A stretch of 36,096 bases of DNA from Microcaldota archaeon (GTDB lineage Archaea; Micrarchaeota; Micrarchaeia; Anstonellales; Anstonellaceae). A program made the translations under genes and the position numbers. The stretch covers positions 76,273-112,368 of the forward strand of contig JAOAJY010000002.1 of NCBI GenBank assembly GCA_026413965.1, in the 5' to 3' direction. Numbering within the stretch: position 1 is the stretch's first letter; every line of letters begins with the position of its first letter. A model generated the notes under the pieces. The model made no database searches and was not told where the DNA came from. It saw only the letters and a program-made list of their open reading frames with translations. Below are positions 1 through 36,096 of this stretch, in pieces.

Positions 1-686
1 CCGCAAACCAGCGCATAATTTCCATAGAGGACACGCGCGAGCTTACCCTGCCACACTTCCTGCAGTGGATTCCCATGGTCACCAGGGAGCCCAATGCCGA
101 GGGCAAAGGCGAAGTCACCATGCTGGATTTGCTTGTCAATTCATTGCGCCAAAGGCCTGACAGGATAATAATGGGAGAGGTGCGCAAGCAGAGGGAGGCT
201 GAGATACTCTTTGAAGCCATGCACACCGGGCATTCAGTTTATGCCACGCTGCATGCGGACAACGCAGCAGAGACAATAACCCGGCTCACCACTCCCCCAA
301 TTTCCATGCCAAAGGAGACTCTCTCCTCTCTTGCAGGCATCGTGGTGCAGTTCAGGCACAGGAGGCTTAACATAAGAAGGACTTTGGAGTTCGCAGAGGT
401 GCAGAAAGGCGGGGAGATAAACACTCTTTACAGGTGGGATTTGAAGTCCGACAAGATAATTGAGGTCGGGAAAATGGTCTCGCTCTCCTCCACCCTCTCG
501 CTTTACGCAGGCCTCACCCAAAAGGAGATTGAGCAGGATGTTGCAGACAAGGCGAAAATACTTTCTTGGATGGTCAAGAAAGGCTACAAAGGCGTCAATA
601 CCGTCGGCACCATTGTTTCGCATTACTATATGAACCCGGAGGAAATCTACTCGCTTGCCTCAAAGAACGCGGAATGGCGCGAATGA
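1..686 (+). CDS. Type II/IV secretion system ATPase (TadA/FlaI/VirB11 family), C-terminal part
   Basis: This gene enters from the left edge; the reading frame is open from base 3, so the N-terminus and Walker A are outside the window. The visible part has a Walker B region (RIIMGEVR), an IEDTREL segment upstream of it (Asp box region) and the family His box (TGHSVYATLHAD). These belong to the hexameric ATPases that drive assembly of type IV pili, archaella and Tad pili at the cytoplasmic face of the membrane. The next gene starts directly after its stop, and two TadC-like membrane proteins and a pilin follow, so it is the motor of this locus. Which subfamily (archaellum, Tad, or a general archaeal pilus) cannot be decided from this fragment. 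Confidence 0.93.
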   Translation, partial: ANQRIISIEDTRELTLPHFLQWIPMVTREPNAEGKGEVTMLDLLVNSLRQRPDRIIMGEVRKQREAEILFEAMHTGHSVYATLHADNAAETITRLTTPPISMPKETLSSLAGIVVQFRHRRLNIRRTLEFAEVQKGGEINTLYRWDLKSDKIIEVGKMVSLSSTLSLYAGLTQKEIEQDVADKAKILSWMVKKGYKGVNTVGTIVSHYYMNPEEIYSLASKNAEWRE

Positions 687-707
687 ATGCTTTGGTTTGG
701 TGTTTTG

Positions 708-3242
708 ATGGAAAGCTCCAAAGATGGCGCTTTTCCGGATTTTGCGCAGCTTTGCCAAGAAGCCCGCAAAGTGGAGAAGAACCTCCTTCAAATCTCTCAA
801 GAGAAAATATCCGGCTCGCTTTACCAGGATTCATTCTCAATTTACCCAAAGGAGATGCAGGAATACACCTACGCATACCTTCTTTCAGAGGCAAACAAGA
901 TTGAGCGCAAGGTTTTTGCCCAAAGGTACAGCATGCAGCTTCCTCCATTATCCAAAGAAGCCCAAAAGCAGGAGGCTCCGCAGCCATACCCAAAGCAAAG
1001 CGAGCCTGCCCCTCCGCTTTCAGCCGCCAAATCCAAGCCAGAGCTTCCGCTTGCTGGCATCATCCCAAACGTCCTTCCGAAAATGCCTTTGATGAAAAAA
1101 GAGGGCATAAAGCAAAAAGAGGCAAAGGCTGATTCCTCTCCAATGCCTCCTTTGCCGCCTGCCAATTTGAAAGGGGAGCGGCAAGAGGAGGAAAATGAGC
1201 TTCAGCCCCCTAGCCCTCCTGTTCAGGCGCCAAAACCGCCCATTCAGCCAGCCAAAGAAGAGGCAGAAAAGATTCAGCCTGCTTCTCCAAAGATTAAAGA
1301 GGCAGAAAGCAGGCACTCTTCCCTTCAATCCATTCCTGAGGAAGAGGAGGCTTTGCCCTCGCTTGAAGAAGTCCCGCTACCAAGCCTTGAGGCAAAGGAG
1401 CAGGAGGATGGAGAAGAGAAATCCGGCAAAGCAGCCGCGCCAGTTGCGGCAGAAAAGCAAGCTCCTCCCCAGCCTCCCAAATTGCCCTCTCGGCTTCGCG
1501 CGATAATAGAAGAGAAGCTGCGGAAAGAGGAGGAGCAGAAAAAGGAGGAAAAGATAGAGATAGAAATCCCCCAGCCGCCGCAAGAGCCAAAAGAGGAAAA
1601 GGAAGAGGCTCCTGCTGTTGCGCTTAGCGCAAAAGAGCGCCTGCTTGAGAAGCTCAAAAAAGCCCAGGCATCCCAGCCGCCAGTGCCGCCGCAAGAGCCA
1701 AAAGAGGAATTCCAGCCTGAGCCAAGGCAAGCCCTGCCAAAAGCAGGCAGAAAAGAGAAAGCCAAAGAGGCAGAGCCGCAAGCTGCCCTGCCTGAAGCTG
1801 AAGGAGTTGGCGGAGGCATTCTGATAAAGCCGATATTCTCAGAAGAAAGCATTGCCCAGAAAGATGAGGATCAAGAAAGCGAGAGGCTAAAAAGAATCCA
1901 GCGCATAATTGAGGAGCTCTCTTCAGACAAGCGCAAGGCAAAAGCCCAAGCCATCCAGCCTGAAAGCAAGCCGCTGGATTTTGGCAATAAAGCCGGCAAA
2001 AAGCAGCCTCCGCAAGAGCAGGAAATAAAGCCTGATGAGGAGAAAGCCAAAGAGGAGCCCAAGGCTGCAAAGCAGCAGAAAAAGGAAAAAAGCCAAAGAA
2101 AATCGCCCCCTGCTGCTCAGGCTGAGGCAGAAAGGAAGGAAAAAAGCCAAAAAGGAGGAAGAAAAGCCAGCCAGCAAAAGCCCAAGCCAGAAGAGGAAAA
2201 GCCGCCCTCCAAAGCGCAATCTTTCAAGCAAGCTCCTGCCTCCAGCCCAGAGGATGAGGGCAAACAGGCGCCATTTGAGCCGCCATTGGCAAAGCCTGCG
2301 CAGGCCCCATATGCCCAAAAAAGCGCGCCCCAGCCTTATTCAAGCTCAAGCGAGCCTAAGGCGCAAGGACCCTTCAGGATACTCCCAGGCGGCATAATAC
2401 TTCCATCCTCCCAATTCGCGAAAACCTATGTTTCTCCTGCTCGCAGGATTTCCGCAGGACAAGAGGCTGAAGTCCAGAAGGAAGAGCCAAAGCCTGCCTC
2501 TTCTATTCAGCCCCTGCAAAAAGCTCAAGAAGGCCCGCAAAGCGAAAGCAAATCCAGCCAGCAGGCAGCCAGCATTGCCCCGCAGCCAAGCCCCTCCTCA
2601 AAAGAAAGCTCTCCTTCAGCCTCTTCCCCGTCCAATAAAAAAAAGAAGCTTGAGAAAGCCGTCCCAAAAAAAGAGGTCTTGGATGAAGCGGTGGAAAGGA
2701 AAAAATCGCCTGAGGAAATCAAAGAGGAAATAAGAAGAAAAAAGAATGCCGAAAAGCTGGCTTCCCTTGCCAACAAAGCAAAGGAGGCCCAGCAACCCTC
2801 AAGCCAGCCTCCAAAGCCTCTGCCAAAGACAAGGGAGATTGCAGGGCAAGCTGAGCTTCCCAAAGAGGATGAAAGCGAAATCTCAGTCCCCCTTCCACCA
2901 AAGGAAGAGGAGCTTGAGGATGTGCCCATCCCTCCTCCTGAGCTGTATGAGGCGGCAAAGGAGGAATTCAAGGCAAAAGCGGCACTTGAGGAGAAAAAGG
3001 AGCAGATAAGCCAGTACGCCAAGGTTGAGACAGAGGAGATGCTTGAGTCTTACGCGAAAGAGAATTTCATATGGCTTTATGAGATATACAAGATGGGCGG
3101 CATGACTAGGGAGGACTTCCTGCAAAAAGTCCGCGAAAAGATAGCTGAGGAGAAAGGCGAAAGCCAGGCAAGGCCCAGCCTGCCAGAAGCCTCCAACCCT
3201 GCGTTCCAAAAGCTGAACCGGGAAATTGAGAAGGAAAAATAG
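708..3242 (+). CDS. Very long Pro/Glu/Lys/Gln-rich disordered protein of the secretion/pilus locus
   Basis: I do not recognise this protein. The frame is open from an ATG at 687 that directly follows the ATPase stop, but the ATG at 708 (MESSKDGAF) is preceded by GGTG, the usual ribosome-binding core here, so I prefer 708 (844 residues). About 80 N-terminal residues look helical and ordered (from FAQLCQEARKVEKN to KIERKVFAQRY). Nearly 700 residues of low complexity follow, dominated by Pro, Glu, Lys, Gln, Ala and Ser, with short charged helices such as RAIIEEKLRKEEEQKKEE. The last 90 residues again look folded (VETEEMLESYAKENFIWLYE). There is no signal peptide or membrane segment. Its position between the ATPase and the TadC-like proteins suggests a cytoplasmic linker or scaffold of that machine, which is inference. 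Confidence 0.85.
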   Translation: MESSKDGAFPDFAQLCQEARKVEKNLLQISQEKISGSLYQDSFSIYPKEMQEYTYAYLLSEANKIERKVFAQRYSMQLPPLSKEAQKQEAPQPYPKQSEPAPPLSAAKSKPELPLAGIIPNVLPKMPLMKKEGIKQKEAKADSSPMPPLPPANLKGERQEEENELQPPSPPVQAPKPPIQPAKEEAEKIQPASPKIKEAESRHSSLQSIPEEEEALPSLEEVPLPSLEAKEQEDGEEKSGKAAAPVAAEKQAPPQPPKLPSRLRAIIEEKLRKEEEQKKEEKIEIEIPQPPQEPKEEKEEAPAVALSAKERLLEKLKKAQASQPPVPPQEPKEEFQPEPRQALPKAGRKEKAKEAEPQAALPEAEGVGGGILIKPIFSEESIAQKDEDQESERLKRIQRIIEELSSDKRKAKAQAIQPESKPLDFGNKAGKKQPPQEQEIKPDEEKAKEEPKAAKQQKKEKSQRKSPPAAQAEAERKEKSQKGGRKASQQKPKPEEEKPPSKAQSFKQAPASSPEDEGKQAPFEPPLAKPAQAPYAQKSAPQPYSSSSEPKAQGPFRILPGGIILPSSQFAKTYVSPARRISAGQEAEVQKEEPKPASSIQPLQKAQEGPQSESKSSQQAASIAPQPSPSSKESSPSASSPSNKKKKLEKAVPKKEVLDEAVERKKSPEEIKEEIRRKKNAEKLASLANKAKEAQQPSSQPPKPLPKTREIAGQAELPKEDESEISVPLPPKEEELEDVPIPPPELYEAAKEEFKAKAALEEKKEQISQYAKVETEEMLESYAKENFIWLYEIYKMGGMTREDFLQKVREKIAEEKGESQARPSLPEASNPAFQKLNREIEKEK

Positions 3243-3245
3243 CCA

Positions 3246-3262
3246 GATATAAAAAATATATA
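3246..3262 (+). promoter_or_regulatory. Likely archaeal promoter (TATA element) for the TadC-like/pilin genes
   Basis: An A/T-only stretch (GATATAAAAAATATATA) lies in the 54-base gap after the disordered protein. Transcription would start near 3275-3285, giving a short leader that carries a GGTTGTGGTT ribosome-binding region before the ATG at 3297. The membrane proteins and pilin could therefore be transcribed separately from the ATPase. Pattern-based only. Confidence 0.5.
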
Positions 3263-3296
3263 GTGCTATAGTGTATTGCCTAAAGGTTGTGGTTGA

Positions 3297-4229
3297 ATGG
3301 CGCACCCGTTGCAGAAGCCAGAAAGCAAGCCCAAAGCCAAAGCGCCGCAACCTTTCATATCCGCTCCAAACCGCGAGCCAGAAGCCCCAAAAGACCCAGT
3401 GTTCCTCAGGAATTTCTTCATCCAAGTGGCATCGCGCTTTCCAGAGCTAAAAAGTCAGCTTGTCCAGGCTGACATGTTCTTCACGCCTGCCGGATATGTC
3501 AAAACAGCAATGGTCTCGGCAATATACATAACCGCAGCGGTGCTGGTCGGCTTTGCCATGCTTTTGCAAAAAAGCGAAATGCTCTTGCCTGCGCTTGTTT
3601 TCCTTTTGCCGATAGTCTATGTCCTCTCATTTTTTTATGCAATGTCCTACCCGCAGGTCAAGGCTAGGATAAGGGCGAAGAAAATGGAGCAGGAATTGGT
3701 CTTCGCAGGAAGGCATATGCTGATTGAGCTCAAAAGCGGGGTGCCTCTTTTTGACGCCATGCTTGGCATAAGCCGGGATTATGGGGAGGTGTCCTCAGAA
3801 TTCAACAAGATTGTGGAGAAGGTGACCTTGGGGGTTCCGCTTGGAGCGGCTTTGCACGAGGTGGCTGAGAACAACCCATCCCCTTATTTCAAGCGCATGG
3901 TTCTGCAGATGGCAAATTCGCTTGCCTCAGGCTCAGATGTGGCCTATGCTTTGGAGTCCTCGCTTGACCAAATCTCCAAAGAGCAGATAATAGAGCTGAA
4001 GGCGTATGGGCAGAAGCTGAACCCGATTGTGATGTTTTTCATGATATTCGGGATAATCATGCCTTCGCTTGGCGTGGCTTTTGTGATAATCTTGGCTTCA
4101 TTTTTGGGAAGCTCCGCATTCCAGTTCAGCTCCTCTGCCCTTTTCGGCATCCTTTTGGTCGTCGGGCTGGTCCAATTCCTGTTCCTTTCAATGGTTGAGA
4201 ATTCCAGGCCAAAATTCGACATTGTTTAG
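3297..4229 (+). CDS. TadC/FlaJ-like type II secretion F-domain membrane protein (first copy)
   Basis: A 310-residue polytopic protein of the T2SF (GspF/TadC/FlaJ) family, the inner-membrane platform that couples the secretion ATPase to pilus assembly. After a Pro/Lys-rich N-terminal 35 residues there are membrane segments at about 68-90, 95-116, 242-270 and 279-300. Between the second and third is the cytoplasmic helical F domain (EQELVFAGRHMLIELKSGVP, then GVPLGAALHEVA), which matches the family layout. The start is an ATG preceded by GGTTGTGGTTG. It is followed after 9 bases by a second, different T2SF protein, so the platform is probably a heteromer, as TadB/TadC are in bacteria. Confidence 0.9.
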   Translation: MAHPLQKPESKPKAKAPQPFISAPNREPEAPKDPVFLRNFFIQVASRFPELKSQLVQADMFFTPAGYVKTAMVSAIYITAAVLVGFAMLLQKSEMLLPALVFLLPIVYVLSFFYAMSYPQVKARIRAKKMEQELVFAGRHMLIELKSGVPLFDAMLGISRDYGEVSSEFNKIVEKVTLGVPLGAALHEVAENNPSPYFKRMVLQMANSLASGSDVAYALESSLDQISKEQIIELKAYGQKLNPIVMFFMIFGIIMPSLGVAFVIILASFLGSSAFQFSSSALFGILLVVGLVQFLFLSMVENSRPKFDIV

Positions 4230-4238
4230 GGGTTTGCT

Positions 4239-5303
4239 ATGATAGGCGCTTACGAAATCATTGGGCGGCTTTTTTCAAGGCAGCAGATGCGCCGGCTGGG
4301 CTCTTTTTTGGAGTCAAGCGGGCTTAGCATCATTCCAGAGGCTTTCGCAGGCTTCATCGTGATAATATGCCTGCTTTCCTCCGCGCTGCTTTACCTTTTG
4401 CTAATCTCAATAGGCGAGCTGAGGAACTTCCTTTTCAGGCTTGTGTCTTTTGTCTCTTTTGACTTGGTTCTCTACAGCCCATGGTTCTTCCAAGCCTTTG
4501 TGGCGGCTTTCTCCCTTGCGGCAGCAACAGCAGGCATCTGCCTGGTCTCCTATGTGGCGCTTCTTCTCATGGCAGAATCGCGCAGGAGGAAAGTGGAGGA
4601 AGTCCTTCCGGATTTCCTTTCGCTTTCGGCCTCAAATGTAAGGGCAGGAATGACGATAGACCAAGCGATGTGGTATGCCGCAAAGCCGGAATTCGGCATC
4701 CTCTCTTATGAGGTTTCCATAGTCTCAAAGAAGACCTTCGGCGGCGTGCCTTTCAACACCGCGATAGACTACCTTGCAGAGCGGTTCAACTCCAAGCCTG
4801 TCAAAAGGGCAGTTGCTCTCATAAAGCAAGGCATGGCTTCAGGCGGGCAGCTTGCCGACATACTGGAGAGGACGGCAGAGGATTCAAGGCACATGCAGAT
4901 GCTTCGCAAAGAAATCTCAGCATCTCTTCTGATGTATGTCATCTTCATAATATTTGCAGGCGCGATAGGCACTCCATTCCTTTTCGCAATCTCAGGCAAG
5001 CTGGTGCAGATGCTGGAAGGGGTATTTTCCTCCCTCCCGGCGCAGCAGCCTGCCAGCAGCAGCATCGCCTCGCCTTACATCATGCCTTCAAAGCCTCCTG
5101 TCTCCTCAGAAGATTTCTTCATCTTCACCATGCTGAGCTCCATAATGACTGCTGTCTTCTCAGCCATGATAATAGGCGTGATATCCAAAGGCGGAAAGAA
5201 GGACGGCGTGCCTTATGTCCCGGCCCTAATCATATTTTCTCTGGCTGTGTTCTTTTTGGTCAGCTGGGCTCTTGACAGCATGCTTTCAAATATGTTTGTG
5301 TGA
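4239..5303 (+). CDS. TadC/FlaJ-like type II secretion F-domain membrane protein (second copy)
   Basis: A 354-residue partner of the preceding T2SF protein. It has hydrophobic segments near 37-60 and 75-110, a cytoplasmic F domain (VEEVLPDFLSLSASNVRAGM, then GGVPFNTAIDYLAERF, then ASGGQLADILERTAEDSR), and C-terminal membrane segments around 228-250, 290-312 and 325-350. The VLPDFLSL..N.RAGM signature is typical of TadB/TadC and archaeal equivalents. The ATG is 9 bases after the upstream stop with AGGGGTTT before it. An additional loop rich in Ser/Pro (PAQQPASSSIASPYIMPSKP) lies between the first and second C-terminal membrane segments. Confidence 0.9.
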   Translation: MIGAYEIIGRLFSRQQMRRLGSFLESSGLSIIPEAFAGFIVIICLLSSALLYLLLISIGELRNFLFRLVSFVSFDLVLYSPWFFQAFVAAFSLAAATAGICLVSYVALLLMAESRRRKVEEVLPDFLSLSASNVRAGMTIDQAMWYAAKPEFGILSYEVSIVSKKTFGGVPFNTAIDYLAERFNSKPVKRAVALIKQGMASGGQLADILERTAEDSRHMQMLRKEISASLLMYVIFIIFAGAIGTPFLFAISGKLVQMLEGVFSSLPAQQPASSSIASPYIMPSKPPVSSEDFFIFTMLSSIMTAVFSAMIIGVISKGGKKDGVPYVPALIIFSLAVFFLVSWALDSMLSNMFV

Positions 5304-5338
5304 TAATCAACTGCAAATGCTCAAAAGAGGTGGTTGTT

Positions 5339-5929
5339 GTGTTGGATTTGGGGAACATGCGCGGGCAGGCAGCAATGGAGTACCTTATGACATATGGCTG
5401 GGCTTTGCTTGTGATTGTGATAGTCATAGCGATACTTCTGATAATAAATCCGTTCTCTGCGCCTCAAGGCTGCAGATTTGACCAATTGGGCTTCACATGC
5501 TCCAACCCTCTGATTGACACCAATGGAAAGCTGTTTTTGAAGATAACAAACGGGAACAACAACGCAGTCAACATATACAAGATAATATGCACGCAAGACA
5601 AATCGGCTGTGCCGCAAATAGGGACTCCTTGGGCATCTCCTGTGTTTCTGGCAAGGAATGCGGAGATGGACACAGGCTCCCTGAGCGCATCCAATGCCAT
5701 AATTTGCCAGAAGGCATCTGGCGGGGCATTCACTTCAGAAGCAGGGCTGGAGTTCATAGGGAAAGTCTGGGTGTTTTACAAAAATGAGGAGGATGGAGCC
5801 AACTATCCATACAGGACCGCAAGCGCAAACGTTGTCACCAAGACCGTGAAAGCCACAGCCACTGGCGGCTCTGGAGGAGGAACAGGGGGAGGAACAGGAA
5901 CCGGCTCTGGCTCACGCTCTGAGTCGTAA
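5339..5929 (+). CDS. Archaeal pilin-like protein with class III signal peptide
   Basis: The N-terminus carries a charged stretch and then GQAAMEYLMTYGWALLVIVI followed by more hydrophobic residues, the pattern of archaeal type IV pilin class III signals, in which prepilin peptidase cuts just before the hydrophobic helix. The body has three widely spaced Cys residues and looks beta-rich. The last 30 residues are Gly/Thr/Ser repeats (GGSGGGTGGGTGTGSG). A TTG-type frame begins at 5300, but the GTG at 5339 (or TTG at 5342, or ATG at 5357) is preceded by GAGGTGGTTG and gives a sensible short leader peptide, so I place the start there. Following the ATPase and two platform proteins, it is the likely major or minor pilus subunit. 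Confidence 0.85.
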   Translation: MLDLGNMRGQAAMEYLMTYGWALLVIVIVIAILLIINPFSAPQGCRFDQLGFTCSNPLIDTNGKLFLKITNGNNNAVNIYKIICTQDKSAVPQIGTPWASPVFLARNAEMDTGSLSASNAIICQKASGGAFTSEAGLEFIGKVWVFYKNEEDGANYPYRTASANVVTKTVKATATGGSGGGTGGGTGTGSGSRSES

Positions 5930-5934
5930 CTCCC

Positions 5935-5956
5935 TTTTCTTTTTTCTATTTTTTTT
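5935..5956 (+). terminator. Oligo-T archaeal terminator after the pilin gene
   Basis: Immediately after the pilin stop there are runs of T broken only by C or A (TTTTCTTTTTTCTATTTTTTTT). Archaeal RNA polymerase terminates at such T tracts without needing a hairpin. It separates the pilus locus from the ABC transporter genes. Confidence 0.6.
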
Positions 5957-5966
5957 CGGTGGGATT

Positions 5967-7715
5967 TTGAAATGGGCTAAGACCAGTCTTGCAATAATAT
6001 TCCTTATTCTTTTCATTCCTATCCTGGCTTTCACCTATCTTGATTTGTGGGGAGAGGCGCTTTCAAATCCAGACACTCCCAATCTGCCTTACATGGCGTT
6101 CCGCTCCCTCCTGCGCATGCTGGCCGCTTATTTTCTTGTGGTCGTGTTCGGCTTGACATACGGAATAATAGCCGGGCTTTACAGAAGCGCAAGGATGCTC
6201 ATGCTCCCTCTTCTTGACATAATGCAATCCATCCCTGTGCTTGGCTATCTTCCGCCAGCCATACTTCTTTTCTCCAACTCCCTTCCAGGCGAGCTTGGGT
6301 ATGAGATAGCCTCAATCTTCTTGATATTCTCGGGCATGGCGTGGGCAGTCACCTTTTCGGTCCTTGGCGCAGTGCGAAGCATCCCAAACGACATCCGGGA
6401 GGCTTCAAATGCTTTCGGGCTGCATGGGTGGAAATACGTTCGGCATGTGGTCTTCCCAGCCATTTTCCCTGCCTTCATGACAGGCTCCATTCTTGCCTGG
6501 GGAGGCGGCTGGTATTTCCTGGTGGCTGCTGAAATGCTCTCATACGGAGGCTCCACTTATGCTCTTCCAGGCATAGGCTCCTTTCTTGGCTCAGCAGTCT
6601 TCACCCAAGGCAACATGCCCTCTGCGATATTGGGGCTGGCTGTTTTTGTGGCAATCGTGTTCGCAATAAACGCATTTGTCTGGAAGCCGCTTTCAGAGTA
6701 CTCAAAGTACTTCAACCTGCAGACCATGCTTTCCGAGGGAACCCAGCCTCCAGTGCATTCCGAATTCGGGCCAGTGAGGCATTTGATTTATTTTTTCGAG
6801 AGCCTCAACAAAAGATACGGAGACGCCCTGGACTCTTTGGCTGAAAAAGCCTCGCGGACTTATGGCAGGGTTTTCAGGTTCCTTGAGCATGTCCCGAAAA
6901 AAAGGCGCAGGACTTCCCACAGCATCCTGACTTTTCTCATCTATGTTTTCCTCTTCGCTTCAGTCATGTCGGTGTTCGCTTTTTTTGTGGCATATGCCCT
7001 TTCTGTCCTGCCTTTGGAGGATTTGTCGCGCGTTTTGGCGACCAGGCAGGAGATAATGCAGCTGCCCATTTTGGGCATCTATTCCATGGCGCGCATATTG
7101 GCTGCTTACTTGATTGCGCTTTCTTGGACTCTTGTGGCAGGAATCCTGGTGGCTCGCTCGGAGCGGCTATACAGCATCTTCATGCCCATATTTGACATAG
7201 GCCAATCCACTCCTGCTTTGGCCCTATTCCCATTCATTGTCGCCCTTGTGATTGCCTCGCTTGGAGGAAGCGAGCTTTCAGTGAATATTGCGGCGATACT
7301 TCTTCTTCTGACAGGCTCGCAGTGGTATCTGCTTTTCAATATAGTGGGCGCAGTGCGAAGCATTCCAGGAAACATATTGGAGGCAAGCAGAGCGTTTGAC
7401 CTGAAAGGATGGAATTTCTACTCTTCAATAGTTCTTCCTGCCATAATACCTGGCATTCTGCTTGGCAGCATCCAGGCTTGGGGAGGAGCTTGGAACGCGC
7501 TTATAGTGAGCGAATATATAAATTACGCTGGGCAGACATATTCCGTTCCGGGTCTGGGTTCTTTTCTCACCAAAGCCACAACAGACCCCAATCCCGAGCC
7601 CTGGCTAATAACCCTCACGGTCGCAACCATGAGCGCATTGGTTTTGCTTATGAATTATCTTGTCTGGAGGCCCCTGTTCAATTATGCGGAGAGGTTCAGG
7701 TTTGAGAATGTCTAA
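5967..7715 (+). CDS. ABC anion transporter, duplicated (fused) permease subunit, TauC/SsuC/NrtB type
   Basis: A 582-residue permease made of two homologous halves, each a BPD_transp_1 domain. Each half has its own EAA loop that docks on the ATPase: IREASNAFGLHGWKYVRHVV near residues 140-160 and ILEASRAFDLKGWNFYSSIV in the second half. Both halves also share a GAVRSIP motif before the loop and a WGG(G/A)W motif after it. This is the architecture known as the duplicated permease of ABC-type anion transport systems (nitrate/sulfonate/taurine superfamily). The start is a TTG at 5967 with GGTGGGATTT before it; the ATG at 5972 is out of frame. The ATPase gene follows 9 bases later. The substrate cannot be inferred, and no binding protein gene is present nearby. 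Confidence 0.92.
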   Translation: MKWAKTSLAIIFLILFIPILAFTYLDLWGEALSNPDTPNLPYMAFRSLLRMLAAYFLVVVFGLTYGIIAGLYRSARMLMLPLLDIMQSIPVLGYLPPAILLFSNSLPGELGYEIASIFLIFSGMAWAVTFSVLGAVRSIPNDIREASNAFGLHGWKYVRHVVFPAIFPAFMTGSILAWGGGWYFLVAAEMLSYGGSTYALPGIGSFLGSAVFTQGNMPSAILGLAVFVAIVFAINAFVWKPLSEYSKYFNLQTMLSEGTQPPVHSEFGPVRHLIYFFESLNKRYGDALDSLAEKASRTYGRVFRFLEHVPKKRRRTSHSILTFLIYVFLFASVMSVFAFFVAYALSVLPLEDLSRVLATRQEIMQLPILGIYSMARILAAYLIALSWTLVAGILVARSERLYSIFMPIFDIGQSTPALALFPFIVALVIASLGGSELSVNIAAILLLLTGSQWYLLFNIVGAVRSIPGNILEASRAFDLKGWNFYSSIVLPAIIPGILLGSIQAWGGAWNALIVSEYINYAGQTYSVPGLGSFLTKATTDPNPEPWLITLTVATMSALVLLMNYLVWRPLFNYAERFRFENV

Positions 7716-7724
7716 GGTGCGGCT

Positions 7725-8522
7725 ATGTTTGTCCCTGAGATAGAAGTGCGGCATGTGTGCAAGGAGTTTTCAGAAGGGAGGACCAAAGTGAAGATACTCG
7801 ATGACATCTCATTCTCAATATCAGAGCACGAGTTTGTCTGCGTCCTTGGCCCGTCAGGATGCGGCAAATCCACCCTGCTTCGCATCATTGCTGGGCTGGA
7901 GAAGGCAAGCAGCGGCTCGGTGCTTTTCCGAGGAAAGGAAATAAGCGGCCCCAATCCGCGCATCTCCGCCATGATTTTCCAGACATTCGCTCTTTTGCCT
8001 TGGAGGACAGTTTATGAGAACATAGAGCTTGGGCTGCAGTCAATTGGGGTTCCAGCCGAAAAAAGAAAGCCGATTGTCTCCAAATACATCAAGCTGATGG
8101 AATTGGACGAGTTTTCCGATTCCTTCCCATTTGAGCTTTCAGGCGGCATGAAGCAGAGGGTGGGCATTGCGAGGGCGCTTGCGGTGGAGCCACGCATACT
8201 CCTGATGGACGAGCCTTTCTCCTCGCTGGATGCCATGACTGCGGACCAGCTTAGGCGGGATGTGCTTGAGATTTGGAGCGACTCCAAGATGGCGACCAAC
8301 ACATTTCTTATGATAACGCACTTGATTGACGAGGCGGTATTGATGGCAGACAGGGTGATTGTCCTTTCAAAAAGGCCAGCCAAGGTCATAGGGGACATTC
8401 CGATTGACATTCCGCGCCCCCGCCACGATTATGTTCGGAGCAGCGAGTTTTACGAGATGTGCGACATGATAAGGAGGATGATTTCCTACAGCACAGGAGG
8501 AAAAGAGGCGGAAAAGAGGTAA
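7725..8522 (+). CDS. ABC transporter ATPase, TauB/SsuB/NrtD family
   Basis: A 265-residue ABC ATPase that pairs with the upstream fused permease. Visible motifs: Walker A GPSGCGKST (residues 42-50), Q-loop Gln86, signature LSGGMKQR (138-145), Walker B ILLMDEP (158-164) and H-loop His199 in MITHLIDEA. The LLPWRTVYENIELGL segment after the Q-loop and the tail with SKRPAKVIGDIPIDIPRPR are characteristic of the nitrate/sulfonate/taurine branch. AGGTGCGG precedes the ATG. Because the permease is already a pseudo-dimer, a homodimer of this protein on one permease chain is the expected stoichiometry. Confidence 0.94.
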   Translation: MFVPEIEVRHVCKEFSEGRTKVKILDDISFSISEHEFVCVLGPSGCGKSTLLRIIAGLEKASSGSVLFRGKEISGPNPRISAMIFQTFALLPWRTVYENIELGLQSIGVPAEKRKPIVSKYIKLMELDEFSDSFPFELSGGMKQRVGIARALAVEPRILLMDEPFSSLDAMTADQLRRDVLEIWSDSKMATNTFLMITHLIDEAVLMADRVIVLSKRPAKVIGDIPIDIPRPRHDYVRSSEFYEMCDMIRRMISYSTGGKEAEKR

Positions 8523-8527
8523 TCGGC

Positions 8528-9928
8528 ATGAAAGCGAGGATAGAGGAGGATTTCATAGGCAAAGTGGAGGTTCCATCCGAGGCTTATTATGGCATATTCA
8601 CTGTGAGGGCTTCGCGCAATTTCCAGATATCCGGCAAGCGCCCTCCACGGCAGTTCATACGCATGCTTGCCTTGGTAAAAAAAAGCGCGGCAGAGGCGAA
8701 TGTGGCGACAGGCTCCCTGCCTGTTAAGATAGGCTCAGCCCTTGCGAAAGCAGCAAGCGAGGTTGCAGAGGGCAAATTCGACTCCCAATTCATACTTGAC
8801 GCATACACTGCCGGGGCAGGCACCCCGTTCAACATGAACATGAACGAGGTGCTTGCCAACAGGGCAGAGGAGATTCTTGGCGGAAAAAAGGGGCAGTACA
8901 AGCTGGTGCATCCGAACAACCACGCCAACATGTCGCAGTCATCAAATGACGTCATTCCTGCTGCCATAAGGCTGACACTGATTTCGCTTTCTGCCCCGCT
9001 GCTTCATTCGGCGGGAGAGCTTGCGGCAGCACTTGACAGAAAATCTCGCGCCTTCTCAAAAACAATAAAAGTGGGCAGGACCCATCTGATGGATGCCGTG
9101 CCGCTCACAGTGGGGGATGAGCTTTCGGCTTTTTCATCTGCCCTGCGGCTTGATGCCGGAAGGATTGAAAAGGCAGTTGAGAGCCTCAGGGAGCTCAATC
9201 TTGGCGCAACGGCAATAGGCTCAGGGATCAACACCCATCCTGCCTACAAGCGCATAGTCGCAAAAAGGGTTGCCCACAACACTGGCATCAGGGTAAGGGA
9301 AGGCAGCAATCTTTTCAGGCTCACATCCCAGGCTTCAGATTTCCTGGAATATTCAGCATCCTTGCGCGGCTTGGCAGTCACCATCCACAAGCTGTCAAAT
9401 GACCTGAAGCTTCTTTCGTCAGGGCCAAACACTGCGATAGGCGAGTACATTCTGCCAGAGGTGGAGCCTGGCTCATCAATCATGCCAGGCAAAGTCAATC
9501 CCTCCATACCCGAATGCGCAGAAATGGTCTCCAACAGGGTTTTCGGCAACGACCAGTCTGTTCTTATGGCGGCAGCAGGCGGACAGCTTCAGCTGAATGT
9601 ACAAACGCCTCTGATTCTGGAGTGCCTATCCGAATCCAGCGTCATCCTTGCCAACGCATGCGGCATGCTCAAAGCCTACTGCATAGATGGTTTGAGGGTG
9701 GACAAAGAAAAGATTCGCAAGCACCTTGACGCCTCCCTAATATCAATAACTGCGCTTGCCCCGTATTTCGGGTATCCCAAAATGAGCCAGCTGGTCAAGC
9801 GCGCGCAGGAGGAAGGAAAGCCCATAAAGCAGCTGGTTGTCTCAGAAAAGCTGCTGACAGAAAAGCAGTATGACCGGCTCATGTCTCCATCAAGGCTCAC
9901 CAGGCCAAGCAAAAAGGAAAAGCTATGA
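8528..9928 (+). CDS. Aspartate ammonia-lyase/fumarase family enzyme, probably aspartase
   Basis: A 466-residue member of the aspartase/fumarase superfamily. It has the signature GSSIMPGKVN (residues 315-324, the catalytic Ser loop), GRTHLMDAVP (183-192) and HPNNHANMSQSSND (128-141). The N-terminus (RIEEDFIGKVEVPSEAYYGI) and the AAAGGQLQLNV segment resemble aspartate ammonia-lyase (aspartate to fumarate plus ammonia). GRTH rather than GRTQ, and the C-terminal SLISITALAPYFGY segment, lean toward class II fumarase, so the substrate is not certain. The frame is open from 8459, but the ATG at 8528 starts exactly where the family's N-terminus begins and follows the ABC ATPase stop by 5 bases. The stop overlaps the next start by 4 bases (ATGA). 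Confidence 0.9.
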   Translation: MKARIEEDFIGKVEVPSEAYYGIFTVRASRNFQISGKRPPRQFIRMLALVKKSAAEANVATGSLPVKIGSALAKAASEVAEGKFDSQFILDAYTAGAGTPFNMNMNEVLANRAEEILGGKKGQYKLVHPNNHANMSQSSNDVIPAAIRLTLISLSAPLLHSAGELAAALDRKSRAFSKTIKVGRTHLMDAVPLTVGDELSAFSSALRLDAGRIEKAVESLRELNLGATAIGSGINTHPAYKRIVAKRVAHNTGIRVREGSNLFRLTSQASDFLEYSASLRGLAVTIHKLSNDLKLLSSGPNTAIGEYILPEVEPGSSIMPGKVNPSIPECAEMVSNRVFGNDQSVLMAAAGGQLQLNVQTPLILECLSESSVILANACGMLKAYCIDGLRVDKEKIRKHLDASLISITALAPYFGYPKMSQLVKRAQEEGKPIKQLVVSEKLLTEKQYDRLMSPSRLTRPSKKEKL

Positions 9929-11268
9929 CCTGCCCCAAACCCGCTTTATTTGCCATTTTTGCCTCTTCATTGCTCTTTTCCTCAGGATATTCTGATGTGC
10001 TGGTGGTGTCAAATGCCCAATCGCCCATCTCAATCCAGGTTGCAAATTATTTTTCCCAGCAGCGCAACATAACGCGCCAGCTTGCAGTCAGCATGCCTCT
10101 TTCTGACAAGATAAGCTTTTACGAGCTCAACCAGTCCTTGATTGCCCCGCTGAAATCTTATCTTAATGGCTCAAAAGGCGAAATCAACTACATTGTGCTT
10201 TCAAAAGGCATACCGCTGTACACAGATGGCAAGGATGTTTTTTCCTCAGGCAACTCAATAGAGGGCGCAGATGCTTCCTCAGTGGACAGCGAAATAGCGC
10301 TCATAGATTCGCCATTCGAGCAATACATGGGAAAAGCAGGCGCAGCCCCAAACCCATACTACGGGCAAAGCGAGCCTTTTTCCAAAAAGAAATTCGGGAT
10401 TTATCTCGTCTCCCGCCTGGATGGATATGGTTTTGAGGACATAAAAGGCATGATTGACCGGTCAGCATCCATAAGCAAAGAGGAGCTTGCCTCAGGGCAG
10501 CATGTCTTTTTGGGCTTCCAGGGAATTTATGCCAGGCAGCTTGAAGCTGCCAGCCAGCAGATAGGCAAAGCCGGACTGAGAGCAGAATTGCTCCAGGCTC
10601 CTTATGCCGATGAGGTGCGCTCAGGCATAGCGCATGCAAAAAGCAGCCCCGGAAAAATCTCCATCTACGACACGTTCGGCTGCTACAATCTTGGGGGCTG
10701 CAACGCAAGCTATTTCGGCATTCCCAATCTCAGCTGGGCAAATGGCTCGCTTGTCTCCATAAAATATTCCTTTTCTTCCAAGACAGCCAGCCCGCCTTCC
10801 CAAAGCTCTTCCTGGATGCCACGCTCGCTGATAGCAGATTACATCCATCAAGGGGCAACTGGAGGGTTGGGATATGCTGTGGAGCCCATGTCCAGCCAAG
10901 TCTCCAATCCGGAGTATCTGGCAAAAAGCTACCTTTCCGGAAGGAATCTTGCGGAGATACTCTGGAGCAGCGTGCCTTCGCTCTCCTGGTCTGCTGTGGT
11001 TTATGGAGACCCAAAGGCGCAATACCCGAAGTTCAGCCAAAGCACCCTCAATTCTTCTGCAAAACAAGCCAAGCCGGCTTTGCGCGCCTGCAAAAGCCTC
11101 AGCAAAAGCCAGCCAAATGAGGCAGGCTTGATTGCAGCCCAAAATTACGCTTTTCCATCAGGCGCAAAGACAGAAGATGAAGGGGATATTCTCATCCCAA
11201 GCCAGCAAGGGCTTCTTGTCGCGCTTGCCGCCTCTTTGGCAATCCATCTTGTTTCCAGATTTTATTGA
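9925..11268 (+). CDS. Secreted TIGR03790-like protein with C-terminal hydrophobic anchor
   Basis: A 447-residue exported protein. It starts with a signal peptide (ALFAIFASSLLFSSGYS) and then the motif DVLVVSNAQSPISIQVANYF, a later INYIVLSKGIPLYTDG segment, and ATGGLGYAVEP near the C-terminal third. These match my memory of the TIGR03790 family, found patchily in bacteria and archaea, with no established function. The C-terminal 18 residues are hydrophobic (LLVALAASLAIHLVSRFY), which suggests a membrane anchor facing outward. The gene overlaps the lyase by 4 bases, so it is translationally coupled to it, though a functional link is not obvious. It could be a cell-surface hydrolase or caspase-like fold; this is not established by the sequence. 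Confidence 0.75.
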   Translation: MTCPKPALFAIFASSLLFSSGYSDVLVVSNAQSPISIQVANYFSQQRNITRQLAVSMPLSDKISFYELNQSLIAPLKSYLNGSKGEINYIVLSKGIPLYTDGKDVFSSGNSIEGADASSVDSEIALIDSPFEQYMGKAGAAPNPYYGQSEPFSKKKFGIYLVSRLDGYGFEDIKGMIDRSASISKEELASGQHVFLGFQGIYARQLEAASQQIGKAGLRAELLQAPYADEVRSGIAHAKSSPGKISIYDTFGCYNLGGCNASYFGIPNLSWANGSLVSIKYSFSSKTASPPSQSSSWMPRSLIADYIHQGATGGLGYAVEPMSSQVSNPEYLAKSYLSGRNLAEILWSSVPSLSWSAVVYGDPKAQYPKFSQSTLNSSAKQAKPALRACKSLSKSQPNEAGLIAAQNYAFPSGAKTEDEGDILIPSQQGLLVALAASLAIHLVSRFY

Positions 11269-11320
11269 AAAAGAAAGCCAGATTTTCTTCTGTCCGAATT
11301 TTCAAAGGCATGGCATTAGT

Positions 11321-11331
11321 CTTTTATATCT
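11321..11331 (+). promoter_or_regulatory. TATA box of the VirB2-like gene (leaderless transcript expected)
   Basis: CTTTTATATCT lies centred about 24 bases before the ATG at 11350, the standard archaeal TATA-to-start distance. Transcription would begin at or next to the start codon, so the mRNA should be leaderless or nearly so. No ribosome-binding sequence is seen before this ATG apart from GTAGGGC. Confidence 0.6.
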
Positions 11332-11349
11332 TATTCAAGTAAGTAGGGC

Positions 11350-11829
11350 ATGCAGAGGGCTTGGCGCGCTTTCGCTCTTATCTTGCTTTTGGTCTCTCCA
11401 GGCTTGTCAGCCACCTCTCCGCCCAACAAAGTCACTGCAGCAATAAGCGCTTTGTGCTCGGACCTCACATCCCTTCTTCCAGTTGTCAGCATGCTCATGG
11501 TGGTTTTGGGCTCAGTGGTTTATGCTGCAGGGCAGATGATGGGGGCTGAAACCCGCGCAAGGGCAAACGTGTGGGCAACAGCTGCCCTCACAGGGGCAAT
11601 AATCGCCTTGCTGATAAGCACAGTCACCCCGCCTGTTCTGAGTGCAATGTATGGCAAGACTGTGAGCTGCACAGGCGCAGCTCCTGCTCCACCACAAAAC
11701 AACTGCGGGACAGTCAACTGCAGCGGAAGCACACCAAAATGCTGCTCTTCTGGCAGCTCTTATTGGTGCTGCTCTTCAAGCCAATCCTGCGGTTCTTCAA
11801 CCAGTCCGTGCGTAGGCGCCGAAACTTGA
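11350..11829 (+). CDS. TrbC/VirB2-like small membrane protein with Cys-rich C-terminal tail
   Basis: A 159-residue protein with a signal peptide (residues 1-20, ending LSATS). Two hydrophobic helices follow (LLPVVSMLMVVLGSVVYAAG and VWATAALTGAIIALLISTVT) joined by a short loop; this layout is that of VirB2/TrbC pilins. Unlike those, a 50-residue tail carries nine Cys in the order C, C, C, CC, CC, C, C among Ser, Gly, Pro and Asn. The spacing CC-x7-CC-x5-C-x6-C recalls half a granulin or knottin fold, presumably disulfide-bonded outside the cell. The gene stands alone with its own TATA box and ends at a hairpin. Whether it forms a pilus is unknown. Confidence 0.75.
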   Translation: MQRAWRAFALILLLVSPGLSATSPPNKVTAAISALCSDLTSLLPVVSMLMVVLGSVVYAAGQMMGAETRARANVWATAALTGAIIALLISTVTPPVLSAMYGKTVSCTGAAPAPPQNNCGTVNCSGSTPKCCSSGSSYWCCSSSQSCGSSTSPCVGAET

Positions 11830-11851
11830 AGCCTGCTTGAAATCAGGCTTC
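11828..11851 (+). terminator. Inverted repeat at the end of the VirB2-like gene
   Basis: GAAGCCTG and CAGGCTTC form a perfect 8-bp stem with an 8-base loop, beginning in the stop codon of the VirB2-like gene. No T run follows, so it may stabilise the 3' end of the mRNA rather than terminate transcription. Confidence 0.4.
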
Positions 11852-11884
11852 AGTCTGCAAAGCACTCTTCCAGCTTTCCGCCAA

Positions 11885-11896
11885 GCTTTTAAATAC
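11885..11896 (+). promoter_or_regulatory. Promoter (TATA box) of the proteasome-exosome superoperon
   Basis: GCTTTTAAATAC is a good archaeal TATA element. Transcription should start near 11910-11920, leaving a 5' leader of about 50-60 bases that contains a short T run and ends in GAGGTGA, a near-perfect Shine-Dalgarno, 5 bases before the psmA ATG. No further TATA box is evident until the purA end, so ten or more genes may depend on it. Confidence 0.6.
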
Positions 11897-11971
11897 TCCT
11901 TTCATCAATAGAGGCGTAATTTGGGAAAAGAGGGGACTTTTTGATGGTCTTCTTTATCTAGAGGTGAAGAT

Positions 11972-12679
11972 ATGTATCCTCCGCAGCAGCAGGCATATGA
12001 CCGGGCAATAACGGTCTTTTCCCCTGACGGAAGGCTATTCCAGGTGGAATACGCAAAAGAGGCAGTCAAGAGGGGCGCGACTGCGATAGGCATGATTTTT
12101 GACGAAGGCGTGATGCTTATGGCTTACAAGAATGCGCCCTCAAAGCTGCTTGTCCCGGAATCCATGAGGAAGATTTTTGAGATAGACAAGCACATAGCCG
12201 CAACAGCATCCGGCTTGATTGCAGACGCCAGGAGGCTGGTGGATTTGGCGCGCCTGGAATCCCAGCGGCACCGCCTTGCCTATTCTGAGCCTGCCTCGGT
12301 TGAGACCATTTCAAAAGAGCTTTGCGACTTGATGCAGGTTTATACGCAATACGGGGGCATAAGGCCCTTCGGGGTATCTTTGCTTGTGGCAGGGATAGAC
12401 AGCCAGCCGCGGCTTTATGAGGCAGAGCCCTCAGGCGCCCTCACAGGATATCTTGCGGATGCGATAGGAGCAGGCAAGAAGGAAGTGGAGGAATTTTTTG
12501 AGAAGGAATACGAGCCAAAGCTTTCGCAGGACGAGGCGATATCCTTGGCGATAAAGGCGCTTAGGAAATCCGGGGACTTGCAAATCAAGCCAGAAACGCT
12601 TGAGATAGCGGTTGCGACCATGAAAAAGAAGGAGTTCTCCATCCTCTCCCAAAAAGAGGCTGAAAAATACATCAAGTGA
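11972..12679 (+). CDS. psmA: Proteasome alpha subunit
   Basis: A 235-residue subunit of the outer rings of the 20S proteasome. The N-terminal alpha-subunit signature is intact (YDRAITVFSPDGRLFQVEYA, residues 9-28), and the fold continues through GATAIGM, the helix DARRLVDLARLESQRHR and QYGGIRPFGVSLLVAG. The N-terminal gate residues before the signature (MYPPQQQA) are as expected for archaeal subunits; there is no catalytic Thr, consistent with an alpha role. Start chosen by GAGGTGA upstream. It opens the exosome/ribosome biogenesis operon, an arrangement conserved across many archaea. The beta subunit is not in the window. Confidence 0.97.
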   Translation: MYPPQQQAYDRAITVFSPDGRLFQVEYAKEAVKRGATAIGMIFDEGVMLMAYKNAPSKLLVPESMRKIFEIDKHIAATASGLIADARRLVDLARLESQRHRLAYSEPASVETISKELCDLMQVYTQYGGIRPFGVSLLVAGIDSQPRLYEAEPSGALTGYLADAIGAGKKEVEEFFEKEYEPKLSQDEAISLAIKALRKSGDLQIKPETLEIAVATMKKKEFSILSQKEAEKYIK

Positions 12680-12691
12680 AGATGGTTTCTG

Positions 12692-13384
12692 ATGGCAACG
12701 CTTGACAATTCAGTCATTGCCCACATTGACATAAACGGGGAAAGGTACGAGATTGTTGTGGATCCTGACCTGGCTTACCAGTACAGGACAGGCCAGAAAA
12801 AGGAGCTGAACAACGTGCTGACTGTGGAGGAAGTGTTCAAGAGCTTCCGGAATGGAGAGAGGCACACCTCAAGCTCTCTTCAGAAGGCTTTCGGGACCAC
12901 TGATGTGTTCTCAATAGCCGACCGCATACTCAAAAAAGGCGAGCTTTCGCTTACAACCGAGCAAAAGAGAAAACTGCTTGCGGACAAAAAAAAGCAGATT
13001 GTGGCAATCCTCATGCGCGAATGCATTGACCCCCGCACAGGGGCTCCGCATACGCAAATGAGGCTGGAGCAGGCGATTGAGGAGTCAGGAGTCCATATTG
13101 ACGGCATGAAGGACGCGCACGAGCAGCTGGAAGAGGTCATAAAAGCCCTTCGCCCAATAATCCCTCTCAAATTTGAGAGGGTGAAGATAGCCGCCAAAAT
13201 ACCTCCAAGCTTTGCCCAGAAGATATACGGGATGCTCAAAGGCTACGGCATCCAAAAAGAGGAGTGGGCAAGCGACGGAAGCCTCATAGTGGTGATAGAG
13301 ATGCCTGCTGGCGTCCAAGGGGAATTCTACGACCGTCTGAACAAGGCAACCGGCGGGTCGGCTGAAACGAGGATAATCAAATGA
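12692..13384 (+). CDS. sdo1: Ribosome maturation protein SBDS (Sdo1)
   Basis: A 230-residue SBDS-family protein, the factor that helps release the anti-association factor eIF6/aIF6 from the large ribosomal subunit. All three domains are present: an N-terminal FYSH-type domain (DPDLAYQYRTGQ, VFKSFRNGERHTSSSLQKAFG), a central helical domain (IAILMRECIDPRTGAPHT-type core, written here as VAILMRECIDPRTGAPHT) and a C-terminal ferredoxin-like domain with a GSLIVVIEMPAG strand. The start is an ATG with GATGGTTT before it, and its stop overlaps the rrp4 ATG by 4 bases (ATGA). Confidence 0.96.
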   Translation: MATLDNSVIAHIDINGERYEIVVDPDLAYQYRTGQKKELNNVLTVEEVFKSFRNGERHTSSSLQKAFGTTDVFSIADRILKKGELSLTTEQKRKLLADKKKQIVAILMRECIDPRTGAPHTQMRLEQAIEESGVHIDGMKDAHEQLEEVIKALRPIIPLKFERVKIAAKIPPSFAQKIYGMLKGYGIQKEEWASDGSLIVVIEMPAGVQGEFYDRLNKATGGSAETRIIK

Positions 13385-13992
13385 ATGGTGATGAATTGGA
13401 AGGAAGGATAGTGATGCCTGGCGAGCTTCTTTCAGACAAGCCAGAGAGGATAAGCTATGCTTTCGTGGACAAGGGAAAAACCTACTCCACAGTGGTCGGG
13501 CTTTTCAGCAACGGCAAGCTTGTCCCGCTTGAGGGCCCCTATGAGCCTGTGCCAGAGGATGTGGTGGTGGGCATCATAACAGAGGTCAAGTTCGCAGGCT
13601 ACAGTGTTGAGGTCAATTCGCCCTTCCCAGCATTCCTCTCCTCCCGGGAGATAAGGGAAAAGTTCGAGATGGGCGATGCGATTTTGGCAAAAGTGCTGTT
13701 TGTGGATGAGGTGCGCTCAATAGAGCTTGCGGACGCCAAAAAGCTTCCTCCTGGAAGGCTGGTCAAAGTATCCTCTGTGAAAGTCCCGAGGATAATAGGC
13801 AAGAAAAACTCCATGATCGACATGATAAAGTCAGCGACAAAATGCGAGATTTTCGTTGGGAGGAACGGCTATATTTGGATAGCAGGGAGCGGCAATGCCA
13901 ATCTTGCGGAAAAAGCGATAAGGCTGGTGGAGATTCAAGCCCACACAAGCGGCCTTACCGACAGGATTGCCGCTTTTTTGAGAGGAAAGTGA
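13381..13992 (+). CDS. rrp4: Exosome RNA-binding cap subunit Rrp4
   Basis: A 203-residue cap protein of the archaeal exosome, which binds RNA and feeds it to the Rrp41/Rrp42 ring. It has the N-terminal domain (VMPGELLSD, residues 11-19), an S1 domain (VGIITEVKFAGYSVEVNSPF) at about 65-125 and a C-terminal KH domain with VPRIIGKKNSMIDMIK at about 137-153. The KH domain marks it as Rrp4 rather than Csl4. It overlaps SBDS by 4 bases and precedes rrp41 by 10, so it is translationally linked to both. Confidence 0.96.
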   Translation: MNGDELEGRIVMPGELLSDKPERISYAFVDKGKTYSTVVGLFSNGKLVPLEGPYEPVPEDVVVGIITEVKFAGYSVEVNSPFPAFLSSREIREKFEMGDAILAKVLFVDEVRSIELADAKKLPPGRLVKVSSVKVPRIIGKKNSMIDMIKSATKCEIFVGRNGYIWIAGSGNANLAEKAIRLVEIQAHTSGLTDRIAAFLRGK

Positions 13993-14002
13993 TGGTGGTT
14001 GG

Positions 14003-14755
14003 ATGAGCTCAGCAGGAAAGCCTGCCCTCTTGGTTGATGGCAAGAGGCTGGATGGCAGGGGTTTGGAGGATTTGAGGGAAATAAAGATAGTCGCCAGGGT
14101 CCTGAATGATGCGGACGGCTCTGCCTACATAGAGTGGGGCAAAAACAAGATACTTGCGGGGGTTTACGGCCCCTCGGAGTGCATACCGCGCCACGACCAG
14201 TCGCTTTACCGCGCAGTGGTCAGATGCAGATACAACATGGCTCCTTTCTCAGGGATGGAGGAGCATGGCAAAAGCGGGCCGAGCAGAAGGAGCAAGGAGC
14301 TCTCCAAGGTCATAAAGGAGGCTTTTGAGAACGTCATAGTTCTTGAGAATTTCCCAAAGACGCAGATTGAGATTTTCGTGGAGGTGCTGCAGTCTGACGG
14401 CGGGACGCGGTGCGCGGCAGTCACTGCGGCAGCGGTCGCTCTTGCGGACGCAGGCATTCCAATGAAGGACTTGATAAATGCGGTCGCTGTCTGCAAGATA
14501 GACGGGCAGATGGCGGTGGACCCAGCGAAAGAGGAAGACAATTACGGAGAGTCCGACATGCCAATCGCCTTCTCCCCGCGCACAGGCGAGATACTGCTTT
14601 TCCAGATGGATGGCATGCTCTCAAAGGATGAGATTGAGAAGGGCTTTGCGCTTGCAAGGAAAGCCTCTGAAAAGATACGCAAGCTTCAGGTGGAGGCAAT
14701 AAAGAAAGTTTATGAGGAGCCGCGCGAGGAAAGGTTTCTTGTCATAAGCAAATGA
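14003..14755 (+). CDS. rrp41: Exosome catalytic subunit Rrp41
   Basis: A 250-residue RNase PH-family protein, the phosphorolytic subunit of the exosome. The N-terminus RLDGRGLEDLREIKI, the arginine-rich RCRYNMAPFS, the phosphate-binding segment SDGGTRCAAVTAAAVALADAGIP and the acidic MDGMLSKDE (with the catalytic Asp region DMPIAFSPRTGEI before it) are all present. The start is an ATG with GATGGTGGTTGG upstream, the strongest form of the GGTGG ribosome-binding motif seen here. It forms a heterohexamer with Rrp42, encoded next. Confidence 0.97.
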   Translation: MSSAGKPALLVDGKRLDGRGLEDLREIKIVARVLNDADGSAYIEWGKNKILAGVYGPSECIPRHDQSLYRAVVRCRYNMAPFSGMEEHGKSGPSRRSKELSKVIKEAFENVIVLENFPKTQIEIFVEVLQSDGGTRCAAVTAAAVALADAGIPMKDLINAVAVCKIDGQMAVDPAKEEDNYGESDMPIAFSPRTGEILLFQMDGMLSKDEIEKGFALARKASEKIRKLQVEAIKKVYEEPREERFLVISK

Positions 14756-14771
14756 TTTTTCAGGTGTGGAT

Positions 14772-15548
14772 ATGGATTCATTGAATGAGATAAAGCGCGA
14801 CAGCCTAAGCGCCCTGCTTGCCGCAGGCAAGCGCGCAGACGGCCGCGGGATGCTGGACTACCGCAAGATAGCCATCCAGCCAGCCCCTCTGCAGAATGCT
14901 GAGGGCTCGGCGATTGCCGCAATAGGCAAAAGCCAAGTCATGGCTGGGATAAAGTTCGACATAGCCGAGCCTTTTGCCGACAGGCCAAATGAGGGGGTGC
15001 TTTCAACCTCCGCTGATTTGCTGCCTCTGGCTTCCCACCTGTTTGAAAGCGGGCCTCCAGGAGACGACTCAATAGAGCTTGCAAGGGTGGTTGACCGGGG
15101 AATCCGCTCTGCCAATGTGGTGGATTTGGAGTCCTTTTTCATAGAGGACGGCAAAGTCCTTGCCCTATACCTTGACATCTACGTGCTTGACCACGACGGA
15201 AATCTGATAGACTGTTCCGCCCTTGCCTCCATGGCTGCTCTGCTTTCCGCAAGAATGCCCAAGATAGAGGGAGGCAAGATAATCCGCGGAGAGTTTTCAG
15301 GAAAGCTCAAGGTGAATGAGAAGGTGGTGAGCTGCACATTCGGCAAGCTTGGGGAGAAAGTGTTCTTGGACCCCTCGCTTGATGAGGAGAAGGGCATGGA
15401 TGCGCGGCTGACTCTTTCCACCACGCCTTCCCATCTTTGCGCTGCGCAGAAGGGAGGCTGGGGGACCTTTTTGGAAAAGGACATATTGGACGCATTCGAC
15501 ATCGCGTTGCAGAAAGGAAAGGAGCTTCGCGCTCTTCTTCCTGGCTGA
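14772..15548 (+). CDS. rrp42: Exosome structural subunit Rrp42
   Basis: A 258-residue RNase PH-family partner of Rrp41. It shares the N-terminal KRADGRGMLDYRKIAI segment and the ring-forming residues RVVDRGIRSANVVDLES. It lacks the SDGGTR phosphate loop of Rrp41 and instead has YVLDHDGNLIDCSALASMAA, which fits its known non-catalytic role. A GTG at 14766 is in frame, but AGGTGTGG lies across it and serves as the ribosome-binding site for the ATG at 14772 (MDSLNEIKRD). Confidence 0.96.
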   Translation: MDSLNEIKRDSLSALLAAGKRADGRGMLDYRKIAIQPAPLQNAEGSAIAAIGKSQVMAGIKFDIAEPFADRPNEGVLSTSADLLPLASHLFESGPPGDDSIELARVVDRGIRSANVVDLESFFIEDGKVLALYLDIYVLDHDGNLIDCSALASMAALLSARMPKIEGGKIIRGEFSGKLKVNEKVVSCTFGKLGEKVFLDPSLDEEKGMDARLTLSTTPSHLCAAQKGGWGTFLEKDILDAFDIALQKGKELRALLPG

Positions 15549-15558
15549 TGGTGGTTTG

Positions 15559-15801
15559 ATGGCAGACAGGAATGTCAGGTACGGTGCTGAGATACGCAAG
15601 CGGGCTGAGAAAGTGGATGCTGTGCGGCGCTCGACTTTCATCTGCCCCTCTTGCAGCAAAAAGAAAGTCAAGCGCAAGGGCAATTCTCTTTGGGCCTGCA
15701 AAAGCTGCGGCGCGGTTTTTGCAGGAGGCGCATTTTCCCTTGCCACCCCGACAGGCATGGTTGCCGCAAGGATGATTGAGGAGTACAAAGCCAAAAAGTG
15801 A
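15559..15801 (+). CDS. rpl37ae: 50S ribosomal protein L37Ae (eL43)
   Basis: An 80-residue zinc-ribbon ribosomal protein of the large subunit. It has the RYGAEIRKRAEKVDAVRRS N-terminal segment and a Cys4 zinc site made of CPSC (30-33) and CKSC (48-51), then the conserved AGGAFSLATPTG. The ATG is preceded by GATGGTGGTTTG. Length and position after rrp42 match other archaea. Confidence 0.96.
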   Translation: MADRNVRYGAEIRKRAEKVDAVRRSTFICPSCSKKKVKRKGNSLWACKSCGAVFAGGAFSLATPTGMVAARMIEEYKAKK

Positions 15802-15810
15802 GTTGGTCGT

Positions 15811-15948
15811 ATGTATATCTGCTCCAACCGGAAATGCAACAAAAAGATTGAGTCGCTGGACTCAAAATTCACCCGTTGCCCCCACTGCGGGCACCGCGTG
15901 CTTTACAAGGTCCGCCAGCCAATTGCGCGCGAAGTCTCCACCGACTGA
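15811..15948 (+). CDS. rpoP: DNA-directed RNA polymerase subunit P (Rpo12)
   Basis: A 45-residue protein that is too short for many gene finders. It begins MYICSNRKCNKKIES and contains a second zinc pair RCPHCGHRVLYK, the Cys4 zinc ribbon of the RpoP/Rpb12 family, followed by the basic tail RQPIAREVSTD. The ATG follows GTTGGTCGT. It sits 9 bases after L37Ae, the order seen in other archaea, and is a universal component of archaeal RNA polymerase, at the Rpo3/Rpo10 assembly platform. Confidence 0.95.
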   Translation: MYICSNRKCNKKIESLDSKFTRCPHCGHRVLYKVRQPIAREVSTD

Positions 15949-15957
15949 GTGGTCGCG

Positions 15958-16443
15958 GTGCTGATAACCACGTCAAAAAAGCCATCTTTGAGCTCAAAGA
16001 AATTGGCGAGGGTGCTTTTTGCCGCCATTCCAGGCTCCTCGCTTGAGTTCAGGGGCAAGCGCTCCCTTGAGAGGCTCATGCTTAAGGCAAAAAAGTCAAA
16101 GATGGCTCGCTTGTGCGCCATATACCAAAAGAATGGCGAGCCATGCCAGCTGAGGTTCATGCGCATATCCGAAGGCGAATGCAGCTGGCTTGGCGATTCC
16201 ATATCAATAAGGAAGGTTTTTCGGCTGAAGATGCCCAAAAGAGGCCAGAAAGCCGCAAGCCTGCGAATCGCAGGCAGCATGTCAGGAAAGCTCCGCAGGC
16301 TTTTTGGCATAAGCAGCCAGGCCGGGCAAGAGTGCAGAGAGAAGGCGGAGGCTGCAGTCAAGTCCTCTGCCAGCAGGCTTTCGGTGATGCTGGATGGGGA
16401 AAAGATGCTTGAGCTTGGTGTGAGGTATGTCAAGCAAAGGTGA
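15958..16443 (+). CDS. Brix domain ribosome biogenesis protein (Imp4-like)
   Basis: A 161-residue Brix-domain protein. The N-terminus LITTSKKPSLSSKKLARVLF, followed by an RGKRSLERLMLKA helix and a strand with GEPCQLRFMRIS, matches the archaeal single-domain relatives of eukaryotic Imp4/Rpf1, which act in rRNA processing. The frame is open from a GTG at 15949, but the GTG at 15958 gives the usual family start (M-LITTS) and is preceded by GTGGTCGCG, closely parallel to the GTTGGTCGT before rpoP. The end overlaps pcc1 by 17 bases. Confidence 0.85.
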   Translation: MLITTSKKPSLSSKKLARVLFAAIPGSSLEFRGKRSLERLMLKAKKSKMARLCAIYQKNGEPCQLRFMRISEGECSWLGDSISIRKVFRLKMPKRGQKAASLRIAGSMSGKLRRLFGISSQAGQECREKAEAAVKSSASRLSVMLDGEKMLELGVRYVKQR

Positions 16444-16684
16444 GATTGGCGCAGAGGCGCAAATAATCCTGCATTTCCCCTCAAAAAAAGAGGCGAGGGC
16501 AGCTTTTTTTGCCCTCAAGGCTGAGGAGGAGTTTTCCCACAGGGGAATCTCCCAGGTCGCAATTGATGGCGCGCATCTGAAAATCCTCATAAAAGCGCAA
16601 GATCCTGTTTCCCTCAGGGCATCCTTGAATTCCTACCTCCGATTAGCGCAGGTTATTAAATCTGTCGAGCAAGATACAGAATAA
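16427..16684 (+). CDS. pcc1: KEOPS complex subunit Pcc1
   Basis: An 85-residue CTAG/Pcc1-family protein. The C-terminal half carries the family signature LKILIKAQDPVSLRASLNSY followed by LRLAQVIKSVE. Pcc1 dimerises and scaffolds the Kae1/Bud32 KEOPS complex that makes t6A at position 37 of ANN-decoding tRNAs. The start ATG has GGTGTGAGGT before it, lying inside the end of the Brix gene. The same operon position is known in other archaea. Confidence 0.88.
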   Translation: MSSKGEIGAEAQIILHFPSKKEARAAFFALKAEEEFSHRGISQVAIDGAHLKILIKAQDPVSLRASLNSYLRLAQVIKSVEQDTE

Positions 16685-16705
16685 AACATGTGAAGGGGGA
16701 TATTG

Positions 16706-17062
16706 ATGGCAGAACCTATCAGGAATGTGGAAGCTCTCCAAAAGCAGATAAACGAGCTGCAGGAGCTGCAGCGGCAGCTTCAGTTCATATCCGCGCAGAG
16801 GCAGCAGCTGTCCATCCAGATAGAGGAGATAAAGCTTGCGGAAGAAGAGCTTTCCAAATCAGAAAAGAGCGTTTATCGCATGGTTGGGCCTTTGCTTTTT
16901 GAGACCACCAAATCAGAGGCAAGCGAGGATTTGAAGGGAAAAAAAGAGCTTTTTGAGATGAGGGCAAATTCGCTTGCGAAGCAGGAAGAGAGGCTCAAGC
17001 CGAGGTTTGAGGAGCTCAGGTCAAGCCTGGAGAAAGCCTTGCAGGCGCAGGGCAAAAAGTAG
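16706..17062 (+). CDS. pfdB: Prefoldin subunit beta
   Basis: A 118-residue chaperone subunit. Two long heptad-rich helices (residues 5-50 and 75-115) flank a short beta hairpin with the conserved KSVYRMVGPLLFE segment at about 51-63. It forms a hexamer with prefoldin alpha to hand unfolded proteins to the thermosome. A TTG at 16703 is in frame, but the ATG at 16706 follows GGGGGATATTG and gives the usual N-terminus. Confidence 0.95.
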   Translation: MAEPIRNVEALQKQINELQELQRQLQFISAQRQQLSIQIEEIKLAEEELSKSEKSVYRMVGPLLFETTKSEASEDLKGKKELFEMRANSLAKQEERLKPRFEELRSSLEKALQAQGKK

Positions 17063-17068
17063 ATTCTC

Positions 17069-18064
17069 ATGCCTAAGGCAGCTGCAAAAGAGGCAGAGCA
17101 ACTGCCTGCCATCCTTCGCCGATTGCGGAGAAAAAGGTGCATCCTGACTTTCCACTCTCTTGGGGATGCGGATGCGGCTGGCGCGGCTATTGCCCTCAAG
17201 CGCCATTTGGGAAGCAATTGCACAATCGCCCCTCCAGACAAGCCCAGCTCCTCTGCGCGAAGGCTTTTGGAGGCCACCCATTCCTCCATCACCATGTTCC
17301 ACGAGCTGAAATTCTCCGGGAATGAGGCGGTGGTGGCTCTGGATTCTGCCTCCCCCTATCTCATGCGGCATCTTGCAGGCACAACTCCTGATTTGATTAT
17401 TGACCACCATGCCCGCTTGGGAGGAGAAATCAAGGCGAAGGCGGAGATAAACGACCCTTCTGCCTCCTCCACCTGCGAAATTTTGGCTTTGTCGCTTCTG
17501 CCCAAAGACAAAATCTCCTGCATTTCCCTGCTTGCAGGCATAATAGCCGACAGCGCGGGCTTCAAATACGCCACCCACAAGACTTTCCAGGCAGCCTCCT
17601 TTTTGCTGAAGAATTCAGGCCTTGGGTACGGAAGCATCCTTTCGCTTTCCTTCGCGCCTGAGACTTTGGGGGAGAGGATTGAGTCCTTGCGCTCCTGCCA
17701 AACCGTCTCTGCCGAAAGGATTGGGGAATACATAGTCGCCACCGCGACCGCAAAATCCCACGAGTCGCATTTTGCCGACGCGCTCATCCACCTCGGTGCA
17801 GACTTGGCTTTCGTTGGCTGCAAAGGAGAGGATGGAAGGATTTCTGCCAGGATGCGGGAATCGCTCAAAGGCAAAGTCCATCTTGGGGAAATCATGGCTG
17901 AGGCAGGAAAAGCGCTTGAAGGCTCAGGCAGCGGGCATGAGCTTGCGGCAGGGGCGTCAGGCAAGAGGGAAAGCCTCGAGTCTGCGATGAGCGTCTGCCT
18001 CAAGCTCTCAGAGCAGCAGATTCTTTCAAGCGAAAGCGGGAAAATACGCAAGATAGAGTGGTGA
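17069..18064 (+). CDS. DHH-family phosphoesterase
   Basis: A 331-residue phosphoesterase of the DHH/DHHA1 superfamily. Visible motifs are TFHSLGDADAAGAA (motif I with the two metal-binding Asp), ALDSASP (motif II), LIIDHHAR (motif III, the DHH itself) and LAGIIADSAGF (motif IV). The C-terminal DHHA1 domain has the GSGSGHELAAGASG loop that binds substrate. Archaeal members of this size include RecJ-like and nanoRNase-like exonucleases, so a short-RNA or ssDNA exonuclease or cyclic-dinucleotide phosphodiesterase is possible; the substrate is not decided. It follows prefoldin by 6 bases and shares one base with the next ATG, which is consistent with RNA processing in the exosome operon. Confidence 0.9.
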   Translation: MPKAAAKEAEQLPAILRRLRRKRCILTFHSLGDADAAGAAIALKRHLGSNCTIAPPDKPSSSARRLLEATHSSITMFHELKFSGNEAVVALDSASPYLMRHLAGTTPDLIIDHHARLGGEIKAKAEINDPSASSTCEILALSLLPKDKISCISLLAGIIADSAGFKYATHKTFQAASFLLKNSGLGYGSILSLSFAPETLGERIESLRSCQTVSAERIGEYIVATATAKSHESHFADALIHLGADLAFVGCKGEDGRISARMRESLKGKVHLGEIMAEAGKALEGSGSGHELAAGASGKRESLESAMSVCLKLSEQQILSSESGKIRKIEW

Positions 18065-18825
18065 TGCCTTTGCCTGACTACGATGCGCAGCATCTATCTT
18101 ATGATTTGATTTACAGAGGCTACTCTGAGGACCTGCCGTTTTACCTGTCAGAGGCAAAGAAAGCCAAAGGTCCGGTGCTTGAGGCAGGCTGCGGCACAGG
18201 AAGAATCCTGCTTGCCCTTCTTGAGGCAAATGTTGATGCTTATGGGATAGACGTCTCTCCAAAAATGATAGCCCGCCTGAAAAAGAAAGCCTCTGAGAAA
18301 GGGCTTGACGTAAAAGGAAGGGCGAAAGTGGCAGACATGCGCAATCTCAAGGCAAAATCCAAATACAGCCTAATAATCGCGCCCTTCCGCGTTTTCTTGC
18401 ATCTTATTTCGCAGAAGGACCAGCTGTCCGCCCTAAGGAGCATGAGGAGAGCTTTGAGGAAAGGCGGAAAAGCCATCCTGAATTTTTTCCTTCCCTCCGC
18501 TTCCTTCATCGCCAAAAATTATGGCAAGAAAATGATTTGGCGTCCTGCTTTGCAAGGCAAAGCTCCAGCCAACCTCAAGCTGAGGGTGGAGGATGCCATA
18601 GCCTATGAAAGCGAGCCTGACCAGATAATCCGCATCCGCCAGTCGGTCTTCTCAGGGAAAAGGAAGCTGGCAGAATACTCCTTCAGGCTGGCCTTGGTGT
18701 ACAAAAGGGAATTTGAGCTTCTTTTGAGGCTCGCAGGATTTTCAAAGTGGAAAGTCTATGGCGGATTTAAAAAAGGCAAGCTCGCATCCTCAAAGCAGGA
18801 GATGGTGTGGGAGGTTTTCAAGTAG
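18064..18825 (+). CDS. Class I SAM-dependent methyltransferase
   Basis: A 253-residue methyltransferase. Motif I is PVLEAGCGTGRIL (residues 37-49), motif II is AYGIDVSPKMIARLK, and the post-motif region includes ADMRNLKAKSKYSLIIAPF. The C-terminal part (LAEYSFRLALVYKREFELLL) resembles methyltransferases acting on small molecules, but the substrate is unknown. GTG codons at 18058 and 18061 are in frame; I chose the ATG at 18064, which overlaps the previous stop by one base (TGATG). Confidence 0.88.
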   Translation: MPLPDYDAQHLSYDLIYRGYSEDLPFYLSEAKKAKGPVLEAGCGTGRILLALLEANVDAYGIDVSPKMIARLKKKASEKGLDVKGRAKVADMRNLKAKSKYSLIIAPFRVFLHLISQKDQLSALRSMRRALRKGGKAILNFFLPSASFIAKNYGKKMIWRPALQGKAPANLKLRVEDAIAYESEPDQIIRIRQSVFSGKRKLAEYSFRLALVYKREFELLLRLAGFSKWKVYGGFKKGKLASSKQEMVWEVFK

Positions 18826-20142
<1,317 letters not shown>

Positions 20143-20169
20143 AAGCTTGCGCCGCAATAGGCGCTGCGC

Positions 20170-20241
20170 GCCTCCGTAGCTCAGTGGCAGAGCGCGTGCA
20201 TGGTAAGCACGAGGTCGCGAGTTCAATCCTCGCCGGAGGCT
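20170..20241 (+). tRNA. trnT: tRNA-Thr (anticodon GGT)
   Basis: A complete 72-base cloverleaf. The acceptor stem GCCTCCG/CGGAGGC is perfect, with U73 as discriminator, usual for archaeal tRNA-Thr. The D arm is GCTC/GAGC, the anticodon stem CGTGC/GCACG encloses ATGGTAA (anticodon GGT, reading ACC and ACT), the variable loop is AGGTC and the T arm is GCGAG/CTCGC around TTCAATC. No intron, and CCA is not encoded. TTTTT follows directly and can terminate it. A possible TATA element (TTGTTTTAAAAG) lies inside the end of purA near 20111. Confidence 0.97.
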
Positions 20242-20277
20242 TTTTGAACAACTTTGTATAGCTGCGCAAAGATGGGG

Positions 20278-20350
20278 GCTGCTCAACGATATATAAAGAA
20301 CTTTGAGCAGCTTTTTAGCGAAGTATATTGTTGCGCGCCTAGCTGCTCAA
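20278..20350 (+). repeat. Three-arm inverted repeat with two mutually exclusive hairpins
   Basis: Arm A GCTGCTCAA (20278-20286) pairs with arm B TTGAGCAGC (20303-20311) over 9 bp, and TTTTT follows at once, as in a terminator. Arm B extended (TTGAGCAGCT, 20303-20312) is also perfectly complementary to arm C AGCTGCTCAA (20341-20350) over 10 bp. A:B and B:C cannot form together. The A:B loop contains a TATA-like GATATATAAAG. Shorter copies of the same word recur at 20466-20473 and 20511-20518. Function unknown. Confidence 0.65.
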
Positions 20351-20494
20351 TAGCAAAAGGCATGCCTTCTCATGCTCCATGTGGAATGAGGCTCCTCCAT
20401 ACGCTTGGCGCAAAATCCAAGCCATAGAGGACGGAAACATGCCCTGCTGCCAATAGCAATCAGGATGAGCAGCATTTCGTGCAGGCGCATGCGA
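20351..20494. other. Noncoding stretch between tRNA-Thr and the hyp operon
   Basis: No gene of supportable length or codon pattern is seen on either strand here. A 46-codon minus-strand frame beginning MRLHEML exists but has no conserved features. It may hold the 3' end of the hyp mRNA or a small RNA started from the TATA-like sequence at 20288-20298. Confidence 0.4.
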
Positions 20495-21556
20495 TTAGCA
20501 TATTCTCGGGAGCTGCTCGCCGCTGGGCATATCTATGATGCGGCTTGTTCCGACAGCGCTCTTCAGAGTCACAAGGCCAGCTGAGCCTTCGGCAACTTTT
20601 CCGATTTTGCTTGCGCTGCGCCCAAGAGGGTGCGCCCTCATTATGTCAAGAGCCTTTGCCGAATCCTTTTCCGGAACAAATGCTATGAACCGGCCTTCGT
20701 TTGCAACATATATGGCGTCCAGCCCTAGCATTTCGCATGCGCCGCGCACCTCCTCAGCTACTGGGATTGAGGCTTCCTCGATTTTGATGCCTCTTTTTGC
20801 GGTTTCGGCAATTTCGACCAGCGCGCACCCAAGCCCGCCGCGCGTAAGGTCGCGCATGCAATGGATCTCAACTCCAGCTTCAAGAAGCTCCCCAACCAAG
20901 CCCGCCACGCACGCGCAGTCGCTTTCTATGGTGCTTTCAAATTGGAGCCCCTCACGCACAGCCATTATTGCCGTTCCGTGCCTTCCAATGTCTCCGCTGA
21001 GCAGTATTGCATCGCCAGGCTGTATGCTTGCAGGCTCTATGCTAAGGGCGTGTTCGATGACTCCGATTCCAGCAGTATTGACAAACATGCCGTCCCCTTT
21101 GCCCTTGTCCACAACTTTTGTGTCGCCAGTCACTATGCTTACTCCAGCTGCAGATGCGGCTTCCTGCATAGAGCTGACCACTTTTGAGAGGGTTTCGATA
21201 GGCAGCCCTTCTTCGAGGATGAACGCTGCGCTGATGTAGAGAGGCTTTGCTCCGCACATGGCAAGGTCGTTTGCGGTGCCATTTACTGCAAGCTTGCCGA
21301 TGTCTCCGCCTGGAAAAAACAGCGGCCTCACCACGTATGAGTCAGTGGTGAAGGCCAGCAGCCTGCCTCCAGCCTCAACCACAGCGCCGTCGTGCCTTGC
21401 CCCCAGCTGGCGGCTGCCGAAGACTGGCAGGAAAAGTTTCTCGACAAGGCTGCTCATCAGCCTGCCGCCGCCTCCGTGCGCCAAAAGGATGTGCTCCCTG
21501 CCAGCTGAAGGAGCCGGGCAGGCAGAAGGGAATCCCTTTCTTTCTTCCTCCATCAT
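20495..21556 (-). CDS. hypE: Hydrogenase maturation protein HypE (carbamoyl dehydratase)
   Basis: An AIR synthase-related enzyme that dehydrates the S-carbamoyl group on its own C-terminal Cys to a thiocyanate, the source of the CN ligands of [NiFe]-hydrogenase. The N-terminal HGGGGRLM, the metal/ATP-binding segments [20 protein letters not shown] and [12 protein letters not shown], and the decisive C-terminal PRIC ending are present. The frame is open from 21574 inside hypD; the tandem ATGs at 21556 and 21553 have GAGGGTGA in front, which I take as the start (353 residues). It is the last gene of the hypF-C-D-E operon. Confidence 0.96.
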
Positions 21557-21557
21557 T

Positions 21558-22688
21558 TCACCCTCTTTTCCCATCCAAGCTTTCGGCTGCTTCTGCCTTT
21601 TGCTTCATGAAGCGGTAGCGGAAGTAGGCCGCGCACGCACCCTCAGATGAGACCATGGTCGCTCCAAGAGGGGTTTCGGGCGTGCAGCGCTTGCCGAACT
21701 GCGGGCATTCGAAGGGCTTTCTTATGCCCTGCAGCACCAGCCCGCTTATGCACTCTGGATGCTCCTCGGCGGACTTGGAGGCAAGCCCGAAGCGCTTTTC
21801 CGCGTCGTAAGCAGAATATTCCTCTGCCAGCCCCAGCCCGCTGGCAGGTATGCTGCCCACGCCACGCCATTTGCGGTGCACGATGCAAAACACCCTGCGC
21901 ATCAGCTCTTGCGCATGCCTGTTGCCGCCCCTGCGCACTGCGCGGGCATACTGGTTTTCAACTTCTGCCCTGCCTTCCTCAAGCTGCTTGACGCACATGT
22001 AAATGCCTTCCAATATGTCAAGAGGCTCAAATCCAGTCACCACTATGGGCACCTTGTGCTTTTGCGCTATAGGCTCGTATTCCGCATAGCCCATCACCGC
22101 GCATACGTGGCCTGCCGCAAGGAATCCCTGCACCCTGCTGTTTGGCGAGGAGAGGATGGCTTCCATTGCTGGGGGAACAAGCGCGTGGGAAACAAGGAGG
22201 GAAAAATTCTTGAGCCCCTCCTGGCTTGCCTGGAAAACTGCCGCGGCATTCGCAGGCGCCGTGGTCTCAAAGCCAACTGCGAAGAAAACGACTTCTTTGC
22301 CTGGGTTTTCCTTTGCTATCTTCACCGCATCAAGAGGAGAATATACTATCCGCACGTCGCCGCCTTTCGCTTTCACTGAAAACAGGTCCTGGCTTGTGCC
22401 TGGCACGCGCAGCATGTCGCCAAACGAGCAGAAGATGACATTTTGGCGAGAGGCTATTTCTATCGCCTTGTCAATCGTCTCTAGTGGCGTGACGCAGACA
22501 GGGCAGCCTGGGCCATGTATAAGATTTATGTGGTGCGGGAGCAGCTGGTCTATGCCGAATTTGACGATTGAATGCGTCTGGCCACCGCACACCTCCATGA
22601 TGCTCCATTGCCTTGAGGTGATGCGCCTGATTTCGCCTGCCAGCCTCCGCGCTGCCTCTCCATCGCGGTATTCATCAATGAACTTCAT
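21558..22688 (-). CDS. hypD: Hydrogenase maturation protein HypD
   Basis: A 376-residue iron-sulfur protein that, with HypC, forms the scaffold on which Fe(CN)2CO is assembled. Key elements: VCGGQTH (Cys34), [10 protein letters not shown] (Cys62, Cys65), [11 protein letters not shown] and the C-terminal Cys cluster region with CPQFGKRC and [10 protein letters not shown]. All conserved Cys appear intact. Its ATG overlaps the hypC stop by 4 bases (ATGA), and its stop is one base before the hypE start, indicating coupled translation. Confidence 0.97.
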
Positions 22689-22939
22689 CCATTCGCCTCC
22701 TCAAGCTCGCGGAGCTCGTCCATGCGCTTCAGGTGCGCAAAGACCTTTCTAGCCTCTTCTTCATCTATGGTGCTGATTGCGAATCCCACATGCACCAGAA
22801 CATAATCGCCGACCTTTGCTTCAGGGCAGCATAGAAGGCTCACCTCCTTTATTATGCCCCCGAAGCTGACCTTTCCAGTCCGATTCTTCGAATTGCCTTC
22901 CGCGATGCTCAGGAGCTTCCCAGGTATTGCAAGGCACAT
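22685..22939 (-). CDS. hypC: Hydrogenase maturation chaperone HypC
   Basis: An 84-residue HypC/HupF-family chaperone. It must begin MCLAIPGKL, because Cys2 (exposed after Met removal) binds the iron centre; the in-frame ATG four codons earlier (22951) would bury it, and GGTGATGCG before the chosen ATG acts as ribosome-binding site. The family motif [12 protein letters not shown] is present. The C-terminal [20 protein letters not shown] helix is usual. It transfers the Fe(CN)2CO group from HypD to the hydrogenase large subunit precursor, none of which is encoded nearby. Confidence 0.96.
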
Positions 22940-22943
22940 CGCA

Positions 22944-25217
22944 TCACCCATCAGCCATATGTGAAGCAGCCACCAGTTGCCCGAGCGCTATTCCTCCATC
23001 GTTCGGAGGAACGCGCTGGTGCCAATATGGCCTGAAGCCATTCTCAGCAAGGAGCTTTATAGTCCTCTCGGTCAAGTATTTGTTCTGGAAGCAGCCGCCG
23101 CTCAAGACCACTTTCTCCTCAGCCGCCTGCCGAGCAATCTCGACTATTGCCTCAGCAAGCGTGTTATGGAATTTTGCCGATATGTCGCCTACAGGCGCGC
23201 CGTGAGCCGCTTCGCTGATTATTTGGCGGACCATAGGCTCCCAGTCCACAAGCAGCGCGGATTGGCTGCCTCCATTGCTCTTTTGTTTGATGGCGAAGGC
23301 ATAATGGGCATCAGTCTCAATTCCGTCCAGCGCAAACTCGAGCTCCATCGCAGCCTGGCCCTCAAAAGCCGCCTGCTGACGCATCCCGGTTATTGATGAA
23401 ACCGCATCAAACAGCCTGCCTGCGCTTGAGGTTAAGGGAGAGTTTATCCTCTTCCCAAGCATAGCCTTCAGAATCCTGCATTCAGCAGCAGTGAAGGACC
23501 GCACAGGCGCAAGCGAGCCGTTCTCAAACAATCTTTCGCCAAAAATCCCGTGCAGCAAGCCAATGGCTGAGCGCCTAGGCTCCATCACGGCTTTCTCTCC
23601 TCCTGGAAGAGCGAAGGTGCGCAGATGCCCTATGCGCTGGAAAGACGAGGCTGTCGCAAGCAGGAACTCGCCGCCCCATATGCTGCGGTCCGGGCCCAAG
23701 CCTGTGCCGTCCCAGGAAACGCCCAGGACCTGCCCGTCAAGCTCATTTTCAGCCATGCATGAAACGACATGCGCAAAATGGTGCTGCACTTTTGTTATGC
23801 CCAGCTGCGATTTCTCCGCAAACTGCGTTGGCAAGTAATCTGGATGGAGGTCGCACGCAATGGAAGAGGGCTGGATTGCGTATAGCCTTCTGAAATCATC
23901 CTGGGCCTTCTTGAATGCGCAAAATGCCTGTTCGTTCTCCAAATCTCCTATGTGCTGGCTGATAAACGCATAGCTGCCTGCAGAAACTGCGATTGTGTTT
24001 TTCAGGTGCGCGCCTACTGCGAGCATGGCAGGCATTTCCCTCTTAAGGGTGATGGGCAGCGGCGCATAGCCTCTGGCGCGCCGCAGCACAAGGCAGCGCC
24101 CGGCCATCATGCGCACCAACGAGTCATCCACGTGGCGCGCAATAGGGCGGTTGTGCACTAGAAACAAGTCGGCGATCGAGCCAAGCCGTTTGAGCGCCTC
24201 CCGCTCGTCCGTGCATATTGTTTCGCCAGAGATGTTGCCGCTTGTCGCCACCACGGGAAAGCCAAGCTCCGCCATGAGCAAATGGTGCAGGGGGGAATAG
24301 GGGAGCATGGCGCCAAAGCAAGGGTTGCCAGGCGCAACTGCGCCGGCAATCCCTCCGCTTTCCTTCCTGCGCTTGAGCAACACTATGGGCGATTCTGGCG
24401 ATAGCAGCAGCCGCTCCTCTAACGCGGAGATATGGCAGTGCTCTGCCGCAGCTTCAAGCGATGGGAACATGAGCGCAAACGGCTTTTGCTCGCGCCGCTT
24501 GCGAGCCCGCAGACGCGCCACGGCATCCTCGCTGCGCGCGTCAGCTATCAGATGGAATCCTCCAATGCCCTTCAAGGCTAGCACCTTTCCTTCGCGGACT
24601 GCTGCCGCAGCTTGGCGGAGGGCATCGTCGCCCTCGCTGCGGATTTTTCCGCTTCCGCTCCACAGCTCAAGCCTTGGGCCGCACTTGGGGCAAGCATTCG
24701 GCTGCGCATGGAAGCGCCTGTCAAGAGGATTCTCGTATTCTTCCCTGCACTGGCCGCACATCTCAAATCCCTTCATGGTGGTGTTTTGGCGGTCATAGGG
24801 AAGCGCCTCTATGATGGAAAATCTCGGGCCGCAGTTGGTGCAGTTGGTGAATGGGTAGCGGTAGCGTCGGTTGGAGGCATCAAAAATCTCGCGCAGGCAA
24901 TCGCCGCATGTCGCTATGTCGGGCATGATGAAGGCAGTTTTTGCGCCGCTCCCGCTGCTTTTTCTTATCTCAAAATCCTTGTAGCCGGCAGGGTCAAGGA
25001 ATGAGTGCTCGAGGCTGTGTATGGATGCGCGCGGCGGCTTTTCAGTTTGCATGCGCAAAAGGAAAATATCAAGCTGCCGCCGCCCTCCCTCTACCTCGCA
25101 AAACACGCCTTGCGGGGAATTGATGACCCAGCCTTTGAGCTCCAGCTCTGAGGCAAGCCTGAATATAAATGGCCTGAAGCCTACGCCCTGCACTGCCCCG
25201 CGCACGGCGAGCCGCAA
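22944..25217 (-). CDS. hypF: Carbamoyltransferase HypF
   Basis: A 757-residue enzyme that uses carbamoyl phosphate and ATP to carbamoylate the HypE C-terminal Cys. Domains in order: acylphosphatase (VRGAVQGVGFRPF at the start), two Cys4 zinc fingers (Cys104/107/126/129 and Cys154/157/176/179), a YrdC-like domain (from about 190), and a Kae1/TobZ-like domain with the metal-binding HHFAHVVSCM and the DGTGLGPD and SGGCFQN motifs. The frame reaches a TTG at 25253, but the TTG at 25217 has GGGAGGA 9 bases before it and begins with the usual family N-terminus (MRLAVRG), so I prefer that. Full length and apparently intact. First gene of the operon. Confidence 0.95.
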   Translation of the reverse strand: MRLAVRGAVQGVGFRPFIFRLASELELKGWVINSPQGVFCEVEGGRRQLDIFLLRMQTEKPPRASIHSLEHSFLDPAGYKDFEIRKSSGSGAKTAFIMPDIATCGDCLREIFDASNRRYRYPFTNCTNCGPRFSIIEALPYDRQNTTMKGFEMCGQCREEYENPLDRRFHAQPNACPKCGPRLELWSGSGKIRSEGDDALRQAAAAVREGKVLALKGIGGFHLIADARSEDAVARLRARKRREQKPFALMFPSLEAAAEHCHISALEERLLLSPESPIVLLKRRKESGGIAGAVAPGNPCFGAMLPYSPLHHLLMAELGFPVVATSGNISGETICTDEREALKRLGSIADLFLVHNRPIARHVDDSLVRMMAGRCLVLRRARGYAPLPITLKREMPAMLAVGAHLKNTIAVSAGSYAFISQHIGDLENEQAFCAFKKAQDDFRRLYAIQPSSIACDLHPDYLPTQFAEKSQLGITKVQHHFAHVVSCMAENELDGQVLGVSWDGTGLGPDRSIWGGEFLLATASSFQRIGHLRTFALPGGEKAVMEPRRSAIGLLHGIFGERLFENGSLAPVRSFTAAECRILKAMLGKRINSPLTSSAGRLFDAVSSITGMRQQAAFEGQAAMELEFALDGIETDAHYAFAIKQKSNGGSQSALLVDWEPMVRQIISEAAHGAPVGDISAKFHNTLAEAIVEIARQAAEEKVVLSGGCFQNKYLTERTIKLLAENGFRPYWHQRVPPNDGGIALGQLVAASHMADG

Positions 25218-25282
25218 GCGGCAGATTCCTCCCTGTGAAGTGTCATGGCGCAATTTTTCCCCCGAAAATGTTTGGGCTCAAT

Positions 25283-25294
25283 TGCATATAAATG
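25283..25294 (-). promoter_or_regulatory. Promoter (TATA box) of the hypF-C-D-E operon
   Basis: Read on the minus strand this is CATTTATATGCA, a good TATA element. Transcription would begin near 25260, just before either candidate hypF start. No other TATA-like sequence is seen between the four hyp genes, which overlap or nearly touch, so one mRNA is expected. Confidence 0.55.
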
Positions 25295-25368
25295 GGTTTC
25301 TGGAAAGCAAGGCAGCCTATTCAAACCTCTATAGCCATGCCAATTCACGACCAAGCCGAGTGGTGCTT

Positions 25369-25491
25369 CTACAACTGCCGCTGCAGTTGGAGAATCCTGG
25401 CCCGCAGGGCCATGATTTTCTTGAAGAAGTCAAGAAGCAAAGCAGGGCTCTTTCTCCATTCTTCCAAAGGCTTTTTCTCCTTCAAAACCAA
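25369..25491 (-). CDS. Possible small coiled-coil protein downstream of the mini nuclease
   Basis: A 40-codon frame with TTG starts at 25491 or 25485, ending in LLDFFKKIMALRARILQLQRQL, an amphipathic helix with leucine spacing. The TTG at 25485 overlaps the nuclease stop as TTGA, like the ATGA couplings elsewhere, and AGGGTGG lies before 25491. No homologue is recognised. It might be real because the stretch otherwise has no role, but its size and TTG start make it uncertain. Confidence 0.3.
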   Translation of the reverse strand: MVLKEKKPLEEWRKSPALLLDFFKKIMALRARILQLQRQL

Positions 25492-25778
25492 TACCTTTCC
25501 ACCCTGTAGCGCCTGGCCTTCCTTTTTGTTTCTCTTTGGAGCTGGGAGAGGCGGGCTGCGCCGGTTTTGCACTCAACATGCCTCCAGGGCCCCTTCCTTC
25601 CTGTGAAATCATCCACCTTCCTCTCCATCCAGTCGCTTCCTCGGCCGCTTCTTTTGACCTCGTTTCCCCTCATGGTGCTTTTCATCATGCCTATCTCTTC
25701 AGCAGCGCGCCCGCGCATGCTATTGGCTTCAAGCCTGCCTCTCTTGGCGATTCCGCCCAAAATGTCAAGCCACCCCAT
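25482..25778 (-). CDS. Small putative PD-(D/E)XK nuclease-like protein
   Basis: A 98-residue protein, not assigned to a named family. Motifs arranged as in Hjc-type PD-(D/E)XK nucleases: a Glu in an N-terminal helix (MRGRAAEEIGMM), GSDWMERKVDDF, then a strand HVECKTGAARLS with the E-x-K core and a Gln in QLQRETKRK. It is very basic, as expected for a DNA-binding enzyme. The frame is open further upstream (25925), but GAGGAGTGATAG precedes the ATG at 25778 and the TATA element lies just beyond it, so I place the start here. It is divergently transcribed from the large coiled-coil gene. A short nuclease, an Hjc-like resolvase relative or a DNA-binding protein are all possible. Confidence 0.6.
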   Translation of the reverse strand: MGWLDILGGIAKRGRLEANSMRGRAAEEIGMMKSTMRGNEVKRSGRGSDWMERKVDDFTGRKGPWRHVECKTGAARLSQLQRETKRKARRYRVERYWF

Positions 25779-25804
25779 TCTATCACTCCTCAGAATCAAA
25801 TTGG

Positions 25805-25822
25805 ACTTATATATTTTTAAAC
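25805..25822. promoter_or_regulatory. Shared divergent promoter between the mini nuclease and coiled-coil genes
   Basis: ACTTATATATTTTTAAAC is A/T-rich and near-symmetrical, and reads as a TATA box on both strands. For the plus gene the distance to the ATG at 25843 predicts a leader of a few bases at most. For the minus gene it leaves roughly 10 bases before the ribosome-binding site. Expression of the two genes may therefore compete or be co-regulated. Confidence 0.55.
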
Positions 25823-25842
25823 ACTTCTTACAACATAAGCCC

Positions 25843-27747
25843 ATGCAAAATCCAAAACACCCTAGAGCAGTTGCCGTTATTGCTGAAGGGCAGCAGATAG
25901 GCACTCTTGCAAGGCGCAAAATCAACGCATTCAGGAAATTCCTGCTTCACTCTGAGGAATATCCTCCTGAGGTTAGGAAGGAGTGGAAAGAGCACAGAAA
26001 CAAACCCAAAGAAAGCCTGCTTATGGCATACATACACGAATGCGGGCGGCTCAGCAGGGAAATTGAGGAAGCCCACGAGAGGCTCAAGCCTGAGCTTTCG
26101 CGTATGGAAAGCGAGGCAAGCGAACTGTCAGCCACCATCGCCAGGCTGGAGGCCGAGGCATACAGGCTCAAAAAATCCGCCAGCAAGCTTTTCAGCCAGG
26201 CGACAGCAAGCAGCCAGCAACACATGGCAGAAGAGCCGGAAAAGGTGCTGGAGCAGCTGAGCAAGGAATCCGAAAGGTTCAGGAACGTGAATTCAGCGAT
26301 AGAGAATCTTGGCAGGCAGCTGATGGCAGAGGCAGAGGGGGGCAAGTCCGAGCTTCTCTCCAATTTCCTGTCTGCCTTCGGAAAAGAGATTGACGAAAAA
26401 TTCGCAAATGCCATTGCGAATGAAATCTCAAGCCTATCTGGCCAGATTGGGCATGAGCTTATGCGGAGGGCAGTGCGGATATTCATGGAGATGTCCCCTG
26501 ATTATGCTTTGATAGAGGGCTGCAGAAGCATACTCAAAGACGGCACCCCCTTCCAGATTTTCTCCTTCCATGCGCGAAGGGAGGCTTTGGAGGAGGACTT
26601 GGAGAAGGTTATGCGCTCCTCCATGCCGCATGCTGACAGAGTGAAGGCTGAGGAGCTTTGCAAAATGGTGGCATACTATGAGAAAAATGTGCGGGACTCG
26701 CTGAAAACAATCGATTATTTCATTTCTAGGGCTGAGGAAAAGTCCAAGCATGTCCGCGCCACCATCAAAAGCATGAATGCGCCCGGCGCGGTGATTTTCT
26801 CAGACAACATGCGAGAAGTTTCCGATGAAGAGGCTTTTTTCCTGGTTTTGCGCCTTGAGGAGGAAGCCAAATCTTTGGATTTGGCAATCAGCCTTGCGAA
26901 AAAAGCCAAGAAGATTCTCGAGTCGGTCCACCTGCAGCAGTTTTCAAGAATCAGAAGCTTTGCAAAGTACCTTGAGCTGATAGACGAGATAGATGTTCTT
27001 GAAAACAAGGCAAAAAGCCTATCAGAAAAGCTTGCCTCCTCAGGCTATATTGTTGCCAAATCAAAATCTGAGGCTTTGTCGCGCAGGCTTTCCCAAGTAA
27101 GGCAGGCGAAGGAGCGCGCCCAGCTTGCGCTTGACCGGCTGGCTGAAAAAAGGAAGGCAGAGGAAAATCTCCAGCGCATAAGGTCAAACTCAGCTGATGA
27201 GAGGCTCAAGCGGTATCTTGAAAAGATAGAGTCAGAAGAGATTCAGAAATCAAGCGACATGTTTTCTTTCCGACCATACTTTTTCCGCAAGGAAGGCTCA
27301 AGCCCAGCTGCCTCAGACCAGCACCAGCTTTGCTGGGAATTTGTCTTGTCAGCGCGAAGCAAGTTCAGCGATTTCCTAAGCAAATACCCGCACATGGAGG
27401 CAGCTTTTGACAAAACCCTGTTTTCCCTGGCAGAGCTTTTTGTAGAGTCTGGCTTCAGGCTCACCCGAGACAAGCTCACATCAGCCTTCAAAGGCAGGAC
27501 AAGGCAGCAATACTTGCCAAACGCGAATGCCTCCGTGGTCCGGCTGGGGATGGTCGGCTCCAATGAATACCGCTTCATAATTGACATATCCGACAGCAGG
27601 CAGCCAATAATTCTGATGGCTGGCATAAAAGCTGACAGCAGGCGCTTCATGAAGAGGCTGGTGCAGGGAGGCTACCAGTCCGAGCGCTCCAAGGCGATGC
27701 AGGATGGCAGGGCAAGCCTGTTCCTGCTGCTTTCTGGAAGCAAATAA
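25843..27747 (+). CDS. Long coiled-coil protein of unknown function
   Basis: A 634-residue protein I do not recognise. Residues about 60-160 and 340-480 are charged, heptad-like coiled coils (for example REIEEAHERLKPELSRMESE and LEEEAKSLDLAISLAKKAKK), with a less repetitive region around 180-300 (including GHELMRRAVRIFMEMSPDYA) and a probably globular C-terminus (FIIDISDSRQPIILMAGIKA). No Walker motifs, signal peptide or membrane segment are seen. The frame is open from 25567, but those codons run antisense to the nuclease gene; the TATA box at 25805 shows the ATG at 25843 is the start. Its divergent partner is nuclease-like, so a DNA-structure role is a guess. Confidence 0.85.
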   Translation: MQNPKHPRAVAVIAEGQQIGTLARRKINAFRKFLLHSEEYPPEVRKEWKEHRNKPKESLLMAYIHECGRLSREIEEAHERLKPELSRMESEASELSATIARLEAEAYRLKKSASKLFSQATASSQQHMAEEPEKVLEQLSKESERFRNVNSAIENLGRQLMAEAEGGKSELLSNFLSAFGKEIDEKFANAIANEISSLSGQIGHELMRRAVRIFMEMSPDYALIEGCRSILKDGTPFQIFSFHARREALEEDLEKVMRSSMPHADRVKAEELCKMVAYYEKNVRDSLKTIDYFISRAEEKSKHVRATIKSMNAPGAVIFSDNMREVSDEEAFFLVLRLEEEAKSLDLAISLAKKAKKILESVHLQQFSRIRSFAKYLELIDEIDVLENKAKSLSEKLASSGYIVAKSKSEALSRRLSQVRQAKERAQLALDRLAEKRKAEENLQRIRSNSADERLKRYLEKIESEEIQKSSDMFSFRPYFFRKEGSSPAASDQHQLCWEFVLSARSKFSDFLSKYPHMEAAFDKTLFSLAELFVESGFRLTRDKLTSAFKGRTRQQYLPNANASVVRLGMVGSNEYRFIIDISDSRQPIILMAGIKADSRRFMKRLVQGGYQSERSKAMQDGRASLFLLLSGSK

Positions 27748-27760
27748 GCAGGCATGCCCA

Positions 27761-28999
27761 TCATAGCGTCACAGTTTCTCCAAGCGCAGGGGCATATGCG
27801 TCAAACCCCTCAACTTTCAGCTCCTCAGCAAACTGCTGGCATTTGTCGCCATGCACGCAGAAGACTTTCTGCGGGCGCATTCTCTCCACCAGCTCAAAAA
27901 GCTCCTTTCTGCCCGCATGAGCAGAAAAATCAAGGTAGGCATAAGAAGCCTTGGGCTTTATCTTCACCCCGTCATACTCCACATAGCCGTAATTGAGGAG
28001 GTTGTGCCCATTGGTCCCTTCAACGCAGTAGCCGGTGAAAATCGCCTTTGACTCATGCCCCATGCGGAGAAGGTAGTGCATCGCCGGGCCTCCTTGCAGC
28101 ATCCCTGCGGTCGCTATCACCACGCCTGGCTTTTTGAGCACCGCCTCCCTCATGCGCTTGTGGGTGACTGGCTTGCAGGTCTCCAAGTCATGCCTGAAGC
28201 GCTTGAAATCCTTCATGTAATTTGAGAAGCGCGAGAGAATCTCATTCACCTCCAAGCCCATCCCCTCTATCCATATGTCGCAGTCCTTGTCAAGCGAGCG
28301 TATTATCCTTATCAGCTCCTGGGTCCTGCCTATCGCGAAGGCTGGGAACAGGACTGTCCCGCCATTCTCAAATGTCTCCTCAATCTGCCTTCCAAGCTCA
28401 ATCTCAAGCTCCTTTCTTGGCGGATGGTCCCTGTCTGCATAGGTGCTCTCGATTATGAGCGCCTCCGGCTCCTTGGGCGGAAGCTCTGAGGCAAAAGTGG
28501 TCTTTGTCTCTTCGCCTTTGAAGTCCCCTGTGTAAACCACACGCCCTTCGCCTGTCTGCAAATCCACCATGGCTGCCCCCGGTATGTGGCCTGCCTGGTA
28601 AAAAGCCAAGGAAGATCCGCCAAGCTCGTGCTGTTTTTTGTATGAAAGAAGAGTGGCGCTCTCCTTCATCTTCTTTATGTGGGCAGGGTGGTAAGGGTAT
28701 TCGCCTCTTTTTGCCATGATTCTCAAGGAGTCCGCAGTTATCAGCTCTGACATGGCAAGCGTGGGCGGCGTGCAGACCATCTCTGGCCGGGCGTTTTTGA
28801 AAAGAAAGGGCGCGAAACCCGAGTGGTCAAGGTGAGCATGCGACAAGACCACATAATCCGGGCTTTGCTTTGGCTCAAGAGGGTAAGCCTGGGAGTCGTG
28901 TATCTTCAAGCCGCAGTCAAGCATTATCCTTTCTTCTGCCTCAACCATTATCGCGCTTCTTCCAACCTCTTGCGCAGCCCCAAAAAATCCCAATTGCAT
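27761..28999 (-). CDS. Beta-CASP metallo-beta-lactamase ribonuclease (aCPSF2-like, without KH domains)
   Basis: A 412-residue MBL/beta-CASP nuclease. The metallo-beta-lactamase motifs SHAHLDHSG (residues 53-61), AGHIPGAA and YTGDFKG are present, and then the beta-CASP motif ESTYADRDHPP, the RTQELIRII helix, DFSAHAG (motif B) and VHGD (motif C). There are no N-terminal KH domains, which separates it from aCPSF1 and fits aCPSF2 or a similar archaeal RNase. These enzymes mature or degrade RNA ends, endo- or 5' to 3' exonucleolytically. It ends 13 bases from the convergent coiled-coil gene. The ATG at 28999 is preceded by a TATA box at about 29020-29030, so a leaderless mRNA is expected. Confidence 0.93.
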   Translation of the reverse strand: MQLGFFGAAQEVGRSAIMVEAEERIMLDCGLKIHDSQAYPLEPKQSPDYVVLSHAHLDHSGFAPFLFKNARPEMVCTPPTLAMSELITADSLRIMAKRGEYPYHPAHIKKMKESATLLSYKKQHELGGSSLAFYQAGHIPGAAMVDLQTGEGRVVYTGDFKGEETKTTFASELPPKEPEALIIESTYADRDHPPRKELEIELGRQIEETFENGGTVLFPAFAIGRTQELIRIIRSLDKDCDIWIEGMGLEVNEILSRFSNYMKDFKRFRHDLETCKPVTHKRMREAVLKKPGVVIATAGMLQGGPAMHYLLRMGHESKAIFTGYCVEGTNGHNLLNYGYVEYDGVKIKPKASYAYLDFSAHAGRKELFELVERMRPQKVFCVHGDKCQQFAEELKVEGFDAYAPALGETVTL

Positions 29000-29019
29000 G
29001 CCTAAATAGCTCCGGCAAG

Positions 29020-29030
29020 CATTTAAACAC
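29020..29030 (-). promoter_or_regulatory. TATA box of the beta-CASP nuclease gene
   Basis: Read on the minus strand, GTGTTTAAATG is centred about 25 bases before the ATG at 28999. This is the usual archaeal TATA-to-start spacing, so transcription probably starts on the ATG itself and the mRNA has no leader. Confidence 0.55.
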
Positions 29031-29063
29031 TCTCCCCATCCCCAGAATGCGCAAGAGGGTTAA

Positions 29064-29075
29064 GCTATTAAAAGT
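29064..29075 (+). promoter_or_regulatory. TATA box of the membrane winged-helix gene
   Basis: GCTATTAAAAGT is centred 25 bases before the ATG at 29094, so this gene too should have a leaderless mRNA. The two divergent promoters here have separate TATA boxes 40 bases apart. Confidence 0.55.
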
Positions 29076-29093
29076 TGAGCGCGTATTGGGTTC

Positions 29094-29981
29094 ATGGACG
29101 AGCTGACTTTTCTTGACTTGGCCATCTTGAAAAAAATAGACGCCGAGTCCTCGGTTGAGAAGTTCGGAAGCATAATAAACACCTCTTTTTTTGAGACCGC
29201 CAACCTCCTTGGGACAATCAAAATCAAAGGCTACATAAACATAGAGTCCTCAGTGGGGGGAATAAGCAGGGTCATGCTCACAGACGCAGGCTCAAGCATA
29301 CTGCAAGTGGCAGAGCAGAAATCCAAAGAGCCGATGGAGCCTCTTGACTATGCCATACTGCACGCCCTTGCTTCAGGCGCAAAAGACCCGGAGTCAATAC
29401 AGAAGTCTTTGAATGTCAGGAATGCGGATTTGGCGTATCACCTCAACAAGCTGATCGTCCAAGGATTCATGGATTATGAGATAAGGGCGGCAAAAGCCAA
29501 TTTTGTTCTCACAGAGCATGGCTTCAACATCACAGGCGCGGTCAGAGTGCAAAAGCCTCCTGCCCAGCCCAAGCAGCCCATCACCCTTGCGGATTTCGTG
29601 GAGAAAGAGGCGCAGGATAAGGAGAGCGCAGGCTCTTTCCCCCAGCAAGCGCAGCATTCTCAACAGCCATCCGCCCCTCCATGGGCAGGCCTTCCTGGGC
29701 TGGATAAAGAGGGGCAAAAAGAGGAAGCGCAACATATCGCGCAGGAAGCCAAGAAGGATGATGGGCGCAAAGAGAAGGAAAGCGCCAAGCAGGAGGAGAA
29801 GCACAAGAAAGGGCATAGGCAGCCTAGCCCTGAGGAAGCCAAAAGGGCTGAGCTTTGGAGAAGAAGATTGTCCAAGCTGGAGTATTATGTTTTGGAATAC
29901 GCCCCGTATTTTCTTTTGTTCCTGGTGGTCTTGGGCATTTTCCTTGGGGCAATATACCTTTCCCTGTCCAAAATAGCTTAG
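29094..29981 (+). CDS. Membrane-anchored protein with two N-terminal winged-helix domains
   Basis: A 295-residue protein with three parts. Residues 1-75 (LTFLDLAILKKIDAESSVEK through ISRVMLTDAGSSILQVAEQ) and 80-150 (MEPLDYAILHALASGAKDPE through FVLTEHGFNITGAV) each look like winged-helix DNA-binding domains with a wing-like beta hairpin. Residues about 155-260 are polar and low in complexity (Gln, Glu, Lys, Pro), a flexible linker. The last 32 residues contain one membrane helix (YAPYFLLFLVVLGIFLGAIY). A cytoplasmic DNA-binding head tethered to the membrane is the obvious reading, but its signal and DNA target are unknown. The start is the ATG 25 bases after a TATA box. Confidence 0.8.
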   Translation: MDELTFLDLAILKKIDAESSVEKFGSIINTSFFETANLLGTIKIKGYINIESSVGGISRVMLTDAGSSILQVAEQKSKEPMEPLDYAILHALASGAKDPESIQKSLNVRNADLAYHLNKLIVQGFMDYEIRAAKANFVLTEHGFNITGAVRVQKPPAQPKQPITLADFVEKEAQDKESAGSFPQQAQHSQQPSAPPWAGLPGLDKEGQKEEAQHIAQEAKKDDGRKEKESAKQEEKHKKGHRQPSPEEAKRAELWRRRLSKLEYYVLEYAPYFLLFLVVLGIFLGAIYLSLSKIA

Positions 29982-29999
29982 GCAAAAGCAGGCGATATA

Positions 30000-30629
30000 T
30001 TGGGCGCAGCAGATTTTTCGGTGCTTTCCAAATACAAAATACCCTTCCCCAAGTTCGCAATCGTCCAGCCTTCTGAGGACCCGGCGCCTTACGCAAAAAA
30101 GCTGGGCTTCCCGCTTGTGATGAAGGCGCTCTCCCCGCAGGTGAGCCACAAGACCGAGAGGGGCGGGGTGATTTTGGGTTTGGTGAGCGCCAAGCAGGTG
30201 CAGGAAGCCAAATCCGAGCTGTTGAGGCGCTATCAGGGGGTGGAGATTGAGGGGCTGCTTCTGCAGAGGATGGTCTTGGGCAAAGACTCAGTGGAGCTTA
30301 TAGTGGGCGGCAAGAGGGACGAGCAGTTCGGCCAGATGATAATGCTTGGGATGGGCGGAATATTTGTGGAAGTGATGAAAGACGTGTCTTTCAGGATTTG
30401 CCCTATTGAAAAGGAGGATGCGCTGCAGATGATGCGCGAGCTTAGGGCATACCCAGTGCTTTCAGGCGCGCGCGGCAGGAAGCCTATTGATGAGAAGAGG
30501 CTGGCTTCAGTCCTGCTGAATGCCTCCGAGCTTCTGGTCAAGGAGGACCCGGATGAGTTTGACATAAATCCGCTGATTGCCTGGCATGATGGCTGCATGG
30601 CAGTGGATGTCCGCATAATGAAAAAGTGA
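30000..30629 (+). CDS. acdB: ADP-forming acetyl-CoA synthetase, beta subunit (ATP-grasp)
   Basis: A 209-residue ATP-grasp subunit. It includes the GFPLVMKALSPQVSHKTERG GV nucleotide-binding strand-loop, an EGLLLQRMV segment, and the metal-binding DVSFRICPIEKEDALQMM and EFDINPLIA near the C-terminus. With the alpha subunit encoded next, it converts acetyl-CoA (or other acyl-CoA) plus ADP and phosphate to acetate plus ATP, the main substrate-level phosphorylation of fermenting archaea. The start is a TTG with AGGCGAT 5 bases ahead; no earlier start codon fits. It is slightly shorter than the Pyrococcus subunit I remember. Confidence 0.92.
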   Translation: MGAADFSVLSKYKIPFPKFAIVQPSEDPAPYAKKLGFPLVMKALSPQVSHKTERGGVILGLVSAKQVQEAKSELLRRYQGVEIEGLLLQRMVLGKDSVELIVGGKRDEQFGQMIMLGMGGIFVEVMKDVSFRICPIEKEDALQMMRELRAYPVLSGARGRKPIDEKRLASVLLNASELLVKEDPDEFDINPLIAWHDGCMAVDVRIMKK

Positions 30630-30633
30630 GAGG

Positions 30634-32061
30634 ATGAAAATCCCAAAGAAAATAAAGAACCTGGATGCGGTCTTCAACCCGTCAAGCATAGCTGTCATAG
30701 GCGCAAGCAGGGAGCCAAACAAAATAGGCCATGTGATAGTCAAGAACTTCATCGACGGAGGGTTCGCAGGCAAGGTTTATCCAGTGAACCCAAATGCTGA
30801 GGAGATACTCGGGCTTCGCGCCTACCGCTCTGTCCTTGACATAAAGGAGAAAGTGGATTCCGCGGTGGTTGCGGTCCCTGCTGTGCATGTCGCCTCTGTC
30901 CTTGAGGATTGCGGAAAAAAAGGGATAAAGGGAGTGGTCCTGATAACCGGAGGCTTTTCAGAGGTCGGCAAGCGCGAGGAGGAGGAGAAAATAGCAGCCA
31001 TTGCCAACAGGTATGATATTGCGCTGATTGGGCCAAACTGCATGGGGGTCATAACTCCTGCCACCAGGGTGGATTCTGTCTTCCTGCCCATCTACAAGCT
31101 GGGAAGGCCAAGGGTTGGGGGGATATCCTTCATAAGCCAGTCAGGCGCAGTGGGAGGCTGCATAGTGGATCTTGCCGCAAGGGCCGGAATAGGCATGAGC
31201 AAATTCGTCTCATACGGCAACGCCGCGGTCATAAACGAATGCGATTTGCTTGAGTACTTGGCTTACGACAAGGAGACTGAGATAATAGTGGCGTATCTTG
31301 AAGGGGTGAAAGACGGGAAGAGATTCCTCAAGGTCGCAAAAAAGATAACCCGCAAAAAGCCGATCGTGGTGATAAAGGCAGGCAAAAGCCAGGCAGGGGC
31401 TGAAGCCGCAAAATCCCACACCGGCTCGCTTGCCGGAAGCGCAGAAGCCTACAGCGCGGCTTTCAAGCAGGCTTCTTTGATAGAGGCGCAGACTTTGGAG
31501 CAGCTTTTTGACTTCGCCAAAATATTTGACCAGGTCCTGCCCTGCGGAAACAGGGTTGGGATAATCACGAACGGAGGCGGGATGGGCGTTTTGGCCACAG
31601 ACTCGCTTGAGGAGGAAGGCCTCCAGCTTGCCAATCTTTCTGAGGAGACCAAAAAATCCTTGTCGGCAGCCTTGCCGCCATACGCCAACATACGCAACCC
31701 GCTGGACATAATTGGCGATGCGGACTCGCACAGGTACGAAGTGGCAATAAACGCCATGATGAAAGACGAGAACATCGACATCATACTTCTCATAATCCTC
31801 TTCCAGACAGTCGGGATTGACAGCTCGGTTGTCAATATAGCCATCCGCGCATCCGACCAGAGAAAAAAGCCCATAATAGCAGTCTGCACAGGGGGCGAAT
31901 ACACCGAGATGCACAAAAGAATCCTGGAGTCTTATGGAGTCCCGTCCTACTCTTCGCCCTCCTCAGCCATGCGGGCAATCTCCAAATTCATGCAATATGC
32001 TGCCCACTACTCAAAATACAACCAGATGGCATGCCCTGCGCAGCTTAAGACAAAAAAATAA
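30634..32061 (+). CDS. acdA: ADP-forming acetyl-CoA synthetase, alpha subunit
   Basis: A 475-residue CoA-binding and phosphohistidine subunit. The N-terminal CoA-binding domain has SIAVIGASREPNKIGHVIVK, a second domain includes LIGPNCMGVI and ISFISQSGAVGG (CoA ligase loop), and the third contains AAKSHTGSLAGS with the phospho-His262 equivalent. Together with the upstream beta subunit, 4 bases away, it makes a complete enzyme. The order beta then alpha and separate genes differ from fused forms in some archaea. It ends 9 bases before a convergent gene with no obvious terminator. Confidence 0.95.
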   Translation: MKIPKKIKNLDAVFNPSSIAVIGASREPNKIGHVIVKNFIDGGFAGKVYPVNPNAEEILGLRAYRSVLDIKEKVDSAVVAVPAVHVASVLEDCGKKGIKGVVLITGGFSEVGKREEEEKIAAIANRYDIALIGPNCMGVITPATRVDSVFLPIYKLGRPRVGGISFISQSGAVGGCIVDLAARAGIGMSKFVSYGNAAVINECDLLEYLAYDKETEIIVAYLEGVKDGKRFLKVAKKITRKKPIVVIKAGKSQAGAEAAKSHTGSLAGSAEAYSAAFKQASLIEAQTLEQLFDFAKIFDQVLPCGNRVGIITNGGGMGVLATDSLEEEGLQLANLSEETKKSLSAALPPYANIRNPLDIIGDADSHRYEVAINAMMKDENIDIILLIILFQTVGIDSSVVNIAIRASDQRKKPIIAVCTGGEYTEMHKRILESYGVPSYSSPSSAMRAISKFMQYAAHYSKYNQMACPAQLKTKK

Positions 32062-32070
32062 AGCCAAGAC

Positions 32071-32778
32071 CTATCGCTTTTTCCCCTTCTTCTCCCGCAT
32101 CTCTTTTTGCCGGGCATGCTCTTTTTTCGCCTTTTTGTATTCCCAAAGGGAGTAAAGCGAGGCGAAGATGGCAATCAGCACAATGGGCAGAAGCACCAGC
32201 CAAAGAAGAAGGTCTGCAGGGGAGAACAGCGACACTAAGGCAAGCACTCCGCATATCCAAAACATCTTGCCGGCAAGCTTGTTGGTCTTCTCCCAAATCT
32301 TCTCATCCGCCAGCGTCCATGGGGTGCGCACCCCTATGAAATAGTTCCTCTTGGTGAAGTTGAGCATGTAGCCCACATAGAAGAAAAGCAGGGATATTGA
32401 CGGGATTATTATTACGATTGGGTTGAAATTCTGCCAATTCACAAAGCCGCTTGGCAGGTTTGGCAGCAGGGTGGCGATGTAAATTACTCCCATGACAAAC
32501 ACAAGGACAACCTTGAATCCCCAGAACTGGTCGGCGAATTCCTCAATGTTGTGCTTGTAGACTTCTATTTTCGGGATGGCAAGCAGAACAAGATACACAA
32601 GCAAGGTAAGCATGGGTATGCTGTAAATGCCTATGGTTTTGCTCACCGTCCCTCCGCTTCCTGCCCACCAATAGCCGGCAAGCTCTCCCCTTTCGTCGGT
32701 TATGACCATGTTTTCAGCGCTAAGCGCAATCGCAAAAATCACAAGTATTATGGAAATCGGAAGTATTTCCCGGTACAA
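32071..32778 (-). CDS. SdpI/YfhL family membrane protein
   Basis: A 235-residue membrane protein with about six hydrophobic segments, containing NYFIGVRTPWTLADEKIWEK TNKLAG, the hallmark of the SdpI family (an immunity protein and co-repressor partner in Bacillus). The frame extends upstream to 32859, but a TTG at 32778 (MYREILP) has GGAGGTGATGGG directly ahead, a near-perfect Shine-Dalgarno, while the extension has none and crosses the promoter. The C-terminal 25 residues are highly basic (KKAKKEHARQKEMREKKGKK). Function in archaea is not known. Convergent with acdA and divergent from the next gene. Confidence 0.85.
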   Translation of the reverse strand: MYREILPISIILVIFAIALSAENMVITDERGELAGYWWAGSGGTVSKTIGIYSIPMLTLLVYLVLLAIPKIEVYKHNIEEFADQFWGFKVVLVFVMGVIYIATLLPNLPSGFVNWQNFNPIVIIIPSISLLFFYVGYMLNFTKRNYFIGVRTPWTLADEKIWEKTNKLAGKMFWICGVLALVSLFSPADLLLWLVLLPIVLIAIFASLYSLWEYKKAKKEHARQKEMREKKGKKR

Positions 32779-32821
32779 CCCATCACCTCCCGCATTCTTC
32801 ACTCCCCTATACAAATGCAAA

Positions 32822-32834
32822 GAATATAAATAAG
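32822..32834. promoter_or_regulatory. Shared divergent TATA element between SdpI-like and DedA-like genes
   Basis: GAATATAAATAAG reads as a TATA box in both directions. For the plus gene it is about 22-30 bases before the ATGs at 32849 and 32858 (leaderless). For the minus gene transcription would start near 32803, leaving about 25 bases of leader with the GGAGGTGAT site. Confidence 0.55.
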
Positions 32835-32848
32835 AGCATTTAGGCAGG

Positions 32849-33382
32849 ATGAATAGCATGCGAAAAGCCTTTCCGAAAGAGGCTGCCTATCTTGCAGGGG
32901 CAATTGCCATAACTGTGGCTTCTGCCTACCTTTTCTCAAAATTCGAGTTTCTCAGGCAGCTTGGGTATGCTGGAGCATTCCTCATCTCCTTGATATCAAG
33001 CGCCTCTGTGCTGTTTCCTGTGCCTGGGGTGGCTGTGGTTTTCGCCATGGCTTCCTATCTTGACCCCCTTTTGCTTGGCATTGCGGCAGGCATCGGGTCA
33101 GGGCTTGGGGAAATCTCAGGGTACATGGCAGGCTATGCCGGGCACAGGGTGGTGGAGAATGCCAAGACTTACAGGCTCCACAAGGAGAAAATTGAGAAAT
33201 ACGGGGCTGCCGCGATTTTTGCCCTCGCGCTTCTTCCCAATCCAGCGTTTGACTTGGCAGGCATTGCGGCAGGGGCTCTGAGGATGCCTGCCTGGAAATT
33301 CCTGCTTTCCGCAATGGCAGGCAAAGTCATTCGCTATGTCGCCATTGCCTACATAGGCGAGGCGGCTGCGCCTTACTTCTGA
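32849..33382 (+). CDS. DedA/VTT-domain membrane protein
   Basis: A 177-residue membrane protein of the SNARE-associated/DedA (VTT) superfamily. It has hydrophobic segments at about 13-30, 40-75, 75-95 and 130-170, and the conserved FPVPGVAVVFAMASYLDPLL and GSGLGEISGYMAGYAGHR region in the middle. Members of this superfamily are linked to lipid scrambling and membrane homeostasis. A second ATG at 32858 is possible. It shares its promoter region with the SdpI-like gene on the other strand, so the two membrane proteins may respond together. Confidence 0.8.
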   Translation: MNSMRKAFPKEAAYLAGAIAITVASAYLFSKFEFLRQLGYAGAFLISLISSASVLFPVPGVAVVFAMASYLDPLLLGIAAGIGSGLGEISGYMAGYAGHRVVENAKTYRLHKEKIEKYGAAAIFALALLPNPAFDLAGIAAGALRMPAWKFLLSAMAGKVIRYVAIAYIGEAAAPYF

Positions 33383-33399
33383 AAGCCAAAGCGCAGCAG

Positions 33400-33515
33400 T
33401 GGGCCGGAAGAGATTTGAACTCTTGACCTTTCGATTTCAAAGCCTGCCTGAAAGCCATGCGAGGCTTCCTGAGGCATATCAGTCGAACGCTCCAACCAGG
33501 CTAAGCTACCGGCCC
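33400..33515 (-). tRNA. trnI: tRNA-Ile (anticodon GAT) with a 41-base intron
   Basis: Read on the minus strand, the acceptor stem GGGCCGG/CCGGCCC, D stem GCTT/GAGC, anticodon stem TTCGA/TCGAA, variable loop AGGTC, T stem AAGAG/CTCTT and discriminator A73 are perfect. The anticodon loop reads C-T-G-A-T-A-(intron)-A, anticodon GAT. The intron occupies 33436-33476, inserted between positions 37 and 38, the canonical archaeal site, and folds into a TGCCT/AGGCA outer stem and a GGAAGCC/GGCTTTC inner stem. Mature length is 75 bases, and CCA is not encoded. The splicing endonuclease should remove it. Confidence 0.97.
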
Positions 33516-33579
33516 AAAGCCAAATTCTTCTGCCCATGATAATTAAAAAGGCTTGCCGAAAACAGTGGCAGAAGCCGCA

Positions 33580-33592
33580 CGCTTTTAAATTC
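33580..33592 (+). promoter_or_regulatory. TATA box of the L,D-transpeptidase-like gene
   Basis: CGCTTTTAAATTC lies about 34 bases before the ATG at 33620 and 26 bases before a likely start near 33612, giving a very short leader. Otherwise the region after tRNA-Ile shows no gene. Confidence 0.5.
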
Positions 33593-33619
33593 TTAAAGCC
33601 AGATTTTCCTTAGGTTTTT

Positions 33620-34825
33620 ATGCCAGAATTAATGGCGCAAAAAAGAGCGGAAGACTTGCGCAGGCAATCCGATTTCAATGCGCGCTTTCTTGGAAAAAAT
33701 TGGGAGGACTGGGCTTTCCAGTCAATGCAAAAAATCTGCGCGCAAAAAGAGGGCGAATATTCAAAAGACGGATACGCCGTGAAAATATCCCGAGAGGAAA
33801 TCCGCCTTTTGAAGGAGGGCAAGGAGATTGCCGTCTTCCCCAAAAGCCAAGCCAGCAAGCCCGCCAGCGCCCAAGATGCGGTTGATGCGGTCAAAATTGC
33901 CCAGGTTTTGCTTGGCGTGAAAGTTGATGGCATGTGGGGGCAAATCACCCAAAGAGCTTATCGGTCGCAAAATTTCCCTCAGCAGCATATTGACCAATTG
34001 GGCCAGTTTTTGACCAAACCAGCACCTAACTTATCACCTAACTTATCGTTTGTTGTGCCTGTCAAAAATACAAAAATCACAAGCCAGCAAGAGCCCAGCC
34101 AAAGGGAAATATCTCCTGCCAACCTAATGGCTTTTGACAAGCTGGTGGAAGCTGTTTCGCAGGAGATAAAAAAGCACAGCAAAAGGGGGATTGATGAGAT
34201 AAGGGAGTTCGTGTCCTCCTCGCTGCGCTTTTACTTGAACGCCTCTTCAAAAGGGCTCGCCTCAAAAGACTATCTTGTGATGGTGAATTCTGACTGGTCA
34301 AGGGGCGAGAAGCGCTTTTTTGCGGTGAATATGAGGAAGCTATTTGAAGGGCGCGCAGATTTCCTGGAGTATGCGGAAGAATGCGCCTTGGGGAAGGCTA
34401 ACCGAATGTTTTTTGGAGGCTGCAGGCTGGGCGGCAGGCATACAGGGCCAAGGTGGCAGCATGGGGCTTATATTTTATACGGGCTTGAGGATGGGAAGAA
34501 ATTTGAAGACGACCCAAGAAGAGGCGCCTCAAGGCTTTTCTACGACAACACTTTCATCCATAAAATAAGGGCGGTGCTTCATCCTTTCTCAAAGCCCAAC
34601 CAGCAATACACAGGAGGCTGCGTCGCAGTGGGCGGAAATATAACTGTTTTGCCAGGAGACAGCAGCAAAGTCAAGCGGAGGACAAGCGATATCTTGGAGC
34701 ACATAGGGCAAAACCATGAAGGAGCAGGATTTTTCGTCTACTCTGCAAATCGCAATTCAAAATTCGACTACGTCCCTGCGGGGAATTTTGAAAGGATTTT
34801 GAGGGAACTTGCCAGCGGCTTTTGA
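33620..34825 (+). CDS. Peptidoglycan-binding plus L,D-transpeptidase-like protein
   Basis: A 401-residue protein. Residues about 84-117 (AVDAVKIAQVLLGVKVDGMW GQIT QRAYRSQ) match a PG_binding_1 repeat (Q..LG...DG.fG..T..A). Residues about 215-345 resemble a divergent YkuD_2-type L,D-transpeptidase: a strand VMVNSDWSRGEKRFFAVNMRK, HGAYILYGLEDGKKF, then His321 (IRAVLHP) and Cys334 in TGGCVAVGG, in place of the usual H...S-x-G-C. The two are separated by a linker with a (PNLS)2 duplication. No signal peptide is seen. Archaea of this type do not build peptidoglycan, so lateral acquisition or action on bacteria is suspected; both are inference. Catalysis is unproven as the Ser/His context differs. 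Confidence 0.6.
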   Translation: MPELMAQKRAEDLRRQSDFNARFLGKNWEDWAFQSMQKICAQKEGEYSKDGYAVKISREEIRLLKEGKEIAVFPKSQASKPASAQDAVDAVKIAQVLLGVKVDGMWGQITQRAYRSQNFPQQHIDQLGQFLTKPAPNLSPNLSFVVPVKNTKITSQQEPSQREISPANLMAFDKLVEAVSQEIKKHSKRGIDEIREFVSSSLRFYLNASSKGLASKDYLVMVNSDWSRGEKRFFAVNMRKLFEGRADFLEYAEECALGKANRMFFGGCRLGGRHTGPRWQHGAYILYGLEDGKKFEDDPRRGASRLFYDNTFIHKIRAVLHPFSKPNQQYTGGCVAVGGNITVLPGDSSKVKRRTSDILEHIGQNHEGAGFFVYSANRNSKFDYVPAGNFERILRELASGF

Positions 34826-34849
34826 GCGATGAGTTTATAAACACGTTTT

Positions 34850-34862
34850 TACATATTATACC
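34850..34862 (+). promoter_or_regulatory. TATA box of the lipoprotein gene
   Basis: TACATATTATACC is centred about 24 bases before the ATG at 34879, so the transcript should be leaderless. A second TATA-like GTTTATAAAC (34833-34842) lies just upstream. Confidence 0.5.
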
Positions 34863-34878
34863 ATTCAAGGTAATCCCA

Positions 34879-35628
34879 ATGAGGCACCAAAGCAAAGCCT
34901 GCTGCATATTGCTTGCCGCTGCCCTGGCGCTCTCTTCCTGCAAGAATGGCGAATCGCAGGCAGGCAAGGGCATGCAGCAGCCCAAGAAAGACACTGTTGC
35001 CTGGGCTGCGCCGCAAAAATATGCCCACATGCGCCCGCTTGTTGAGCGCTCTTTGCAGGAGGTCAACCGCCTTCTTCCAGACAGCTGCAAAACCTCTGAG
35101 GTGAAAGTGGTTGAGGGCGCTGCTCCGGATTACGCAGGCAGCTGGACAGTTTTCTACACGCCTTACCCATCGCCAACAATAGTCCTTGGAAGCTCATTCC
35201 TCTCTGATTCCGCGCTTGCCAAGCTGGTCATTTTTCATGAGCAATCCCATGCCTTCTTTGACTTTTCAGCGCCTCAAGAAGCCAAAAGCAGGATGGAGCG
35301 GCTTTTTTTGCAGGCTATGGGCTCCAAAAAGCCATCAGCCTCGCAAGACATCGCGCTTGAGAAAGAGCACCCGATTTTTCCCCTTTTTGATGAGTCAAGC
35401 TACTGCAAAGGCAAAAGCCCGCAGCTTGGGCATCCTTATGATGGCGCATCTGAGCTTTTCGCATCCGCATCCGCAGTCCTCCGCTTCTTCCCCTCTGAGT
35501 TCCTCTCCAGGCTGCGCAGGCTGGAGCAAGAAGACAAATCAGCCTCAAAAACCGCCAAGGAGATAGCGCGAGCTGTGCTTGAAATCTGGAAAGGCTCAAA
35601 TGTTCTCAGCCTTCCTGAGCTGGAATAA
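34879..35628 (+). CDS. Lipoprotein zinc metallopeptidase (HExxH, gluzincin type)
   Basis: A 249-residue lipoprotein with lipobox LALSSC (Cys21) after a hydrophobic signal. The catalytic motif is HEQSH (residues 120-124, HExxH), and about 68 residues later GASELFASASAVLRFF supplies a Glu (192) as third zinc ligand, the gluzincin pattern seen in anthrax lethal factor-like enzymes. The fold around it is helical, and two paired Cys (70, 176) might form a disulfide. It is anchored outside the membrane. The frame extends from a TTG at 34822, but the ATG at 34879 gives a proper signal peptide and lies 25 bases after a TATA box. It follows the transpeptidase-like gene, so both may remodel envelopes. 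Family name not recognised. Confidence 0.72.
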   Translation: MRHQSKACCILLAAALALSSCKNGESQAGKGMQQPKKDTVAWAAPQKYAHMRPLVERSLQEVNRLLPDSCKTSEVKVVEGAAPDYAGSWTVFYTPYPSPTIVLGSSFLSDSALAKLVIFHEQSHAFFDFSAPQEAKSRMERLFLQAMGSKKPSASQDIALEKEHPIFPLFDESSYCKGKSPQLGHPYDGASELFASASAVLRFFPSEFLSRLRRLEQEDKSASKTAKEIARAVLEIWKGSNVLSLPELE

Positions 35629-35635
35629 GCAAGCC

Positions 35636-35854
35636 TCAGCCTTCTGGCTTTTCCTGCCGCCGCCCGCCTCTTCCTCCATTATTGATCTCATCCTCGTATC
35701 TTTTCACAATCTGCGAGATGGTCTGCTCAACTGAAGACAAAGCCGCGACCGATATTTTCAGGATGAATGCGGTCACCTTCAAAGCCTGGATTCCGAAAAA
35801 CCTCAAAATCTTCCCAAGCCTCCTCAAAGCAATATCGGTATTGTCAGCCCTCAT
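35636..35854 (-). CDS. Small hydrophobic/charged protein of unknown function next to the CRISPR array
   Basis: A 72-residue protein. The N-terminal half (RLGKILRFFGIQALKVTAFI) and the next segment (LKISVAALSSVEQTISQIVK) are amphipathic to hydrophobic; the C-terminus is Gly/Arg/Lys/Glu rich. No family recognised. GATGGTGGG directly before the ATG is the genome's usual ribosome-binding motif, and a TATA element lies upstream, so it is probably real. It ends 7 bases from the lipoprotein gene (convergent) and starts about 110 bases from the CRISPR array. Confidence 0.6.
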   Translation of the reverse strand: MRADNTDIALRRLGKILRFFGIQALKVTAFILKISVAALSSVEQTISQIVKRYEDEINNGGRGGRRQEKPEG

Positions 35855-35895
35855 CCCACCATCTTTCCTCCTTTTTCTGCCATATTTTTCGCCCC

Positions 35896-35908
35896 AATAT
35901 TAATATGC
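35896..35908 (-). promoter_or_regulatory. Likely TATA box of the 72-residue protein gene
   Basis: On the minus strand this reads GCATATTAATATT, about 40-50 bases before the ATG at 35854, with GGAGG and GGTGGG in the leader between. The stretch from here to the CRISPR repeat (35909-35966) contains nothing else I can identify. Confidence 0.4.
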
Positions 35909-35966
35909 CCTATGCCAGCCTTCCCCTTCTTTCCAATAGCCAACCCGCCCACCATTCCCATCGCAA

Positions 35967-36096
35967 TCTCCAACCCTTGTTTTTCTGGATGTTGAGTTGC
36001 AATAGGAAATAAGGCAAAAGGAAATTTCCCGCTACGACAAGTTTCAATCCTTGTTTTTCTGGATGTTGAGTTGCAATGGGTGATGGGGTCATTTAC
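35967..36096 (-). CRISPR. Leader-distal end of a CRISPR array, two repeats, continuing past the window
   Basis: A 37-base repeat occurs at 36041-36077 and, with four mismatches confined to its first eight bases, at 35967-36003. The spacer between them is 37 bases (36004-36040), and a second spacer starts at 36078 and leaves the window. Read on the minus strand the intact repeat ends in GGATTGAAAC, the ATTGAAAC handle of type I/III crRNAs, so the array is transcribed leftward. The degenerate copy at 35967 is then the last, oldest repeat. No leader, cas gene or further repeat is in the window. Confidence 0.9.

Follow-up and report, generated by a model that had tools for sequence, protein, structure and literature searches.

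Introduction

Integrative elements that enter tRNA genes by means of tyrosine recombinases, among them the "cryptic integrated elements", have been described in archaea (PMC6563490; reviewed in PMC8371274). They carry a tyrosine integrase gene beside the tRNA gene, repeat the tRNA 3' end at their far end, bring varied cargo such as restriction-modification genes, and may occupy one locus in tandem. Operator-flanked promoters are known from archaeal viruses through F55 of SSV1, SvtR and AvtR (PMC5569661); short repeated words lie there at or beside the TATA box, the BRE or the start site, and control of TBP/TFB access has been proposed. Archaeal integrons (PMC9668308) consist of a tyrosine recombinase with a conserved non-coding site and varied cargo behind it. 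The dif/Xer site consists of 11-bp inverted repeats with a 6-bp spacer (PMC8371274).

The locus described here lies in a window of 36,096 nucleotides of archaeal DNA (the whole stretch that was analysed), where three short arms follow a tRNA-Thr gene. Judged by homology, architecture, context and the deletion recorded in its sequence, the feature descends from a repeated non-coding unit and survives as a truncated relic. It is probably the relic of a unit from a tRNA-targeted element, and the intact unit is a putative regulated promoter pair with operator arms. Both components, tRNA-gene integrative elements and operator-flanked promoters, are of known kinds. The elements found here share all of the above traits of the archaeal tRNA-targeted elements, but differ in what directly follows the integrase, namely tandem TATA units with paired arms and modules of repeated words. 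The F55 sites are tandem ATAGATAG repeats, whereas the TATA box of the present unit lies between inverted arms of 10 bp. A limited search of the open-access literature found no description of a paired-arm unit behind an integrase in Micrarchaeota. If the interpretation holds, an apparent RNA switch turns out to be a scar by which gene transfer can be recognised in an archaeal phylum that is poorly understood.

Three arms behind tRNA-Thr

The features of the window are as follows.

20170-20241, + strand: tRNA-Thr(GGT), a host gene; the same tRNA locus holds an integrase element in G002
20257-20269, + strand: what remains of a GCG-type unit's end (TATAGCTGCGCAA), with GCG arm AGCTGCGCAA at 20260-20269, from alignments to L069 and L074
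20277-20286, + strand: arm A (GGCTGCTCAA; family consensus AGCTGC[T/G]CAA), paired part 20278-20286
20290-20297, + strand: TATA box TATATAAA between arms A and B; TATATAA, TTTATAA or TTTAAA kept in relatives
20298-20312, + strand: 15-bp GAACTTTGAGCAGCT, common to the B and B' contexts; probable deletion junction
20303-20312, + strand: arm B (TTGAGCAGCT), in which B and B' of the intact unit are fused
20312-20316, + strand: T-run TTTTT
20323-20328, + strand: second TATA-like box GTATAT, between B' and C
20341-20350, + strand: arm C (AGCTGCTCAA)
20495-25253, - strand: hypE, hypD and hypF, an acquired block and probable cargo
27761-28999, - strand: beta-CASP nuclease gene, ancestral neighbour of tRNA-Thr in G004, G006, G007 and G009

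The first-pass annotation had described arm B as able to pair either with A over 9 bp, followed by five T, or with C over 10 bp, and had noted a TATA-like sequence in the A:B loop. These observations hold: A (20278-20286) pairs with B (20303-20311) around a 16-nt loop that contains TATATAAA, directly before the T-run, and B (20303-20312) pairs perfectly with C (20341-20350). The folding energies are -12.9 kcal/mol for A:B alone (z -3.8) and -19.6 kcal/mol for B:C (z -2.9). Perfect 9-bp inverted repeats are not rare in the window (11, versus a mean of 7.7 in shuffled sequence). An arm with perfect pairing on both sides occurs once, and was seen in none of 200 Markov-shuffled windows and in none of 2000 shuffles of the intergenic stretch. 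The A-N-B palindrome has a single occurrence in the whole 771-kb genome bin. Further partial copies had been proposed at 20466 and at 20511, the latter inside the end of hypE. These look like chance, since they give no match to the covariance model of the unit and arm-like 10-mers with at most one mismatch are frequent (198 in the 771-kb genome).

The intact unit in related Micrarchaeota

A longer unit with the same arms, about 120-130 bp in length, occurs singly or in tandem in other Micrarchaeota. Its order is A, TATA box, B, a 45-bp core, B', TATA-like box and C. Arm A (AGCTGCTCAA) is followed by 16 bp with TATATAA, by B (TTGAGCAGCT) and by a core of the form CAAACG...CCAAACGTTG; the 3' half consists of B' (TTGAGCAGCT), 28-38 bp with GTATAT, and C (AGCTGCTCAA), so that B' and C vary in spacing (about 38 or 48 bp from start to start). 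The arms exist in two matched versions, GAG and GCG, the second carrying GCG in all four arms, and a GCG unit followed by a GAG unit is a frequent order. A covariance-model search of 295 genomes of the phylum found 18 full units, spread over six relatives from the same family, and weaker units in G141 (three) and G165 (one). An exact-pattern scan of genome contigs gave 56 stretches, with the full unit only in archaeal (Micrarchaeota) records; the remaining stretches are taken as chance palindromes. The same scan of viral sequences gave two stretches.

Non-conservation of the arms in close relatives had been named in advance as grounds for dropping the feature; in the units of relatives the arms are nearly invariant apart from one switching position. 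In an alignment of 16 units there is little variation at nine of the ten arm positions; the A:B pairing holds in 98% of cells and the B':C pairing in 90%, and a TATA-type box stands at fixed spacing in every unit. At the single arm position that switches (T-A/G-C), the partner switches too, within A:B as well as within B':C. Pairing of B with C is kept about equally well (89%), as expected given that all arms carry one word. A hybrid unit in G016, with GCG in A:B and GAG in B':C, has adjacent arms that match and distant arms (B and C) that differ. Symmetric recognition by a dimeric protein predicts conservation of the arms as well as RNA pairing does, and covariation alone does not separate the two.

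RNAalifold recovered the two arm helices only, with no convincing conserved fold in the core; in 80% of cells the bases of a core helix can pair, barely more than in shuffles, and the core folded by itself does not surpass shuffled sequence (z 0.5 and -1.1). An inverted TATA segment between A and B was rejected, as its orientation is the same in all inspected copies. A coding core was rejected by eye, as reading frames break between units.

Origin of the shortened copy

The window copy scores 32.4 bits (E 8e-8) against the covariance model. Positions 20257-20354 match the units of relatives: 20298-20351 corresponds to the part from B' to C at 87% (E 7e-13), and local alignments of 20257-20312 and 20264-20312 to L069 and L074, at 81-86%, cover the linker, A and B of GAG units. 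The GCG arm remnant stands 17 bp before arm A, as in L074. When the window copy is aligned with intact units, a net gap of about 54 bp results; the part that is probably missing, the core and one arm, amounts to 55 bp. Given that GAACTTTGAGCAGCT is found in both the B and the B' contexts, a simple deletion between direct repeats explains the window copy. The relic has A, the TATA box, B and C nearly perfect despite the loss of the core.

This deletion bears directly on the proposal that the arms act as a riboswitch, attenuator or terminator on the tRNA-Thr transcript. The proposal drew on the A:B hairpin followed by five T and on the ability of B to pair with either A or C. As a result of the deletion, a single B faces both A and C, and A:B now precedes a T-run that belongs to B'. 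The three-arm competition is therefore a product of the loss of 55 bp, as the 16 intact units pair A with B and B' with C. Compensatory changes linking all three arms had been suggested as a sign of alternating structures; instead A:B and B':C covary separately, and the mutually exclusive pairings are not conserved in relatives. In none of the intact units does a T-run follow B, where a CAAACG-like sequence stands, and about six of the 16 lack a T-run after B', such that a conserved stem with T-run, as expected of an intrinsic terminator, is not found. With the T-run placed after B' rather than B and the two pairings separate, both the attenuator and the terminator readings fall. Moreover, the arrangement is missing after tRNA-Thr in G004, G006, G007 and G009, and a T-run already lies directly 3' of the tRNA (20242-20246). 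Downstream of the arms there is no gene on the same strand, hypE being convergent (20495-21574, - strand), and an Rfam gathering scan of the window returned two tRNAs only, with no riboswitch or leader. The comparative data largely refute a regulatory RNA acting on the tRNA-Thr transcript, which we consider scarcely credible.

Integrase elements that carry the units

In relatives the units are associated with integrase genes. At ten integrase genes the first unit arm starts 4-190 bp past the stop codon. The integrases are XerA-like tyrosine recombinases with a C-terminal zinc ribbon (Pfam/NCBIfam/PDB); the closest integrases of named viruses are those of Geoglobus acetivorans pleomorphic virus 1 (38% identity) and ThalV2 (37%), over 86-88%, and the likeness to these two is known for the integrase alone. 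Unlike the window, relatives have integrase genes directly at tRNA genes.

L069 and L070: integrase directly behind tRNA-Thr(TGT)
L072: integrase directly behind tRNA-Thr(GGT) with intron
L202: integrase directly behind tRNA-Val
L196 and L197: integrase directly behind tRNA-Leu, with no recognised unit

A copy of the tRNA-Thr 3' end stands at the right end of three elements (L070-L072), giving them attL and attR derived from the tRNA 3' end. Cargo varies and includes an Eco57I-like enzyme, an FHA protein, a radical-SAM protein, and ankyrin and subtilase proteins. Units without an adjacent integrase occur at three loci (G012:C23, G012:C99 and G016:C10), as in the window. Conversely, other integrases of the family have no units, which indicates that the units are not essential for integration. 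The unit provides a searchable signature for mobile elements in Micrarchaeota.

The adjacency of integrase genes and units, the attI-like position of the units behind the integrase gene and the apparent deletion between B and B' would fit arms that serve as recombination sites of the integrase, either att/dif-like or as a cassette insertion site. However, the 10-16-10 arrangement of arms and spacer is unlike dif (11-6-11), and the elements end in tRNA 3' ends and different repeats (GGCTCAAGAAGCATC). In addition, both arm types are found behind integrases that are only 46% identical and have different tRNA targets. A role of the arms as recombination sites is very unlikely. The elements resemble archaeal integrons in their order of tyrosine recombinase, conserved non-coding site and varied cargo; membership was rejected, since the integrase reaches 58 bits at best against the cut-off of 265 for the integron integrase (IntI), and the element ends are not attC sites.

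Several observations concern insertion at tRNA genes more generally. The integrase family has 17 matches in G002, a single genome of 1.7 Mb. Att-like repeats with the tRNA-Leu 3' end CTCCCCCTGCA lie between gene blocks (L073:7209 and 10948; L074:2936, 8510 and 12936; L076:5832 and 7955), suggesting serial insertion at tRNA-Leu. At L075:2446-2560 (G016:C10) tRNA-Thr(GGT) is reduced to its 5' exon and part of its intron, and the 3' exon was not found in the 84%-complete G016 genome or in G014. This tRNA is possibly split or disrupted; a search of G016 for the other half of a split tRNA-Thr gave a single 3'-half-like match, which belongs to another tRNA with an intron.

Probable function of the unit

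The likeliest function of the intact unit is that of a promoter with operators. The unit has two TATA-like boxes, each between an inverted pair of 10-bp arms (A:B and B':C), and would work as a promoter pair in which a DNA-binding regulator occupies the arms as operator half-sites and thereby either blocks TBP/TFB or recruits them. This assignment follows from the conserved TATA box, the fixed spacing, the conservation of arm sequence and the recurrence of the arms at other promoters of the elements. The integrase promoters of L074 and L197 also have a TATA box with a TTTGAGCA- or TTCGAGCA-like arm, as do L070, L071 and L072 at their right ends, although the integrase promoters have B-like arms only, some of them poorly matched. 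The assignment also draws on the analogy with F55, SvtR and AvtR: as at the F55 and SvtR sites, repeated words overlap or flank the TATA box or start site. The alternative that the first-pass annotation had offered to the RNA switch, protein-binding half-sites around a promoter, is the better supported of its two suggestions, as TATA box and arms are conserved in position and recur elsewhere. Given that identical arms stand behind integrases of 46% identity with different tRNA targets, a shared regulator is likelier to bind them than the integrase itself. The intact units thus offer a testable putative promoter/operator system of such elements.

The established layout of archaeal promoters places A upstream of the transcript if the TATA box works, in which case A:B could not form in that RNA. 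The unit might instead encode a small structured RNA with stem B':C, transcribed from the promoter flanked by A:B, the window holding a crippled copy. Arms B' and C are predicted to pair in intact units, and the 3' parts of four of five units fold better than shuffles (z -2.4 to -3.8). However, the 45-nt core lacks a consistently conserved fold, and the arms conserve sequence and not pairing alone. A small RNA is accordingly quite unlikely.

The main rival to a promoter role is a role in replication or maintenance, in which the arms would be iterons for an initiator, the TATA-like stretches unwinding elements and the window copy a dead remnant. Behind the units lie non-coding modules with their own repeated words of 8-10 bp (TTTAAGCGCA, TTTACGCTCA, CTCGTGTAA, CTCGCGCAAA), some in pairs 11 bp apart, that resemble replication iterons. 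Against this, the arms do not lie in tandem like iterons but form inverted pairs, with fixed spacing around a TATA consensus, and no initiator gene was recognised in the examined elements, whose main genes are the integrase and varied cargo. A replication region is unlikely, if less so than a small RNA.

The modules lie at L070:6352-6850, L073:6204-6600, L074:6300-6930, L076:3880-4330 and L202 (- strand, about 6300-6745). Their words are TAGGCGCA/TTTAAGCGCA, TTTACGCTCA, TTACGCGCA, CTCGTGTAA and CTCGCGCAAA, in a combination that differs per element. A search of the window for the other modules (CTCGTGTAA, TTTAAGCGCA and so on) found none. It is conceivable, but doubtful, that the paired-arm unit is one of at least five word modules that make up a combinatorial control or replication region, which collects and expresses cargo at tRNA loci, including the hydrogenase-maturation genes of the window. 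Such a region, if real, has not been described before.

The tRNA-Thr locus and the hyp genes

In the favoured interpretation as a promoter pair of a tRNA-targeted element, the window copy would have arisen by loss of the integrase and by recombination between the B and B' repeats, which took out 55 bp so that three arms were left. The surroundings are consistent with an insertion. Four relatives (G004, G006, G007 and G009) have the order purA, tRNA-Thr, beta-CASP, which is the ancestral order. The distance from tRNA-Thr to beta-CASP is about 0.14 kb in G007 and 1.0-1.5 kb in G004, G006 and G009, versus 7.5 kb in the window, and relative to empty sites the tRNA-Thr locus of the window carries an insertion, as looked for in an integrative element. 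The 7.5-kb gap contains the relic, hypE, hypD, hypF and an ORF of 726 amino acids. HypD is found in the genome of the window and in none of the 83 others of the order (84 in all), and hypE only in the genome of the window among 20 of the family. The GC content of the hyp block is 57%, versus 51-52% around it. A homologue of the 726-aa ORF is present elsewhere in G006, and the ORF may lie outside the block.

The relic marks the edge of this acquired hydrogenase-maturation block. The same element probably brought hypE, hypD and hypF, although neither an integrase remnant nor a second tRNA-Thr 3' end (attR) was found in the window. The relic suggests how the hydrogenase-maturation block may have entered one lineage.

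In the relatives, the gap between tRNA-Thr and beta-CASP holds a different gene in each (L224:1743-3280, L226:1891-2964 and L227:197-1206), which makes the site look like an insertion hot spot. The other tRNA of the window, at 33400-33515 (- strand), has an apparent intron; it was found by Rfam and missed by ARAGORN.
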